A stretch of 64,000 nucleotides of DNA from Acetobacterium woodii DSM 1030 (GTDB lineage Bacteria; Bacillota; Clostridia; Eubacteriales; Eubacteriaceae). Position numbers and translations under genes: made by a program. The stretch covers positions 1,302,001 through 1,366,000 of the forward strand of contig NC_016894.1 of assembly GCF_000247605.1 (NCBI RefSeq), given 5' to 3'. The notes below the pieces were generated by a model. It did no database searches, was not told the DNA's origin, and saw only the letters and a program-made list of their open reading frames with translations. This document shows, piece by piece, positions 1 through 64,000 of this stretch (position 1 is the first letter of the stretch; each line of letters begins with the position of its first letter).

Positions 1-1
1 C

Positions 2-391
2 GTATTTACGACTCAATTTGCAATTTATTTTATGATTGCAATATTTATTTTTTCAATGATTTTTGGAATACTGCCGGTTTTTACCCAGCATATGAAGCTG
101 AATCGGCTGGCTGCCGAGGTAGTCAGAGAAGCCGAGCTAACCGGAGCGACGGGCGAATCGGTGATGGATCGCTACGAAGAGACTGCCAAACGACTGGGAC
201 TCACTCCGAAGGAAATTAGTTTTAGTGGAACGAAATATATCGAGGGAACCAAGAACGTCCAGATCAATGATGATATTTGTGTCACGATTACTCAGGACTA
301 TAAATGGTTTAGTACGTTTTTAGGTGGTGAAGGAATTGACTCGCAGATAACCGTCCGGGCGCTGGGAAGAAGCGGGGTGTATCACAAGTGA
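2..391 (+). CDS. DUF4320-type pseudopilin-like protein, 5'-truncated by window edge
   Basis: The reading frame is open to the left edge, so the first visible ATG at 32 is not necessarily the start. The visible product has one hydrophobic N-terminal helix, then a short soluble domain ending GVYHK. The pattern of hydrophobic helix, PVF, charged residues, a REAELTG-type segment and a final beta-rich part matches the DUF4320 family, found in clostridial conjugative elements beside TadE-like genes (family assignment from memory of the pattern). It probably forms part of a Tad-like extracellular or mating-pair structure. It overlaps the next gene by 4 bp, so the two are translationally coupled. Confidence 0.7.
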   Translation, partial: VFTTQFAIYFMIAIFIFSMIFGILPVFTQHMKLNRLAAEVVREAELTGATGESVMDRYEETAKRLGLTPKEISFSGTKYIEGTKNVQINDDICVTITQDYKWFSTFLGGEGIDSQITVRALGRSGVYHK

Positions 392-930
392 AAAAGAAAA
401 CTGATCCCGGTATATCAAGCACGTTGGCGGTCGTTCTGATTTTATCGCTGATGATTATTTTTGCCGGGGTGTATGAATATCTACGGATGGTTGCGATCGT
501 TGAGCAGGTTGATCAGGCTGTCGAATTGTCGGTTCAGGGGGTCGCCAGTGAAAACTGGGAAAACATCTATCAGGGTGTCCGGGAAGGTTATGCCGGAACC
601 TACAGCAAAGGGAAGTTGACCGATGAATGGGAAGAAGTAATGAATAAAGAGCAGATTCTAAAGCAATTAAAATCAATGATCGATTTTCAGACCGAAAGCG
701 GTACCTGGGTAAAACGCGATGAACAAGGGAATGTGATGTTTACATTAAAACCAGAGGAAACGACGGTCAAAATTATAAACACCAGTCTTTCGGCCGATGA
801 AGGGGAGGCACTGCTGGTTGAAACCACCAATACCATCTCGATACCCTGGGTGTTTCTTGATAGTATCAATAATGTGTCACCAGTTGTGGTCAAACAAAAA
901 ACGGTATGTGGTTATACCCCACGATTTTAG
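388..930 (+). CDS. TadE-like membrane-anchored pseudopilin
   Basis: This 180-residue protein starts at a GTG that overlaps the previous stop (GTGA). It has a short basic N-terminus, one transmembrane helix (about residues 10-30) followed by EYLRM, and an extracytoplasmic domain. That layout is typical of TadE/TadG-like minor pilins. No Glu at the canonical pilin cleavage position is obvious. The pairing with a DUF4320 gene upstream and a CpaE-like ATPase at 19915 suggests a Tad-type apparatus working with the VirB4-type conjugation machine. The exact function is inferred from context. Confidence 0.6.
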   Translation: MKKKTDPGISSTLAVVLILSLMIIFAGVYEYLRMVAIVEQVDQAVELSVQGVASENWENIYQGVREGYAGTYSKGKLTDEWEEVMNKEQILKQLKSMIDFQTESGTWVKRDEQGNVMFTLKPEETTVKIINTSLSADEGEALLVETTNTISIPWVFLDSINNVSPVVVKQKTVCGYTPRF

Positions 931-942
931 TGATTAAAAAAT

Positions 943-971
943 TTGACGGTATCCATCGATATACATATAAT
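943..971 (+). promoter_or_regulatory. Sigma-A-type promoter upstream of fic gene
   Basis: TTGACG at 943-948 and a perfect TATAAT at 966-971 are separated by 17 bp. The site lies just after the stop of the pseudopilin gene. Transcription would start near 978. A 9-codon mini-ORF (989-1018, MEKLDGSIR) then overlaps the fic start codon as ATGA and could couple translation. Confidence 0.65.
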
Positions 972-1014
972 GGAGGTAGATTAAATACATGGAAAAATTA
1001 GACGGGAGTATCCG

Positions 1015-1707
1015 ATGAAAGATCGCTATCACTTAACGCAAAAGGAAAATATTTTTCTGGCTAAAAAACGCCTGGTTCAAAACATCTATACTGGGGCAAA
1101 ACTGGAAGGTTCGATGATTACCTTTCCCGAAACACAAACGATTCTCGATGGCGTCAATGTAGCTAATGTAACCCTTGATGATATTCAAACGATCTTAAAC
1201 CTTCGTGATGGTTGGCGTTATCTGTTAGCCCATGTGGAAGATCCGCTTGATTTGGCTTATTTGTGTAAGATTAACGAATATATCGCCCGTAACGAAAGTT
1301 TAGAATGGGGCGTCTTGCGTTATGGTCAGGTGGGTATCTCCGGAACCGATTATCGGCCACCGATTCCTAAAGCCGATCAGGTGGTTGCGACCTTGGATAA
1401 AATTACCAGGACAACCCAATCCCCAACCGAGCAGGCCCTCGACTATTTTCTTTATGGAACCCGGTCGCAGCTTTTTTGGGATGGCAATAAGCGAACCAGC
1501 TTATTGATTGCCAATAAAATTTTGATTGCCAACGGAGCCGGAATTTTGTTGATTCCGGATTCACAGCTTAATCTTTTTAATCAGGTATTGGTTGATTATT
1601 ATAATAGTGGTCAAGGCGAGGATTTAAAAACCTTTTTATATGAACAGTGCCTTGAGGGCATCGAAAAAGAACATGTCATTGAGGATGATTTAGAACCGGA
1701 AATTTAA
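1015..1707 (+). CDS. Fic-family protein with catalytic His replaced by Gln
   Basis: This 230-residue protein has a Fic core. The segment KLEGSMITFPETQTIL near residues 31-46 resembles the N-terminal inhibitory/alpha-inh region. The signature near residues 156-164 reads QLFWDGNKR, where the usual motif is HPFxDGNKR. The AMP-transfer histidine is therefore a glutamine, while the phosphate-binding DGNKR is intact. Fic proteins normally transfer AMP or other phosphate-containing groups to target hydroxyls. This one may be inactive, regulatory or use altered chemistry. It has its own SD (GGGAG at 1004-1008). The C-terminus is acidic (EDDLEPEI), like five other proteins in the element. It is followed by an independent promoter. 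Confidence 0.85.
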   Translation: MKDRYHLTQKENIFLAKKRLVQNIYTGAKLEGSMITFPETQTILDGVNVANVTLDDIQTILNLRDGWRYLLAHVEDPLDLAYLCKINEYIARNESLEWGVLRYGQVGISGTDYRPPIPKADQVVATLDKITRTTQSPTEQALDYFLYGTRSQLFWDGNKRTSLLIANKILIANGAGILLIPDSQLNLFNQVLVDYYNSGQGEDLKTFLYEQCLEGIEKEHVIEDDLEPEI

Positions 1708-1749
1708 AGGTAAAAACATAAAAAAAGTAATTAAAAACAAAAATAATGC

Positions 1750-1778
1750 TTGACAATATGTCAAATGTACTGTATTCT
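1750..1778 (+). promoter_or_regulatory. Sigma-A-type promoter
   Basis: A consensus TTGACA (1750-1755) and TATTCT (1773-1778) are separated by 17 bp. A second TATAAT lies at 1781-1786. The start codon at 1815 follows with the SD GGGAGG at 1801-1806. Confidence 0.6.
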
Positions 1779-1814
1779 GATATAATTTTTAAAAGTAATT
1801 GGGAGGAAAAAACG

Positions 1815-2348
1815 ATGAAGGAAAAATTAATGGCAATGAGTAATTGGTTTGTGAAAACAACCGTAAAACAGAAAATTACCCTTGGTGTTTGTACGGTAGC
1901 GGTGTTCTCGATGGTGGGACTGGGCATTTATCAACTGATCCCCAATCAAAGCGACGGCTTGAACCTGGATGGCACAAATAAAACCAACGTCACCGTTAAT
2001 GAGATAAATGAAGCCCAGGCTGCTGAAGCTGAAAAGTTAGCCAATACAGCAGCTGAAACAACTCCGGTGGAATCCGTTTCGCAAACCCAAAACGAAGCCA
2101 CCAATGTCGTCAGCAACACAACAACCGTAAACACACCAACCACCACCGAGGATGTCTACATCGCTGATGATGGTGCCCATTATGAATCCGAACCCGTTTA
2201 TTCCGAACCCGCTTACGAAGAACCTGTTTACGAAGAACCGGCAGCAGCTTCCGATGGCGGATGGGATGGAGATTTAGGAGGGGATGGAGCCAGTGAATGG
2301 CAACTGTCAGATGATGCAGGTGAATATGGAACCGGAATCAGTAATTAA
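1815..2348 (+). CDS. Single-pass membrane protein with acidic Pro/Glu/Thr-rich extracellular tail
   Basis: I chose the ATG at 1815 because a strong GGGAGG lies 8 nt upstream; the frame is open further up but inside the promoter. The 177-residue product has a basic N-terminus, one membrane helix (about residues 21-42), a Thr/Asn/Ala-rich stalk and a repeated SEPVY/YEEPVYEEP segment, then a Gly/Asp-rich end. It looks like a surface-exposed, disordered protein. No enzyme domain is recognised. It precedes the giant secreted protein and may be part of the cell-surface module of the ICE. Confidence 0.65.
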   Translation: MKEKLMAMSNWFVKTTVKQKITLGVCTVAVFSMVGLGIYQLIPNQSDGLNLDGTNKTNVTVNEINEAQAAEAEKLANTAAETTPVESVSQTQNEATNVVSNTTTVNTPTTTEDVYIADDGAHYESEPVYSEPAYEEPVYEEPAAASDGGWDGDLGGDGASEWQLSDDAGEYGTGISN

Positions 2349-2365
2349 ATAAATAGTAAGTTTAG

Positions 2366-2394
2366 GAACAATTCGAAAGAGTTGTTCTTTTTTT
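2366..2394 (+). terminator. Short intrinsic terminator/attenuator hairpin
   Basis: GAACAA (2366-2371) pairs with TTGTTC (2382-2387) across a 10-nt loop and is followed by seven T. It sits between the stop at 2348 and the SD of the next gene. Very similar hairpins precede several other genes of this element. Confidence 0.5.
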
Positions 2395-2417
2395 ATGTAA
2401 ATTTTAGGGAGGAACGG

Positions 2418-5400
2418 ATGGAAAAAACAAAGCTATTCAGGCGGACGAAGCTACTGCTGCTGATGTTGTTATTGTGTTTCATGGCGATCGGTCAAGCAGT
2501 GCTGGCACTGGATAATACCAGCACTGTCGGATCGGGAACCACCAATACCACGGACGCTTTTTATTACAGTGATCAGTATATGTGGAAGGTGTCCTTATTT
2601 GTGGCCAAAGCCGATACCGTTAATCGCGCCGAATCATCGATTAATGACTTTCATCGAATCGGCAATGAAGCGGTGTATCTGTCACCAGCATCCAGCTGGA
2701 GTCAGTGGGCTGGGGGTTCCCGGCCGAGTCATATCAGCAGTCTTTTGTTTTCCAAAGAAAACAAAATCGATACGTTGAACGAACTGAATACTAAAGGTGG
2801 CGATGTAAATGCCCTTGATCCAGTGACGTTAACAAATATAAATGGTGTTAATCGAATTTTAGGAGTTCCAAAGCTCCCCTATCCACCGCAAATGTGTGAT
2901 GGGATGTTATTCAGCAATGGGGTTGTGGACAGTCGCTATGTCAGTTCTTTAGCTGATGTAACAAATTATTTTAACAACTCAGACACTATCAATGGTGTGC
3001 TATATTACTACGCTAACCAACAAGGAAAAACACCGCAGCAACTTGTTTCGGAGATGGAGTTTACCATTAACGGCGAAACCCGAACGGGGTGGAATCCGGA
3101 AGGGATTCTGCCGAAGTCAATCAATGGCAATTCGACAAATCAAGTGGAATGGTTGATTGTGTATGAACCCTGTACCATTGTTTATACCCGGGATACGTCA
3201 AAATGGCAGGAAAACAATCAGTGGTATAAGGGGTTTGTCTTATCGGCCACTGATTTTGCAGTAACGCAGCTTAGTCACCAATTTGATTGGCGTTATGATG
3301 AAACCCGGATGTCAAGTTGGGCCGGACAACAACCAGATGCCTGGCTGCCAAACAGCATGCGTCTTCATGTTGCCAGGCTCAGTCATCTGGTTGTCGGAAA
3401 CAGTGTGATCATCAAGGATTCCTGGTATGGACTGGAAGCCGGGAATGGGGTCGATCCCAATGCTGCCGTGCCCTATAATCGCTGGTCAAGCGTGAATGAG
3501 CTCAAATACGGCGGATGGGGCATGTCGATGTGGGAGAAGCCGATCACCTATGACGATGCCATAAATTATGATTTTAATGAAAATACGGACATCATCTATG
3601 CATCGAATATTTATTCGAATGTCAATACCGCACCGGGCGATGAATTAACCGTTACCTATGAGATCAATGGGGAAAGCTATACTGATACGGTTATTGCGCC
3701 GATGAAAACCCAGGTACTCAGCTATTTTAAGTGGCATACCCCGGCGGTTGATTCAGTCACCAGTTATGACCTGAAAATTACGGTATCACCGTATCCCAAA
3801 GGAACGATCGGCGCTGATGGTAACGAATATGTCCATAAGACGATTACGGTTCGGCCATTGGAAGAAAAGACCCCGCCCGATCCAAAAGTTGGGGACACGT
3901 TACCAACTGATTTTAATAAAGATGTCGAAAACAACGTGCCGGATTCACATGTTTCCGATGATACGGTCAAGGAAACCGATGTACCGACCATTAAGTCGAT
4001 CACGGAAGTATCTAAAGCACCTTATTTTTATGGGGAAAAGGTGACACTGGATATTGTTACTAATCGGACGACGCAGTCGATTGATTTTAGAAATACACAA
4101 ACCGGGGATTCCCGGCAGTTAACTGGAGAATCGGTTGGAAATGGTATTTTGCTATCAAGGTTTGAGAATAAACTGGATAATACCATTACCTGGGAGATGG
4201 CCTTTACGATGGCCAATTTTGGCCCGAACATTTATGGGGTCACGCCAGCCAGTACCGAAAAAGGGGTCGGAAAAGAAGTTCTTTATGCACTTGAACTTTC
4301 GACTGATCCGGATAAGCCAGTCATTTATGATGCGGATATTCTTCCGAAACCGGAGGATCGTGATTTTTATTATCTTTATACCGATACGAAAAGTCCGGAT
4401 CTGGAATACATGATTTACTATAATACCGATGGTGGTACAAAAATTGAACCGCATAAGGTCAAAGCCAATACATTCTTACCAGTACCTGAAGTTCCTGAAA
4501 AAGAAGGCTATATTTTCTCTGGATGGTATAAGGATAACAACTTTACCGAACTGTGGGATTTTGATCATACGCGGATTCGTGGGGTCTCAACACTCTACGC
4601 AAAATGGACAATACAGACGTTTAATGTGTCATTTAATAATTCTGGTAAGGGTAACCTTGTTGCGTCGCAAACAGTCGAATATGGGCAAAATATCATTGAA
4701 CCCGAAAGGCTTGTTGCAAATGGTTATATTTTTGAAGGTTGGAGTACTGACAGCAGTTTAACAACGCTGTTTGACTTTGATAATGATGTGGTCAAATCAG
4801 ATTTGACACTTTTTGCCAAATGGACACCGGAGAAATATTTAGTTGGTTTCGAGGAAAACGGCGGTCGGTTGATCGAAGATCAACTGCTTGACTATGACGC
4901 ATTGGTGACGGAACCAACGACGGAGCGCCCAGGATATACTTTTAAAGGCTGGTTTAAGGACAGCGCCTTAACAAGTCCTTGGCATTTCTTATTTGATCAT
5001 GTTACTGGAAATATGGTGTTATACGCCAAATGGGAAGCCAACCCATCAAACATCGTCTTTGAGGAAAATGGTGGAACCGAAACAGCGGATTTAAACGGGG
5101 TGACGGATCAGGAAATCACGGATCGCGAGATGCCGGTGATTACCCGTGTGGGATATACGCTTAAAGGTTGGTTTGAGCAGGCTGATTTTAGCGGAGATGC
5201 GGTTACCGAACTACCAGTTAAGTTTCCGGTCGATGGCGTAACCTATTATGCGAAATGGGAAGCCAACCCATCAAACATCGTCTTTAAGGAAAATGGCGGA
5301 ACCGAAACAGCGGATTTAAACGGGGTGACGGATCAGGAAATCACGGATCGCGAGATGCCGGTGATTACCCGTTTGGGATACACGCTTAAAGGTTGGTTTG

Positions 5401-8400
5401 AGCAGGCTGATTTTAGCGGAGATGCGGTTACCGAACTGCCAGCGAAGTTTCCGGTCGATGGGGTAACCTATTATGCGAAATGGGAAGCCAATCCATCGGT
5501 GATTGTCTTTGAAGAAAACGGCGGAACCGAAACAGCAGATTTAAACGGGGTCACGGACCAGAAAATCACGGCTCGCGAGATGCCGGTGATTACCCGTTTA
5601 GGATATACGCTTAAAGGCTGGTTTGAGCAGGACGATTTTAGTGGTACTGCCATTACTGAGCTACCAGCTAAATATCCGGTCGATGGCATAACCTATTATG
5701 CGAAGTGGGAAGCTAACCCGTCAACGATTACCTTTATTAGCAATGGGGGAAGTCCTGTTTCCGATTTAGTTGGTGTAACCGATCAAGAGATTACCGATAC
5801 GACAATGCCAGCAAGTACCAGAGAGCATTATACGCTTGACGGTTGGTATATAAATGCTGACTTGAGTGGGGAGGTTATTACCGCATTACCAGCTAAATAT
5901 CCGGTTGATGGGATAACCTATTATGCGAAATGGACGCCGGTTAAATATACGGTCAGTTTTGATGCGATGGGTGGCTCTGCTGTGCTGGCCCAGCAGATTG
6001 ATTATGACACCTATGCGACAACGCCAGAGACACCGAGTCGTGACGGGTTCGTTTTTAAGGGCTGGTTTAAAGAGAGTGCATGCACAAACGCCTGGAATTT
6101 TGAAACGGAAAAAATCACCGGTGACGTAACGATTTTTGCCAAATGGGAAGAAGGGATACCAGGGCCGGAAGTACCACTTAATGACTGGAGCTGGGAACAG
6201 ATTAATAAGATTGCCGAGCTGGGATTGGGCGAAAGCTACTTTGATATCGGTGAGGAAAAGAATATTACCTTATCGACCGGGGAGGTGCTGACGCTTCAGA
6301 TCTATGGGTTTAACCATGATACGTTGATGGGCGGGAGCGGGAAAACCAATATTACATTTGGTACTAAACACTTAATGGATAACCTGTATCAGATGAATAA
6401 TTGTATGGTTAACTCAGCTTATGAAGCTGGTTGTGATTATAGTCGTACAACACTTAGATCTTACTTAAATAACGGTCTAACAACGCAAATGCCTTCATCA
6501 CTACAGTCTATTATAAAACATGTTTCTAAAGCATCAGTAATTTTTTCTTCGGCATCTCAAACCGTTGAGTATGGCAATTCAGGTGAGTTTGTATTTGTTT
6601 TTTCTAGTCAGGAATTTAATGGGGAGAGTAAATACCAGATTTTTAAGAACGGTGCTTCAGTTAATAAGACCTATAGAAATGGTGAAAGCTATCCGTATTG
6701 GTCAAGAGATTTTCAGGGAAGTTGGCCTGAAGGATACGGGAAGTATACAACGATGCCTTGGGTTGCTTTTTCCGAAAATAGTGCCGGACTACAAGATTGG
6801 CGAGGTTTGTGTTTTGGTTTTGCTATCGGTAATGCTCCGACCAATACTTATACAGTTGCTTACAATACCAACGGCGGTTCTGCTATCGCAAACACGACCG
6901 CAACCCTCAATACTACTATTTCAGCGCCGACGGTACCAATTAAATCGGGATATACGTTGTCAAGTTGGTACAAGGATGCTGGAATGACACAGAAATGGGA
7001 TTTTGCCAACGATAAAGTGACCGGTAATATGACATTGTATGCGAAGTGGGGAGCACAGATTACATTTGACAGCCAAGGTGGTACAACAGTTGCTCCTGGA
7101 AAAGTTGAAATTGGAAGTTTAGTTGTTCAACCGCCTTCACCTTCGCGCGACGGATATTTTTTCAAAGGCTGGTTTAAAGAGTCAGCATGCTTATCAGCAT
7201 GGAATTTTGCAACTGATCGACCGACGCAAAATCAAACCTTATATGCCAAATGGGAAGCAGGGTTGCCTGGGCCGGAAGTGCCACTGGAGAATTGGTCTTG
7301 GGATCAGATTAATCGGGTGGCGGAACTAGGGTTGGCTGAAAATTATTTTGTGATTGGTGAAACGAAGGATATTGTAATGAATGGGGAGATCTTGACATTA
7401 CAGATTTATGGATTCAACCACGATGTATTAAGTGATAACACTGGTAATAAAACCAATATTACATTTGGTTTAAGAAAACCCTTAAATACGACTAAGGCAA
7501 TGTCCAGTACACTATATAATTATGGTGGTTGGAATGCATCGCCAGTTAGATCTTGGGTTAATGGTGAAGTATACAATCAATTAAGCTCAGATTTGCGGAA
7601 TATAATTAAAACAGTAAATAAAAATACATCTGGGGGTGCTGACTCACCTTCAATTATTACTTCTCAAGATAAGCTATTTTTATTTTCAGAAGTTGAGATT
7701 ACAGGGAAAATACTAGGTCAATCATATTATGGAGAAGGTGAGAAGTATCCGATTTTCACTAATGATGCAAGTCGGGTTAAGGTGCGTTCAACTGGATTTT
7801 ATCCGGAGAATTCGCATTGGTGGAGTAGGTCACCAATTCCATCCGTAGATCAGTATTATGTGTCTATAATTCCTAATGGTCAAACTGGGGCTACAGGGGC
7901 AAGTACAAACAATTTTGGAATAGTTTTTGGGTTCGCCATAGGGAATGCATCAACAAACAGCTATAAAATCACATATGAATCAAATGGAGGCACTGCTATT
8001 GCAGAAACGTCAGCAACCCTCAATACTACGATTACCGTACCAAACGCACCGACCAAAATAAATGCGATTTTTGACGGATGGTATAAGGATTCAGCATTTG
8101 TTTCCAAGTGGGATTTTGATAATGATAAGGTGACTGGATCAACAACGCTTTATGCGAAGTGGTCATCATTGCCGACTATTGGAACACCACTGGCAGACTG
8201 CACCTGGGATCAAGTAGCAGCAGTTGCTGACGCCGGACTTGGTGATGTTTACTGGGATATTGGTGATACAAAAGACATGACTTTAACCACCGGTGAAGTC
8301 GTCACGATGCAGATCTATGATTTTGATCATGATGATCTGAGTAGTGGATCTGCAAAAGCTAATATTACATTTGGCACTAAGAATCTGATGGCTGATACAA

Positions 8401-10478
8401 GGCCAATGAATAGTACCTCAACTAATTCAGGTGGGTGGAATTTATCATCATTACGGTCTTGGACAAACGCAACACTTTTAGATGAGTTGCCAATATCAAT
8501 TCAAAATAAAATAAAAGCTGTTACAAAAGCTACTTCGGGTGGTTATTATTCAAAAAGCATTGTTAATTCGACGGATAAAGTGTTTTTATTTTCGGACGTT
8601 GAATTGTTTGGAAAAAGTAACACATTTTTTTATTCAGTCGATGGAGAAGGAACGCAGTATCAAATATTTACCGATAATGCAAGTCGCATTAAAAAGTTAA
8701 ATAATGGCGCTGGAACAGAAAGCTTCTATTGGTTAAGATCGCCGGCAACAGGTTTAATGTCAAGCAATGATATGAGTTTTCTGGCAGTTGCAACGGCACC
8801 GTTTTCAGGAGATTATGGAACGGGTCAAGCGTCACAAAATCTTGCTATCTGTTTTGGCTTTTGCATGGGAACCGCCAAAGACATGCCGAATCAAGGTACT
8901 GCGCTAAAAGATTGCTCTTGGCAACAGATAGCTAATGTCGCATCTGCCGGAAAGGGCGATGATTATTGGAACATAGGTGATACAAAGGATATGGTATGGT
9001 CTCAGACATTAGTGACTATGGAGATTTTTGATTTTAACCATGACGATAAAAGTGATGGAACAGGGAAAACCAATATTACTTTTGGTACAAAAAATTTAGT
9101 AACTTCTCAAATGTGGATGAATACATCAAATACCAATTACTATGGTTGGGATGGATCAACAGTGAGAGGTTGGTTAGAAGGAATAAGCACCACAAACTCC
9201 GGCACGACATACGCAACAGGAGCCGGTTCACTCTATTCGTATATACAGAATGATACGATAAAATCAAATATCATCTCTGTAAAAAAACAGACCAGTTTTG
9301 GATTTAATGACATGGTCGTCAAACCATCGAATGATAAGTTGTTTTTATTCAGCGATGAGGAAGTATTTGGAACCAATCATACATATTCACAGGTGGGAGA
9401 AGGGACTCTGTACCCAATATTTACAGACAATGCCTCGAGGTTAAAATACTATCCGAATGGTTCAGTTGGTTATTGGTGGCTACGCTCGCCAAATATTGCA
9501 AATGATCAAATGTTTTATGGTGTTTTCAATGATGGTAGTCCAATATACTTTGGATCAAGCCAAACATGCGGTGTAGCCTTCGGCTTCTGTTTTGGTACGG
9601 CACCTAAATACACAGTAACATTCGACTCCCAAGGTGGAACAGCAGTAACACCCAAAACTGCCGAAATTAATACAACAATTACTGTCCCGTACCCTCCCAC
9701 AAAATTTGATCAAACTTTTGCTGGATGGTTTAAAGATGCAACCGGAACGATGGAATGGAATTTTACCACGGATAAGGTTACTGGACCAACAACGCTTTAT
9801 GCGAAATGGATAACCTTGCCGGCAATCGGTACATCATTGGAAGCTTGCTCATGGGATCAGATCGCTTATATCTCTAAGGTTGGGTTAGCCGATTCTTTCT
9901 TTGATGTAGGAGATACTAAAAATATCACGCTTTCAACCAATGAGGTATTAACCATGCAAATTTACGGCTTTGATCACGATGATAAAAGTGATGGCAGTGG
10001 AAAGGCGGGGATTACGTTTGGGACTAAAGATTTGATGGTCGCACGACAAACATTGAGCACGAATGGCGATAATAGCTGGTCAACGTCGGCTTTACGATCG
10101 TGGCTGAACGATACATTGACAACTCAATTGCCGAACCAAATTCCTGTAAAATCTGTAATAAAGAAAACTGGTGTAGGTAATGGAGCGGTGTCAGGAATTG
10201 TTACTACATCTGAAAAAGTATTTTTATTCTCGGAAGTAGAAATGTTTGGATCAGATATCCAGTCGATAGCTGGTGAAGGTTCAAAATATCCGATATTTAG
10301 TGATGGTACGAGAAGAATAAAAAAACTTAATAATGGATCTGGATTAATAGAAGTATACTGCTCACGATCTCCTTATTTAGGTTGGTCAAACAGGATAACA
10401 GGAGTAAATCTGTCAGGTGATATTTATAATAATTGGCCAAGTATAAATTGGGGTATTACCTTCGGATTCTGTGTTTAA
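2418..10478 (+). CDS. Giant secreted repeat protein (List-Bact/InlB-B repeats and five DUF6273-like domains)
   Basis: The start at 2418 is set by the SD GGGAGG 6-7 nt upstream and gives a clear signal peptide (basic KLFRRTK, a Leu-rich core, cut near VLA). The mature protein is about 2,660 residues. After a unique N-terminal region (to about residue 660) come about twelve Listeria-Bacteroides-type repeats, each ending in YAKW or FAKW (residues 665-1250 and in later linkers). Five copies of a DUF6273-like domain (about 1252-1473, 1619-1845, 1918-2155, 2158-2395, 2468-2686) share W-x-QI/V, IG-x-TK-[DN]-[MI], FG and a final CFGF-type strand. No LPXTG or membrane anchor is seen, so it is probably released or held non-covalently. 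A role in donor-recipient adhesion is inferred from its position in the ICE. Confidence 0.85.
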   Translation: MEKTKLFRRTKLLLLMLLLCFMAIGQAVLALDNTSTVGSGTTNTTDAFYYSDQYMWKVSLFVAKADTVNRAESSINDFHRIGNEAVYLSPASSWSQWAGGSRPSHISSLLFSKENKIDTLNELNTKGGDVNALDPVTLTNINGVNRILGVPKLPYPPQMCDGMLFSNGVVDSRYVSSLADVTNYFNNSDTINGVLYYYANQQGKTPQQLVSEMEFTINGETRTGWNPEGILPKSINGNSTNQVEWLIVYEPCTIVYTRDTSKWQENNQWYKGFVLSATDFAVTQLSHQFDWRYDETRMSSWAGQQPDAWLPNSMRLHVARLSHLVVGNSVIIKDSWYGLEAGNGVDPNAAVPYNRWSSVNELKYGGWGMSMWEKPITYDDAINYDFNENTDIIYASNIYSNVNTAPGDELTVTYEINGESYTDTVIAPMKTQVLSYFKWHTPAVDSVTSYDLKITVSPYPKGTIGADGNEYVHKTITVRPLEEKTPPDPKVGDTLPTDFNKDVENNVPDSHVSDDTVKETDVPTIKSITEVSKAPYFYGEKVTLDIVTNRTTQSIDFRNTQTGDSRQLTGESVGNGILLSRFENKLDNTITWEMAFTMANFGPNIYGVTPASTEKGVGKEVLYALELSTDPDKPVIYDADILPKPEDRDFYYLYTDTKSPDLEYMIYYNTDGGTKIEPHKVKANTFLPVPEVPEKEGYIFSGWYKDNNFTELWDFDHTRIRGVSTLYAKWTIQTFNVSFNNSGKGNLVASQTVEYGQNIIEPERLVANGYIFEGWSTDSSLTTLFDFDNDVVKSDLTLFAKWTPEKYLVGFEENGGRLIEDQLLDYDALVTEPTTERPGYTFKGWFKDSALTSPWHFLFDHVTGNMVLYAKWEANPSNIVFEENGGTETADLNGVTDQEITDREMPVITRVGYTLKGWFEQADFSGDAVTELPVKFPVDGVTYYAKWEANPSNIVFKENGGTETADLNGVTDQEITDREMPVITRLGYTLKGWFEQADFSGDAVTELPAKFPVDGVTYYAKWEANPSVIVFEENGGTETADLNGVTDQKITAREMPVITRLGYTLKGWFEQDDFSGTAITELPAKYPVDGITYYAKWEANPSTITFISNGGSPVSDLVGVTDQEITDTTMPASTREHYTLDGWYINADLSGEVITALPAKYPVDGITYYAKWTPVKYTVSFDAMGGSAVLAQQIDYDTYATTPETPSRDGFVFKGWFKESACTNAWNFETEKITGDVTIFAKWEEGIPGPEVPLNDWSWEQINKIAELGLGESYFDIGEEKNITLSTGEVLTLQIYGFNHDTLMGGSGKTNITFGTKHLMDNLYQMNNCMVNSAYEAGCDYSRTTLRSYLNNGLTTQMPSSLQSIIKHVSKASVIFSSASQTVEYGNSGEFVFVFSSQEFNGESKYQIFKNGASVNKTYRNGESYPYWSRDFQGSWPEGYGKYTTMPWVAFSENSAGLQDWRGLCFGFAIGNAPTNTYTVAYNTNGGSAIANTTATLNTTISAPTVPIKSGYTLSSWYKDAGMTQKWDFANDKVTGNMTLYAKWGAQITFDSQGGTTVAPGKVEIGSLVVQPPSPSRDGYFFKGWFKESACLSAWNFATDRPTQNQTLYAKWEAGLPGPEVPLENWSWDQINRVAELGLAENYFVIGETKDIVMNGEILTLQIYGFNHDVLSDNTGNKTNITFGLRKPLNTTKAMSSTLYNYGGWNASPVRSWVNGEVYNQLSSDLRNIIKTVNKNTSGGADSPSIITSQDKLFLFSEVEITGKILGQSYYGEGEKYPIFTNDASRVKVRSTGFYPENSHWWSRSPIPSVDQYYVSIIPNGQTGATGASTNNFGIVFGFAIGNASTNSYKITYESNGGTAIAETSATLNTTITVPNAPTKINAIFDGWYKDSAFVSKWDFDNDKVTGSTTLYAKWSSLPTIGTPLADCTWDQVAAVADAGLGDVYWDIGDTKDMTLTTGEVVTMQIYDFDHDDLSSGSAKANITFGTKNLMADTRPMNSTSTNSGGWNLSSLRSWTNATLLDELPISIQNKIKAVTKATSGGYYSKSIVNSTDKVFLFSDVELFGKSNTFFYSVDGEGTQYQIFTDNASRIKKLNNGAGTESFYWLRSPATGLMSSNDMSFLAVATAPFSGDYGTGQASQNLAICFGFCMGTAKDMPNQGTALKDCSWQQIANVASAGKGDDYWNIGDTKDMVWSQTLVTMEIFDFNHDDKSDGTGKTNITFGTKNLVTSQMWMNTSNTNYYGWDGSTVRGWLEGISTTNSGTTYATGAGSLYSYIQNDTIKSNIISVKKQTSFGFNDMVVKPSNDKLFLFSDEEVFGTNHTYSQVGEGTLYPIFTDNASRLKYYPNGSVGYWWLRSPNIANDQMFYGVFNDGSPIYFGSSQTCGVAFGFCFGTAPKYTVTFDSQGGTAVTPKTAEINTTITVPYPPTKFDQTFAGWFKDATGTMEWNFTTDKVTGPTTLYAKWITLPAIGTSLEACSWDQIAYISKVGLADSFFDVGDTKNITLSTNEVLTMQIYGFDHDDKSDGSGKAGITFGTKDLMVARQTLSTNGDNSWSTSALRSWLNDTLTTQLPNQIPVKSVIKKTGVGNGAVSGIVTTSEKVFLFSEVEMFGSDIQSIAGEGSKYPIFSDGTRRIKKLNNGSGLIEVYCSRSPYLGWSNRITGVNLSGDIYNNWPSINWGITFGFCV
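5034..5933 (+). repeat. Four tandem 225-bp units inside the giant gene
   Basis: Units begin at 5034, 5259, 5484 and 5709, each exactly 225 bp (75 codons). The first three are nearly identical at DNA level, with only scattered substitutions. The fourth has diverged. Each encodes one InlB-B-like repeat ending with YYAKWEANPS or a variant. Exact phase and high identity indicate recent unequal recombination. Confidence 0.9.
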
Positions 10479-10499
10479 AATTTATAATAACTGTTAGTT

Positions 10500-10523
10500 A
10501 AAGGGGATCTTCGGGTCCCTTTT
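10500..10523 (+). terminator. Intrinsic terminator with UUCG tetraloop
   Basis: AAAGGGGATC and GGTCCCTTT pair almost fully around a C(TTCG)G loop, ending in TTTT. It lies 22 bp after the stop of the giant gene. Confidence 0.75.
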
Positions 10524-10678
10524 GCGTTTAGGCGGAAAATATTGAATCATATGGTGGACCTTTTACAACTACTGGTTATAGCGTTTTTTTCGTATTTTGT
10601 ATGGGGAACGCCAGTTAAAAAACTGTAACTTTCGAAATGTAAGAAGATTTTCCAGTAAGTAGTAATAAACATAAAAAA
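10524..10678. other. Non-coding spacer
   Basis: This AT-rich stretch lies between the terminator of the giant gene and the hairpin ahead of the next gene. I see no convincing ORF with an SD and no clear promoter pair. Confidence 0.4.
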
Positions 10679-10719
10679 AAGAAGTGATCGAGGATAAATT
10701 CTAAACTCGATCACTTCTT
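10679..10719 (+). promoter_or_regulatory. Perfect 14-bp inverted repeat directly upstream of SD
   Basis: AAGAAGTGATCGAG (10679-10692) and CTCGATCACTTCTT (10706-10719) are perfect complements around a 13-nt loop. The SD AGAAGGAG follows at once and ATG is at 10734. Eight A precede the left arm, so on the minus strand it would be a classical terminator. On the plus strand it could be a 5' UTR stabiliser, a weak terminator or an operator. Confidence 0.6.
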
Positions 10720-10733
10720 AAGAAGGAGATAAA

Positions 10734-11501
10734 ATGAATGAAAAAAATGACGAAAATGATCAAAACATAAATTACCGTATAAATCGCATACAGTCGTTAT
10801 TAGTGATTGTAGTTTGCGAAATACTGCTATTATTTTTTAAGGGCAGCATTTTAAGTTTTCTTATTTTTATTGGGTTGATAATAATCATTAGAAAAAGAAT
10901 TGAAAAATCGAAACATAAAGAAAATGATTCGCTTGTCTTAAAGAATATTGCAACAATTTTGTTAGTTCTAATCATCGTCGTGATTCCGCTTACTAAAGCG
11001 GGAAATATTCGGATTCAAAAAATGAATTACCTGAATCATATCAAATCAGTTGAGGTTACGACAGATAATCTAGTTGACAGTTATGTCGGAATGGCGGTGC
11101 AGACAAATCCTTTTTTAGCGGGTGTAAATTTGAATGTTATTGAAACGATTGAGCAATCAAATATAGCGATTCATACAATCAACTTTAAGCCTGATGGCGT
11201 CTATGAAACATTGACACTGGATAGTGAAGGTGAACAATTAGAATCTGGTATCTATCAACTTGTTGGGAATCAATTAACGATTCAGCTTAATGGCAATACA
11301 AAAATATATGCCGTGGAGATCAAAGAAAACTCCTATCTGGATGACGATGAGCCAATCAAATTTTTAAATCTTTACAGTGATGAAACGCTTCAAACCAATA
11401 TTTTTTCAGGAATCGCTACGGGTTCAAATGACGTTGAGTTTTTTACACACGCAATGGGAGTCATTGATCAATCTGAATTAACAGATGAAACCGATGAATA
11501 G
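10734..11501 (+). CDS. Membrane protein with C-terminal beta-rich domain, unknown function
   Basis: The 255-residue product starts 6 nt after AGAAGGAG. Three hydrophobic segments are visible in the first 100 residues (about 20-34, 38-51, 70-88), followed by an extracytoplasmic domain. The part around FKPDGVYETLTLDSEG to IYQLVGNQLTI resembles the short lipocalin-like stress or turnover domain also seen in the lipoprotein at 22034. The protein ends SELTDETDE. No enzyme motif is recognised. It heads a run of closely spaced membrane and secretion genes. Confidence 0.65.
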   Translation: MNEKNDENDQNINYRINRIQSLLVIVVCEILLLFFKGSILSFLIFIGLIIIIRKRIEKSKHKENDSLVLKNIATILLVLIIVVIPLTKAGNIRIQKMNYLNHIKSVEVTTDNLVDSYVGMAVQTNPFLAGVNLNVIETIEQSNIAIHTINFKPDGVYETLTLDSEGEQLESGIYQLVGNQLTIQLNGNTKIYAVEIKENSYLDDDEPIKFLNLYSDETLQTNIFSGIATGSNDVEFFTHAMGVIDQSELTDETDE

Positions 11502-11513
11502 AAAGGACTAGAA

Positions 11514-11810
11514 ATGATTAAAAAAGAAATTAAAAACGAAGGTATTTATTTTGGTTTGCCAAAGAGCAACAAAGACATAATTATTGATAAGTTTCCAAAG
11601 CGTAAAAACCGTGGTAAAAATTTAATTGTGCTTGGCGAAGTTGGTGAGACGAAAAAAAGAACGGCATGCTTTATTGAAGAAGCGATTAATAATGGGGAAA
11701 ATTTACTATTTATCGATCCGAAATCGGAGTACGAAAAAGTGAAGGATATAGATTTTAATATCCGAATATTTGAAGAAGGCGGAGACTTAAATGAAAGAAA
11801 GGATTGTTAA
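11514..11810 (+). CDS. Small degenerate P-loop protein resembling a VirD4/TraG fragment
   Basis: This 98-residue protein contains GEVGETKKRT (about residues 43-52) where coupling ATPases carry a Walker A, and LLFIDPKSEYEKV (about residues 69-81), which matches the strand-DPKxE segment following Walker A in VirD4-like and VirB4-like ATPases. The Gly-Lys-Thr/Ser core is lost (GETKK). There is no room for the rest of an ATPase. It may be a decayed remnant or a small protein that mimics part of the coupling ATPase. The SD AAAGGA lies upstream of ATG 11514, and its end overlaps the next gene by 20 bp. Confidence 0.5.
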   Translation: MIKKEIKNEGIYFGLPKSNKDIIIDKFPKRKNRGKNLIVLGEVGETKKRTACFIEEAINNGENLLFIDPKSEYEKVKDIDFNIRIFEEGGDLNERKDC

Positions 11811-12345
11811 AATGGTTCGAAGGATGCGAAAAGGTTTGGGAAAAGCAGTGCAAAAGATTGTTTTTTCGCCAACGTTACGAAGAACTAATTCACGAATTGC
11901 AGCGATAACAGTTCTTACCTATTTGTTTCTTCTCATTGTTGGTTTGGTGGAAATTGTAAACACCGGACAAAATAACTTATCAGAAATTCCGGGAGCGATG
12001 GATTCGTTACTTTTTATTGTCTACTTATTTGTTTTTTTCTATGAATTTTTCATTGAAGGATTCTTTTCGCGGGAAACGATGTTCATGGTGGATTTTCCGA
12101 CCAAATATTTCTTGTTTTTCATTGTATATTATTTGGCGATGGGCTTTTTCTGGCAAGTATTGTATGCAAGCATTTTTTTGACAGCAGAATATGATGTTTT
12201 AAATTTGTTTTTGTTTCCAGTAATGATAAGCATCCTGTCATTAATTATTGATGCTTCAATTGTAATAGGCCAAAGACGAATTGCAAAAATGACAGAGGGC
12301 GTGATTAAAAAAATGAAAGAGAAGCAGGGAGGTTTAAATGAATAA
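11791..12345 (+). CDS. Polytopic membrane protein of the conjugation locus
   Basis: The start at 11791 lies inside the end of the previous ORF, preceded by GGCGGAG. The 184-residue product has a very basic N-terminus (about 35 residues) and four hydrophobic segments, and ends in a charged KKMKEKQGG helix. No family is recognised. It overlaps the following gene by 8 bp, which indicates translational coupling. It may be a channel or scaffold component of the secretion apparatus, but this is inferred from position only. Confidence 0.6.
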   Translation: MKERIVKMVRRMRKGLGKAVQKIVFSPTLRRTNSRIAAITVLTYLFLLIVGLVEIVNTGQNNLSEIPGAMDSLLFIVYLFVFFYEFFIEGFFSRETMFMVDFPTKYFLFFIVYYLAMGFFWQVLYASIFLTAEYDVLNLFLFPVMISILSLIIDASIVIGQRRIAKMTEGVIKKMKEKQGGLNE

Positions 12346-13606
12346 ACGAATCATAGTGCTTTTGCTTTGTGTGTTTTTGGGGATCGTATTGATCCCCTTT
12401 GACGTGTTAGCAGAGAATAGCCCGGAGGTTATCTCGGCTTCGGGGACTGAATGGGGAAGTGATCTGGATAATATTGTGATTACCATTCACACCAACAAAG
12501 ATGTGGATCAGATCATTTTAAACAGTGGCCAGGGTGAGTTGATTCTATCGCCGGAGACAAATTACAGTGAAGATGATCTACGGGGAAATAATGAAGTCAT
12601 GGACATGAATGGGGATCTGGAAGTGGATCGTCAGGATTATGAGATTCTAAAAAAACATGTCGAAGGGGGCTGTCGTGATTATACGAGTACGGTGCGTTGT
12701 TCGCATTGCGGAGCAGCGGATATCAACGGTGATGGGGTGATTGATGAAGCGGATCTGCAAATGGTCGATGATCACATCACCGGGAAATGTTCACTTGAGG
12801 ATTGCTATTTCCATGGAACGCGGACTTACCGGGAAGAAACGGAGGACGGCTTTACCTGGACATTTCATTACACCCCCACCATTGCGGGGACGGATACCAT
12901 GACGCTGACGCCTCAGGCAGTGACATCGACAGGGACCCGAAGTGGTGACGTTCAAACCGTGGTGATTAAAAGTGAAGAATATAAAAATCCAGAGATTTTG
13001 CGTTACGGATTGGTACCGAATCAGAATAAATACCTGATTGGATCAACGGTTACTGTTTATGCTGTGACTCCGCTGGAAACGGATAAGGTTGCTTTTACCT
13101 GTGGATCTGAAACCAGGGAAACGGATACATGGACGGCTATTGATTATGACGTATCCGAAAAAACATGGCGTCAAAGTTTTGTGGTGAATACTGTCGGGAT
13201 GACGGGTTTTACCATTACCGGTTATGGTAAACAATCAAATAACGGTTTTATCGCTGGGGAAACGGCCACTTTTAAAGAGCAGATCGTTGATCCGCAGGTA
13301 ATCAGCACGAATCGATCGGTGGTGACGCATGTCGATACCTGGGCAACATCCAGTACCGATGAAGATGGCAATGTGACAACGACGGTTCATTATCATTACT
13401 GGTATACGATCACGGTAACAGCGACCTGCAATGGGGATACGGATTATGTAGTCTTTCATACACCATCCGGCTCGGTTTCGGATTATTCCTATGCTTCAAG
13501 TGGTGGTAATAAAAACTTCAGTACGAGTTGGACAAGTGAAAACAGTGGAGAGACAGCTTCGGCCAATGCCTATGCAACGATTGTTGTCTATCCATCTGAT
13601 TTTTAG
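12338..13606 (+). CDS. Secreted dockerin-like protein with beta-sandwich domains
   Basis: A signal peptide (MNKRIIVLLL to VLA) is followed by a short beta domain and then two EF-hand-like loops, DMNGDLEVDRQD and DINGDGVIDEAD, separated by a Cys-rich linker (CRDYTSTVRCSHCG). This is the layout of a type I dockerin, placed unusually near the N-terminus (about residues 88-145). The rest is Ig-like and Thr/Ser-rich, with a segment rich in His, Trp and Tyr (HYHYWYTITV). Dockerins bind calcium and cohesins; no cohesin is visible here. The SD GGGAGG precedes ATG 12338. It is a likely extracellular component of the ICE surface complex. Confidence 0.7.
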   Translation: MNKRIIVLLLCVFLGIVLIPFDVLAENSPEVISASGTEWGSDLDNIVITIHTNKDVDQIILNSGQGELILSPETNYSEDDLRGNNEVMDMNGDLEVDRQDYEILKKHVEGGCRDYTSTVRCSHCGAADINGDGVIDEADLQMVDDHITGKCSLEDCYFHGTRTYREETEDGFTWTFHYTPTIAGTDTMTLTPQAVTSTGTRSGDVQTVVIKSEEYKNPEILRYGLVPNQNKYLIGSTVTVYAVTPLETDKVAFTCGSETRETDTWTAIDYDVSEKTWRQSFVVNTVGMTGFTITGYGKQSNNGFIAGETATFKEQIVDPQVISTNRSVVTHVDTWATSSTDEDGNVTTTVHYHYWYTITVTATCNGDTDYVVFHTPSGSVSDYSYASSGGNKNFSTSWTSENSGETASANAYATIVVYPSDF

Positions 13607-13615
13607 GAGGGATTT

Positions 13616-14542
13616 ATGAAAAATCTTAGGTTGAGCAGAATTTTGATTCTGCTTTTTTTTATGTTTTTAAGTACGGGGGTAGGGGTGCAGGCATCGGAAC
13701 AGGATATCGTGATGATCGTTCAATCAGAGAGTGCGAATTCTTTTGTGATTACGGCCTATGATCCGGTTGGTGGTGGTTACGTCGGAGATTTAATGAGCAA
13801 AGTTTGGTCGGCTAAAAACGGCCAGGATGACGTAAAAACCCAGACGCTTAATTATGCCGATGGGAAATACACCTTAACGATTTCAAATACGGATCATAAC
13901 AATGACAAAGGACAGTATTTTATCGAACTTTCGGGACCATCGGGGTTATTAAAAAGTGATTTTACAACACTCACAGTGGATGGGAATGAATGGATTCGTT
14001 ATCGCTATGATGGCAGTGGAAACCTTCAAAAAATGATCTGTCGGGCGGTACTTACGATTGATGAAAAGGTGGAGAACTCAACTCAGGAAGCGAATAGCGG
14101 GACTGATTTTAAAAGCGGTTACGGTTATACCACAACCTATCAAACCAGTGTCACCAGTAACATCGAAGTGGAAGCCGAAAAAGCTTTAACCGGTGCTGGC
14201 AGTTCACGAATTCTATTTCCGGAATTCAATTTTAACAAGGGCGTCACATTAAGTGATGGCTTTAACCAGTACAATCGCTTAACTGATTGTACCAATCGGG
14301 AAAATGTAAGTAATATTGCCAACTCGGTGCTGGAATTAAAAACAAATCCATTTTCAGCCAGTGATAAACGGGTGCATTTCACCCCGATCTGGTATCCAGA
14401 TCAGACTAAATATATCGTCTATGCCGAAGTGTTGGATGCCTGGACACCTGCAGGAATGCTTTCAACGGTTGTGACGGATACCTTTACGGTAGACGGAAAT
14501 GTTTATGATGACTGGCAGGTGAATAATAAAAGGGTGCAATAA
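13616..14542 (+). CDS. Secreted protein of unknown function
   Basis: A strong SD (AGGAGGG) lies 6 nt before the ATG. The signal peptide (basic KNLRLSR, hydrophobic core, cut near VQA) leads into a 280-residue, mostly beta-type mature protein without Cys clusters or recognised catalytic motifs. The gene follows the dockerin-like gene by 9 bp, so the two secreted products are probably co-expressed and could act together at the cell surface. Confidence 0.65.
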   Translation: MKNLRLSRILILLFFMFLSTGVGVQASEQDIVMIVQSESANSFVITAYDPVGGGYVGDLMSKVWSAKNGQDDVKTQTLNYADGKYTLTISNTDHNNDKGQYFIELSGPSGLLKSDFTTLTVDGNEWIRYRYDGSGNLQKMICRAVLTIDEKVENSTQEANSGTDFKSGYGYTTTYQTSVTSNIEVEAEKALTGAGSSRILFPEFNFNKGVTLSDGFNQYNRLTDCTNRENVSNIANSVLELKTNPFSASDKRVHFTPIWYPDQTKYIVYAEVLDAWTPAGMLSTVVTDTFTVDGNVYDDWQVNNKRVQ

Positions 14543-14560
14543 AAATAGAAGGAGGAAAAC

Positions 14561-14704
14561 ATGAAAAATCAGCAGGGGCGGGCAGGCGATTTCCCCCCGG
14601 AAAGCAAGGGCAGTCGCATCTCAAAGACCTATTTATATTATGACGAGGTTTCGATCACGGAGAGCGAATATCATCAGTTATTAAAAACTAAAAGCAGCCG
14701 GTGA
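14561..14704 (+). CDS. Small 47-residue protein
   Basis: A strong AAGGAGG lies 6 nt upstream of the ATG. The product is basic at the N-terminus and contains SKTYLYYDEVSITESEYHQLL. The stop overlaps the GTG of the next ORF (GTGA), as in other coupled genes here. No family is recognised. The RBS and coupling support a real gene. Confidence 0.5.
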   Translation: MKNQQGRAGDFPPESKGSRISKTYLYYDEVSITESEYHQLLKTKSSR

Positions 14705-14976
14705 TTGAGATGGGGAAACGCGATGAACCCTATTACCGATTTAAGTTGTTAAAAAGTGTTGGACGATGGAATTTATTTTATGATCAGGAAAGTCAGAGTG
14801 TCCCATATGTGGTGATTGAAAAAAAGAAAAATTGGCCGCAAAAAACGGTTGATTTAATGAATGTCAAGGCGGTTTTATTTTCCAGTGAAAAGCTGGTTGA
14901 TGAATATTTAAAAATTCAAAACAAGGAGAAGGAATATGAGTCAAGCAAAAGCAAATCAGGAACCAATGAACTTTAG
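14701..14976 (+). CDS. Small soluble protein, unknown function
   Basis: It starts with GTG 14701, which overlaps the upstream stop; ATG 14710 is an alternative. The 91-residue product is charged and shows no membrane segment. Its central WNLFYDQESQSVPYVVIE looks like a short beta hairpin. The last 14 codons overlap the following gene in another frame. Its role in the operon is unknown. Confidence 0.5.
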   Translation: MIEMGKRDEPYYRFKLLKSVGRWNLFYDQESQSVPYVVIEKKKNWPQKTVDLMNVKAVLFSSEKLVDEYLKIQNKEKEYESSKSKSGTNEL

Positions 14977-16231
14977 TAATGAAATGGAACAGATGTTGTT
15001 ATTAATTGAAAAATTAGGGGATGTGGCCCGCCTGTTCATTCAGGATAGACAACAAAAACAGGTGATGGACCAAAAGAATGCCGAGGCTAAAAAGACCACG
15101 GAGCCGGAGCAAGGCGCGAACAAAAAGCAGCAAGCCACCGAAACGCCAAAAAAGCAGACGGAAAACGCGGATCTTTCTTTTCAATCACCAATTAATCAGG
15201 AAGTAGTTAAACAACTGGAGGCGATTAATCAGGAATTTATTATTATTCGTAAGTCAATGATGGAAAAAATTAATGGGGCAGAACTGGATCAGGAAGTTCA
15301 GGATGATCCAAAACCGACAATGGAACAGCAGTTAATTGAACGGGATGTTGAGAAACTGGATAAAGATATTTCCACACTTGAGCAGCAAACCGATCAATTA
15401 AAGAAAACCCCGAAGCAATCAATTGAACGGGTGACGTTACTTAAAGCCATCGGGGCCGGTTTAATAGCAGCTGAAAATCGCCGTTTGGCGCTGGGTGATA
15501 AGGTTAAGCATTTTTTTAAAACACTGCCAAATCAGATTGAACTGAAATTTTCAAAAGGTTTGATCAATATGCTGGAGAATCTTAAGGAGCGGGTGAATAC
15601 GCTCAATCACGAACTGATGCAGGAAGTTAAACCAGAAAATCAGGTTCAGGCAGTTGCTGAAAAAAGTGAAGTTAATGAAAATGTGGAAGTAAAAGCGTCG
15701 GATTATCCAAGAAAATCTAATCAGCTGATTGATGAAATGGGTCAGAAGTTAGATGAACTCAAGTTGTCCCTTAACGAAGAATACGCTTTAGCGCAAAAAA
15801 ATCAGGTCGAAGCACAAAAGAAACAGGCGGAAGAAAAACTGACAGCGCAAAAACTGGCGGAACAGAAATTGGCGGAACAAAAAGCTGAAGCACAGAAAGT
15901 GGCAGCACAAAAAGATGAGCTTATCAAAGAAAAAGTGGTCGGTGTTCAAACTGAACTTGTTCCGGATGCCGGGTTGATGGAATCACTTAATCAAAAAGAA
16001 ACCCAGGGCATAGAAACCACCGCAGCCGTAAAAAATGAGCTGGAGGATGTGACCATGACGGATTACGGCGAAACCATGGAAGATGCTTATCGTCACGGCA
16101 ATGATCCTGATCCGGATGTGTCCGCTTATCCCACGGAGGCACAAATGCAGGAAGATCAAGATCGATACGGTGGAGATGATAATTATGATGGTTATGGTTA
16201 CGATGAAGATTATGATGAACTGGAACGCTAG
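14936..16231 (+). CDS. Coiled-coil protein with acidic C-terminus
   Basis: The start at 14936 has AGGAGAAGGA just upstream. The 431-residue product is very rich in Gln, Lys and Glu. Long predicted coiled coils cover about residues 85-175 and 215-340 (repeats of AQK/AEQK type around 300-325). A short hydrophobic patch near 165-180 (LLKAIGAGLIAAE) is the only non-polar part. The last 30 residues are Asp/Tyr/Gly-rich and end DEDYDELER, matching the acidic tails of other ICE proteins. It overlaps the previous gene by 41 bp. The function is unknown; a scaffold or a transferred protein is possible. Confidence 0.65.
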   Translation: MSQAKANQEPMNFSNEMEQMLLLIEKLGDVARLFIQDRQQKQVMDQKNAEAKKTTEPEQGANKKQQATETPKKQTENADLSFQSPINQEVVKQLEAINQEFIIIRKSMMEKINGAELDQEVQDDPKPTMEQQLIERDVEKLDKDISTLEQQTDQLKKTPKQSIERVTLLKAIGAGLIAAENRRLALGDKVKHFFKTLPNQIELKFSKGLINMLENLKERVNTLNHELMQEVKPENQVQAVAEKSEVNENVEVKASDYPRKSNQLIDEMGQKLDELKLSLNEEYALAQKNQVEAQKKQAEEKLTAQKLAEQKLAEQKAEAQKVAAQKDELIKEKVVGVQTELVPDAGLMESLNQKETQGIETTAAVKNELEDVTMTDYGETMEDAYRHGNDPDPDVSAYPTEAQMQEDQDRYGGDDNYDGYGYDEDYDELER

Positions 16232-16260
16232 ATTACAAATAATGAATAAGGAGCGATGCA

Positions 16261-16995
16261 ATGAATATGATACTACCAATCATTGCCTGTGTTATTGGGG
16301 TAGCAGCACTAATTTTCATGACTCTGGTGACCAGGAAAAATGGCAGCTTTAAAAAATCAGAAAAGGACATTGAAAGTGATAGTGTCCATGAGTTTATTAA
16401 CATTAAAGATATTAAAAACACGTTTCTTTATACGAAAGATAATAAGATCTGTATTTATTTCAAGGTCAAGCCGATTACCCTGGATCTTTTGAGTCAAAAT
16501 GAGAAACGTACCAAGTGTCGGCAGTTATCGTCAAAACTGGCTGGCGATCCGAAACCCTGGCGATTTATCGGGGTGTCCCGGCCAGTAGATATTTCCCCAT
16601 TGATTGAAGAATACTCGGAACGGTGGCGACAGACTAACAGTCGGGTGATTAAAGAGATTCTATCTAATGAAATGATGGTGATGAGTAACTTTTCTCACTC
16701 CGGTGAAGTGGCCCAGCGCCAGTTCTATTTTATGCTTTGGGAGGATTACTCGCCGGGGATTGAGAAAGAGTTAGAGAAACGGATGATAGAGTTTAAAAAT
16801 AAATTTGCCGAATCACAGATTCAGGGCGAAATCTTAAAACAGCAGGAAATCGTGCGACTCTGTAATCTGGTTAATAATCCGGCTTATTCGCATCTGGAAG
16901 ACATGGATGATCAAGCAGCGATTACAACGATTATGGGATTATATCAGAGAGAATCGGATCAGGAAGGAGTTATTAATTATGCAACGAAAGCATGA
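16261..16995 (+). CDS. Membrane-anchored VirB4-N-terminal-like conjugation protein
   Basis: An N-terminal helix (residues 3-22) anchors this 244-residue protein. The following part, with IKDIKNTFLYTKDNKICIYFKV and later QRQFYFMLWED, resembles the N-terminal domain of VirB4/TraC/TrsE ATPases (an early beta strand with self-description, later FYFM strand). No Walker motifs are present. The 3' end overlaps the VirB4 gene by 17 bp. A separate VirB4-N-like subunit next to a complete VirB4 is known from several Gram-positive conjugation systems. The assignment is inferred from pattern and position. Confidence 0.55.
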   Translation: MNMILPIIACVIGVAALIFMTLVTRKNGSFKKSEKDIESDSVHEFINIKDIKNTFLYTKDNKICIYFKVKPITLDLLSQNEKRTKCRQLSSKLAGDPKPWRFIGVSRPVDISPLIEEYSERWRQTNSRVIKEILSNEMMVMSNFSHSGEVAQRQFYFMLWEDYSPGIEKELEKRMIEFKNKFAESQIQGEILKQQEIVRLCNLVNNPAYSHLEDMDDQAAITTIMGLYQRESDQEGVINYATKA

Positions 16996-18928
16996 AGTCA
17001 ATAAAAAAAGAAATAAACGGGAAAAGCCGGAGAATGAGAAAAAAACGCTCAGGACAACCCGTAAAAAGGAGCCGGAGCCAAAGATTAAACACATCGGTGG
17101 TAAGAAAAAGGAAGCAGTCCCGTTAAATCGTGGGTTAATGAACATCATTAGCCCACTGGGGATACAGATACGACCCAATGAAATGTCGATCGGGGAGAAT
17201 CTGGCCAAAGTATCTGGCGTGATCAAGTATCCCAATGAACGGCCGTATGGGTGGCTGGGAAATTTGTCAAACTTACCGGGAACCGTCTTTTCGCTGGAGT
17301 TTGAACCAGTTGACAACGCCGATTTTCTGGAGACGTTAAACCAGAATATTAAGAATAACCGGAATCGGAGCAACGAATCAAAAGATCCCTTAGTGATTCA
17401 ACGGGCTAAAAAATCCGTTGAAGACGCCGAAAAAATGATGATTCAGATCGATCAGAATGGTGAAATGATTGGCAATACCACCATTACGGTGATGGCCATG
17501 GCCAACGAAAGAGAACGTTTTGATAAACTCTGTAAGAAGGTGGCGAGTTCATTTCTGATTGAGAAATGTAAGCTTCGCAATCTCCCGTATTTACAAAAAG
17601 AAGGTTTTCGTAACCTTTTTCCGGCCTATTCTCATGAAAAAGATATTAATAAAATGCTTCGCAATGTCATCCCCCTATCATCAGTGATTGGGGGATTTCC
17701 TTTTGCCAGTTCAGGATTTAATGATAATTCAGGGTATTATCTGGGAACCGATTCAACCGGAGGGTTGGTGATTACGGATCTATGGAAACGGGGGGAGGAT
17801 CGAACGAATAGTAACGGCGTCGTTATGGGAAATGTCGGTTCCGGAAAATCGACGGTGGTTAAAGACGTTATTCTGATGGAATATGCCCTGGGAACCCGGA
17901 TTATTATTATTGACCCGGAACGGGAGTACAAAGATTTGACTCTCTTATTAGGCGGAGATTGGATCAATGCCGGTGGTGATGGGAAAGGTCGCATTAATCC
18001 ATTGCATATTCTGCCAATTCAGGTTGATCTATATGACGATAAACTTGAGGATGATTTGGAAGAAAGCGATATGGGCGCAATGGCCCTGCATTTAAAAACG
18101 CTCGATGTGTTTTTCAGTCTTTACTTTAAGGACATGACAGATATTCAAAAAGCGCTTTTAAAAGCGACGGTGATTGAGCTTTATAACCAGTTTCATATCG
18201 TTTGGGAAACCGATGTCAGACGTTTTGCGCCCGAGGATTTCCCAACTTTTAAAGATTTGTATTCACTGATGATTGAAAAAGAAAAACAAGCAGATGCCGA
18301 AAATAACCAACGCGAACGTGGTGAGTATCACGAATTATCGCTTTTACTAAAAGATTTAGCGATGGGTGGTGATTCTTTTTTATGGACCGGGCCGACCACC
18401 TTAACGTCAAATGCTCAGTGCGTTTGTCTGGATACGTTTAATTTAAATAATGCCAGCAACACAATTAAATCGACTCAGTATTTTAATCTGCTGCACTGGG
18501 CCTGGCAGGAGATGACCAAAAACCGGCAGGAGCGGATTCTTTTGATTTGTGATGAAGCTTACCTGATGATTGATCCGTATGTGCCACAATCTCTGATTTT
18601 TCTTCGGAATGCAGCAAAACGGGTTCGTAAATATGAAGGTGGGATTTTTGTGGTTAGTCACGGGGTGGTCGATTTTCTTGATCCATCGATAAAAATGTAT
18701 GGACAGGCGTTACTTGACCAACCCAGTTTCAAAATTATTCTCGGAACGGATGGGCCGAACCTGGAGGAAACCCGGAAACTTTACCGCTTAACCGATGCGG
18801 AAGTGGAACTGCTTGAATCCAAGATACGTGGAAAAGGGTTATTTATGGTTGGTGGTAACCGCTTATCGGTCAATTTTGATATTGCCGATTACAAGTTTAA
18901 ATATTTTGGTAGTGCCGGTGGGCGTTAA
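16979..18928 (+). CDS. virB4: VirB4/TraE-type conjugative ATPase
   Basis: The start ATG at 16979 has AGGAAGGAG about 10 nt upstream; the open frame extends further but lacks an SD. The first 50 residues are highly basic. Walker A reads GNVGSGKST (about residues 285-293), followed by IIIIDPEREY, which is characteristic of VirB4. Walker B is ILLICDEAYLMID (near 525). A late Gln/Arg-rich segment with VVSHGVVDF completes the RecA-like fold. The length of 649 aa is normal. VirB4 powers assembly and substrate transfer of the type IV secretion channel at the inner face of the membrane. This is the clearest marker that the region is a conjugative element. Confidence 0.93.
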   Translation: MQRKHEVNKKRNKREKPENEKKTLRTTRKKEPEPKIKHIGGKKKEAVPLNRGLMNIISPLGIQIRPNEMSIGENLAKVSGVIKYPNERPYGWLGNLSNLPGTVFSLEFEPVDNADFLETLNQNIKNNRNRSNESKDPLVIQRAKKSVEDAEKMMIQIDQNGEMIGNTTITVMAMANERERFDKLCKKVASSFLIEKCKLRNLPYLQKEGFRNLFPAYSHEKDINKMLRNVIPLSSVIGGFPFASSGFNDNSGYYLGTDSTGGLVITDLWKRGEDRTNSNGVVMGNVGSGKSTVVKDVILMEYALGTRIIIIDPEREYKDLTLLLGGDWINAGGDGKGRINPLHILPIQVDLYDDKLEDDLEESDMGAMALHLKTLDVFFSLYFKDMTDIQKALLKATVIELYNQFHIVWETDVRRFAPEDFPTFKDLYSLMIEKEKQADAENNQRERGEYHELSLLLKDLAMGGDSFLWTGPTTLTSNAQCVCLDTFNLNNASNTIKSTQYFNLLHWAWQEMTKNRQERILLICDEAYLMIDPYVPQSLIFLRNAAKRVRKYEGGIFVVSHGVVDFLDPSIKMYGQALLDQPSFKIILGTDGPNLEETRKLYRLTDAEVELLESKIRGKGLFMVGGNRLSVNFDIADYKFKYFGSAGGR

Positions 18929-18947
18929 TTAAGAAAGGAAAGAAGAA

Positions 18948-19901
18948 ATGAAACAACTGAATCGAATTGAACGTAAGGGAAACAAGGTACCACAGAATTT
19001 TATGAGCGATACTTATAAATTTCTGGATTCGCTTAATAAAATGAATACTATGGAAAACATTGATCAAACCGAAATAATGGAAGCGATCAATGAATTTACC
19101 ACTTCGTTTGTTTATCTTCGGGAATCGATGAATCCGAGACAATCGAATATCCAGGGGTTAAATAGGATTATTAACGAGATCAACCAGTTAATTGATCAAT
19201 CGGGGAAGGAATATGAAAATAGTAATCAGTCAAAAGCCATCGACATCTTAGAGTCAACAATGAATGAGATCATTAATTATCTTAACGAAATGAACGATAA
19301 ACTCCAGGATGCCGAACAGGAAGAAACAGAATCGAAACGGATTGAAGCGATTGAGCGGATGTTTGTTGGGGCCAAGACGGATATCAAGGCCACGGAGGAA
19401 GTCATCAACCGAACTCGGGGCGATCTGCTGGACATTGAAGGAAGTCTGAATGCTTCCGCGGATGCAATGCGTGACTCGGTCGAACAGGTCGATAAAAAAA
19501 TGAGTATGATTGAAAATCAGACCAAAGAGTTTAAAGTCCAATGTGATGGTATTATTCAAACCGGTAATAACTGGCAGAAAGCCTTTGAAACCTGGCAGGA
19601 AATATCAACCGAAAAAACGAAAGAAGGGATTGATAAACTGACCCAGAAGCTCGATCAGACGCAAAGAGTATTTGAAGAAAAAAGTAGTGATGAGATCAAA
19701 TCATTAAGTGATCGTTATGAAAGAGTGTATGAAAAGATCGAAAAGAAAGGGGATGATGCTCTGGATAAAATTGATGCAATGATTGACAGTGTAAAATCAA
19801 ACATTGCGTCAGATGGGTTTAGACAGGTCTTTTCGATGATTGGCGGGGGTTTTTCACTCGTCAATTTTATTATACTTTTAATTATACTATTTATAAAATA
19901 A
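18948..19901 (+). CDS. Coiled-coil tail-anchored membrane protein
   Basis: The 317-residue product starts after GAAAGGAAAGAAG. It is almost entirely helical with heptad-like Glu/Lys/Ile patterns (about residues 40-285), then a Gly-rich turn and one C-terminal membrane helix (about 298-315, FIILLIILFIK). This topology resembles chemoreceptor-like or SNARE-like tail-anchored proteins. No catalytic motif is seen. Lying between virB4 and the CpaE-like gene, it may tether or organise the conjugation machine at the membrane. Confidence 0.6.
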   Translation: MKQLNRIERKGNKVPQNFMSDTYKFLDSLNKMNTMENIDQTEIMEAINEFTTSFVYLRESMNPRQSNIQGLNRIINEINQLIDQSGKEYENSNQSKAIDILESTMNEIINYLNEMNDKLQDAEQEETESKRIEAIERMFVGAKTDIKATEEVINRTRGDLLDIEGSLNASADAMRDSVEQVDKKMSMIENQTKEFKVQCDGIIQTGNNWQKAFETWQEISTEKTKEGIDKLTQKLDQTQRVFEEKSSDEIKSLSDRYERVYEKIEKKGDDALDKIDAMIDSVKSNIASDGFRQVFSMIGGGFSLVNFIILLIILFIK

Positions 19902-19914
19902 GGGGGTACCACAG

Positions 19915-20964
19915 ATGCTTTTATATATTACTGGTGCAGAGCATTCATCTGTTTTTGATTTTCTAACGGAAAGAAAAGGAATGCCGATTAAAAAATTTAT
20001 TGGAGAATATAACCTGGCGACATTTGTGTCAAATGATCTAAGTAATTTTGACAGCTACAAATATTTAGCGGTCGACATTGATTGTTTACAAGATATGCCA
20101 GAAAATTTATTTGAAGCGATTGAATCAATCAATGACTGGTTTGAATTTAAGCTCATTTTTTATGCCAGGGAAATTGATGCAGAGTTACGCGAGGAACTGA
20201 TCAAACGGGAAGTTTATAACCTGATTGTCAGCGCTAACCAGGAAGAAGTGGAGGAATTGATTTTAAAAGCCGTTAGTCCTGGGGGGATTCCTTACCAGAA
20301 CTATCTGGACGAATATGTTTCGGAGGAAGTGGTGGTTGAACAGGCTCCAATTTTAAGTGAAGCTATTCTTGAAGCCGAAAATAATATCGAGTTCAAACGG
20401 GAGGAAGGCAATGAAAAACTGATCCTGGTTGCTGGCAGCGAGCATCGTGTCGGCACCACCTCGGTGGCCATTCAATTGGCTAACTTCCTGGCCAACCAGA
20501 AAAAAATGGTGGCTTATATGGAATTTAACGAACATAAACACCTCAAACAGATTATTGACGCATATCGGATGAAAAAGGAAGAAGTCGAAAACTCGGTCTG
20601 GTACCAATTAAAAGGGGTCGATTATTTCTACCCGGATGGTATATTAATGCAAAAATATGATTACCTGATTTTTGACCTGGGGGTGATGAATGAAGATGAC
20701 CTGGATAAGCTGGATCAGGCCGATTACCGGATTTTGTGTGGTGCCAGTAAATGTTTTGAACGTTCGGCGCTGAATAAATGGATGCGTCTTTTAAGTGAGA
20801 ATAAGATCGATGATTATCATCTGCTTTTGAGTTTTGTCTCCAAAGAAGAACAGGAAACCATTAAAAAACTCTATCCTAAAGCAGCGTGTCTACAGCATTC
20901 ACCGAACCTGATGGGTTGGCAGGAAAACCTGGAGTTATTTAAAGAAATCCTTTTAAACGCCTGA
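19915..20964 (+). CDS. CpaE/MinD-like ATPase with deviant P-loop
   Basis: This 349-residue protein has an N-terminal receiver-like part (about 1-125) and a C-terminal MinD/ParA fold. The P-loop reads GSEHRVGTTSVAIQLANFLA (near 171-190); CpaE proteins use GGVGTT rather than GGxGKT, so the missing second Lys is expected, but here the first signature Lys is also missing. DYLIFDLG (about 240) fits the Walker B strand. CpaE-type proteins position Tad pili. This fits the TadE/DUF4320 genes at 2-930 and suggests that part of a Tad-like machine serves this ICE. Confidence 0.75.
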   Translation: MLLYITGAEHSSVFDFLTERKGMPIKKFIGEYNLATFVSNDLSNFDSYKYLAVDIDCLQDMPENLFEAIESINDWFEFKLIFYAREIDAELREELIKREVYNLIVSANQEEVEELILKAVSPGGIPYQNYLDEYVSEEVVVEQAPILSEAILEAENNIEFKREEGNEKLILVAGSEHRVGTTSVAIQLANFLANQKKMVAYMEFNEHKHLKQIIDAYRMKKEEVENSVWYQLKGVDYFYPDGILMQKYDYLIFDLGVMNEDDLDKLDQADYRILCGASKCFERSALNKWMRLLSENKIDDYHLLLSFVSKEEQETIKKLYPKAACLQHSPNLMGWQENLELFKEILLNA

Positions 20965-20978
20965 TTTGAGGCGTAAGG

Positions 20979-22004
20979 ATGGAAAAATTCATATTATTTA
21001 GCGTCATTAAAGACGATAATTTACGGAATGTCATCATCGGAGCAATTGTTTCGGTGGTGACGATTATTATGATATTGATCCTTTTTGTGGTATATATCCT
21101 AACCGCACCAATTGCTTTACTTAACGAGCTGGTAACGAATCCGGAAATGCTGGCAACAATCCTTTCCTTTAAATCCGAGTATCAATATTTAATTGCCGGT
21201 TCCGGTGGTATTTACGGCTGGCCGTTATCTGAAGAATACCCGATTGATGAATCCGATCCGACTAACCTTTTCGGAACACGGGTGCATCCAATTTACGGGG
21301 ATGTTCGTTTTCATTCCGGAGTGGATATTCAAGCTCCAAATGGCAGCGAATGTTATGCGATTGGTAACGGGACCGTAATTCAAACCGGAGACTCCGGCGG
21401 TTGGGGATATATTGTTGAATTGGATTTAGGCAAAAACAGCCGAGGACAGACGATCACGTGTAAATATTGTCATTTAACACCCGGCAGCATTAACGTTAAG
21501 ATCGGTGATCCGGTTAAACGGGGGCAGGTTTTAGCCTTGACGGGTTGCACCGGGAATACCCAGGGTGGACATATACATTTTGAAATGAAGGAAGATGGAG
21601 AATACTGTGATCCGCTTAAATATATCAGTATTGGTGGCGGAAATTACGGCGATCTGGATTTATTCTACCATTGCGTCGAAGCTGAGGCTGGTGGCGAACC
21701 GTATGAGGGCAAAATTGCGGTTGCTCAGTGCATTATTTACTCATCTCAGCGAAAAGGTGTTTCACTGGATGACGCCATTACCGCACAAGGTCAGTATTCC
21801 TGTGTATCAGATGGGCGTATCTATGACGTTTCCCCTTCGGCCGAGTCCATCAAAGCAGCAGATGAAGCCCTAGCCGGGAAGCGCGTTCTGGAGGAAGGCA
21901 CCGAATATTTTATTAATTATAAAACGGCTGAAATTAGCTGGTGGCATCAAACCCTCAAATTAACCGGGACGATTGGAAATCACACATTTTATAAAAGTTG
22001 GTAG
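20979..22004 (+). CDS. Bifunctional cell wall hydrolase (M23 peptidase + SleB-like hydrolase_2)
   Basis: An N-terminal membrane helix (about residues 17-43) precedes an M23/LytM domain with FGTRVHPI, RFHSGVDI, CKYCHLTPG and GGHIHFEM, which supply the zinc-binding His and Asp residues. The C-terminal part (about 228-341) has FYHCVEAEAGGEPYEGKIAVAQ, SW and IGNHTFY, typical of SleB/Hydrolase_2 muralytic enzymes. Such two-domain proteins open the peptidoglycan for the conjugation channel (VirB1-like role). It acts outside the membrane and is co-transcribed with the CpaE-like gene (14-bp gap). Confidence 0.88.
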   Translation: MEKFILFSVIKDDNLRNVIIGAIVSVVTIIMILILFVVYILTAPIALLNELVTNPEMLATILSFKSEYQYLIAGSGGIYGWPLSEEYPIDESDPTNLFGTRVHPIYGDVRFHSGVDIQAPNGSECYAIGNGTVIQTGDSGGWGYIVELDLGKNSRGQTITCKYCHLTPGSINVKIGDPVKRGQVLALTGCTGNTQGGHIHFEMKEDGEYCDPLKYISIGGGNYGDLDLFYHCVEAEAGGEPYEGKIAVAQCIIYSSQRKGVSLDDAITAQGQYSCVSDGRIYDVSPSAESIKAADEALAGKRVLEEGTEYFINYKTAEISWWHQTLKLTGTIGNHTFYKSW

Positions 22005-22033
22005 ATCATAACGATCTTAACGAAGGAGGAAGG

Positions 22034-22717
22034 ATGAAAGAGAAAATTTTAACATGGGTATTGCTAATAGCCAGTGTTGTCAGTATGCCACTCATTTTGA
22101 GTGGCTGTTTTGCGTCCGACATGATCACGTCAGATCAGGAAAAGATCATGGGTGACTGGTATGATTCCGATTCAAAGGGATACTTTTTATTTCAGGATGA
22201 TGGGACTTATCGGTCAGGGTACGGCCTTTATTCAGATAATGCCGGTGGCTATTACGAATTAAAAAAAGACGTACTTTGTCTAACCATGACATATACGATT
22301 CTGGATGGTCAAAAGCAGAATGTTTTAACATCTGATCAGCAAGTAACGGAATTAAAGTATCGCTTTGATTTAAGTGGAAACCTGGTGATCCGCTCAGAAA
22401 GTAATACCATCAATTTTTCGCGGATTGATCCGCAGACAAATGATATACCGGAAGAACAACCAGAAGAAGCATTCCAAGGGCTTTATCAGGGGGTGGAAGA
22501 AGCGGTGTTCTATTATTTCCATGGCAATGGGAATGTAAGTCGCAGCACCACTTCAAATGACAAAACTTATAACGGAACCTATACGGTGAGTGGAAATACG
22601 CTTTCCTTTAATTTTGATGATGAAAGTCACACCTTCACCTTTAATTTTGACACCGAGAATCAGTTAACCCTGAGCAATGATACTGGTCAGACGACGCATT
22701 ATAAAAAAATAAACTAA
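22034..22717 (+). CDS. Lipoprotein with two lipocalin-like domains
   Basis: ATG 22034 is preceded by GAAGGAGGAAGG; an in-frame upstream extension has no SD. The signal peptide ends in a lipobox, LSGC (Cys near residue 25), so the mature protein is lipid-anchored. Two similar beta-rich units follow: GDWYDSDSKGYFLFQDDGTYRSG and AVFYYFHGNGNVSR with GTYTVSGNTLSF. This pattern resembles small lipocalin-like domains of unknown ligand. It may be a surface-exclusion or accessory lipoprotein; this is inferred from location only. Confidence 0.7.
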   Translation: MKEKILTWVLLIASVVSMPLILSGCFASDMITSDQEKIMGDWYDSDSKGYFLFQDDGTYRSGYGLYSDNAGGYYELKKDVLCLTMTYTILDGQKQNVLTSDQQVTELKYRFDLSGNLVIRSESNTINFSRIDPQTNDIPEEQPEEAFQGLYQGVEEAVFYYFHGNGNVSRSTTSNDKTYNGTYTVSGNTLSFNFDDESHTFTFNFDTENQLTLSNDTGQTTHYKKIN

Positions 22718-22760
22718 AGCGATTGGTTAAAAACAAAATGAAATGAAAAGGAGTCAAAAA

Positions 22761-23726
22761 ATGAGAAAAGGAAAATTTGAAAGTAGTTCTGAAAGCGATT
22801 CCGTGTTTAAGGTTGGTGAGTTTTATCGAATGTTTGGTACCGAAGGTCTTGTGATGGCAGTTAGTGATCAGAATGATGTCCTTTTTAATACCGGCAGGGA
22901 GTTTGTCTGGGGGATCAACGTGGAAATGGAGTCTGAACGTGATCAACTAATCTGGGATAAAGCTTATTATTTCGAGGAATATGCGATTGTGCCACCAGTT
23001 GAAGAATTAAAAAAATATCGAAATCATCCCGGGGCTATTATAAATGGATTTGCTTATGCGATCGATGAGGTTAATCGCTGTGCTGTTTTATACAGCTCGA
23101 ATTTCCCCGACGAAATAGCACCAATCGATCAGCTTGAGACAATTCCTTCGACGGTTGAATATCAGGATCAGAGCTATCCGGTAACAGCGGTGGCTGATTG
23201 GGCATTTTATCAGAATAAACAGATAACGGATCTGGCGCTGCCGGATTCGATTAAAAGCATTGGCAATTATGCATTTGCCAAGTCTGATCTTAAACGTTTG
23301 GAAATGCCAGCTGAAGTTGAAAAAGGAAAAGATATTTTCTTTAAGTGCCAGCAGTTGATAAAGCCGCAAAGGGATAATTATCAGGAATCAGAAATAAAAA
23401 GAGCAGACCTGGATCATCTCTATAACTGTATTGAAAAGGCCGAGCGCGATGGTGCTCAAACGCATAATCGATTGTGGCATCACAACGCAATGCAGCAAAT
23501 GAATGTGTTATATACGCAGTATTTAAACCAGTGTGATTTACAAAATCACTACAAGGCACTTGAACAATTAGATCCCCAAAGCCAGGAGTATCAAGATTTA
23601 TCCGAGAAGATAAAAACATGGGAACTGGATGATGCGTCTCTGGTAGCCGAGCAAAATTTAATAAAGCAGCATGAAATTGATAACGGCCATGAATCGCATG
23701 AAGATGCTTATGAACCGGATATGTGA
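22761..23726 (+). CDS. BspA-type leucine-rich repeat protein, cytosolic, acidic tail
   Basis: AAAGGAG ends 7 nt before ATG 22761, preferred over ATG 22743, which overlaps the SD. No signal peptide is present. A central LRR_5-like unit (VADWAFYQNKQITDLALPDSIKSIGNYAFAK in outline, about 140-175) is flanked by a mixed N-terminal domain and a helical C-terminal part. The last residues, HESHEDAYEPDM, form an acidic tail like that of the Fic, ArdC and helicase proteins. BspA-type LRRs usually mediate protein binding. A cytosolic one in an ICE could be a transferred effector or adaptor (inference). Confidence 0.65.
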   Translation: MRKGKFESSSESDSVFKVGEFYRMFGTEGLVMAVSDQNDVLFNTGREFVWGINVEMESERDQLIWDKAYYFEEYAIVPPVEELKKYRNHPGAIINGFAYAIDEVNRCAVLYSSNFPDEIAPIDQLETIPSTVEYQDQSYPVTAVADWAFYQNKQITDLALPDSIKSIGNYAFAKSDLKRLEMPAEVEKGKDIFFKCQQLIKPQRDNYQESEIKRADLDHLYNCIEKAERDGAQTHNRLWHHNAMQQMNVLYTQYLNQCDLQNHYKALEQLDPQSQEYQDLSEKIKTWELDDASLVAEQNLIKQHEIDNGHESHEDAYEPDM

Positions 23727-23781
23727 TATGATCGCATAACATGATAGCAGTGAAAAAGTATAATTTAATCTGGAGAAGTAA

Positions 23782-24153
23782 ATGAAAGTATTATTATCAA
23801 TTAAACCAGCGTTTGTCAGAAAAATAGTTGATGGAAGTAAAAAATTTGAATATCGAAAACAGATTTTCAAAGAATCGGTAGAGACAGTGGTTATTTACGC
23901 AACGAAACCAGTTGGAAAAATCATTGGTGAGTTTAAAATTAAGGCGATTATTAAGGACAAACCAGAAAATATTTGGAAGGATACAATAGAATTTTCTGGA
24001 ATATCCAAACAGTATTTCGATGAATACTTTTTAGGTCGAAATGAAGCATTTGCGATCGGAATTTCAGATTTTAAAGAATATGATTCACCAATAGACCCAT
24101 ATGTAATTTATGATAACTTTACAGCTCCACAGTCTTATCGGTACTGGCGTTAA
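23782..24153 (+). CDS. ASCH/PUA-like domain protein
   Basis: This 123-residue protein starts with MKVLLSIKPAFVRKIVDGSKKFEYRK in outline, the typical opening of ASCH-like PUA folds that bind RNA or modified bases (LSIKP, a conserved Lys-Phe-Glu-x-Arg). The VIYATKPVGKIIGEF strand pair agrees. Its last residues (QSYRYWR) are not acidic. A role in transcript or translation control is possible. It is followed by a small hairpin with a T tract. Confidence 0.7.
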   Translation: MKVLLSIKPAFVRKIVDGSKKFEYRKQIFKESVETVVIYATKPVGKIIGEFKIKAIIKDKPENIWKDTIEFSGISKQYFDEYFLGRNEAFAIGISDFKEYDSPIDPYVIYDNFTAPQSYRYWR

Positions 24154-24156
24154 TTA

Positions 24157-24184
24157 AAGAGACAATAGCAAGTCTTTTTTTTTA
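24157..24184 (+). terminator. Short intrinsic terminator/attenuator hairpin
   Basis: AAGAGAC and GTCTTTT pair around AATAGCAA, followed by a run of T. It lies between the ASCH gene and the small gene at 24215. Confidence 0.45.
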
Positions 24185-24214
24185 TTTAATTATTAAATGT
24201 GAAAGGATAAAAAA

Positions 24215-24421
24215 ATGCAAGCAGAAATTGAAAATGAAGTCATTGGTTATGTGGCTGGAAAAGCGATTATTCGTGATGAAGATGGTCGTTGGTTTTTTCT
24301 TGAGATACCCGAAGCCCTGGTATTCCCTGGAGAACAGATTCAGAGCACGGATCTTACCCCACTTGAAGTTTTACCGGAGATCGAACAAAAACTGGTCTTG
24401 GCCGAAATGGAGGTGAAATAA
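24215..24421 (+). CDS. Small conserved-looking protein of 68 residues
   Basis: GAAAGGAT precedes the ATG. The product is acidic, without membrane segments, and contains GYVAGKAIIRDEDGRWFFLEIPEAL, which looks like a small beta barrel. The stop overlaps the ATG of the next gene (TAATG), so it is coupled to the ArdC-like gene. The function is unknown. Confidence 0.55.
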   Translation: MQAEIENEVIGYVAGKAIIRDEDGRWFFLEIPEALVFPGEQIQSTDLTPLEVLPEIEQKLVLAEMEVK

Positions 24422-25470
24422 TGGCCAAATATCAAAAGCGGAGTCCGGAGGAAATTAAAAAAGAACTGGAAAGTTACAATCAGAAGATCCTTGATTTGGG
24501 AGAGAATTTTAAGCGTGATCCGTCAGCAATGGCGGATTACTTTGCGTTTGGGGCGAAGTTTTATCAATATAGCGCCAAGAATCAGCTTTTAGTTTACCTT
24601 CAGAATGAACATGCTTCCTTTGTGGGAAGTTATAAATTCTTTCAAAACCAGGGTTATCAGGTGCAAAAAGGTGAAAGGGGCATGAAAATCTTTACGCCGG
24701 TGAAATGTTCTTATTTTTATCGGACTGGAGAGAAGCAGTCAACGCCATTAAAAGACGCAACCAAATATGAACGGGAACTAATTAATCAGGGCATTATTGA
24801 AGTTAAATCGACAGTTCGCTTTAAACTGGGAACAGTTTTTGATATTGCCCAAACAAATTGTCCGCCGGAAAATTACCCGAAACTTTTTGATTTTGGGGAG
24901 CAATCCTATGATCATGCGCGCGTCTTTAATAAGTTGAAATCCTATTGTGAGCTTCAGGGATTTCCGGTTGAAGATATCGGAATGCGTTCGATCACGTTGC
25001 GGGGGACCTTTACGCCGGACACAAAAGAAATCAAATTGAATGAAAAATTGCAGGATACCCAAAAACTGGGAACGTTTCTGCATGAAATGGCCCATGCTTT
25101 TTTAGAGCATGGGTTTTCTGATGATCATTGCTCTGTCCATGACCACATGCATGAATTTGAAGCCGATGGTTTGGGGATTATGCTGTTGACGCGATTTGGC
25201 TTTGATATTACGGAGCCAATGAAAGACCATTTATCGTCGCATTATCAGTTATTTCTAAGTGAAGTGGATCAGCTTGGTGACGATTCGAAAAAGAAAGAAT
25301 TTACCATTGATAAGTCCCTGGATCGAATTAATACGGTGTACAAAGAACACATTGATAACTTGGAAATGATTCTTGAAGACGAAAATGATTATGCTAAGAA
25401 AGCTGAAAATGACCGTTCGGATAGTGAAAAAATGACTGAGTATGAAGATGAGGACGAATTGGAAATGTGA
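24421..25470 (+). CDS. ArdC-like antirestriction/metallopeptidase protein
   Basis: This 349-residue protein has an ArdC-N-like domain (about 10-100: YSAKNQLLVYLQ, QGYQVQKGERG) that binds single-stranded DNA in plasmid relatives. A zinc-metallopeptidase domain follows with LHEMAHAFLEHG (about 219-230) and a downstream HEFEADG, giving HExxH plus a distal Glu. ArdC of conjugative plasmids protects incoming DNA against type I restriction and can be carried into recipients. The C-terminus is strongly acidic and ends YEDEDELEM, almost the same as the Fic protein at 25671. The start codon overlaps the previous stop. Confidence 0.8.
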   Translation: MAKYQKRSPEEIKKELESYNQKILDLGENFKRDPSAMADYFAFGAKFYQYSAKNQLLVYLQNEHASFVGSYKFFQNQGYQVQKGERGMKIFTPVKCSYFYRTGEKQSTPLKDATKYERELINQGIIEVKSTVRFKLGTVFDIAQTNCPPENYPKLFDFGEQSYDHARVFNKLKSYCELQGFPVEDIGMRSITLRGTFTPDTKEIKLNEKLQDTQKLGTFLHEMAHAFLEHGFSDDHCSVHDHMHEFEADGLGIMLLTRFGFDITEPMKDHLSSHYQLFLSEVDQLGDDSKKKEFTIDKSLDRINTVYKEHIDNLEMILEDENDYAKKAENDRSDSEKMTEYEDEDELEM

Positions 25471-25522
25471 GGGTTTGGTAAAATCGTGAAATGAAATGAA
25501 TGTTGAATAAGGAGTATCAATA

Positions 25523-25663
25523 ATGGCAATAGGATTGTTATTATTAATGTCGTTTATTATCATCGAAGCCGTTTGGTTAAAACGTCTTAAAAATGAACTT
25601 AAGCGAAAGGACGTGAAAATAAATATGCTTGAATGTGCTATAATAAAACTAAAAAAGGGGTGA
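25523..25663 (+). CDS. Small single-pass membrane protein (46 residues)
   Basis: The SD AAGGAG lies 9-10 nt upstream of ATG 25523. The product has one helix (IGLLLLMSFIIIEAVW) and a basic cytosolic tail (KRLKNELKRKD). It ends 7 bp before the Fic gene and includes the Fic SD region. The function is unknown; the size and charge pattern fit a small regulator or toxin-like membrane peptide. Confidence 0.5.
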   Translation: MAIGLLLLMSFIIIEAVWLKRLKNELKRKDVKINMLECAIIKLKKG

Positions 25664-25670
25664 AGTAATC

Positions 25671-26537
25671 ATGACGGATAAAAAACAATTTGCTACTTAT
25701 CTGGAAATCGAGGAAACCAAAGATATCAACCAGAAAGAAAAATACTGGAAGACGGGTTTTGGACTTAATAAGATTGATTATCTGGAGCCATCTACCTATT
25801 TGACACAAGACTTACTACCAGAACACTTGGCTGGCAAGTTATCTTATCAGGAGGTTGAAAATGCCTTAGTCAACCATTATCAAGCGTTGCCAGCAGATGA
25901 ACAGGTGATCAAAGAACGAGAATGTGATATAGTCTCGACCCGGATTGCTTCCCTTCTGGATAATTCTGGATTTGTGTTAAGCCCGGCATCACTAAAAGGC
26001 ATTCATCGGTATCTCTTTAAAAATATTTTGCCGGTGGACTGGATCGGGTCATTCAGACAGAAAAATATTTATAAAAAAGAGCCGATTCTAAATGGTGAGA
26101 GCGTTTCTCATGCCAATTATTTTATGATTGAAGATACCCTTACTTATGATTTTGAGATGGAAAAAAAGAAGAATTACGTCAACATGACAGCGCTGGAAAA
26201 GATTCAAAACATCGCTGGATTTGCTTCTTCCATCTGGCAGGTTCATCCCTTTCGGGAAGGAAACACCCGAACGGTGGCGGTATTTATGGTGCAATATCTA
26301 AATGTTTTAGGTTTTCAGGTAAATAATGATCCCTTCGAGGATAATGCGCTTTATTTTAGAAATGCCCTAGTACGGTCTAATTATAGCAATCAAGTAAAAA
26401 ACATCAGTCATACCGATGCCTACCTGATTAAGTTCTTTGAGAATCTGCTCTTTGATCAGGAGCAGCCACTATCGAATCAGGAAATGCAGCTTATTGATGA
26501 GTATGAAAAAGAGAATGACTGGGAACTAGAAATGTAA
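25671..26537 (+). CDS. Fic-family AMP-transferase-like protein with acidic tail
   Basis: The Fic signature HPFREGNTRT sits near residues 195-204 with the catalytic His present. A preceding LKGIHRYLF and the flap segment SHANYF fit the fold. The length of 288 is normal. Such proteins transfer AMP or related groups to Ser, Thr or Tyr hydroxyls of target proteins; mobile-element Fic proteins act as toxins or secreted effectors. No obvious adjacent FicA-type antitoxin is seen. The tail DEYEKENDWELEM closely matches that of the ArdC-like protein just upstream, which suggests a shared signal. Confidence 0.88.
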   Translation: MTDKKQFATYLEIEETKDINQKEKYWKTGFGLNKIDYLEPSTYLTQDLLPEHLAGKLSYQEVENALVNHYQALPADEQVIKERECDIVSTRIASLLDNSGFVLSPASLKGIHRYLFKNILPVDWIGSFRQKNIYKKEPILNGESVSHANYFMIEDTLTYDFEMEKKKNYVNMTALEKIQNIAGFASSIWQVHPFREGNTRTVAVFMVQYLNVLGFQVNNDPFEDNALYFRNALVRSNYSNQVKNISHTDAYLIKFFENLLFDQEQPLSNQEMQLIDEYEKENDWELEM

Positions 26538-26586
26538 GCGTGTTTTATCGGGAAGTAAATAAAAAAATAGGGAAATAAACGGATGA

Positions 26587-26612
26587 GAGCAATTTTCGGA
26601 TTGTTCTTTTTT
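26587..26612 (+). terminator. Short intrinsic terminator/attenuator hairpin
   Basis: GAGCAAT (26587-26593) pairs with ATTGTTC (26600-26606) around a TTTCGG loop, followed by six T. The hairpin and about 20 bp upstream are nearly repeated at 26987-27034. Confidence 0.55.
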
Positions 26613-26657
26613 AATTAGAAATTAAAATTATAAAATGGAGAATGATGAGGTTTTTGA

Positions 26658-26894
26658 ATGAAAATTGCTATGATTCAATATTGTATACTCGCAGTATTAA
26701 TAACATTTGCTGATGTTTATCTAATCAAGATGATTATTAAGGAAGTGTTGCCTGGAATAAAAAAAAGAGCTAAAACAGTCAATGCGCTTCGTGTTAAAAC
26801 CGCAGGGTATATTGGAATACTTATCATGCTTGGCATTTCTTTACTTTCGTATTGGATCTCATTTATTATTTACTTTGATAGAGTTTATTTATAA
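26658..26894 (+). CDS. Small two-helix membrane protein
   Basis: The 78-residue product has hydrophobic helices at about residues 5-25 and 50-72, joined by a basic loop (KKRAKTVNALRVK). A weak purine-rich SD (GGAG at 26637-26640) lies rather far upstream. It stands alone between two almost identical hairpins. The function is unknown. Confidence 0.5.
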   Translation: MKIAMIQYCILAVLITFADVYLIKMIIKEVLPGIKKRAKTVNALRVKTAGYIGILIMLGISLLSYWISFIIYFDRVYL

Positions 26895-27008
26895 AAAATC
26901 TTTAAAAGTAATGATAAGACCGAGAAATGATGGTTGAAGTGATTTTTATCGGATGTGACAAATAGATTAAAAAGTGATTGATAAAAAAATAATGGAATAA
27001 ACAGATGG

Positions 27009-27034
27009 GAGCAATTTTCGGATTGTTCTTTTTT
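27009..27034 (+). terminator. Short intrinsic terminator/attenuator hairpin (repeat copy)
   Basis: GAGCAAT (27009-27015) and ATTGTTC (27022-27028) form the same stem and TTTCGG loop as at 26587, followed by six T. It lies 25 bp before the start of the HD-GYP gene. Confidence 0.55.
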
Positions 27035-27058
27035 ATTACAGAAAAACAAGGAGGGAGT

Positions 27059-27826
27059 ATGAACTATGGCAGACTAATTGATTTTAATGATTCTAGCGAC
27101 GATTTTATTGAGCAGATCCGAATGTTATCAGATGCTTTGCTTAGAAAAGACTGGAAAAAAGCAATGCTGATTCTGGATAATGTTGTACCGTATTGTTTGG
27201 ATAATAACTATATGCGTTTTAAAACATCTTTGATTAAGGAAATCAACCCACAGATATACCGGGAATTCAAACATGCAAAAAGGGTGAGTCTTTATGCCAG
27301 GCAATTAGCGAAGGCATTGACTTTATCGCGTCTTGATGTTTATGCGATTGAGCAGAGCGGTTTTTTGCATGATCTGGGAAAACTGATTATTGATCATCGG
27401 ATATTGTATAAAGACGATCAGTTAAACCCGTGGGAATGGAAAATCATTCAGAATCATCCTCGTTTTGGCTGTGAACTGCTATCCTGGTCAGCGCATTTTA
27501 AGTACTTGATGCCGATCGTCGAACAGCATCATGAACGCTTTGATGGCAGCGGTTATCCAAAAGGGCTAAAAGGCGAGGAAATTCTTTATGCTTCCCGGAT
27601 TATTGCGGTTGTTGACGCGTATGATGCGATGACCTGTAATCGGTCGTATCAACGGAGACTGGAATCTGGTGCAGCCATCGCAGAAATCAAGCGATGTGCC
27701 GGTTCACAATTCGATCCGGAGATCGCATTTATTTTTATAGAAAGTGTATTAACCGATTATAATTGTTCAATGTTTAAAAAGCATCAAGTAATTACCAAAG
27801 AGCATATTGTTGAAAGAATAAAATAA
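27059..27826 (+). CDS. HD-GYP domain phosphodiesterase-like protein
   Basis: ATG 27059 has a strong GGAGGGAG directly upstream; the open frame before it runs through a hairpin and is unlikely to be coding. In the 255-residue product the HD-GYP core carries HDLGK (about 104), NHP, EQHHERFDGSGYPKGL (about 154-169) and VVDAYDAMTCNRSY. All key residues of the active HD-GYP family (cyclic-di-GMP hydrolases) are present. An N-terminal 80-residue helical domain precedes it. On a conjugative element it could lower c-di-GMP and change surface or motility behaviour of the host. The specific substrate is not proven. Confidence 0.85.
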   Translation: MNYGRLIDFNDSSDDFIEQIRMLSDALLRKDWKKAMLILDNVVPYCLDNNYMRFKTSLIKEINPQIYREFKHAKRVSLYARQLAKALTLSRLDVYAIEQSGFLHDLGKLIIDHRILYKDDQLNPWEWKIIQNHPRFGCELLSWSAHFKYLMPIVEQHHERFDGSGYPKGLKGEEILYASRIIAVVDAYDAMTCNRSYQRRLESGAAIAEIKRCAGSQFDPEIAFIFIESVLTDYNCSMFKKHQVITKEHIVERIK

Positions 27827-27833
27827 ATGGAAT

Positions 27834-27859
27834 GAGAGATCTAAAAAGGCTCTTTTTTC
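27834..27859 (+). terminator. Weak hairpin with T tract
   Basis: GAGAG and CTCTT can pair weakly around a 12-nt loop, followed by TTTTTT. It lies between the HD-GYP gene and the giant helicase gene, in the same relative place as the stronger hairpins upstream. Confidence 0.3.
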
Positions 27860-27904
27860 TTTTCAATCACAAAGACAAAATTATATTGACGAAAGGTGAA
27901 TAAA

Positions 27905-30900
27905 ATGAACTCAAGAGAAATACAAAATTTCCCCCAAATAGCGCAAGAAAATTTCCAGACACCGGAAAACTGGATGACCTTTCTGGAACGGTCGGCCTGG
28001 CATTATAAGCATACCTTTTATAATCAGATGCTGATCGTGTTTCAACGGCCGGATGCAACAGCGGTAACCGGAATTGAAGCCTGGAATAAAAAACTTAATC
28101 GAACCGTCAACGTTGGATCAAAGCGAATCATGATCATGGATGATCATAAGAAGTATGAATTTAAAAATGTCTTTGATGTGAGTGACACCCATAAACGCAA
28201 CCCCAATGGCCCGGACTTTAAATTGTGGAGCCGGGAGAATGTAGAGGAAGCGGTTATAATTAATCGGACAATGAGTAACGATCAGGAAGTTAAAATTAAA
28301 CACAGTCTGCCAGAATATATCATTACCGAAATAAAAGAACGAAATAAAGATCTGTTTGAATATTTTCAGTCCGAAATCCAGGATTCAAACAGACTTTATC
28401 TCAGTAATCTGGATGAGCGTGGATTTGCCACCCTGCATGATAACAGTGTGACCTATCAGATTCTAGCCCGATGTGGCTATAATCCCCGGGATTATTTTAA
28501 TCCAGATGATTTTGCACAAATAAAAAAAATAAATAACTTTAAATCACTGATATTTTTGGGTAATAATGTAACGAGTACCACTAAACCATTTCTAATCGAA
28601 ATGGGAAAAACAGTCCAGACCATTGAAATGGAACAATTGAAAAATCAAATAGAAGGAGAATTATTAAATGAGCAAGAATCAGGAAACATTCAAACCCTTG
28701 GAGTTGACTTATCACCAGGAAGGAGAGTTTCTGACCCCGGATATCAAACCGATGACGCCACCCAGTCAGGAAATCGGGAAGTACGGCATGTTGAGAAACG
28801 AATATCTGAAGGAGCACAAGCCGGATCTATTGATGGAATTGATCTTCGCGGACAAGATCAACGAACATCTGGTAGAAATCGATCAAGCAGCCAAAAGGCG
28901 ACTGGAGCAGATCATGGCGGGGATGATCAAAAATCATCCAGCGCCGGACAAGAAAACTCAACCATTGGAATGGACGGGCTATATGAACAACCTTCAGAGT
29001 CAGGCCAACGAGATCGTCCTTCAGGAACTCATTTACAGTTAAGCCTGTTTAAGTCTGGACAGGAGCCAATAAAACCAAACCAACAAGCGGAGAGCCTTAA
29101 GCCCTCCGCTTTTTCTATGCCCCAGCATGAGATTGACGTGATCCTTCGCAGTGCTGGTAATGACCGGGATAGTCAGTTACGTATTGTCGCTCAATATAAG
29201 AAGCAGCTGCCGACTGAGGACAATGTAGATTTCCTCAAAGCGGAATACCGTAGCGGTGGCAAAGGTTTTTTTATTGACGAAAAAGAAGTGGCGGTCTGGT
29301 TTGATAAAAATGAGTTTCAGATAGCTCGGGGAAAATCAGTACAGAGCAATTTTATGAAAACCACCCTATCCTGGGAACAGGTTGAAAAACGGATCGGGGA
29401 ACTGCTTACTAGTGGTCTTTATACTAGTCAGGAACAGTTAGATAAGGTTGATGGTTTTGAACGTAAAGAATTGGCAAACAAACTCTGGTATCTGCATCAG
29501 GATCGATCCGGGGAATTTTTCATGGAGGATGAAATTTTCCAGGATGGTTTTCCGGATAGTACGGAACGGATTGCGAAACTAATTAATGATCTTGAAAAAC
29601 TGGATAAAATCATTACTGGACTGGACGGTTTTGCCCATAAATATAAACAAGACCGATCCATTTTGCGCTTCCATTTTCACAAGCCGGATGAGTTGTTAAA
29701 GCGACTCCATGACCTAAAACGGGAGCGCCGGGACTATCGAGCGAACGGGTTTGATTACCAGGAACCGGCGATGTTTATCACCCAGGACGAAGTGGATGCC
29801 GTTTTAGGTAGTGGTAGCAGTATGTCCGGTGGAAAACAACGGATCGTCAACTATTTTAGTCAAGATCACTCCCCCCAGGAAAAAGCGGATTTCCTTAAAA
29901 ATGAATATGGAACAGGTGGCAGATCTCATGCCCTTTCCGGAGCGGATAGCAGCTGGTTGGATTACAGTGCCAAAGGGATGTTGTTGCGCCGGGATGAAGC
30001 AGAAAAAAGCATCCTGTTATCCTGGCCCAAAGTGGCAAAACGCATTGATGAACTAATGACCCAGGGGCGCTATGTGATCGATGAAGCGAAACGGATTGAT
30101 GACCCTGAATTTAAACCAGAAAAGCCAGCAATTTCGATGGTAGATATTCATGAGCTACTAATAAACGTGACCCCGGACGACTACACCCGGCCGGTGTTTT
30201 ATGATTTATTATCTGAAACTAAAAATAATAATGAATTTGGCGAAGTGATTAAAAACACCTATTTGTTTAGTGAAGTCGCAGTGCTTGGAAAATTTGGTGA
30301 TACCTATTGGCAACATCTTGATCAAAAAGGTATTCTTTTTGAAAAGACTGCCGATCCGTCGGTCAATCGTTTTATGTCATGGTCGGATATTGCCGTGGAA
30401 GTTCGAGAACTCATTGAAACGAATCGATACGTTGTGCCGGGAGCATATCAGGAAATGGACCCGGAACCCTTTGTTGAGAGCTATGGAGAAACCCGATCAT
30501 TGATAACATATGATCGGGATAGTGAAGATCCTGAAGCGTCGGAAGTGATCAATGAATCTGCAACGGATCAGGATGAAAGCGATCATAGCGACCAGAAAAA
30601 AACGGATATTAAACTACCTAAACCAGAAAATTATAAAATAATTGCTGATGTTTTGGGAGAAGGCTCACCACGACAAAAGTTCAAGGCCAATGTATTGGCG
30701 ATTCAAACCCTGCAAGTGATTGAAAAAGAAAAGCGGATGGCCACGCCGGGAGAACAAACGATTTTATCCCGATATGTGGGCTGGGGCGGACTGCCACAGG
30801 CATTTGATTCGGATAACATCCATTGGAAACCGGAAGTTCAGGAGCTAAAAGAATTGTTATCCGAGGATGAATACAGTTCGGCTAAGGGATCGACCTTAAA

Positions 30901-33900
30901 TGCCCATTATACAGCGCCGGTTATTATCAAAGCCATGTATGGTGCCCTGGATCAGATGGGTTATACTAAAGGGAATATTTTAGAACCGGGGATGGGCGTG
31001 GGCCATTTCTTTGGCTTATTGCCAGACGCCATGAAGGATTCGAAGCTTTATGGCGTGGAGCTGGATAATATTACCGGTCGGATCGCCAAAGCCCTTTATC
31101 CGGAAGCGGATATCTCCGTGTGCGGGTTTGAGAAAACGCAGTTCTCCAACAACTTTTTTGATGTGGCCATCGGCAATGTCCCCTTTGGCGATTATCAGGT
31201 TTATGATAAAGCTTATGACAAACACAGTTTTCTGATTCATGATTATTTCTTTTCCAAGTCGCTGGACAAAGTACGGGATGGGGGTGTGGTCGCTTTTATC
31301 ACCAGTAAAGGTACCCTGGATAAAAAGTCGCCCATGGTTAGGCAGTATCTGGCGGAACGGGCCGAATTAATTGGTGCTGTTCGGCTGCCGAATAATGCTT
31401 TTAAAGCGAATGCCGGTACTGAAGTGACCTCGGATATCATCTTCTTGAAAAAACGGGATCGGATGGTCTTGGCAGCAGATGAACCCTGGGTACATCTGGG
31501 CATGGATGAAAATGGAATTCCAATGAATCAGTATTTTATTGATCATCCGGAAATGATCCTGGGCGAGATGCAAATGGTATCTGGACGCTTCGGTGAGGAA
31601 TCGGCCTGTCTGCCAATCCCTGGGAATGACCTATCACTTGCTCTTAAAAAAGCCCTGGGCAATCTGGACTATCAATTTCCTCAGGCGGAAATTGAAGCTG
31701 AAAATCTTATAGAAGATGACCGAAGCAGTATACCCGCTGATCCGGATGTGGCCAATTACTGTTATACCCTGGTGGATGATGAACTTTATTACCGGGAAAA
31801 CTCCCAGATGAAACGGATGGATAAACCGGTTGCTACCACAAGCCGGATTGTGGGGCTGATTGGCCTTAGGGACTGCACCCGGGAACTGATTGCCTTGCAG
31901 ATGGAAAACGGCAGTAATGGGGAGATTGAAAAGAAACAGGAAGAACTACATACCTTATATGATGCCTTTACCAAGAAACACGATCTGATTAACGCCACTG
32001 GCAATCGTCGGGCCTTTGATGAGGATGGATCGTACTGGTTGTTGTGTGCGCTGGAAGTTTTAAATGAAGATGGCAGCTTTAAAGAAAAATCCGATATTTT
32101 TTACAAACGGACGATCCGAACCAATGAAGTGGCAACAGCCGTGGATACTTCCAATGAAGCCCTATTGGTATCCATCAGTGAGAAAGCTAAAGTCGATCTG
32201 GACTATATGAGCAGCTTAACCGGAAAACCCCGCGATGTGATTATTGCAGATCTGGAGGGGTTGATCTTCCGGGATTTTGGCAACCTCGATCCGGAGCAAG
32301 AATTCCAGAACATTTTCGATCATCCGAAAGTTCCCTTTGTGACGGCGGATGAATACCTGTCCGGAAACGTCCGCAAAAAACTGGATCATATCCGACAATT
32401 GAGTGAAAGATTGCCCCAAAATCAGGCCGATAAACTTTTGCCAAATCTCAATGCGTTAGAAGCAGCTCAACCCCGGGATCTGGAAGCATCGGAAATCGAA
32501 GTGCGATTAGGGGCGACCTGGATCGAACCGGACTACATTCAGGATTTCATGGTTGATACCTTTAAGCCAGCAACTTTTCTGGTCAATAGTGAATCGATTA
32601 AGATTCATTATTCGCCATATACCGGGGTTTGGAATGTCCAGGGGAAGAATGCCGATACCGATGATAATGTCCTGGCAAATGTCACTTATGGCACCAAACG
32701 GGCCAATGCTTATCGCATTTTGGAGGATTCTCTAAATCTGAAGGATATCCGGATTTATGACACAACGCAAAATGCTGATGGGAATGATGTGCGGGTTCTT
32801 AATAAAAACGAAACCATTCTGGCCAGTCAGAAACAGGAGCTGATTAAAGAAGCTTTTCGGGAATGGATCTTTCAGGAGCCAAAACGCCGGGAGGTTTTAA
32901 CACAGAAATATAATATCTTGTTTAACAGTATCCGTCCCCGGGAATATGAAGGCAGCCATGTGGTGCTGCATGGGATCTCGCCGGAGATCCGTTTGCGGGA
33001 TTATCAGCTTAATGCCATTGCTCGAGGGCTATACGGTGGGAATACTCTGCTTGGCCACTGTGTTGGCGCTGGTAAGACCTTTGAGATGACCGCCATTGCC
33101 ATGGAAAGCAAGTACCTGGGTTTATCCAACAAAGCCCTGTTCGTGGTTCCCAATCATTTAATCGGACAATGGGGAGCGGAGTTTCTGGCACTCTATCCCG
33201 GGGCCAATGTTTTAGTGGCCCGGAAAAAAGATTTTGAACCGGATAACCGGAAGAAGTTCTGTTCCCGGATCGCCACCGGTGATTATGATGCCGTTATTAT
33301 TGGTCATAGCCAATTCCAAAAAATCCCCTTGTCTAAAGCGTTTCAGGAAAAAGCCCTGGACAACCAGATCGATGATGTACTCCTGGCCATTGATGATGCC
33401 AAAAGCAATAATGCGGAACAGTTTACTATCAAACAACTGGAAAAAACCCGAAAGTCATTGGAAGCTCATCTGAACCGACTCAATGATGACACTCGGAAAG
33501 ATGGTATCATTACTTTTGAAGAATTGGGGGTAGACCGGCTGTTTGTGGATGAGGCGCAGAATTTTAAAAATTTGTTTTTGTATACCAAAATGCGAAACGT
33601 GGCCGGGATCGGACAAAGTGAAGCCCAAAAAGCCACCGATATGTTTAATAAATGTCAGTATCTGGATCAATTAACCCAGAATAAGGGGGTGGTCTTTGCC
33701 ACCGGCACACCAATCTCAAACAGTATTACCGAACTATATACGATGATGCGTTATCTCCAGTACGACACCCTGATGGATATGAATTTAGGTCACTTCGATG
33801 CCTGGGCATCGACCTTTGCCGAAGCGATTACTGCCATTGAATTGTCCCCTGAAGGTACCGGTTATCGATCTAAAACCCGTCTAGCCCGGTTTTATAATCT

Positions 33901-34627
33901 ACCGGAGCTAATGGCTGTCTTTAAGGAAGTGGCAGATATTCAAACTCCGGATATGTTAAAACTTCCGGTACCAAAGGCCATCTATGAAGATGTGGTGATT
34001 AAACCTTCCGATCATCAAAAGGAGATGCTCATGGAACTGGTCAACCGAGCCGATCGGGTTCGGAAAAACCTGGTGGAACCGTATGAAGACAACATGCTTA
34101 AAATCACCAATGACGGACACAAGTTGGCGCTGGATCAGCGACTGATTAACCCGCTGCTGCCCGACCCGGAGGAATCAAAGGTAAATAAGAGCGTCGAAAA
34201 TATCGTCAAAGTCTGGCAGGATAGCATGGATCAGCGATCCGCTCAATTGGTATTCTGTGATTTATCGACGCCAAATAAAGATGGACGGTTTAATGTGTAT
34301 CAGGAGATTAAAAACAAAGCGATTGAAAAAGGCATCCCCGAAGATGAGATTGCTTTTATTCACGATGCCGACACAGATGTGAAGAAAACGGCACTTTTTT
34401 CTAAGGTAAGAAGCGGATCTGTCCGAGTGCTGATTGGATCAACGCCTAAAATGGGAGCTGGAACCAACGTCCAGGATAAACTGATCGCCCTCCACCATCT
34501 GGATGTACCGTGGCGTCCCGCTGATATTGCTCAACAGGAGGGTCGCATCCTCAGACAGGGAAATGAAAATCCTGAAGTGAAAATTTTTCGCTATATTACC
34601 GAACAAACTTTTGATTCGTACAGCTGG
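27905..34627 (+). CDS. Giant SNF2 helicase/N6-adenine methylase, exon 1
   Basis: ATG 27905 follows GAAAGG by 8 nt (GTG 27896 is an alternative). Exon 1 encodes 2,241 residues: an ArdC-like N-terminal domain (about 1-250), a low-complexity Ser/Gly/Gln/Asp linker (about 255-380) that overlaps tnpV, repeated small domains, an N6-methyltransferase with EPGMGVGHFFG (about 1026) and NVPFG (1090), and a superfamily 2 helicase with CVGAGKT (1719), DEAQ (1882), GAGTNVQDK (2182) and QQEGRILRQGN (2211). Reading beyond 34627 gives a stop after six codons. Joining to 36995 restores the frame (TYR-SER-TRP then GLN-LEU-ILE-GLU-ASN). Such proteins are typical of Firmicutes ICEs and probably protect or process incoming DNA. 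Confidence 0.9.
28668..29042 (+). CDS. tnpV: TnpV-family protein nested in another frame of the helicase gene
   Basis: This 124-residue ORF lies wholly inside exon 1 of the helicase gene, in the +1 frame. It has its own SD (AGAAGGAG, 7-9 nt before ATG 28668). The product shows the TnpV pattern: LTYHQEGEFLTPD, KYGMLRNEYLKEHKP, KINEHLVEIDQAAKRRLE, WTGYMNNLQSQANEIV and a final ELIYS. TnpV proteins are encoded on many Firmicutes transposons and ICEs; their role is unknown. The helicase frame across the same DNA is low-complexity, so the TnpV frame is the better-conserved-looking one. This is therefore a dual-coding region rather than a chance shadow. Confidence 0.85.
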   Translation: MSKNQETFKPLELTYHQEGEFLTPDIKPMTPPSQEIGKYGMLRNEYLKEHKPDLLMELIFADKINEHLVEIDQAAKRRLEQIMAGMIKNHPAPDKKTQPLEWTGYMNNLQSQANEIVLQELIYS

Positions 34628-36994
34628 GTGCGACATGAAGTCGCTTAATTAATTGTTTGGCATTTTTACTACATGACCAAACCAATCATTCCGTTGGTTG
34701 AGCCTAGTATCACCTGCATTGTTAGTAATGACATTGTTGGGAAGCTGATATGAAAAAGTAACCCTCTATAAGGTTGAACCGTGAGGGAATACCGATACTG
34801 CTAGCAACAAAGCAGTTAGGGAGCGGGCTTGGTAGTATGGTTAACATATGTGAACCGTTGATAAACGTCGTTAAGCTGAACAGGCTAAAGTTGCTGATAA
34901 GCCTGAACCAAAAGGTACGCAGTTGGATAACTCTCTCCAGCGATGGAGTTACACGGACATTAAACTGCCGGCGAAGAGACGGAACCTAACCTACCATTTT
35001 GTTAATTAAGTGGAACATGGTAAACCCGTATTTCTGCCTAATATAATAGGCAAGTAGACCGTAAGGAATGCCGTTGGGAATGCGGGTAGAAGATTGTGGA
35101 AAAAGCGAAGGTCACATTGTAATGATGTGGATAGGGATTTAAATGTTATCTCACACGAAAGTGGGCAGACTTCCACGCGGTTTTCAATCACAAGAAAATT
35201 TACAGAATTTTTGAAAGGAGAAAATGCAAATGAACGTTAAAACGTGTGCTACTTCTGACGTAGTAAAGCGATGGGAAGATATTGATTGGAACAAAGCGAC
35301 TATCTATGTTAAAAAACTGCAAATCCGTATTGTGAAAGCTCAAAAGGAGGGCAAATACAATAAAGTTAAATCATTACAGTATTTGCTATCACATTCGTTT
35401 TATGCCAAAGCATTGGCTGTAAAAAAGGTTACAGACAATAAAGGCAAAAGAACCGCCGGTGTTGATGGAGAAATCTGGAATACACCGGAAAGTAAGTTTT
35501 ACGCTATTATGAAAATGAAAAGTAGAGGTTACAAACCACAACCTTTAAAAAGAGTTTATATTCCTAAGAAAAATGGAAAGAAAAGACCACTCAGTATTCC
35601 AACAATGATAGATAGAGCAATGCAGACATTATATAAATTTACATTAGAACCAATTGCAGAAACTACCGCTGATCCTAATTCATATGGATTTAGAGTAGGA
35701 AGATGCACGCAGGACGCTATCGAACAATGTTTTACTTCTCTGAACAAGGGAAAGTCCGCTAAATGGGTATTGGAGGGTGACATCAAAGGCTGTTTTGACA
35801 ATATTAGTCATGAATGGATTCTTGATAATATCCCAATAGACAGAAATATCCTAAAGAAATGGCTAAAAAGTGGATATATAGAAACAGGCAAACTTTTTCC
35901 AACAGAAACAGGGAGTCCTCAAGGATCACCTATTTCACCAGTAATCAGTAATATGGTCTTAGATGGACTGGAAACAGTGATTAAAGAAAAATACCATAAG
36001 AAATTTATTAATGGAGCATGGTATTTTCCTAAAGTAAACTTTATCCGTTATGCTGATGATTTTATAGTAACTGGCGAAAGTTATGAACTACTGGAAAAAG
36101 GAGTAATGCCAATCATCAAGGAATTTTTGACTGAAAGAGGATTAGAACTGTCAGAAGAAAAAACCGTGATCACTCATATAACAGAGGGGTTTGATTTCCT
36201 GGGATGTAATATCAGAATGTATGGAAATAAACTTTTGACAACACCTGCACAAAAGAACTATAAGGCAATCATTGAGAAAATCAGAAAGATAATAAAGCGA
36301 AACCCATCCATAAAACAGGAAATTCTAATAAGAATCCTTAATCCAATCATCAGAGGATGGGTAAACTATCAGAAATTCAATGTATCATCTAAACGATTTG
36401 AAGATCTCGATTATGACATTTGGAAAGCATTGTGGAACTGGTGTAAGAGAAGACATCCTAAAAAAGGGAAAAAATGGATTGCAAACAAATATTTTCATGT
36501 GATAGGTACTAGAACATGGACATTTTCAGTAAAAACAGACGGAAAAATAGACAATGGTGAGGACTTTTATCTAAAGCTAGTTTACGCTACAAACACTGAT
36601 ATAAGAAGATTCACCAAAATTAAAGCAGAAACTAATCCGTTTGATAGCGAATGGCAAATATACTTTGAAGAACGAGAAGATTTAAAAATGCGTAACGAAT
36701 TAAGAGGACGAAGAATCATAAATAACTTATGGAAAATGCAAAAAGGTATTTGTCCTTATTGTTCGACGAAAATCACAGCGGATACAGATTTTAGAATTCA
36801 TCAACAAGATTCTCCGCTGGGAAAAAAGAAATATCTCGTACATTCAGAATGCCACCGAAACTTACATGATAAAACGAAAGACTTAGAGCTGGCTCTTTAA
36901 CGAGAGTTTATGAAAGCTTGAGCCGTATGAGGGGAAACTCTCACGTACGGTTCTTAGAGGGGAAGGGAGTAGTAATACTCCTGACCTACTCGAT
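34628..36994 (+). mobile_element. Complete group II intron inserted in helicase gene
   Basis: The 5' boundary is GTGCGACATG (GUGYG consensus) right after the Trp codon at 34625-34627. The 3' end is CCTACTCGAT at 36994 before CAG CTG. Domain V is at 36920-36953 (GAGCCGT, GGGGAAACTC, ACGGTTC, with the AGC catalytic triad). Domain VI carries an unpaired A in CCTGACCTAC. A maturase ORF lies at 35230. Length 2,367 bp. Removal restores the helicase frame exactly, so the element is likely splicing-competent. The insertion is just after helicase motif VI. Confidence 0.92.
35230..36900 (+). CDS. ltrA: Group II intron reverse transcriptase/maturase with HNH endonuclease
   Basis: ATG 35230 is 9 nt after GAAAGGAG (ATG 35224 would be too close). 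The protein of 556 residues has RT motifs including GVDGEIW, VYIPKKNGKKRPLSIPT, GDIKGCFDNI, the catalytic YADD (near 275) and GTSPQG-like GSPQGSPISP. A maturase X domain follows (RGWVNYQ). The C-terminal HNH region has CPYCSTKI and HSECHRNLH. All hallmark residues appear intact, so the intron should be able to retrohome. It is encoded within domain IV of the intron. Confidence 0.93.
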   Translation: MNVKTCATSDVVKRWEDIDWNKATIYVKKLQIRIVKAQKEGKYNKVKSLQYLLSHSFYAKALAVKKVTDNKGKRTAGVDGEIWNTPESKFYAIMKMKSRGYKPQPLKRVYIPKKNGKKRPLSIPTMIDRAMQTLYKFTLEPIAETTADPNSYGFRVGRCTQDAIEQCFTSLNKGKSAKWVLEGDIKGCFDNISHEWILDNIPIDRNILKKWLKSGYIETGKLFPTETGSPQGSPISPVISNMVLDGLETVIKEKYHKKFINGAWYFPKVNFIRYADDFIVTGESYELLEKGVMPIIKEFLTERGLELSEEKTVITHITEGFDFLGCNIRMYGNKLLTTPAQKNYKAIIEKIRKIIKRNPSIKQEILIRILNPIIRGWVNYQKFNVSSKRFEDLDYDIWKALWNWCKRRHPKKGKKWIANKYFHVIGTRTWTFSVKTDGKIDNGEDFYLKLVYATNTDIRRFTKIKAETNPFDSEWQIYFEEREDLKMRNELRGRRIINNLWKMQKGICPYCSTKITADTDFRIHQQDSPLGKKKYLVHSECHRNLHDKTKDLELAL

Positions 36995-37852
36995 CAGCTG
37001 ATCGAGAATAAACAAAAATTCATTGGTCAGATCATGACCAGTAAGCTTCCCGGACGATCCTGTGATGATGTCGATGAGCAGGCGTTATCCTATGCCGAAG
37101 TCAAAGCCCTGGCCACTGGTAATCCGCTCATTAAGGAGAAAATGGATCTGGATGTGAAGGTCAGTAAGCTAAAGCTGATCAAAGCCAATTTTGCCAGTCA
37201 ACGTTATCGTTTAGAGGACAATATCTTAAAAGCTTACCCAAGAGCAATCAGTGTCCAAACCGAGCAAAAGAGCGCTTTAATTGAGGACATGAAGCTCTAT
37301 GAATCGAAACAGCCGACAAAGGATCACTTTGAAATGACCATTGGCAATGTTTTTCATACTGACAAGAAAGAAGCCGGTAATGCCATTTTGGAGGCAGTTA
37401 AAAAGCTGAAAGATGACAAACCAAGAGCAATCGGCCAGTATGCCGGATTTAAAATGGCAGCCAAGTATGCCGGTTTCGATGGCGTGGATCTATATCTCAA
37501 AAATCAGGCCACTCATACCGTCCATTTGGGTACCGATCCCCTGGGCAATATTACCCGCATCGGTCATGTCCTGGACAGTATCCCGGAGCAGATTAAAAAA
37601 TGTGGAATGAATATTAAGGACACCCTGGAACGTCTGGAAAACGCCAGGGATGAGGTTAAAAAGCCTTTTCCCCAGGAACAGGAACTAAACGACTACCTGC
37701 TTCGCTTAAACGAGTTAAATACGATGCTCAGTATCGAACAATCCGAGCCGACCCAGGGAAGCCAGGAAAATGAAGACAATTTGGATAAAGAACTTCGGGA
37801 AGATATGGAAATGAATGCCATTGACGAAGGAGAATGGGATCTGGAGCAATAG
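36995..37852 (+). CDS. Giant SNF2 helicase/N6-adenine methylase, exon 2
   Basis: The 3' exon starts with CAG at 36995 and encodes 285 residues that continue the helicase after Trp-2241, giving about 2,526 residues in total. The sequence ENKQKFIGQIMTSK, then ALSYAEVKALATGNP and a long helical region, is the usual C-terminal part of this family. An internal ATG at 37034 gives a free-standing ORF but has no SD. The protein ends DEGEWDLEQ, an acidic tail shared with other ICE proteins. Expression of this part depends on intron splicing. Confidence 0.88.
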   Translation, partial: QLIENKQKFIGQIMTSKLPGRSCDDVDEQALSYAEVKALATGNPLIKEKMDLDVKVSKLKLIKANFASQRYRLEDNILKAYPRAISVQTEQKSALIEDMKLYESKQPTKDHFEMTIGNVFHTDKKEAGNAILEAVKKLKDDKPRAIGQYAGFKMAAKYAGFDGVDLYLKNQATHTVHLGTDPLGNITRIGHVLDSIPEQIKKCGMNIKDTLERLENARDEVKKPFPQEQELNDYLLRLNELNTMLSIEQSEPTQGSQENEDNLDKELREDMEMNAIDEGEWDLEQ

Positions 37853-37897
37853 TTATAATTAATAATGATCTTAACAGAAGGGAATAGTAAAAATCGA

Positions 37898-38026
37898 ATG
37901 AAAAAAACAATCAGTCAGGAAGTAGTAAAACAGGGAATAGGGCCGTCCATGGACGAGCTTATTGAATCTGGAATTAAAAATAGAATCATTCATGTTTCAC
38001 TCACTTTGAATATTTCTTTTCAATAA
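37898..38026 (+). CDS. Possible 42-residue peptide
   Basis: An ATG ORF (MKKTISQEVVKQGIGPSMDE at the start) ends 1 bp before the strong terminator. The SD is weak and far (GGGA about 14 nt upstream). No family is recognised; it may be chance. Confidence 0.25.
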   Translation: MKKTISQEVVKQGIGPSMDELIESGIKNRIIHVSLTLNISFQ

Positions 38027-38027
38027 C

Positions 38028-38070
38028 AAAGGGGTGTGCAGCAGTCAATTGATTGCTGCACACCCTTTTT
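38028..38070 (+). terminator. Strong intrinsic terminator ending the ICE operon
   Basis: GGGTGTGCAGCA (38032-38043) pairs perfectly with TGCTGCACACCC (38054-38065), flanked by AAA and TTTTT. The 10-nt loop is itself palindromic (TCAATTGA). Confidence 0.9.
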
Positions 38071-38556
38071 GTTGTGCTTAAAATTTGATTTAAGAAGGAT
38101 CTGACAGATGAATATTGAGGGTGGGGACAACGTTAGACCACTGAAAACAGAAGCGTGGTGTGGTAGAGCCTAAATAATAAATCTATTCGGCCTTTTAATG
38201 TGCTGCTGCATTAAAATGTCGTCATTGGGGATGAGAACGTAAACCCAAGTAAAACAATCACGGTTCGGGGGAAACTTCGGGAGAGATTTTGGATTCGTTA
38301 AGGTGATAGTCATCTTTGTAGTTTGGACGAAGGATAATGAGAATCCAGTGGTCATGAAAAAACCACCTATCCAGCAGACTTTTTTTAACAAAAGACGTAG
38401 AAATGACAAGCTTTATGCTTTTTTGCTTTCAGGATTTCTACGCCCTTTTTTAGTGATTGAAAAAGAAAATAGCAGAGTTTTGATCACTATGGTATGCTTT
38501 TCTGTTTTATTTATACCTATAGTAAATTTGTTTACTTGGGAATTGAAAAATAAATA
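38071..38556. other. Non-coding region with several hairpins
   Basis: No ORF with an SD is convincing here; an 85-codon frame at 38303 has none. Hairpins are visible: TTTTAATG/CATTAAAA near 38195-38218 and CGTAGAAAT (38396-38404) with ATTTCTACG (38434-38442) followed by CCCTTTTTT. The latter has a terminator layout with an internal AAGC/GCTT pair. The region could hold a small RNA or be a decayed gene. Confidence 0.4.
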
Positions 38557-38584
38557 TTGACGAATTATCACTAAAGGGTATATT
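38557..38584 (+). promoter_or_regulatory. Promoter of the SOS polymerase gene
   Basis: TTGACG (38557-38562) and TATATT (38579-38584) are 16 bp apart; TATAAT overlaps at 38584-38589. The LexA box follows directly downstream. Confidence 0.6.
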
Positions 38585-38593
38585 ATAATAATA

Positions 38594-38605
38594 GAACAGA
38601 CGTTC
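38594..38605 (+). promoter_or_regulatory. LexA/SOS box
   Basis: GAACAGACGTTC fits the Gram-positive LexA consensus GAACnnnnGTTC perfectly. It lies at the expected transcription start, 34 bp before the polymerase start codon. Confidence 0.82.
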
Positions 38606-38638
38606 TTTGTAAAACAAAAAGTTATTAAGGGTGAGAAA

Positions 38639-39892
38639 ATGGAACGTACTATTTTACATAGTGATATGAATTCGTTTTATGCGGCGGTTGAGTGTTTGTA
38701 TAATCCGAAAATTAGAGATAAACCTGTGGCCGTTGGAGGCAATCCAGAAAAACGTCACGGGATCATCCTGGCTAAGAATGAAAAAGCCAAAAAAGCCGGT
38801 GTTAAAACCGGAGAAGCTTTATGGCAGGCGATGGGAAAATGTCCAGGGCTTGTCATCGTACCACCGAATTATGAACGATATCTCAGATATTCAAAGTTAT
38901 CCAGGCAGATTTATAACCGGTACTCGGATCAGGTCGAGCCTTATGGCCTCGATGAGTCGTGGATCGATTGTACAAACAGTCTGAAGATCCATGGATCAGG
39001 GGAGGAAATTGCTAAAAAGATCAGTGCTGAAATTAAGGATGAGCTGGGAGTGACGGTATCAATCGGCGTATCCTGGAACAAGATATTTGCAAAGTATGGA
39101 TCGGATTACAAAAAACCAGATGCAATCACAGTGATCACCCGAGATAATTATAAAAAAATCGTCTGGGAGCAGGAAGCTGGGGATCTGCTTTATGTGGGGC
39201 GATCTACTCAGAAAAAACTTTTAAAATACGGAATTTATACCATTGGTCAATTAGCAGAGAGCAATCTTGACTTTCTGATTCAAATATTTGGTAAGATGGG
39301 CACCGTTCTATGGCGGTTTGCAAACGGTCTGGACGATAGTCCGGTTAAAAGCTTTGATGAGCATTACAATGGCAATGAACGGCTGATTAAAAGCATTGGT
39401 AACAGTATTACCACTCCCAGGGATTTAATAAATCTGAAGGACGTCAAGATTATTATATTTATGCTTACCGAGAGTGTGGCCATGCGGTTAAGGGAAACCG
39501 GCTGTTATTGTCAAACAGTGGCCATTCATGTTCGAAATAAAGAGCTTCATAGCTTCACCAGGCAAATGAAGCTTCAGAAACCATCGGATCTGACCAATGA
39601 AATAGCCAGAGCAGCTATTGATCTGCTTGTTAGAAACTATGATTTCAACTCAGACATCCGCTCCATGGGCGTGAGGGTTACAGATTTGGTACCGGATTCA
39701 ACACCCATTCAACTGGATTTATTTGGTAATGAGGAATTACGCGTAAGGCAAGCAAGACTAGATGAAACTGTTGATGGACTAAAGAAACGCTTCGGCAATT
39801 TGGCGGTGCGAAGGGCGATAACCATTGACGATCCGATGGGTTGCCTGGATGCGAAGAAGGATCATACTATTCATCCAATCGGATATTTTTAG
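38639..39892 (+). CDS. Y-family DNA polymerase (DinB/UmuC-like)
   Basis: This 417-residue protein begins MERTILHSDMNSFYAAVE, the Y-family palm start with the first catalytic Asp. YGLDESWID supplies the other acidic residues, and SIGVSWNKIFAKYGSDYKKP is characteristic. Near the C-terminus TPIQLDLFG is a clamp-binding motif (QLDLF). These enzymes copy damaged DNA with low fidelity. The perfect LexA box upstream means induction by DNA damage. It is a separate unit after the ICE operon terminator and could still be ICE cargo, since the tRNA scar lies further right. Confidence 0.93.
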   Translation: MERTILHSDMNSFYAAVECLYNPKIRDKPVAVGGNPEKRHGIILAKNEKAKKAGVKTGEALWQAMGKCPGLVIVPPNYERYLRYSKLSRQIYNRYSDQVEPYGLDESWIDCTNSLKIHGSGEEIAKKISAEIKDELGVTVSIGVSWNKIFAKYGSDYKKPDAITVITRDNYKKIVWEQEAGDLLYVGRSTQKKLLKYGIYTIGQLAESNLDFLIQIFGKMGTVLWRFANGLDDSPVKSFDEHYNGNERLIKSIGNSITTPRDLINLKDVKIIIFMLTESVAMRLRETGCYCQTVAIHVRNKELHSFTRQMKLQKPSDLTNEIARAAIDLLVRNYDFNSDIRSMGVRVTDLVPDSTPIQLDLFGNEELRVRQARLDETVDGLKKRFGNLAVRRAITIDDPMGCLDAKKDHTIHPIGYF

Positions 39893-39950
39893 ATAATTTA
39901 TTCATGAGTGTTATATTGCAATTAAGTGATCATCTTATTTGAAAATGAAA

Positions 39951-39984
39951 TTCCGATTTATGTAAGTATTTAAATAAATCGGAA
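39951..39984 (+). terminator. Stem-loop after polymerase gene
   Basis: TTCCGATTTAT (39951-39961) pairs with ATAAATCGGAA (39974-39984) around 12 nt. There is no T tract, so termination strength is uncertain. Confidence 0.4.
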
Positions 39985-40007
39985 GGGTGTTACATATTTA
40001 GCCTTTT

Positions 40008-40044
40008 ATATTCTCAATTTTAACGTTATTAAAATTGAGAATAT
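40008..40044 (+). promoter_or_regulatory. Perfect 16-bp inverted repeat
   Basis: ATATTCTCAATTTTAA and TTAAAATTGAGAATAT form a perfect AT-rich stem with loop CGTTA. It abuts the -35 box (TTGACC at 40045), so it may be an operator or a bidirectional terminator. Confidence 0.6.
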
Positions 40045-40073
40045 TTGACCAACATCTAATATTAGTGTATATT
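40045..40073 (+). promoter_or_regulatory. Promoter for the gene at 40108
   Basis: TTGACC (40045-40050) and TATATT (40068-40073) with 17-bp spacing. The SD GTAGGA precedes ATG 40108. Confidence 0.55.
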
Positions 40074-40107
40074 TATTATAATTAAATTTAACGAAAGTAG
40101 GATAAGT

Positions 40108-40506
40108 ATGAATGATTGCCATATCTGGGATAATGCTGGTTCTCTAGTGAAAGAAATCGAAATGCATGAAAAATATGAAACATTTATTATCAAAACCGTA
40201 AATTATTTTAAAGAACTCGATTGGATTATTGAGACTCTAAACGAGGTAGATAAAGAAAAAATTAAGTCGATTGGTTATTTTAGTGAGATGAAAAGCTTAA
40301 ATGAAGGCGTAGCAGATATTTTATTAGATTTATTGAGGTATGCTGATCGTGCGGTTTTCCAGTATTTGGTTCCAACACATAAGTTTTTAGATGATATCGA
40401 ATGCTTATTACTGAATGATACTAACCCTATTAATATAGAGGTATTTGTATGTTATAAAGGTGTAATTATGGGTGATGCAAAAAAGAATATGAATTTAATA
40501 AAGTAA
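40108..40506 (+). CDS. Hypothetical helical protein
   Basis: This 132-residue soluble protein has alternating charged and aliphatic residues typical of helices, and no signal peptide or recognised motif. It has its own promoter and SD, and an unusual 16-bp palindrome just upstream. It lies between the SOS polymerase and the GNAT gene near the tRNA scar, so it is probably accessory cargo. The function is unknown. Confidence 0.6.
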   Translation: MNDCHIWDNAGSLVKEIEMHEKYETFIIKTVNYFKELDWIIETLNEVDKEKIKSIGYFSEMKSLNEGVADILLDLLRYADRAVFQYLVPTHKFLDDIECLLLNDTNPINIEVFVCYKGVIMGDAKKNMNLIK

Positions 40507-40652
40507 TATTGTTTGTTTAAATTACGCTTTTTTATATGCTTGTGCTTGCTTTAATTCTAACCAACATATAGTAGCTCATGTGAAATAATTGGCAAAAGGA
40601 AGATACACTTAAAATTCAACAAATAAACATAATAATAGTAAAGGAGAAAAAT

Positions 40653-41105
40653 ATGTTAGAATGTGACCTCAATGAATTTTCGAATAACGAACTCGCTTTT
40701 ATAATTCCTTTAATAGGTTTGTTTAATTATCGGTTTAATAATGATATTCACGGTTCAGTTGTGGATAGTGTTTCTTTCGTCCGTTTCGAGTTTTTTATAG
40801 GAGAACCAATCAATAATAATACTCTAGTCTTACAATTCAAAGTAAAGGATCAAGAGAATGTTTGCGAAGGGTTTTGTAATTACGTCCATATATCAAATAT
40901 TTTGATACCACCTAGTTATCGGCGACAGGGTATTGCAAATTCGATTCTAGCAGTAATGACACTAGTAGCTCATACTAAAGTAGGAATCGATTTTTTCATC
41001 ACTGGAATAGTTAACGACTCATGGAAAGACTATTTATTATCAATTGGTGGTTTAGAGGATGGAGTAGGCGATGTTCAAATTGATTACAACGTTTTTTTTG
41101 AGTGA
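40653..41105 (+). CDS. GNAT-like acetyltransferase
   Basis: The SD AAAGGAG lies 8 nt upstream. In the 150-residue product the segment ISNILIPPSYRRQGIANSIL (about 83-102) is motif A of GNAT enzymes, with the acetyl-CoA pyrophosphate loop RRQGIA. The N-terminal half is unlike common families and the substrate is unknown. It ends next to the element-end repeats and tRNA fragment. Confidence 0.7.
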   Translation: MLECDLNEFSNNELAFIIPLIGLFNYRFNNDIHGSVVDSVSFVRFEFFIGEPINNNTLVLQFKVKDQENVCEGFCNYVHISNILIPPSYRRQGIANSILAVMTLVAHTKVGIDFFITGIVNDSWKDYLLSIGGLEDGVGDVQIDYNVFFE

Positions 41106-41264
41106 ATGAAAAGAATATAAGAAACATAGCTGTCGCAAATATTTCGCGTTGTAAAATGATGTGAAATAATTATTTAATTAAAGATCGGGAATTATTTGAC
41201 GAGCAACCTTACTAAAGTCAATTAATATGTCGATAATCAGTTAAATTAATTGTCACTGTGTACT

Positions 41265-41651
41265 GGTACGGTTCGCTTCCTCCAAATAAATTTGCAATGA
41301 AGATAAAGTGATTTTAATCAATTTGTATATTTACTGTTGGCAATAAGTGTCTTTCATAAAGAATGACAGCTCCTATGTATTTGGAATTGAAAAAATATTA
41401 CGTAATGTTGTCGCAAAAGTGTCGCACTTGACAGTAAAAAAGGCTTCATTATGCCATAAACCTACTGATTCGTAATCAGTAGGTCGGGGGTTCGATTCCC
41501 CCCGCTAGCTCCAGTAAGAATATCATATTTTGTTAGAAGAATGGTTTTAATTAGCGATTCTTTTTTTATTTTTTGTTTTATCTTTCCACTTTAAAGTATG
41601 ACCGACTGATAAAAATCGAAAAACTCTGGCTATTTACCCCTATTTTTGTCG
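41265..41651 (+). repeat. Element-end repeat with tRNA-Thr 3' fragment, copy 1
   Basis: This stretch is similar over about 390 bp to 51247-51647. Shared blocks include GGTACGG[TA]TCGCTTCC, CAATGAAGATAAAGTGATT, GGCAA[TC]AAGTG, the tRNA 3' half and TATGACCGACTG. Partial copies occur at 47410 and 49430. The repeat looks like the right end of related integrative elements including the attachment site. Confidence 0.75.
41461..41513 (+). pseudogene. 3' half of tRNA-Thr(CGT), likely att scar
   Basis: The anticodon arm ACTGA-TTCGTAA-TCAGT (anticodon CGT), a canonical T arm GGGGG-TTCGATT-CCCCC and the 3' end GCTAGCTCCA are present. The acceptor 5' strand and D arm are missing, so this is not a functional tRNA gene. 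A 53-bp copy with one mismatch lies at 51443-51495. Confidence 0.85.
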
Positions 41652-41660
41652 ACTTGTGGA

Positions 41661-41850
41661 TATTACGGGGTGGCGGGGTTCTTCCGCAAAAATCCGTTAT
41701 CCGGATTTTGAATGTGGATCATACATCAATTTGGCCGTCAATAATTTTTGACCGCATCGACCATACATGGTTCGTTTTATCATTTTCAACGTATTGTTTA
41801 CCCTCTCCACAAATCCATTGCAACATCTGTTTGACTGTTTGTTAAACTGT
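41661..41850 (-). pseudogene. 3' remnant of an ISL3-family transposase gene and terminal repeat
   Basis: Positions 41677-41697 are the same 21-bp terminal repeat as at 53347-53367. The following 120 bp are the reverse complement of the transposase C-terminal coding region at about 55000-55095 ([21 protein letters not shown]). It then diverges. The outer 16 bp (41661-41676) match 53331-53346 at 15 of 16 positions. Confidence 0.75.
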
Positions 41851-42055
41851 TTTTCGCAAAGCGGTCGTTTCGATTAGTCCATTGTATTTTAAACCGCCTG
41901 AATCTCTTTTGAAGTTATTTTACAATAATTTGACTGATTTTTCACTACACTATCTTTTGAGATACTTACGATTCTTCTTTATAAACACTCCTCAAAATTC
42001 AAACTTTTTTGTTAAGTGTTCTTTCATTTGACACTTACTTTAATTTTTATGCAAA
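41851..42055. other. AT-rich non-coding stretch
   Basis: No ORF or clear signal is seen. A decayed continuation of the ISL3 remnant on the minus strand is possible near its left end. Confidence 0.3.
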
Positions 42056-42086
42056 GAACCCGATTTTCATTTTGAAAACCGGGTTC
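42056..42086 (-). terminator. Intrinsic terminator for the minus-strand surface protein gene
   Basis: GAACCCGATTTTC and GAAAACCGGGTTC pair around ATTTT with one mismatch. On the minus strand it is followed by TTTGCATAAAAATT. Confidence 0.6.
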
Positions 42087-42249
42087 CTTGACAGTATGGC
42101 CCGACCTATATAATCGAACTTTAAAACAAGATTGGTATTATTTTTTAACACCGACTAAGGATGAATCGGCGGGCTATTTTCGCTTGGACCATCACATAGC
42201 CGATTTATTCTTAATCGCCTTTTCAAAAGATCGCTTGACTTCTCGGAAA

Positions 42250-45200
42250 TCAATACGAAGATGCCGCCTTACCAATAATCAGACTTCCTCCACCTGAGAA
42301 ACCTAAACAATTATTTCCCCCAACATCCGTTAATTTACCGCTTTCAATCGATCCAAAGCTTACATAGCATAGATTACTTCCATCAATCCAAATTGGGTTT
42401 TCAACAAAAGTTGTATTACTTGTGAAAGTAATTACCAGTGTAGTCGAATCCTTAAAAGTAATATTCAATGGTGGAGTAGTCGCATCATTACTAAAATTGT
42501 TGCCATCAGTAATAATAGCATCAAAAACTAGTAAATCTTCAAGATCAGCTGCAGTCAGGTTTGCAGCAGTATTCTTCATCGGTTCACTGAATTGAATAAT
42601 CACTTGTTGATCAATGTGAGTCCCAAAACTGTATTCAGAATTAAAAGGTTCTGGATCATACACTTTAACAGAAGTTATAACCGGCGGAGTAGGATCAACC
42701 GTAATAGTCACTGCTTTATTGGCCGTATTACCGGCGTTATCCGTAGCACTGTACATAATCACAAACTGAGTATTCGTTGATGCATCACCAATGTAAGTTT
42801 TGGCTGCATCAAAATTCATAAGGTATGGAATTTCAGCCGGAGGATTGTGAATGTCATAGTATTGACAGTACCGTGTCTCTACTGACGTGCTTATATCACC
42901 ATCGATATTATCACTGGCCGAGACTGTCCCTGTCCAGGTCGATAAATTGGCCAATGCCACGGTTTCGTTATTCGCTGTAATAACTGGCGCGATGGTGTCT
43001 AGAACAATATTACTATTGTATTGTAATGAACCCGCTGATGTCAGTGCTGGCAGCGTCAGATTAGCATCAACAGTAGCGCTGTCCTTGATGGTCCCAGAAA
43101 GAGCGGTGGTCGATTGATAACCCAAATCATTGCTGCTATCACCGCTTCGAACCGTATAGCTAAAAATAAGGGTCGTCGTGCCACTTCTTGAAGCATAATA
43201 CGCATCAGATGTATCTGAGTTAAGCGTATTCGTGACCAATTTTAAAGTTGGGGTTCCGGTAACATCAACCGCATTACTAAAAGTAACTTGAATGCTAATT
43301 GTGTCCCCGGCTTTATAAGCGCCATCAGGACTTAATGCCCTGATGTCAGTCACTGTCGTTGCCGCAGGGGCTATTACCCCGATGGTTGAATAAATAAAAG
43401 GTTGTACAGTATAGTTAGGATTTGTTAGCGTGTAGTTAACGGTGATGGTCTTCCCGGTGCCAACTACAGCCGAATCATAGCTGGCCGTTGTTGAAGTAAG
43501 GCTCACCGCATCACTGCCAATTACGTCGCTAGGATTGAGAGTTCCAGCATTGGTAACTGCCGCCGATATCGAACCATCATATTCCTTTGAGGTCGTCACA
43601 GAAACTCCAGAGACAGTCAGGGCTTTTGGGGTAATTGTGCCATTCTCGGTGCCACTTGACGGAGCCAGATAATTACCGTTGTCACCCCCAGAAATTGAAT
43701 AATTGACTGTGATCGTTTTTCCGTTTCCCGCATTGGCAGAATCATAGCTGGCAACCGCCGTTACCGTAACAACTTCACTGCCAACTTTGCCGGATAGATC
43801 TCCAGCGGTTACGGCTGCAGTACTGTTTCCATCATAAACTTTTGTAGTCGTTAATGACGGGGCTGAAATGGTCAGTTGTTTTTTACTGATTTCTCCGCTC
43901 GTGACACTGGTATCATCCACCGGTTTGATATAATTGCCGCTGTCGGACCCGTCAATGGTATAGACTACCGTAATGGTTTTTGCAGTTGCGACAGTACTAT
44001 CGGTGTAATTAGCTGCCGCTGAAACAGAAACCACATCACCAGGCACGGCGTTTGACAAACTACCAGCCGTAACCGATGCTGTTGTGGTTGCGTCATAAAT
44101 CTTGCTGGTCGTCAAGGTCGGGGACTCAATCGTCAGTGGGAGCTTAGTGATTTCACCTGTTGTCGTGTAAGGATAGGAAGCCGGAGCTGAATAATTATCT
44201 TTCTGACCACCAGACAAATCAAAGCTGACGGTAATGCTTTTGCCGCTTTCTGCTGTTTTGCTGGCATAAGTGGCCGATGGTGTAACAGTCACATCGTCAG
44301 TTCCCACTTTGCCGCTGTATATTCCTTCATTCGAAATTGTTGCGTTGGTTGTTCCATCATAAATTTTGCTGGTAGACACAACGATGTCAGTTTCCGTTAA
44401 AGCTTTTTTCGTGATCACTCCGCCTGACGTTTCATTAACCGGCGCCAGATAATTGCCGCTGTCGGTTCCGGAAATTGAATAGCTTATCGTGATCGTTTTT
44501 CCGTTTCCCGCATTGGCAGAATTATAGCTGGCAACCGCCGTTACCGAGACAACTTCACTGCCAACTTTGCCGGATAGATCTCCAGCGGTTACGGCTGCAG
44601 TATTGTTTCCATCATAAATTTTTGTAGTCGTTAATGACGGGGCTGAAATGGTCAGCTGTTTTTTACTGATTTCTCCGCTCGTGACACTGGTATCATCCAC
44701 CGGCTTGATATAATTGCCGCTGTCGGGCCCGTCAATGGTATAGACTACTGTAATGGTTTTTCCAGTTGCGACAGTACTATCGGTGTAATTAGCTGCCGCT
44801 GAAACAGAAACCACATCACCAGGCACGGCGTTTGACAAACTGCCAGCCGTAACCGATGCTGTTGTGGTTGCGTCGTAAATCTTGCTGGTCGTCAAAGTCG
44901 GGGACTCAACCATCAGCTGGAGCTTAGTGATCGCTCCGCTAGTTGACATGTAATTTTCCGGCTTATTGTATTTTGACGCATCCGTTCCACCAAGGGTATA
45001 GGAAACAGTGATGGTCTTGCCGCTGCCAACTGTTTTATCCGAATAGACTGCAGTTGCTGTTACTGACACATTATCACCTGCTGCAACACCTGTTAAGGTA
45101 CCCGCGGTAACAACTGCAGAAGTCGTCCCATCATATACTTTTGACAAGGTCAGGGTCGGATCAGAAATAGTCAGGGACGTTTTACTGGTTCCACCACCAC

Positions 45201-46608
45201 CTGTTGTTGGGGCGGCAGGGATAACTGCCGGCACATCCAGACCGGATTCTTCCGTCCAGCTGCCGGGTCGAATTTCGAAAACAGCGCCATCCGCTTTGAT
45301 ATCAGCTTTTTTTATTGTTCCGGTCCCATTGATATTTGCATCATCACCAGCAATTGACAATTGAGCAATGTTTGTATTTGAGCCAAGATTAACCGTTGCA
45401 TTAACCGCAGCGATGCCTAAATCAAGCGACTCGATCGTAGTATTTCCCCGGGTAATCACCATCGCATTGGGCGCATCAACCGTAACCTGATCAAAAGCTC
45501 CCTCCAGGATGACTTCTTCACCTTCGGCCATCTCGCTAATAATAATTTCTGTGCCGTTAAGATCTGTGGTCACAATACGGACGATGCCAGTTGGTGTTTT
45601 TTCAACCTTTATATTTGGATATTGTCCGCCGTTAATATGGATCGAATTCTCACCGCCGCCGCGAATGCGCAAATCCCCCAAAACTGTGATGTTATTGAGG
45701 GTCACATTACCATCACCCACATCTTCTGTAATAATCAGGTTGCCGGAGATCGTCATATTCTGCAGAATCACACCGTTAGCCTTGATAATCACGTCCCTGT
45801 CAACGGCATCAACACCACTGCTCGGACCATACGTGCCGGCACTGTCATAAACAAGTGAAGTCGTCAAATTTTCCAGTGCATTTATCGCGGCCTGAATGTT
45901 TACAAGCGCCTGATCCACTTCCGCCTGAGAGTTTGCAGAAGTCATCACATTTTTAGACAAAACAGTCTGCAGGTTTGTCCAAGAAGTAGATGTGTAATCA
46001 TTTTTATTGAGCTTATCGTATTTTTTCACCAGTTCATTGTAGGCTGATAAGTCTGTACCTTTGGGAACAATCTTGATCTGCAATTCTTCTAATCGCAGAC
46101 AAGAACCAGTCGTACCCAGCTCCTCACCGTTTTTAACCCAGCCCCATTCGCTGTTATTCTGAGGGATATTACCGATATTCTGAACATGTCCACGATAGTA
46201 AACGTCGTAGCCATCCAGATTGTCAAGCCAGATTTTTATCGATTCCACCCGCAGTCCTCGGCCTTCAGTACCGGTGAATTCACCGTTGCTGACCGGCTCC
46301 ATCCAGCCTTCATTCTGAACATGAACCTGGTAACTGATCCCAGCATTTTCTGGTACATCACCAGTCAGTTTAATCCAGAATCCTTCCACCCGCAGCCCCT
46401 GACCTCGGGTACCTATGGCTTCTGGACCTTCAATCACCGTACCGTCAGGCTTAGGCATATTGCCATAATTCTCCACATGCGCCCGATACGACACTGACAA
46501 ATCGGTGCTTGAGTCTTCCTGAGCAGCTACACTGCCAGGGATCAGAAAAATTCCAAAAACCAGACTTATAAGCGCTAACCGTCCTGCTGTTTGCAATATC
46601 TTTTTCAT
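42250..46608 (-). CDS. Large secreted ChW/YDG-repeat surface protein
   Basis: The ATG at 46608 begins a good signal peptide (MKKILQTAGRLALISLVFG to VAA). A GAGGTG SD lies some 27 nt upstream, so TTG 46629 or GTG 46641 are alternative starts with the same mature protein. Of about 1,450 residues, the N-terminal 170 contain three ChW repeats (HVENYGN, HVQNEGW, HVQNIGN, each with GLRVE or CLRLE). A FIVAR-like helical segment, a right-handed beta-helix-like region, seven YDG-type repeats (KVYDGTTSA, KIYDATTTA and similar), Ig-like and DUF5011-like domains follow. ChW repeats are typical of clostridial surface proteins. There is no LPXTG anchor. It is divergent from its neighbours and lies inside the integration hot spot. 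Confidence 0.87.
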   Translation of the reverse strand: MKKILQTAGRLALISLVFGIFLIPGSVAAQEDSSTDLSVSYRAHVENYGNMPKPDGTVIEGPEAIGTRGQGLRVEGFWIKLTGDVPENAGISYQVHVQNEGWMEPVSNGEFTGTEGRGLRVESIKIWLDNLDGYDVYYRGHVQNIGNIPQNNSEWGWVKNGEELGTTGSCLRLEELQIKIVPKGTDLSAYNELVKKYDKLNKNDYTSTSWTNLQTVLSKNVMTSANSQAEVDQALVNIQAAINALENLTTSLVYDSAGTYGPSSGVDAVDRDVIIKANGVILQNMTISGNLIITEDVGDGNVTLNNITVLGDLRIRGGGENSIHINGGQYPNIKVEKTPTGIVRIVTTDLNGTEIIISEMAEGEEVILEGAFDQVTVDAPNAMVITRGNTTIESLDLGIAAVNATVNLGSNTNIAQLSIAGDDANINGTGTIKKADIKADGAVFEIRPGSWTEESGLDVPAVIPAAPTTGGGGTSKTSLTISDPTLTLSKVYDGTTSAVVTAGTLTGVAAGDNVSVTATAVYSDKTVGSGKTITVSYTLGGTDASKYNKPENYMSTSGAITKLQLMVESPTLTTSKIYDATTTASVTAGSLSNAVPGDVVSVSAAANYTDSTVATGKTITVVYTIDGPDSGNYIKPVDDTSVTSGEISKKQLTISAPSLTTTKIYDGNNTAAVTAGDLSGKVGSEVVSVTAVASYNSANAGNGKTITISYSISGTDSGNYLAPVNETSGGVITKKALTETDIVVSTSKIYDGTTNATISNEGIYSGKVGTDDVTVTPSATYASKTAESGKSITVSFDLSGGQKDNYSAPASYPYTTTGEITKLPLTIESPTLTTSKIYDATTTASVTAGSLSNAVPGDVVSVSAAANYTDSTVATAKTITVVYTIDGSDSGNYIKPVDDTSVTSGEISKKQLTISAPSLTTTKVYDGNSTAAVTAGDLSGKVGSEVVTVTAVASYDSANAGNGKTITVNYSISGGDNGNYLAPSSGTENGTITPKALTVSGVSVTTSKEYDGSISAAVTNAGTLNPSDVIGSDAVSLTSTTASYDSAVVGTGKTITVNYTLTNPNYTVQPFIYSTIGVIAPAATTVTDIRALSPDGAYKAGDTISIQVTFSNAVDVTGTPTLKLVTNTLNSDTSDAYYASRSGTTTLIFSYTVRSGDSSNDLGYQSTTALSGTIKDSATVDANLTLPALTSAGSLQYNSNIVLDTIAPVITANNETVALANLSTWTGTVSASDNIDGDISTSVETRYCQYYDIHNPPAEIPYLMNFDAAKTYIGDASTNTQFVIMYSATDNAGNTANKAVTITVDPTPPVITSVKVYDPEPFNSEYSFGTHIDQQVIIQFSEPMKNTAANLTAADLEDLLVFDAIITDGNNFSNDATTPPLNITFKDSTTLVITFTSNTTFVENPIWIDGSNLCYVSFGSIESGKLTDVGGNNCLGFSGGGSLIIGKAASSY
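43711..44135 (-). repeat. Long direct repeat in the YDG-repeat gene
   Basis: About 425 bp here are almost identical to 44491-44915, an exact offset of 780 bp (260 codons). This indicates a recent in-frame duplication of a block of YDG modules. Confidence 0.85.
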
Positions 46609-46641
46609 AAAAAAAATTTTAAAATCCAATTTACACCTCAC

Positions 46642-47045
46642 TTTTTTTGTTTACAGTTATCTATGGTTAATTTATTTAATTATAAAAATTAAAAAAATGA
46701 TATATCAACATTTTAATTCTCATATTTATACAATGCAAGTAAATTTTTTCCACGTAAAAAAAACAGAAAAAAATGACAAAAAAATATATTTAAACACTCT
46801 AAAATTATGTAAAAATAAATTTTTATTCGCCAATGATGATTTGCTTTAAAAACCCAATGAAGAGACTTTATTGCGGGAAGCTGTTTTGGTCAAAGCTGTG
46901 AGGGATTCATAGCAGTGGACAAAAGCTGATTTATAAGAGCCAACACTGGTTCAACATAGGGTGATTTCGAAGATGCTTAAAAAAGATTTCTTATTTCAGG
47001 TGCAAAATAGCAGTAGTAGAACTGCAGCTTTCGTGATTCTAATCT
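46642..47045. other. AT-rich intergenic region upstream of the surface protein
   Basis: This region must contain the promoter of the minus-strand surface gene, but I cannot pick one -35/-10 pair with confidence. The right part may include decayed insertion-sequence DNA. Confidence 0.3.
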
Positions 47046-47335
47046 GCCAGCATTATGATTTTGCACCGGTGAGATGCTGACCCTACAATCCCCGTTGTAA
47101 AGGCAAGTTTGAAATTTACGTTAAATATCACAGACGGAATTTCTGGCACAGATTCGTGCCATCATAAGCCTTGCTGATTTTAATCAACAGGCATTGCTCT
47201 GGCTTGACACAATCTGTAACGAAGGGCTTCTTAAATCAACTTATGAAATGCCCGATGAATCATCTAAGAGTGAACAGCTCAGTTTGATCAATTCAACTTG
47301 GGGGAGCGGACATTTTTCTGGGCGTGCTTATTAGG
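47046..47335 (+). pseudogene. Decayed IS21-family istA remnant
   Basis: Broken frames on the plus strand read HYDFAPVRC, PYNPRCKGKFEIYVKYHRRNFW, then after a shift LADFNQQALLWLDTICNEG. These resemble the end of the IstA integrase core and the following ALxWLDTxAN segment. At least one stop and one frameshift are present, so it is inactive. Confidence 0.5.
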
Positions 47336-47409
47336 TAGCGAAAACAATTTTATGCCTTCTTGTTTACATGTCATGTTGATAATCGTTTATGTAAATTGTC
47401 ACTGTTAAC

Positions 47410-47521
47410 GGTACGGTTCGCCTCGACCAAGCAAAGTGACAAAAGTTCAATGGTTTTAATAAAATTCTCTTACGTTTTATAATAATTGTCGTAATACGGT
47501 AGGTGCGCCAAGAGCACGCCA
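47410..47521 (+). repeat. Partial element-end repeat with decayed att-like end
   Basis: GGTACGGTTCGCC (47410-47422) and CAAAGTGACAA match the element-end repeats at 41265 and 51247. The end, GAGCACGCCATA, resembles the tRNA-Arg-like scar end GGGCACGCCATA at 51181-51192. Confidence 0.5.
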
Positions 47522-47579
47522 TAGAGTGGAGCCGTTTTCTTCTTTTCGATTTCGGTTTATGAATAAAGCATTCAGCATA

Positions 47580-47608
47580 TTTACTTTCGTACTAATAATG
47601 CTTATAAT
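47580..47608 (+). promoter_or_regulatory. Promoter of the abiEi-abiEii operon
   Basis: TTTACT (47580-47585) and TATAAT (47603-47608) are separated by 17 bp. Transcription would begin near 47615, which makes GTG 47633 with its GGAAG SD the better start of the first gene. Confidence 0.6.
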
Positions 47609-47632
47609 ATTAGAATGAAAGGAAGTGAAATC

Positions 47633-48226
47633 GTGAAACAATACGAACAGCTGGATAAATTGATGGCCGATCATGACGGCATTGTTCAAACTTCGCAGGT
47701 TGTTGCCAAAGGAATTTCTAAACCTGTTTTTTATGATTATATCAAAGAGAAAAAACTGGAACAAGTGGCCCATGGCGTCTATGCTTCAGCGGATGCCTGG
47801 ATCGATACGCTGTATCTGATTCATCTTCGCAGTAAACAAGCGGTCTTTTCTCATGAAACCGCTTTGTTTCTTCATGATTTGACGGACCGAGAACCAGCTC
47901 TCTATTCGATTACAGTTAAGACTGGCTATAATCCCAACCGACTGAAAGCCGATGGAGTCCAGGTTTATACGGTTAAGCCCGAGCTTCATGGAGTAGGCTG
48001 CACTATTGCTCAGACGTCCTTTGGACATACGGTTCCGGTTTATGACATGGAAAGAACCGTCTGTGATCTGATCCGCAGTCGCAAAGGGATTGAAATCCAA
48101 ACCTTTCAAGACGCAATAAAGCAATATGTCCGACGCAAAGATAAGAATTTGCGAACACTGATGCAGTATGCATCCCTGTTTCGGGTTGAAAAAATTTTGC
48201 GACAATATCTGGAGGTACTGTTATGA
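47633..48226 (+). CDS. abiEi: AbiEi-type antitoxin/transcriptional regulator
   Basis: GTG 47633 has GGAAGTG 5 nt upstream; ATG 47615 would be almost leaderless. The 197-residue product has an N-terminal winged-helix (HDGIVQTSQVVAKGISKPVFYDYIKE in outline) and an AbiEi C-terminal domain with HGVYAS, VFSHETAL and DMERTVCDLI. AbiEi represses its own operon and counteracts AbiEii as a type IV antitoxin. It overlaps the toxin gene by 4 bp (ATGA). The pair gives phage abortive infection and stabilises mobile elements. Confidence 0.88.
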   Translation: MKQYEQLDKLMADHDGIVQTSQVVAKGISKPVFYDYIKEKKLEQVAHGVYASADAWIDTLYLIHLRSKQAVFSHETALFLHDLTDREPALYSITVKTGYNPNRLKADGVQVYTVKPELHGVGCTIAQTSFGHTVPVYDMERTVCDLIRSRKGIEIQTFQDAIKQYVRRKDKNLRTLMQYASLFRVEKILRQYLEVLL

Positions 48227-49077
48227 TTAAGACCTCAAAACAATTGAAGGATTTGATCCGTAATCTATCAAAAAAGAAAGCAGCGGATGCCCAAATGCTG
48301 ATGCGACATTATATGATGGAACGATTTCTGGAGCGAATTTCTCTTTCTGAATATAAAGATCGATTCATTTTGAAGGGGGGAATTCTAGTAACGGCGATGA
48401 TCGGGTTAAACGCAAGATCGACCATGGATTTAGATGCCACGGTAAAAGGAATTAATGTGAATGCCGATGACGTTGAGCAGATCGTTGCTTCGATTGCCTC
48501 GATTCCCCTGGACGATGGTGTATCTTTTTATATCAAGAGCATTGGTGAGATAATGGATGAAGCTGAGTATCCGGGGATCAGGGTTAGTATCGAGACAAAA
48601 TTTGACGGCGTGATCACACCATTTAAGGTGGATATTTCCACAGGGGATATCATTACCCCTAAAGAAATTCGGTATCAACTCAAACTGATGTTGGAAGAAC
48701 GTCAAATTGATATCTGGGCTTACAATCTGGAGACGATTCTGGCCGAAAAGTTGGAAACCATTATTGCCCGCAATACTACCAATACCCGGATGAGAGATTT
48801 TTATGACCTCCACAGCCTGCTTCAATTGTATGGTGAAAACATGAATCCTGCAGTTTTCAATCAGGCACTGATGGCAACTACGAACAAGCGTGGGACAGAG
48901 CATTATTTAACCGATATGATGTTAATCGTTGATGAAGTGGAAAATAGTAGTGTCATGGAAAATCTTTGGCTGGCTTATCAAAAGAAATTTTCTTATGCAT
49001 CGGAAATTACCTGGAAGACAATTATGGAATCCGTCCGCAATTGCATGGGGTTGATTAGAATGGAGGGCAGACATTAG
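48223..49077 (+). CDS. abiEii: AbiEii-type nucleotidyltransferase toxin
   Basis: This 284-residue protein has the nucleotidyltransferase core FILKGG (about residues 46-51) and STMDLDATVKG (about 66-76), where GG and the DxD-like acidic pair bind nucleotide and metal. Downstream ETILAEKLETIIAR and RDFYDL are also typical. AbiEii proteins transfer nucleotides to tRNA or related targets and arrest growth. All key positions look intact. It is translated in coupling with abiEi. Confidence 0.9.
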   Translation: MIKTSKQLKDLIRNLSKKKAADAQMLMRHYMMERFLERISLSEYKDRFILKGGILVTAMIGLNARSTMDLDATVKGINVNADDVEQIVASIASIPLDDGVSFYIKSIGEIMDEAEYPGIRVSIETKFDGVITPFKVDISTGDIITPKEIRYQLKLMLEERQIDIWAYNLETILAEKLETIIARNTTNTRMRDFYDLHSLLQLYGENMNPAVFNQALMATTNKRGTEHYLTDMMLIVDEVENSSVMENLWLAYQKKFSYASEITWKTIMESVRNCMGLIRMEGRH

Positions 49078-49139
49078 TTATTCTATGGCACATTCGTTTT
49101 TAAAGTCTAATAAAAGTGGTAATACATGTACAAGTATAA

Positions 49140-49500
49140 ATATTCGAAAAAAAGACAAAAAAGTGTCGTAAATATGTCACATATCATATAAAGATGTCTT
49201 TAATAAGCCATTTACCTATTCTTAGTGGTCCATTCTGTTTTGTCATCTGTGTGTTGTGTATTGAGTATTCCGACAGTGAAATCCCATCTGCAGAAATACT
49301 GTCCCATCATTCACGATTATTAAATTAGAGTGGTCTTTTTACTTGAAAGAATAAATGTTACGTTGCATAAGAGAGTTAATATATCCGCTTGCGAATTTAA
49401 AAGAGGTGATATTAACGATGAACGGTGAAAAATACAAGTGATTCTGAATTAATTTACATATTAACGCTGGCAACAAGTGTCCTACATTATTATATGTACA
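49140..49500 (+). repeat. Decayed copy of the element-end repeat
   Basis: The stretch near 49190-49230 (AAGCCATTTACCTATTCTTAGTGG) resembles ATGCCATTTACCTACTGG at the intact scar, but the tRNA part is lost. At 49440-49490, ATTAACGCTGGCAACAAGTG matches 51314-51333 and neighbouring bases agree. No gene is seen in 49078-49638. Confidence 0.5.
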
Positions 49501-49638
49501 AAAGGCGGGTATGTAAGCCGTTTTTTAAATTTCCTCACCACATATACAAGCATTCGTCGTAAAAAATGTCTATTTGTTACTGTTATTCATCGTAATATGT
49601 GTTAAGATGGATTAAAACACGAAAATGAGGTGAAGAAA

Positions 49639-50949
49639 ATGGAACGACTGGCAATGGAACAGTTAAATAAATGGAAGATAAAGAAAAACAAAAAGCCTCT
49701 CATTATTAGAGGGGCACGGCAGGTCGGTAAAACCTGGTTGATGAAAAACTTTGGACAGAAAACCTATGATCACGTTGTTTATATCAATTTTGATAATAAC
49801 CAGCAGATGAAAGATCTGTTTGAAGCTAATATGAAGATTGAACGAATAATCACAGGCCTGGAACTTTATTCAGGAAATAAGATCGATCCCGAAAATACCC
49901 TGCTTATTTTTGATGAAATACAGGAAGTACCCAAGGCATTGACTGCCTTAAAGTATTTTAATGAAAATGCACCGGAATATCAAATTATCTGTGCAGGATC
50001 ATTGCTGGGGGTTGCTTTGCACCAGGGGACATCATTCCCCGTTGGCAAGGTAGAATTTCTTGACCTCTATCCTTTGTCCTTTACAGAATTTATGAAAGCT
50101 ATGGGAAAAGAGCAATTTTTCGAACTCATCGAAAAAGGCGATTATGAGTTGGCAAATACATTTAAACAGGAATACATTGACTTGCTCAAATATTACTATT
50201 TTGTTGGTGGGATGCCGGAAGTCGTCGTCAACTTTGTAAATAATCAGGATTTTAATGAGGCAAGAGAGATACAGAAGAGAATCCTGACTGCCTATGAGCA
50301 GGATTTTTCGAAACATGCTCCAAATGAAGTGATCCCACGGATTCGGATGTTATGGAATAATATTCCGTCCCAGCTCACTAAAGAAAACAAGAAGTTTATC
50401 TATGGTCTGATCAAAGAAGGGTCACGGGCAAAAGACTATGAAATGGCGATGCTCTGGCTGACAGATTGCGGTCTTGTTCACAAAGTCCAACGGGTAACAA
50501 CACCGGGACTGCCATTAAAGGCATATGAAGACTTGAAAGCATTCAAACTGTTCATATTGGACGTTGGTTTACTATCTTGTATGGTTAGACTGAATCAAAC
50601 AGTTCTGCTTGATGGTAACGATCTGTTCAAAGAGTTTAAAGGTGCGTTGACAGAGCAATATGTGCTCCAGCAGTTAAAGACGCTGGAGGGCATTGAAACC
50701 TATTACTGGACAAATGATCGAGGAAGTGCTGAGATTGATTTTCTTGTTGATAATGGAAGCGATGTGTTTCCTATTGAGGTCAAGGCTGAGACCAATTTGA
50801 AAGCTAAAAGCTTGAAAACCTATTATGAAAAATTCAGTCCCGAAATATCAATTCGCACCTCGATGATGGATTATAAGAAGGAAGAATGGCTGATTAATTT
50901 GCCTTTGTGGGCAATCAATACATTGCAAATGAAGTTATCTTATATATAA
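49639..50949 (+). CDS. AAA ATPase of the DUF4143 family
   Basis: The start ATG 49639 has GAGGTG 7 nt upstream (GTG 49630 falls inside the SD). Walker A reads GARQVGKTW (near residue 26), Walker B LLIFDEIQ (about 91), and SLLGVAL follows. The C-terminal half is DUF4143 with LFILDVGLL, YYWTNDRGSAEIDFLV and PIEVKAE, a nuclease-like core (E..D..E-x-K). These 430-residue proteins are common on islands; the function is not settled. It is a single gene between element-end repeats. Confidence 0.88.
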   Translation: MERLAMEQLNKWKIKKNKKPLIIRGARQVGKTWLMKNFGQKTYDHVVYINFDNNQQMKDLFEANMKIERIITGLELYSGNKIDPENTLLIFDEIQEVPKALTALKYFNENAPEYQIICAGSLLGVALHQGTSFPVGKVEFLDLYPLSFTEFMKAMGKEQFFELIEKGDYELANTFKQEYIDLLKYYYFVGGMPEVVVNFVNNQDFNEAREIQKRILTAYEQDFSKHAPNEVIPRIRMLWNNIPSQLTKENKKFIYGLIKEGSRAKDYEMAMLWLTDCGLVHKVQRVTTPGLPLKAYEDLKAFKLFILDVGLLSCMVRLNQTVLLDGNDLFKEFKGALTEQYVLQQLKTLEGIETYYWTNDRGSAEIDFLVDNGSDVFPIEVKAETNLKAKSLKTYYEKFSPEISIRTSMMDYKKEEWLINLPLWAINTLQMKLSYI

Positions 50950-51143
50950 AGTATGCAAAGTACACAAATGCTGTTGTTGAAAAGATGTTTAATACTATGA
51001 AATTAGGTTAATATATAATAATTAGGAACTGAGAAGTTTGCCCCTTTTTTTGCCCATTAATCGCAGAGAAAAATGAGCAAAAGCAGATAAAGACAACAAA
51101 CAAAACGGCGGTATATCAACAAATGAATAATTTAAACTAATAA
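50950..51143. other. Short gene-free stretch
   Basis: It lies between the ATPase gene and the tRNA-Arg-like scar. I see no gene or clear terminator. Confidence 0.3.
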
Positions 51144-51190
51144 GGCTACGAACCGGAAGGTCGGGGGTTCCTATCCCCCAGGGCACGCCA
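51144..51190 (+). pseudogene. Decayed 3' fragment of tRNA-Arg(ACG)-like gene, likely att scar
   Basis: GGCTACGAACC fits a tRNA-Arg ACG anticodon loop. GGGGG-TTCCTAT-CCCCC is a T arm with a damaged loop, and the end GGGCACGCCA looks like an acceptor strand. The 5' half is absent. Confidence 0.55.
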
Positions 51191-51246
51191 TATATTTGAA
51201 CGATTTACTTAGAGCAATTATGAAAAGCAAATTGGGACTTCGATTC

Positions 51247-51647
51247 GGTACGGATCGCTTCCACTAGGTAAAGTGACAATGAAGATAAAGTGATTCTTAA
51301 TTAATTTGTGCATATTAACGCTGGCAACAAGTGCCCTACATAAAGGATTACGGCTCTCGAAAGCAAGGCAATTTAGAAATTAAAAAATAATGTCCTAATT
51401 GTGTCCTTTTGCGACTATTAAATACTTTTAATATGCCATTTACCTACTGGTTCGTAATCAGTAGGTCGGGGGTTCGATTCCCCCCGCTAGCTCCAGTAAG
51501 AATATAATATTTTGTTAAAAGAATGGCTTTAATTAGCGATTCTTTTTTTATTTTTTATTTTTTCTTTCTACTTATAAGTATGACCGACTGTGAAAAATCG
51601 AAAATTTCTGGCTATTTCTGGCTATTTTGCCCCTATTTTTGTCGCAC
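51247..51647 (+). repeat. Element-end repeat with tRNA-Thr 3' fragment, copy 2
   Basis: This is the counterpart of 41265-41651. It includes the pre-att block, the tRNA 3' half, the tRNA-type terminator (GAAT...ATTC then T7) and about 90 bp beyond. A short duplication (CTGGCTATTT twice) distinguishes it from copy 1. Confidence 0.75.
51443..51495 (+). pseudogene. 3' half of tRNA-Thr(CGT), likely att scar
   Basis: 53 bp identical to 41461-41513 except one A-to-G change in the anticodon stem. The 5' half of the tRNA is missing. With copy 1 it brackets about 10 kb. Confidence 0.85.
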
Positions 51648-51898
51648 TTTTTTAAAGACCTTTTGGATAACCAATACAAGATGGAAAGATCATTCCAATG
51701 AAGGTATTGTGCAAAGATGGCCGAGAGTGTTTGACGTTGACTATATCTTTGATATCCGGCCTAGATCGTTTTTGAAGGCAGGAGGCAAGGGGACACGGAA
51801 TCTTTGTTGAATAAAAATAAAGACATTTATAGCTATTATGAGAAGCCAGAATGACTTGTTGAGAACAAAGAGTGTTAATTGCAGAATTATTTCATCAA
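51648..51898. other. Possible gene remnant
   Basis: A plus-strand frame in about 51660-51810 reads NTRWKDHSNEGIVQRWPRVF and then DYIFDIRPRSF. It looks protein-like but lacks a start, an SD and a continuation. I cannot assign it. Confidence 0.3.
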
Positions 51899-51927
51899 TT
51901 GACAAGACAGTGCATTAATCTTACAAT
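51899..51927 (+). promoter_or_regulatory. Strong sigma-A-type promoter
   Basis: TTGACA (51899-51904) and TACAAT (51922-51927) with 17-bp spacing, upstream of the DUF2513 gene. Confidence 0.7.
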
Positions 51928-52000
51928 GAATACAATACTATGAGGGAAAGGCTCACTTAAAAAAGTATATAATTGAAATTAAAAACAGGGGGTGAAAATT

Positions 52001-52384
52001 GTGCAAAGAGATATGGAACTTATTCGTAAAATCCTTTTCGTTATTGAGGATAAATACGTTGATACGTGGCTAGGTAGCAATGACATCCAGATTAATGGGT
52101 ACGATATGAAAACAGTTGGCTATCATTGTGCTATTTTGCATGACGCAGGCTTAGTTAGTTATTATAAAGGTCAATATGGTAATAATGAACTTCAATTTTT
52201 CGGTGTAGGTCGTTTGACATGGGACGGTCACGAGTTGTTGGACAAAATTAAAAGTGATACCGTTTGGAATAAGACAAAGGATACCATTAAGAAAAAAGGT
52301 ATCCCCTTTGTATTAGACGCTGTGAAAGAAATTGCAACTGCCATTACTACGGCAATGATACAGACTGCAATTACTGGACTATAA
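52001..52384 (+). CDS. DUF2513-family protein
   Basis: GTG 52001 is preceded by GGGGGTG; GTG 51992 is part of that SD. The 127-residue product begins MQRDMELIRKILFVIED, the usual DUF2513 opening, and has GYHCAILHDAGLVSYYKG, WDGHELLDKIKSDTVW and a hydrophobic C-terminal helix. These are small winged-helix-like proteins of prophages and islands with unknown function. Confidence 0.82.
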   Translation: MQRDMELIRKILFVIEDKYVDTWLGSNDIQINGYDMKTVGYHCAILHDAGLVSYYKGQYGNNELQFFGVGRLTWDGHELLDKIKSDTVWNKTKDTIKKKGIPFVLDAVKEIATAITTAMIQTAITGL

Positions 52385-52400
52385 GCAAAATAGGAGTAAC

Positions 52401-52634
52401 AATACGAATTACTTAAGCGAAGAAGAAACTGAACTGATTCGTCTTTGCAGGGAAAATCAGCGACTTCTGATGGAGAATGACATCCTAAAGCAAGCCGCGC
52501 TGATAATGGGACGAAAGTAGATGTTATTAAAGCAAATCAAGACAGATACTCGATATCAGCAATGTGTGACGTCCTGGGAATTCTAAAGAGCACCTTTTAT
52601 TATACTTCTAAGAAAACAGTTGAACTCGATCTGG
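52401..52634 (+). pseudogene. IS3-family orfA/orfB fragment
   Basis: The first frame reads LSEEETELIRLCRENQRLL and MENDILKQAALIMGRK, stopping at 52520 (the orfA coiled-coil end). The orfB start overlaps (DVIKANQDRYSISAMCDVLG, STFYY) and breaks off near 52634. Both ends are truncated. Confidence 0.8.
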
Positions 52635-52639
52635 TCCTA

Positions 52640-53340
52640 TGTCAAGATTTAGTACAAATTAAAATGAGAATTTGACACCCACACTTTAACCTGCTATTCG
52701 CAAATTTTCATTTTGTGTTTTAGCAAAAAGTTTTTCAAAGTTATCCGGTGACATATAATCGCAATGACTATGGATACGGGTTGTATTATAAAACGTTTCC
52801 AGATGCTCAAAGATCAGCCGGTAAGCATGGTTATAATCAAGGATTTTAAAGCGATTGAGCCATTCACGTTTAATGATAGCATGAAAAGATTCGATGCAGG
52901 CATTATCCCAGGGATAGGCCTTTTTAGAATAACTGCGTTGCATTTTTGCCGTTGCTTTCTGGTATTCTTTTGAAACGTACTGACTGCCGCGATCACTGTG
53001 AATGATCAAGGGCGCATCAAGTTTTCGGCGACTTTTAGCTTTATTGACGGTGTCGATTACACAGGAAACTGCCATCGTTTTTGACAGTGTCCAGGCAATG
53101 ATTTTTCGGGAGTACAAATCCATGATACTGGTTAGATAAATAAATCCGTCCATTGTCCAGATATAGGTAATATCGCTGCACCAGACAGCATTGGGGGTTC
53201 GGGATTAAATTGTTCGTCAAGAATATTTCGGAGTTTTTTACTGAAGTCAGAATCTTTAGTCGTGATCGTATAAGGTTTGATCCACTGGGCCTTAATCCCC
53301 ATTTCTTTCATGTATTTACCAACAGTTGAATATTATGGGG
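52640..53340 (-). pseudogene. IS3/IS150-type orfB remnant with frameshift
   Basis: On the minus strand the rve integrase core reads MDGFIYLTSIMDLYSRKIIAW, IHSDRGSQYVS and NACIESFHAIIKREW, giving the DDE residues. Upstream, KAQWIKPYTITTKDSDF is present, but near 53190 a one-base deletion breaks the frame (NPE/PNAVWC). The 5' end is cut off at the ISL3 border. A likely IS end starts TGTCAAGATTT at 52640. Confidence 0.82.
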
Positions 53341-53346
53341 TGGCGG

Positions 53347-55116
53347 GGTTCTTCCGCAAAAATCCGTCTGTTAAGCTATTTACTAAACCTGAAGTGATAT
53401 AATAAAAGCATCAAATAGCTAGAAAGGGTGGTAAAAATGGATTCACCAAATACCCTGATTTTGGATCATTACTTCCCATCCGATGTTTTAAAGATCACGG
53501 AAGTAATTGAAACTGATAAAATCATTATCCATATGAAATCTCTTTCCAGAACCTGTATCTGTCCCAGGTGCCACCAGACACTTAATCATTATCACGGTAC
53601 CTATACAAGAAAAGTTCAGGATCTTCCAATACTGGGAAAGAATGTTCAGCTCCGGATTAAAGCCCATGAGTACATTTGTGACAATGAAGCGTGCTCGGTT
53701 AAAACCGTTGCTGAAACATTTAATGATTTTCTCAATGCAAACCGAAGAATGACTCAGCGCTGTGAAGATTTCATCTGCTTGCTGGCAATGGAAACCAGTT
53801 GTGAAGGGTGCGCACGGATCTGTCAGGCAATGAACCTTTATATCAGTGGAGATAGTGTGATCCGCTTTCTTACAGAACATTATGAGGCTCAGCCGGTTCC
53901 AGTTTGTAGTGAAACGATTGGTGTCGATGATTTTGCCTTCAAAAAAAGAAGCCGATACGGAACTGTGATTGTTGATGAAGCCACACACAAACCGGTCGCG
54001 GTTCTTAATGGTCGTGACAGCAACACGCTCAAGGCCTGGCTGCGGCAGAACAGACAGGTCAAGCGCATCACTCGAGACCGTGCCGGGGCCTATGCTTCCG
54101 CTATTAGGGAAATACTTCCTGATGCCATGCAGATTGCAGACCGGTTTCATCTTCATCAGAATTTGCTGGAGGCCGTTCAGAATGCACTCAAATCAGTTGT
54201 TCCGGCTGATATAAAAATACCGATCGATCAGGATCATTCTGATAAGCAACAACCGAAAGAAAAAACGGCAGAAGGTTTTAAAAAAAAATGATCCACTGGT
54301 AAAACTGGACAGCTATAATGAAAACAAAGTCCAACTCTACAAGGCAATAAAAGACCATGTTGATGCCGGTTTCAGTTCCCGACAAATTGCAAAAATCCTC
54401 CATTGCAGCAGAAATACGATTCGCAAGTATATGAATGGCGATTTTGATGCATTATGTCGCCGGGAACTGCTAAGCGGTGCTGATCGTTATTATGATTACA
54501 TTATGAAATCATTGGCTTCCGGGATGATCCGCAAAGACATCTATCGAGAGATAAAAAAACAGGGCTATTCAGGACAAGTGTCCACCGCATATGACTATAT
54601 GAACAAGCTGATTGAGGCCCACGGCATTGAAATTGCTGTTTATCGAAGCGCTTCGATTGAATCCATCAGCCGAAAGAAGCAGTTGAGCAAATTTGATCAT
54701 GTTACCCGGAGAAGTATCTTCCGTTTTCTCTGGATGAATGATGCCGTTTTATCCGGGTATCGTGAATGCCTGATGGAGAAATATCCAATTATCGGCGAAC
54801 TATACAAATGCATCAAAGAATTTCGCCGGATTTTTAAAGAAAAAAGTTTACCCCAACTGTATCTGTTTATCGACAGATACAAAAAATCAAATGTAAAGGA
54901 GCTGGCGATTTTTGCCGCCGGACTGGAAAAAGATCTCGAAGCAGTTGAAAATGCTGTTATCAGTGATTTATCAAACGGATTTGTGGAAGGGGTCAACAAC
55001 AAACTTAAAATGATAAAACGAACCATGTATGGTCGATGCGGTCAAAAATTATTGACGGCCAAATTGATGTATGATCCACATTCAAAACCCGGATAACGGA
55101 TTTTTGCGGAAGAACC
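53347..55116 (+). mobile_element. ISL3-family insertion sequence
   Basis: Inverted repeats of 21 bp, GGTTCTTCCGCAAAAATCCGT at 53347-53367 and its complement at 55096-55116, flank one frameshifted transposase. The flanks do not show a matching 8-bp target duplication: the left flank is IS3 remnant and the right flank is group II intron. A rearrangement after insertion is therefore likely. Confidence 0.85.
53437..55096 (+). pseudogene. ISL3 transposase, split by +1 shift at an A9 run
   Basis: ATG 53437 follows GGGTGG. The N-terminal part has a zinc-binding CPRCH and CDNEAC, then DDE positions GVDDFAFKK, TRDRAGAY and IADRFHLHQN. The frame stops at 54291 after nine A. The sequence continues without loss in the next frame ([13 protein letters not shown]) to 55096, ending with [16 protein letters not shown]. 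Except for the homopolymer shift the protein is complete (about 550 aa). It may be inactive, or expressed through slippage. Confidence 0.8.
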
Positions 55117-55469
55117 TGAAAAAGATACTCAAACCGCTGGATGAATGGATGAGAAGCCGGATCCGGATGGTTGTCTGGAAACGATGGAAGAAAGTAAAAA
55201 CCCGATTTACTAATCTCAAGAAACTGGGATTGGATGAAGAACGGGCATGGATGTGGGCAAACACGAGAAAAGGCTATTGGCGAATCGCCCATAGCCCAAT
55301 CCTACTGAGAACCCTGTCTAATGACCGTCTAAAGCGGGCAGGATATCCCAATTTTTATGATTATTATCTGCAAGTAACAGTGTAAACTTTGGAACCGCCG
55401 TATACCGAACGGTACGTACGGTGGTGTGGGAGGTCGGCTGATCAATTAATGGTCAGCCTCCTACCCGAT
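55117..55469 (+). mobile_element. 3' remnant of a group IIC-like intron
   Basis: A frame to 55385 encodes the last 88 residues of an intron maturase: LDEWMRSRIRMVVWKRWKK, WANTRKGYWRIAHSPIL and a final YDYYLQVTV. It is followed by a domain V-like hairpin near 55391-55426 (GGAACCGCCGTA, GTACGTACGGTGG) and an end CCTACCCGAT at 55469. The 5' part is missing and the ISL3 right end abuts it. Confidence 0.82.
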
Positions 55470-55659
55470 TTAAATTGAGGTGTGAAATGCAGCCAATCAG
55501 CGGTTATCTGATGAGTCTGGATGAAAAAATTATACGAATAAAAAAAATAAATTGTTTACCGGCTTATTGTAATATATTTGATTTTCCCATCTATAAAATA
55601 CAGAGGAGGTATGAAAACAAATACATTGCAGCTTTTGAAAAACAAAAGTTAACAGAAAA

Positions 55660-55721
55660 ATGCACCTGACATCTGATATAATGAAAATGAAAAGTAACAA
55701 AAATCAGACAGAAAGGTGCAT
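55660..55721 (+). promoter_or_regulatory. Inverted repeat covering promoter and SD ahead of LysR gene
   Basis: Arms ATGCACCT...TCTGAT (55660-55677) and ATCAGA...AGGTGCAT (55703-55721) form a long imperfect stem. The loop side contains an extended -10 (TGATATAAT, 55674-55682). The right arm holds the only SD (GAAAGGTG). That SD serves a 15-codon ORF (55728-55775) that overlaps the LysR start. Confidence 0.45.
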
Positions 55722-55752
55722 ACTATAATGAATTGGATTATACGTGAAAACA

Positions 55753-56679
55753 ATGAAACCGCTCGATTTTACTAGCATAAATATGCAGAAGATGCTAATA
55801 TTTATCACTGCCGCTGAAAAACATAGTTTTAACAGTGCAGCTTTACAGCTTAACACATCGGTATCTACAGTTAGCAAGACAATTAGTGCCCTAGAATACG
55901 AATTTGGAATACAACTCTTTGTACGTAAAACATCCGGCGTTATTTTGACACCAGCTGGAAGATATTTGTTTGAAAAATGGAAAGAAATCATTATCGAGTT
56001 TTCAGGGTCAATAGAAAAAGCGCTTGAAATCCAGACCGATATGATGTATTCCTTAAGAATTGGCCTGATGTTTACGCTTCAGTATGAAGAGATATACTTT
56101 GCGATAGAAAATTTTAAAGCCGATTACAGACAAGTTCCGCTGCATTTTTCAAAAATGGATTCAGGCTCTCTGATTAGAAAATTCAACAATGACAAGTTAG
56201 ATGCAATCTTCACCAGTGAAAAGGATCTTGAAAATATCGACGGACAAGATGTGAAGTGGAAGACAATCAAGGATGGAACCTTTTGTATATACGTCCCCAA
56301 GAGTAATCCTCTCAGTCAAAGGGAGACAGAGAGAATCTCATTTTTCGACTTAAAAAAAGAAAGGTTTATAATTGCGGATGATTTAGCATCGCCAAATGAC
56401 GCCAACAGACTATGTGAAATTTGCAAGCAGTTTGGATTTACCCCCAAAATAGAAACTTATGCAGATAGTGCAGCTTCAGTTCTGGTGCAAATGCAGTTTG
56501 GCGAAAGTATAATTATAGCTCCTGATTATCTGGATGTTGATATAAAATCAGGAATAAAAAAATACATTTTGGTTGAACTGGAGTATGAAAAATGTCGGAA
56601 ATTAGTCATTTGGCATGAACGCCCTGATAAAAATCCCTATATCCGAACATTTGTTGAATATATTCTTGATAAAAAATAA
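55753..56679 (+). CDS. LysR-type transcriptional regulator
   Basis: The HTH segment FITAAEKHSFNSAALQLNTS, then VSTVSKTISALEYEFG and QLFVR, is typical. The C-terminal 220 residues form a periplasmic-binding-like effector domain. Starts at GTG 55744, ATG 55753 or ATG 55783 all lack an SD. An overlapping 15-codon ORF with an SD suggests coupled translation. It lies directly upstream of, and in the same direction as, the methyltransferase operon and is its probable regulator. The effector is unknown, perhaps the methylated substrate. Confidence 0.88.
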   Translation: MKPLDFTSINMQKMLIFITAAEKHSFNSAALQLNTSVSTVSKTISALEYEFGIQLFVRKTSGVILTPAGRYLFEKWKEIIIEFSGSIEKALEIQTDMMYSLRIGLMFTLQYEEIYFAIENFKADYRQVPLHFSKMDSGSLIRKFNNDKLDAIFTSEKDLENIDGQDVKWKTIKDGTFCIYVPKSNPLSQRETERISFFDLKKERFIIADDLASPNDANRLCEICKQFGFTPKIETYADSAASVLVQMQFGESIIIAPDYLDVDIKSGIKKYILVELEYEKCRKLVIWHERPDKNPYIRTFVEYILDKK

Positions 56680-56687
56680 TTTTTCTT

Positions 56688-56720
56688 AAGGGCTTTCGTT
56701 TTACGAAAAGCCCTTTTCTT
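56688..56720 (+). terminator. Intrinsic terminator of the LysR gene
   Basis: AAGGGCTTTCG and CGAAAAGCCCTT pair around TTTTA with one bulge, followed by TTCTTT. Confidence 0.85.
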
Positions 56721-56729
56721 TATTTACAA

Positions 56730-56758
56730 TTGTGCCCCGTAATTGACGCACGTATAAT
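56730..56758 (+). promoter_or_regulatory. Promoter of the methyltransferase operon
   Basis: TATAAT at 56753-56758 with a weak -35 (TTGTGC, 56730-56735) at 17 bp. The weak -35 fits an activator-dependent promoter. Confidence 0.5.
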
Positions 56759-56767
56759 TTACACCAT

Positions 56768-56787
56768 ACCATGTTAATTAACACGGT
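56768..56787 (+). promoter_or_regulatory. Operator-like 20-bp dyad
   Basis: ACCATGTTAATTAACACGGT is palindromic with one mismatch. It lies just downstream of the predicted transcription start and 24 bp before the methyltransferase ATG. Confidence 0.5.
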
Positions 56788-56811
56788 AAATAAAGCAAGG
56801 ATTGTGAAAAA

Positions 56812-57876
56812 ATGAATAATGAACAAGCAAATGCTGCTACTGATCCCCAAGCGATGCCGATGGATCCCAACTACATCATTCCACCGTTTTTAGTGTATCA
56901 ATTTGAGAAAGATATTACCGATAGGGAAAATATGGAGCTTTTTTATAATCATAAGGTTCCACACTGGGTGCCTAATTATTATGCCGATTTTAATTTTAGA
57001 GGCCCACTCAAACTTGACTACGATCGTCCAGGAGGCGGAATCGGGACATCCGGGTTCGACTGGTTTGGTCAGGAATGGGTCTTCGTTCCTGAAGCAGGCG
57101 CTCCGATGGTAAAACCAGGTGCTCCGTTTATCACTGATATTACAAAATGGGAGACACAAATAAAGTTCCCTGATCTTGACGCCATTGATTGGGAAAAAGA
57201 TGCCGCTGGTTATAAGCAGTTTGATAACAAAGACAGGATGAATGCGTGTATTGCCGTCCAAGGTCCATTTGAGAGGCTTCACGATATGTTAGGTTTCGAA
57301 GAAACGCTGATCGCTTTTCTCGAAGAGCCGGAGGCTGTTTCGGATTTTATCAGTGCAATGGCAGATTTTAAAATAAAATATTTTAAAATCCTCAGGGATT
57401 ATTATGATGTTGACGTAGTTTGTGCTCACGATGATTTGGCTTCGGCGGCAAACGGCTTTTTCTCTGTTGAAATATTCAACAAAATACTAAAACCACATTA
57501 CAAACGTATGGTTGATGCGGTGCATGACCTCGGTATGTACTATCAATTCCACTCCTGCGGAAAGGCGCAAATGTATGTGCCGGAATTTGTCGATATTGGC
57601 GTGGATTGTTGGGAGTCTGCTCAGGTTATGAACGATCTTATGAAGATTAAGAAGGAATACGGAGACAAACTTCTTATTGCCGGTGGTATGGATTCGCAGG
57701 GCGTTATTGATGTTGTCGGCATTTCAGAAGAAGCGATTCGCCAGCATGTCAGAGCGCAGATTGATCTACTTGCCCCTGGTGGCGGTTTTATGCCAACCGG
57801 TTTTTTTACAACGGGTGGCATGGTAACGATGGTGGATGAAATTGCCCGTTATGGAAGTGCTTTTTATAGAAAGTAG
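56812..57876 (+). CDS. URO-D-family cobalamin-dependent methyltransferase
   Basis: This 354-residue protein of the uroporphyrinogen-decarboxylase superfamily is of the type used as methyltransferase (MtaA/CmuA-like) rather than for haem synthesis. FHSCGKA (about 244-250) gives the His-x-Cys zinc ligands. GGMDSQGVID and GGGFMPTGFFTTGGM near the end shape the barrel; a third Cys ligand in the usual late position is not evident. It would move a methyl group between a substrate or tetrahydrofolate and the corrinoid protein at 63422. SD AAGGA precedes the ATG. It is the first gene of the operon. Confidence 0.85.
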   Translation: MNNEQANAATDPQAMPMDPNYIIPPFLVYQFEKDITDRENMELFYNHKVPHWVPNYYADFNFRGPLKLDYDRPGGGIGTSGFDWFGQEWVFVPEAGAPMVKPGAPFITDITKWETQIKFPDLDAIDWEKDAAGYKQFDNKDRMNACIAVQGPFERLHDMLGFEETLIAFLEEPEAVSDFISAMADFKIKYFKILRDYYDVDVVCAHDDLASAANGFFSVEIFNKILKPHYKRMVDAVHDLGMYYQFHSCGKAQMYVPEFVDIGVDCWESAQVMNDLMKIKKEYGDKLLIAGGMDSQGVIDVVGISEEAIRQHVRAQIDLLAPGGGFMPTGFFTTGGMVTMVDEIARYGSAFYRK

Positions 57877-57934
57877 TATAATGATGAAGGAAAACTTAAA
57901 TGACGCTAACAGAACATAAATCGGGGGAAAGAGA

Positions 57935-58267
57935 GTGAACGAATTTATTTCTCTAAAAATAGACAACAAAAGTGTTCGCTGTAAAAAGGGAAGTTCGATC
58001 TTGGACGCTGCGCTAATGGCGGGGATTTACATACCGCACCTATGTCACCATCCGAATCTTCCTGACCATGAAGCGTGCAAACTCTGTGTTGTTGAAATGC
58101 TGGGGCAAGGAACAATCGTTGCTTCATGTTCGACGGAGGCAAAAGATGGGATGGCGCTGGTTACGAATAGTCCTGTTGTTCAAAAGATTCGCAATTTATC
58201 GATTGAATTGATTTTTTCGGAGCACCCGGCAGACTGTACATCCTGTCCCAAATACCTAAAAATGTGA
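57935..58267 (+). CDS. NuoG-like 2Fe-2S domain, N-terminal part of a split oxidoreductase
   Basis: The GTG start follows GGGGGAAAGA. The 110-residue product has a 2Fe-2S ferredoxin fold (PHLCHHPNLPDHEACKLCVVE, later SCST), then the start of the NuoG-type Cys region (HPADCTSCPKYLK). It stops at TGA 58265-58267 inside that motif. The next frame continues with CELQSVAQYMGL, as expected in the family. One extra A in the run at 58258-58262 explains the break. It is either a mutation, a sequence error or a +1 recoding site. Confidence 0.85.
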   Translation: MNEFISLKIDNKSVRCKKGSSILDAALMAGIYIPHLCHHPNLPDHEACKLCVVEMLGQGTIVASCSTEAKDGMALVTNSPVVQKIRNLSIELIFSEHPADCTSCPKYLKM

Positions 58268-58268
58268 A

Positions 58269-60071
58269 TTGCAATCGGTTGCACAGTATATGGGACTTCG
58301 TGGCGGAAGAATGAAAACAGTTGGTAAAAACATTTCGTCGGATACTCGCAATCCGCTGTTCGTTAGGGACATGAATCGATGTATTCAGTGCGGACGATGC
58401 GTTCGGGCATGTGAAGAAGTGCGCGGGGTAAAAGTGCTTGATTACTGTCATACAGAAGCTGGTAGCAGTATCGGAATTCCCGATAACAAGCTTATGGGAG
58501 AGGCCGGTTGCCGCTTTTGCGGGGCGTGTGTTGAGGTGTGCCCGACAGGTTCACTGAGAGACAAGGAAGGAATAATTAACGACACAGTTCCTTATGAGCA
58601 GGCGCTTGTCCCGTGCCAGCTGAAATGTCCGGCACATATCGATATTCCCAGGTATATTCGCAAGCTTGCAAAAGGCAAAATAGAAGATGCCGTTGCGGTG
58701 ATCCGTGAAAAAGTACCGTTCCCTGAAACTTTGGGCCTCATATGCAATCATAGCTGCGAGGATGTCTGTCGAAGAGGAATGGTTAATCAACCCGTTTCGA
58801 TCTGCAGTCTTAAAAGATACGCCGCAAATTCTGATAGCGGAAGCTGGAAGAAGCACAGAATTGTAAAACCGCAGACTGGAAAACGTGTTGCTGTTATCGG
58901 TGCTGGTCCGGCCGGGTTGACCACAGCATATTATCTGTGCAAGCAGGGCCATCAAGTCGTTGTTTTTGAACGGAAAGATATTGCCGGAGGGATGTTGCAG
59001 TTTGGGATTCCCCAATATCGGCTTTCCGAAGATATTGTCCAACGTGAAATCAGGGATATTCTTGATATCGGGATCGAGATTAAATGTAATACAAACATAA
59101 CAAACCCTAAGCTGCTACTGGCAAAGGGATTTGACGCAGTAATAGCGGCGACAGGAGCGCAATGCGGTTCCGTTTTGCCGATACCAGGTTACACATCGGA
59201 AGGTGTTTTAACTGCGATTGGTATTCTCGAAGCGACGGCTAAAAAAGAGAATATTAAAATTGGTAAAAGAGTGTTCATAATTGGCGGCGGAAATGTAGCC
59301 TTTGATTGTGCCAGAACACTAAAAAGACTAGGTTGTGAAAGTATCGATTTGGCTTGTCTGGAAAGCAGGGAGTGTATGCAAGCTTCTGCGGAAGAGATTG
59401 AAGAAGCCTTTGAGGAAGGAATTCGTGTTCATCCGTGTAAAACGTTTATTCGGATTGTTACGGACGGAAAACGCGTTACCGGGGTGGAGACCGCTAATGT
59501 CGATTCTTTCACCTTTGATGAAAACAATAAATTGCAGCTGAAAATTGCAGCTGGGGAAAACCACATATACGATTGCGATATGGTTATCTTTGCAGTCGGG
59601 CAGAAATCCGAAACATTTGATGATTTCTGTGGTTTTGCAGTAGGAAAAGCTAACACGTTGGTCACCGAAGCGAATTCATGTCAGGTTTTAGGTTCGGAGG
59701 CAATATTTGCAGCCGGAGATATTACAACCGGGACGAAATTCGTAATCAGTGCGATTGCCGCTGGGAGAGACGCTGCAATTGAAGTCGATCAGTTTCTGGG
59801 TGGGCAAGGCGATATTGATGAAATGCTTTTAGATCGTGATGAACAAGAACATTTTATCGGTAGAATAGCGGGTTTCGATAAGCTCGAAAGGGCATCCGAG
59901 GAATTGCTTCCGGTAGCTGAAAGAATCTCTGGTTTCAAACAGACCACAAAAGCATATCCCGATAAAACGGCAACAGCAGAAGCGGTAAGATGTCTGCAGT
60001 GTGATTTGAGAAGAGACCTTGAAAAGGTTAAATTCTGGAATTCATACGACGCAGTACCGTCAGAAGAATGA
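58269..60071 (+). CDS. Ferredoxin/GltD-like FAD-NAD(P)H oxidoreductase, C-terminal part of the split protein
   Basis: This frame starts within the NuoG-type motif (TGT GAA TTG just upstream), so TTG 58269 is not a natural start. Two 4Fe-4S motifs follow (CIQCGRCVRACEE, CRFCGACVEVCPTG). A GltD-type module then has PCQLKCPAHIDIPRY and CNHSCEDVCRRG for further clusters, FAD motif VAVIGAGPAGLTTAYYL (about 212) and NAD(P)H motif VFIIGGGNVAFDCARTL (about 336), then AAGDITTG. The combined protein (about 710 aa) would pass electrons from NAD(P)H via FAD and Fe-S clusters to partners in the operon. Confidence 0.88.
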   Translation: MQSVAQYMGLRGGRMKTVGKNISSDTRNPLFVRDMNRCIQCGRCVRACEEVRGVKVLDYCHTEAGSSIGIPDNKLMGEAGCRFCGACVEVCPTGSLRDKEGIINDTVPYEQALVPCQLKCPAHIDIPRYIRKLAKGKIEDAVAVIREKVPFPETLGLICNHSCEDVCRRGMVNQPVSICSLKRYAANSDSGSWKKHRIVKPQTGKRVAVIGAGPAGLTTAYYLCKQGHQVVVFERKDIAGGMLQFGIPQYRLSEDIVQREIRDILDIGIEIKCNTNITNPKLLLAKGFDAVIAATGAQCGSVLPIPGYTSEGVLTAIGILEATAKKENIKIGKRVFIIGGGNVAFDCARTLKRLGCESIDLACLESRECMQASAEEIEEAFEEGIRVHPCKTFIRIVTDGKRVTGVETANVDSFTFDENNKLQLKIAAGENHIYDCDMVIFAVGQKSETFDDFCGFAVGKANTLVTEANSCQVLGSEAIFAAGDITTGTKFVISAIAAGRDAAIEVDQFLGGQGDIDEMLLDRDEQEHFIGRIAGFDKLERASEELLPVAERISGFKQTTKAYPDKTATAEAVRCLQCDLRRDLEKVKFWNSYDAVPSEE

Positions 60072-60084
60072 TGAGGATATGATA

Positions 60085-61593
60085 ATGAAACATGAATTAA
60101 ATATCAACAATGCGGCAACGCGTGTTGTCACGAAGAAATGGGGGCGGATGTCTGGTAATAATATTGCCGAATATATCAATCTTGGAGGCTTTTCCGGTCT
60201 TGAAAAAGTTCTAAAGTTAAAACCAGAAGATGTCATTAAGCGGATTGAGGTTTCCGGGCTCCGCGGAAAAGGTGGAGCCGGTTATCCGGCGGGACTCAAA
60301 TGGAGATGTTGTGCAGGTCAAACTGGTGAGAAATATATTGTCTCCAATTTCTCAAATTGTGATAATACCAATATGATTGTCAACGCAATGATACATAACG
60401 ATGTTTATTCTGCGATTGAAGGAATTATGATTGCAGGATATGCCATCGGCGCAGATTCGGGGATTATATTTCTTCGGAATACGCAAGCGGTTGAGTACAA
60501 CATCATCAGGGCAGCACTAGAGCAGATGCGATCCAGCAAGATCCTCGGGAAAGGGATTTTAAAATCTGATTTCCAGTTTGATATTCAAGTTGTTATGGGG
60601 AAAAATAATGCAGAAAAAGGACAGGAAATCATAATCTTGCGTTCGTTGGAAGGATTGTCACCGGTAACAGTATGTAATCGGCCCCATTCAGCCGAGGCTG
60701 GATTGAACGGAAAGCCGACGCTTTACCATTCCATGGAAACTTTGGCTTCGGTTCCGGCCATACTGGAAGAAGGGTATATCGAGACAAAAATCGTACAACT
60801 GATTGATACTGAAAACGATATTACGCTTATTACAGAAGTGGCCATTGGATCAAGTATTGGTGATGTTTTGGAGCGGGAAGGAATACCCACGGAGGGTATC
60901 AAGGCTTTTTCCTTCGGTGAGAGCATGGGAGCAATATTTCCTCCAGATCGTTTAGGTATTTTGCTCGATTTTGACGGGATCAATAATGCCGGCGGTGCAT
61001 TTGGTAACGCAGTAATTAGAATTTTGCGAGAAAAAGAATGTCTGGTTGACAGAGTCATGCGTTGTTATGAGGTCTCATCGGTAGAGTGCTGCGGTAGATG
61101 TGTGTTCGGCAGGATGGGCACCGCACAAATATATGAAACGCTTAAGGATATTACGAAAAAGCGTGGAAAGGCCGATGATCTTGATTGTATGAGAGAAATT
61201 GCAGAGGCGATGCTTCTAGTGTCCAGCTGTAATCAGGGCAAATGCGCGGCGCAAATGATTCTCTCAGCGCTTGATTTTTTCCAGAACGAATTTGATATGC
61301 ACATACGACGGAAAACTTGTGAAGCGCAAGTCTGTAAGGGGTATCTATCCTATTACATTTCGCCAGAGGCATGCGACGGTTGCGGTAAATGTCTGTCTGT
61401 ATGTCAGCGTGATGCAATTGAGGGTGAAGATGATTACATTCATGTCTTGGTGCACGATATGTGCGACAGTTGCGCTGATTGCGTATCAATCTGTCCAAAC
61501 AAAGCAATACGAATTGTAGGAGAAAGTACACCGAAGATTCCGGATAGTCCAATTCCCGTCGGATCGTGGAAACAGTCAAGACGTAGAAGGTAA
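60085..61593 (+). CDS. NuoF/HymB-like protein with degenerate NADH and cluster sites, plus 2x4Fe-4S
   Basis: ATG 60085 has TGAGGAT 8 nt upstream. In the 502-residue product the FMN glycine loop GLRGKGGAGYPAGLKW is kept. The NADH motif (normally NADExEPGT) reads NFSNCDNTN, and the CGEETAL motif is also lost. The N3 cluster motif SCGKCxPC reads CCGRCVFG, losing the third Cys, while a later SSCNQGKC remains. The C-terminus has two ferredoxin motifs (CDGCGKCLSVC, CDSCADCVSIC). It probably relays electrons without binding NADH in the normal way. It follows the GltD-like gene by 13 bp. Confidence 0.87.
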   Translation: MKHELNINNAATRVVTKKWGRMSGNNIAEYINLGGFSGLEKVLKLKPEDVIKRIEVSGLRGKGGAGYPAGLKWRCCAGQTGEKYIVSNFSNCDNTNMIVNAMIHNDVYSAIEGIMIAGYAIGADSGIIFLRNTQAVEYNIIRAALEQMRSSKILGKGILKSDFQFDIQVVMGKNNAEKGQEIIILRSLEGLSPVTVCNRPHSAEAGLNGKPTLYHSMETLASVPAILEEGYIETKIVQLIDTENDITLITEVAIGSSIGDVLEREGIPTEGIKAFSFGESMGAIFPPDRLGILLDFDGINNAGGAFGNAVIRILREKECLVDRVMRCYEVSSVECCGRCVFGRMGTAQIYETLKDITKKRGKADDLDCMREIAEAMLLVSSCNQGKCAAQMILSALDFFQNEFDMHIRRKTCEAQVCKGYLSYYISPEACDGCGKCLSVCQRDAIEGEDDYIHVLVHDMCDSCADCVSICPNKAIRIVGESTPKIPDSPIPVGSWKQSRRRR

Positions 61594-61739
61594 AAAAAGG
61601 GACCGCGAAATAATTGATTAATTAAAAATTTAATGAACCTGTGTTCTGGAGAGAAGTTATATTTTCACGAAAAAAATAGTGAAATATACATGTAATGGCG
61701 TTTTCTAAACGCAAAAAAAACATTGGAGGTATAAAATAC

Positions 61740-63200
61740 ATGAAACATAACGAAGCAGATATCCTTATCGTGGCGGCTGGTCCAGCCGGACTTGCCGCAG
61801 CAGTCAGTGCCGCATCAGCGGGTGCCAAAGTTAAGGTTTTCGAAAAAATGAAAACAACTGGAGGGACCGCGAATATGGCAATGGGTCCGTTTGGCGTCGA
61901 AAGTAGGGTTCAGAAAAATCAAATTGAGCCATTAACAAAGAAAAAGGTTTTCGATATCTTTATGGATTACAGCCACTGGCACACAGACAGCCGGCTAGTG
62001 AAAGCGTATGTTGATAAATCCGGCGACACGATTAATTGGTTGGAAGACCTGGGTGTCGAGTGGTACGGTGCAGTTCGACATTTTCCCGATTCGGAAGCAA
62101 CATGGCATTTGCCCAAGCTCAGTAATGGCTCTTTCGGGCACGGAAGCGGAGCTGTTATTATGAAAGCCTTAAAAGACAAGGCAGATGAATTGGGTGTTGA
62201 GTTTTTTTTAGAAACGCCTGTTAAGAAACTTATAACCGAAGACGGTGCTGTTGTAGGACTCCAGGCGGTGACTGCTGATGGCGAAGAGATTGAAGAAAGA
62301 GGCAAGGCGGTCATAATCGCTACTGGTGGGTTTGGTAGTAATCCACAGATGGTACTTGAAGAAACGGGATATAAACTCTTTGAGACTCTTTACTCTTTTA
62401 TGATTCCCGGCATCGACGGAGATGGGATTAGAATGGCTCGAGAAATTGGTGCTGCGAAGGACAATGTCAACATGGAGATGTGTTTCGCATTTACGAAAGT
62501 AATGGAATATGAAACGATTGATGCTGTTTGTCGTCAGCCAAATCTACTCGTCAATCTCGACGGCAATCGATTCTTTAATGAATACCAACTCTGTAACACA
62601 ACCTACGCCGGAAATGCGATTACCCGTCAGAGAGGGTCCGCTGCTTATGTAATTTTTGATGAATCGTCAAAACGATATTATGAAAAACATGGTTATGACT
62701 TTAGAGCTTTGGATGTTACACCCGCTAACATGGACAATTTTGATGCGGAAGTCGAACGTTATACCGAAGAAATAAATGGCAACGATTTTATTGTAGTGGA
62801 TTCCATCGAGGAGTTGGCCGAAAAAACTGGTATCGATTATGAAAATCTTTGCGATACGATTGAGGAGTACAATAAATATTGTGACAGTTATGACAAGCTT
62901 TACCATAAGGATCCGAAGTACATGCGCCCGATTCGGAAAGGAAAAATATATGCCGGGAAAATAATTCCGATTGCGTTCGGTTCTCTTGGGGGGATTAAGA
63001 TCAACGAGTATTGTGAGGCGGTCAATGCTAATGAGGACATTATGCCGGGACTTTACGCGGCCGGTTCTGATGCGAATTCACTGCACCGGGATAGTTATGC
63101 GTTTGTTCTACCGGGAAACTCCATGGGCTTCGCCATTAACTCGGGTCGAATTGCGGGCGAAAGTGCGGCTGACTATGTCGAATATTTGAAGGAACAATAG
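61740..63200 (+). CDS. FAD-dependent fumarate-reductase-like flavoprotein
   Basis: ATG 61740 is 9 nt after GGAGGT. The 486-residue protein has an N-terminal FAD motif ADILIVAAGPAGLAAAVSAA, where the first Gly of GxGxxG is Ala. GGTANMAMGPFG, GHGSGAVIMKAL, ATGGFGSNPQM and late GGIKINEYCEAV, AAGSDANSLHRDSYAF follow. This is the FAD_binding_2 (FrdA/flavocytochrome c) family, which reduces or oxidises C=C bonds such as fumarate, urocanate or acrylates. No signal peptide is present, so it is cytosolic. With the Nuo/GltD-like proteins it may form a redox branch tied to the methyl-transfer substrate. Confidence 0.85.
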   Translation: MKHNEADILIVAAGPAGLAAAVSAASAGAKVKVFEKMKTTGGTANMAMGPFGVESRVQKNQIEPLTKKKVFDIFMDYSHWHTDSRLVKAYVDKSGDTINWLEDLGVEWYGAVRHFPDSEATWHLPKLSNGSFGHGSGAVIMKALKDKADELGVEFFLETPVKKLITEDGAVVGLQAVTADGEEIEERGKAVIIATGGFGSNPQMVLEETGYKLFETLYSFMIPGIDGDGIRMAREIGAAKDNVNMEMCFAFTKVMEYETIDAVCRQPNLLVNLDGNRFFNEYQLCNTTYAGNAITRQRGSAAYVIFDESSKRYYEKHGYDFRALDVTPANMDNFDAEVERYTEEINGNDFIVVDSIEELAEKTGIDYENLCDTIEEYNKYCDSYDKLYHKDPKYMRPIRKGKIYAGKIIPIAFGSLGGIKINEYCEAVNANEDIMPGLYAAGSDANSLHRDSYAFVLPGNSMGFAINSGRIAGESAADYVEYLKEQ

Positions 63201-63421
63201 AATGTAGCTCTTTGACAGTAAAAAGACAGAAAACTCTTATTTTAGTGAAATATAAGGCAAACGGGATCAAAGTTATATTTCTCGTCATTAATGATGCCAT
63301 GATGGGTGAAGACGAATACTGCATGGAATATATTGGCGCCTTTAGAGAAGGTGTTTTTAGAAATTGTTGGCTTTCAAAAAAATACATAGCTCACGAAGTT
63401 AAATCAAAAAAGGAGAAAGTT

Positions 63422-64000
63422 ATGTCAAAAATTGCAGAAGTAAAAGTTTTGGTGGAAACAGGGAAATCGAAAAAAGTAGGCGCCGCTGTACAGGAAGCAC
63501 TGGATGCAGGTGTTGCCGCACAGGAAATTCTTAACGGTATGATTGACTCAATGGGTGTCGTTGGTGAAAAGTTCTCAGCTGGAGAAATCTTTGTACCGGA
63601 AATGCTGATTGCTGCCAAAAGTATGGCAAAAGGGGTAGCGGTTTTAAAACCGCTGATGGCTGGCGATAGCTCGACCTCGCTGGGAACATGTATCATTGGA
63701 ACGGTAGCTGGAGATCTTCATGATATCGGAAAGAATCTGGTTTCAATGATGATTGAAAGTGTCGGATTTACGATGGTGGATCTGGGCGTGGATGTTCCTG
63801 ATGAACGGTTTGTGGAAGCCATTAAAGAAAATGACAATGTCACCCTTGTTGCCTGTTCAGGACTGTTGACCACAACGATGCCGTCTTTAAAAAGTGCCGT
63901 TGAAACTATTAAAGCCAGTGGTTTGACCGACTTTAAGATAATTGTTGGCGGTGCTCCGGTAACATCGGAATTTGCTGCTGAAATAGGTGCCGATGGCTAT
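63422..64000 (+). CDS. Corrinoid (B12-binding) methyl-carrier protein, truncated by window edge
   Basis: AAAAAAGGAG precedes ATG 63422. The visible 193 residues include an N-terminal helical B12-binding-2 domain (EALDAGVAAQEILNGMI, VPEMLIAAKSM) and a Rossmann B12 domain with GDLHDIGKNLV (DxHxxG, the His that ligates cobalt), VDLGVDVP and VACSGLLTTTM. This is the usual partner of MtaA- and MtvB-like methyltransferases in acetogens. The frame is open upstream for more than 70 codons (see findings). Confidence 0.92.
   Translation, partial: MSKIAEVKVLVETGKSKKVGAAVQEALDAGVAAQEILNGMIDSMGVVGEKFSAGEIFVPEMLIAAKSMAKGVAVLKPLMAGDSSTSLGTCIIGTVAGDLHDIGKNLVSMMIESVGFTMVDLGVDVPDERFVEAIKENDNVTLVACSGLLTTTMPSLKSAVETIKASGLTDFKIIVGGAPVTSEFAAEIGADGY

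What the first reader, a model, noticed from the sequence alone, without database searches (positions are those of the whole stretch)
28668..29042. Complete tnpV gene nested out of frame inside the helicase/methylase gene
A 124-codon ORF with its own SD (AGAAGGAG) encodes a full TnpV-like protein in the +1 frame of the giant gene. The giant gene's own frame there is low-complexity (Ser, Gly, Gln, Asp, Arg). This suggests the linker of the helicase arose by overprinting on an older tnpV gene and that two products are made from the same DNA. My recollection is that linkers of homologous proteins have a similar look, which would fit conserved overlap, but I cannot verify it here.
Basis: partly seen in the sequence, partly recalled or inferred. 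Interest (0 to 1): 0.82.

Follow-up and report, generated by a model that had tools for sequence, protein, structure and literature searches.

The report
Hidden tnpV gene inside helicase gene
A complete small gene (tnpV) is written in a second reading frame inside the gene for a giant DNA-transfer protein, and the same two-in-one arrangement is found in most of the related giant genes examined, so it looks like an old, selected pair of overlapping genes rather than a chance open frame.

Summary
ORF 28668-29042 is a full TnpV protein (PF14198, E 3.9e-30) in the +1 frame of the giant methylase/SNF2 gene, with its own SD. It is no local oddity: of 85 distinct loci found with the giant's N-terminal domain, 80 carry TnpV in the linker, all in register +1; a phylum sample gave 19 of 19 full giants, 4 repeats. 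SD: 147 of 150 nested copies, 5.5% of control sites.

Both frames are selected. 36 lineages have no giant-frame stop; free tnpV genes average 5.7, recoding predicts 8.5. At TnpV-silent sites T is absent where it would make a giant-frame stop (0/825) or Cys (0/203), depleted for Tyr and Phe, normal for Ser and Leu. The giant's overlap is predicted disordered, TnpV folded.

So one stretch encodes TnpV and a disordered linker. Which frame came first is open. TnpV's function is unknown; there are no expression data. The closest published parallel seen is the hidden HNH of the ShiLan phage methylase; here the inner gene is inherited with its host gene. My searches found no report of this overlap.

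The parts
27896..34648 (+). giant methylase / SNF2 helicase gene, 5' part (2250 codons), up to a group II intron
   Evidence: (SNF2 3.5e-9 and ResIII 6e-6 over cut-off; Eco57I methylase 2.1e-5, 25.1 bits, just under its cut-off of 25.3)
27896..28675 (+). N-terminal domain (giant aa 1-260), ArdC-like, used as the query for giants
   Evidence: AF2 pLDDT 71-97 per block over aa 11-260; one partial tblastn hit to a protein annotated ArdC-like (38% of query, E 3e-6); no Pfam ArdcN hit
28651..28658 (+). Shine-Dalgarno AGAAGGAG of tnpV, inside the giant's coding sequence
   Evidence: SD of 5 nt or more in 147 of 150 nested tnpV genes
28668..29042 (+). tnpV, 124 codons, +1 frame of the giant gene
   Evidence: Pfam PF14198 E 3.9e-30; AF2 mean pLDDT 86.6
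28668..29042 (+). same bases read in the giant frame (aa 258-382): disordered linker
   Evidence: AF2 pLDDT under 50 for aa 262-399; selection on composition
34682..36994 (+). group II intron inside the giant gene (RT ORF 35224-36900); ends given by the Rfam hits only
   Evidence: Rfam RF02012 34682-34823 and RF00029 36918-36994; RT and maturase domains
37034..37852 (+). ORF after the intron, probably the 3' end of the giant gene
   Evidence: position only; no Pfam hit; continuity not tested

Best explanation
This is an old, selected pair of overlapping genes. Ribosomes that start at the giant's own start translate the ArdC-like domain, run through the tnpV stretch in their frame as a hydrophilic disordered linker of about 125 residues, and go on into the methylase and helicase. 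Other ribosomes start inside the message at a strong SD plus ATG and make TnpV, a small folded protein, from the same bases one frame over. Shown here: the homology, the fixed register and place, the SD, the selection on both frames, the predicted disorder of one product and fold of the other. Inferred: that both proteins are made from one message and that the nesting ties their production together. My guess for TnpV is an accessory protein of the same element (DNA processing or establishment after transfer); this last step is weak.
For: Register and place: 80 of 85 distinct giant-query loci have TnpV right after the N-terminal domain, every one at +1, giant frame open through it in 78; 19 of 19 full giants in the phylum sample, 4 of them repeats. 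SD of 5 nt or more in 147 of 150 nested genes, 5.5% of control sites. Substitutions in 1701 pairs follow the TnpV frame (third > first > second base). Giant frame selected: 0 stops in each of 36 lineages, where recoding predicts 8.5 and free tnpV genes carry 5.7 on average. T at TnpV-silent sites, nested against 24 free genes: would-be stop 0/825 v 141/556; Cys 0/203 v 72/179; Tyr 52/407 v 75/249; Phe 36/167 v 64/138; but Ser 236/629 v 153/447 and Leu 72/162 v 78/176. 35 of 36 lineages have less T in the Cys/Trp/Tyr/Phe class than in the Ser class; free genes 13 to 11. Identities of TnpV and of the N-terminal domain rise together (35 lineages, Mantel r 0.83, 0 of 2000 permutations). Models.
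Against: No transcript, ribosome or peptide evidence. Residue by residue the linker is no more conserved than TnpV plus codon context predict (identity 0.208 against 0.206), so the giant frame is held in openness and composition only. The Trp class is not significant against free genes (15/115 v 20/95, p 0.14). The lower divergence of silent TnpV sites seen over many pairs is small in the window's own genus (0.286 against 0.315 and 0.294). Some giants do without TnpV in the linker (L048, L051, L054, L186), and the giant frame has a stop inside or after the overlap in L075, L082 and L124. The most diverged nested ORFs match TnpV weakly: L189, L192, L194 at E 2e-3 to 5e-3 with the clean profile; of 10 sent to Pfam 6 passed the cut-off, and the S. 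agalactiae one (L209) scored TnpV at only E 0.01, behind DUF2972 at 0.0025, both under their cut-offs. TnpV has no structural match.
Confidence: 0.88

Rival explanations
1. TnpV was born inside the giant: the giant's linker frame is the older one, tnpV arose in it by overprinting, and the free-standing tnpV genes of mobilizable transposons are escapees.
For: Nested giants on both sides of the midpoint root of the giant tree; free and nested TnpV interleaved, 7 changes of state, at least 2 forced by well-supported branches. Some free genes have few giant-frame stops (L152 2 against 8.4 predicted, L154 3 v 6.8, L167 2 v 5.9), as if recently un-nested.
Against: The last point is weak: 22 of 25 'free' genes lie below the prediction (142 stops observed, about 202 predicted), so the prediction runs high. 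One of the free rows (L075) is a giant with a broken frame. The roots are midpoint only, and the bootstrap had not settled. Giants work with a short linker, so the long linker may be the newcomer.
Confidence: 0.27
2. Homing-type insertion, like the out-of-frame HNH element of the ShiLan phage methylase: a selfish insert kept open in the host frame.
For: Same layout: folded product out of frame, disordered product in the host's frame, host gene a methylase (PMC11855218, passages).
Against: No HNH match by Pfam in the 11 nested TnpV proteins scanned; TnpV sits in 80 of 85 giant-query loci and not patchily, and is inherited with its host domain (Mantel r 0.83); it has an SD, which that paper reports missing for its HNH.
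Confidence: 0.06
3. A frameshift makes an ArdC-TnpV fusion; TnpV has no start of its own.
For: In 18 of 36 lineages the tnpV frame is open for more than 15 codons before the start.
Against: In the window a TAA directly precedes the ATG; the other 18 of 36 lineages have a stop within 15 codons upstream; SD in 147 of 150.
Confidence: 0.03
4. Chance ORF or dead relic of a recent tnpV insertion.
For: Long same-strand ORFs do occur by chance in this window.
Against: Homology, fixed register, SD and selection in 36 lineages.
Confidence: 0.02

Closest known systems
TnpV family (PF14198), known from Tn4451-type mobilizable transposons
   Same: Full-length profile match, E 3.9e-30.
   Different: In the passages read, tnpV is described as an ORF of its own in such transposons (PMC3158075, PMC6435816); here it is nested. 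The lambda-Xis-like role postulated there was neither supported nor excluded by my fold search.
Polyvalent proteins with ArdC-N, methylase and SWI2/SNF2 ATPase (Iyer et al. 2017, PMC5512222)
   Same: SNF2 and methylase-like parts in one chain behind an ArdC-like N-terminus.
   Different: A term search of that paper found no 'TnpV', 'overlapping' or 'overprint' (passages).
ShiLan element: hidden HNH endonuclease out of frame in a phage methylase (PMC11855218)
   Same: Out-of-frame folded protein over a poorly structured in-frame stretch of a methylase gene (passages).
   Different: There: patchy, homing, nuclease, no detectable RBS. Here: in 80 of 85 loci, co-inherited, TnpV, SD in 147 of 150.
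comS inside srfA of Bacillus subtilis
   Same: Small same-strand gene out of frame in a larger gene (PMC12350097, passages).
   Different: A single locus as far as I recall; that paper calls the two functions complementary but independent. The phage Rz/Rz1 parallel (nested gene whose product pairs with its host's) is recalled, from no call.
snf2 gene of ICESa2603-family ICEs and SNF2 gene of E. faecalis plasmids
   Same: Same giant family with a +1 ORF of 140 (L209) and 145 codons (L210) at the same place.
   Different: Described as a core gene and an insertion site; no TnpV in the term searches of PMC4735348 and PMC12942858 (passages).

Membership tests
TnpV (PF14198) | profile match over the curated cut-off along the whole model | tested here: met
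   104.5 bits, cut-off 27, positions 1-111 of 111
TnpV (PF14198) | function in excision (Xis-like), as postulated for Tn4451 | tested here: inconclusive
   no telling PDB match by Foldseek or VIA-align, none by sequence
ArdC-N / methylase / SNF2 polyvalent protein | SNF2 ATPase | tested here: met
   SNF2-rel_dom 36.6 bits, cut-off 24.9
ArdC-N / methylase / SNF2 polyvalent protein | DNA methylase in the same chain | tested here: inconclusive
   Eco57I 25.1 bits, cut-off 25.3; MAD2 methyltransferase E 7.7e-6, far under its cut-off
ArdC-N / methylase / SNF2 polyvalent protein | ArdC-N domain at the N-terminus | tested here: inconclusive
   no Pfam ArdcN hit for the giant; partial tblastn hit to an ArdC-like annotated protein
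Overlapping (dual-coding) gene pair | selection on both frames | tested here: met
Overlapping (dual-coding) gene pair | both products made in the cell | not testable with these tools
   no expression data here
ShiLan-type out-of-frame homing insertion | hidden ORF is an HNH endonuclease | tested here: not met
   hidden ORF is TnpV; no HNH among Pfam matches
ShiLan-type out-of-frame homing insertion | disjunct distribution among close relatives | tested here: not met
   80 of 85 giant-query loci

The most novel reading that the evidence does not exclude
A protein family known as a free-standing transposon gene was born by overprinting inside the linker of a giant conjugation protein, has been kept there by selection on both frames across Clostridia and Bacilli, and has repeatedly escaped to become a free gene; the nested pair co-acts in the transferred element.
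Probability: 0.22. Interest if true: 0.92.

Novelty: new variant of a known kind. Interest (0 to 1): 0.8.

Why it matters
As far as I recall, long same-strand nested genes in bacteria are mostly single cases. This one can be read in 36 diverged lineages, so it allows direct tests of how two reading frames are kept at once: the TnpV-silent sites reveal what the other frame forbids (stops, Cys, many aromatics) and allows (Ser, Leu). It also adds a probable hidden gene to the snf2 gene of studied streptococcal and enterococcal elements. And it shows an annotation blind spot: of four plasmid stretches with a gene table read here, none lists both genes: the giant only (L210), TnpV with the giant cut short or missing (L211, L033), neither (L209) (PLSDB's table is incomplete).

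Tried and rejected
Rejected: chance ORF, recent insertion, frameshift fusion (see rivals). Frame age by codon usage: the giant frame looked more native (0.069 against -0.050), but free tnpV genes show the same sign (0.039 against 0.006), so the test says nothing. Residue-level constraint on the linker: an apparent excess (0.208 against 0.174) vanished with codon context held fixed (0.206). Fold of TnpV: no PDB match with E of 0.001 or less; best VIA Z 4.9 over 58 residues, not telling; no sequence match in the PDB. Genes before free tnpV: serine recombinase (L164, on the other strand from tnpV; L127), SNF2 gene (L003, L133), coupling protein (L154), homoserine dehydrogenase (L156): suggestive of mobile elements, no function.

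Limits and errors of mine. read '-' hits on the wrong strand, and the profile held antisense translations; both were redone. 'Nested' requires an open giant frame, so zero stops there is partly by construction; searches do not require it. The 36 lineages leave out genes with N or with under 900 nt of flank. The recoding prediction runs high: 25 free genes carry 142 stops where about 202 are predicted. In the SD control 43% of sites had no start codon at all.

Searches for an earlier report: TnpV, 20 papers listed; passages of 3 read; PF14198, 0 papers. None seen described the overlap; most subscription papers are not held.

Full report
Observation. The ORF 28668-29042 is real and lies in the +1 frame of the giant ORF 27896-34648. 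Pfam places TnpV over its whole model (E 3.9e-30) and finds SNF2 and ResIII over cut-off and an Eco57I-type methylase just under it in the giant. The genome (4.04 Mb) has no other TnpV at E 0.001 or better.

How common is it? In genomes of the same family (40 searched), PF14198 gave 30 places; 12 of the 30 are nested in the giant (11, plus L018 at a contig edge). To avoid choosing by TnpV, I searched with the giant's first 260 residues: order (67 genomes, 15 with a match) and class (291 genomes, 75 with a match; the two sets share genomes). From these I read 94 loci: the 54 that the tool gave (L035-L088) and 40 further places picked by hand, mostly with long open frames. Of the 94, 85 are distinct with at least 120 domain positions; 80 have TnpV in the linker zone, all at register +1; the giant frame is open through it in 78 (L075 has a stop, L079 ends with its contig). 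The 5 without are L048, L051, L054 (tnpV just upstream of the giant), L057 (a short ArdC-like ORF) and L186. Seven partial loci were dropped, two of which (L187, L188) do carry a +1 TnpV. In the phylum (398 genomes, 26 with a match, query from an S. agalactiae giant), 30 loci of 39 places were read: 19 full giants, all nested at +1 and open (4 repeat earlier loci: L213, L218, L225, L226); one partial giant (L235) with a +1 ORF matching TnpV at 2e-5; and 10 loci matching only the first part of the domain (open frames of 56 to 750 codons), none with TnpV. Nested copies also lie in an S. agalactiae plasmid record, an E. faecalis plasmid, Monoglobus, Subdoligranulum and Cohnella plasmids and a gut phage contig; Pfam supports the E. 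faecalis one (E 8.6e-8), but not the S. agalactiae one (E 0.01, behind DUF2972).

Is tnpV translated? Over the loci held there were 175 distinct TnpV places, 150 nested: 147 of 150 have an SD match of 5 nt or more before an in-frame start, against 5.5% of control sites in the same genes; 19 of 25 free genes have one too. In 36 lineages (under 60% identity to each other) the start is ATG in 32. In 1701 pairs the TnpV codon positions diverge as third > first > second.

Is the giant frame translated there? Recoding each TnpV synonymously with its own giant's codon usage gives 3.7 to 15.3 giant-frame stops (mean 8.5); all 36 lineages have none. Free genes, recoded with pooled usage, carry 142 stops where about 202 are predicted, so the prediction runs high, but they average 5.7 and none has zero. 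Fourfold TnpV sites diverge less than fourfold sites of the flanks (0.253 against 0.378 and 0.423 at 80-90% identity), though in the window's genus alone the difference is small (0.286 against 0.315 and 0.294). The clearest test: at TnpV codons where T is a silent option, T would start a giant-frame codon. T is absent for stop (0/825) and Cys (0/203), depleted for Tyr and Phe (p 9e-8 and 5e-6 against free genes), lower but not significantly so against free genes for Trp (p 0.14), and normal for Ser (0.38) and Leu (0.44). In free tnpV genes T is used at 0.21 to 0.46 in every class, in the N-terminal region of the same giants at 0.34 to 0.53. 35 of 36 lineages have less T in the Cys/Trp/Tyr/Phe class than in the Ser class, p 1e-9; free genes 13 to 11. 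So selection sees the giant-frame residues, as composition: no stop, no Cys, few aromatics. It does not hold single residues.

Structure. AlphaFold2 gives TnpV a beta hairpin and four helices (mean pLDDT 86.6). The giant's first 460 residues fold up to about aa 261; aa 262-399 are under pLDDT 50, mostly 25 to 33, which nearly coincides with TnpV (aa 258-382).

Evolution. TnpV and N-terminal-domain identities go together (35 lineages, Mantel r 0.83). On a quick giant tree (39 rows) nested members lie on both sides of the midpoint root and L048, L051, L186 fall inside, though their joining is flagged as a possible long-branch effect. This favours an old nesting with later loss or relocation. Free and nested TnpV are interleaved (bootstrap not settled). 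By eye, L048, L051 and L186 have a linker of roughly 45 to 65 residues and keep the LxLF-like motif that follows the overlap. Which frame is older is open.

Literature (passages only). PMC5512222 describes ArdC-N as an N-terminal header and the methylase-SNF2 dyad. PMC9815147 and PMC12942858 report elements inserting into snf2. PMC11855218 describes the ShiLan hidden HNH, PMC12350097 names comS in srfA. None of the passages read mentions TnpV within the giant.

Noticed in passing
window 34682-36994: A group II intron with its reverse transcriptase interrupts the giant gene in its helicase part; the ORF 37034-37852 is probably the 3' end.
   Followed up: partly
window 24421-25470: A second, stand-alone ArdC-like protein with a metallopeptidase domain (PF08401, PF06114); the genome's only TnpV is elsewhere.
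   Followed up: partly
L133 7250-15476: A giant gene holds a nested TnpV and is directly followed by a second TnpV that overlaps its end by about 16 bases; this may be the edge of an element inserted in the SNF2 gene.
   Followed up: no
L048, L051 (tnpV about 971-1357, giant from about 1465): tnpV stands just upstream of the giant and the linker is short: a natural un-nested arrangement.
   Followed up: partly
L152, L154, L167, L116: Free tnpV genes with only 2 or 3 giant-frame stops; perhaps recently un-nested, but most free genes lie below the prediction.
   Followed up: no
window 25671-26537, 22743-23726, 38639-39892: Fic protein, BspA-type leucine-rich repeat protein and a Y-family DNA polymerase near the giant gene.
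   Followed up: no
L075, L082, L124: Giant frame broken inside or after the overlap while TnpV is whole: pseudogenes or assembly errors.
   Followed up: no
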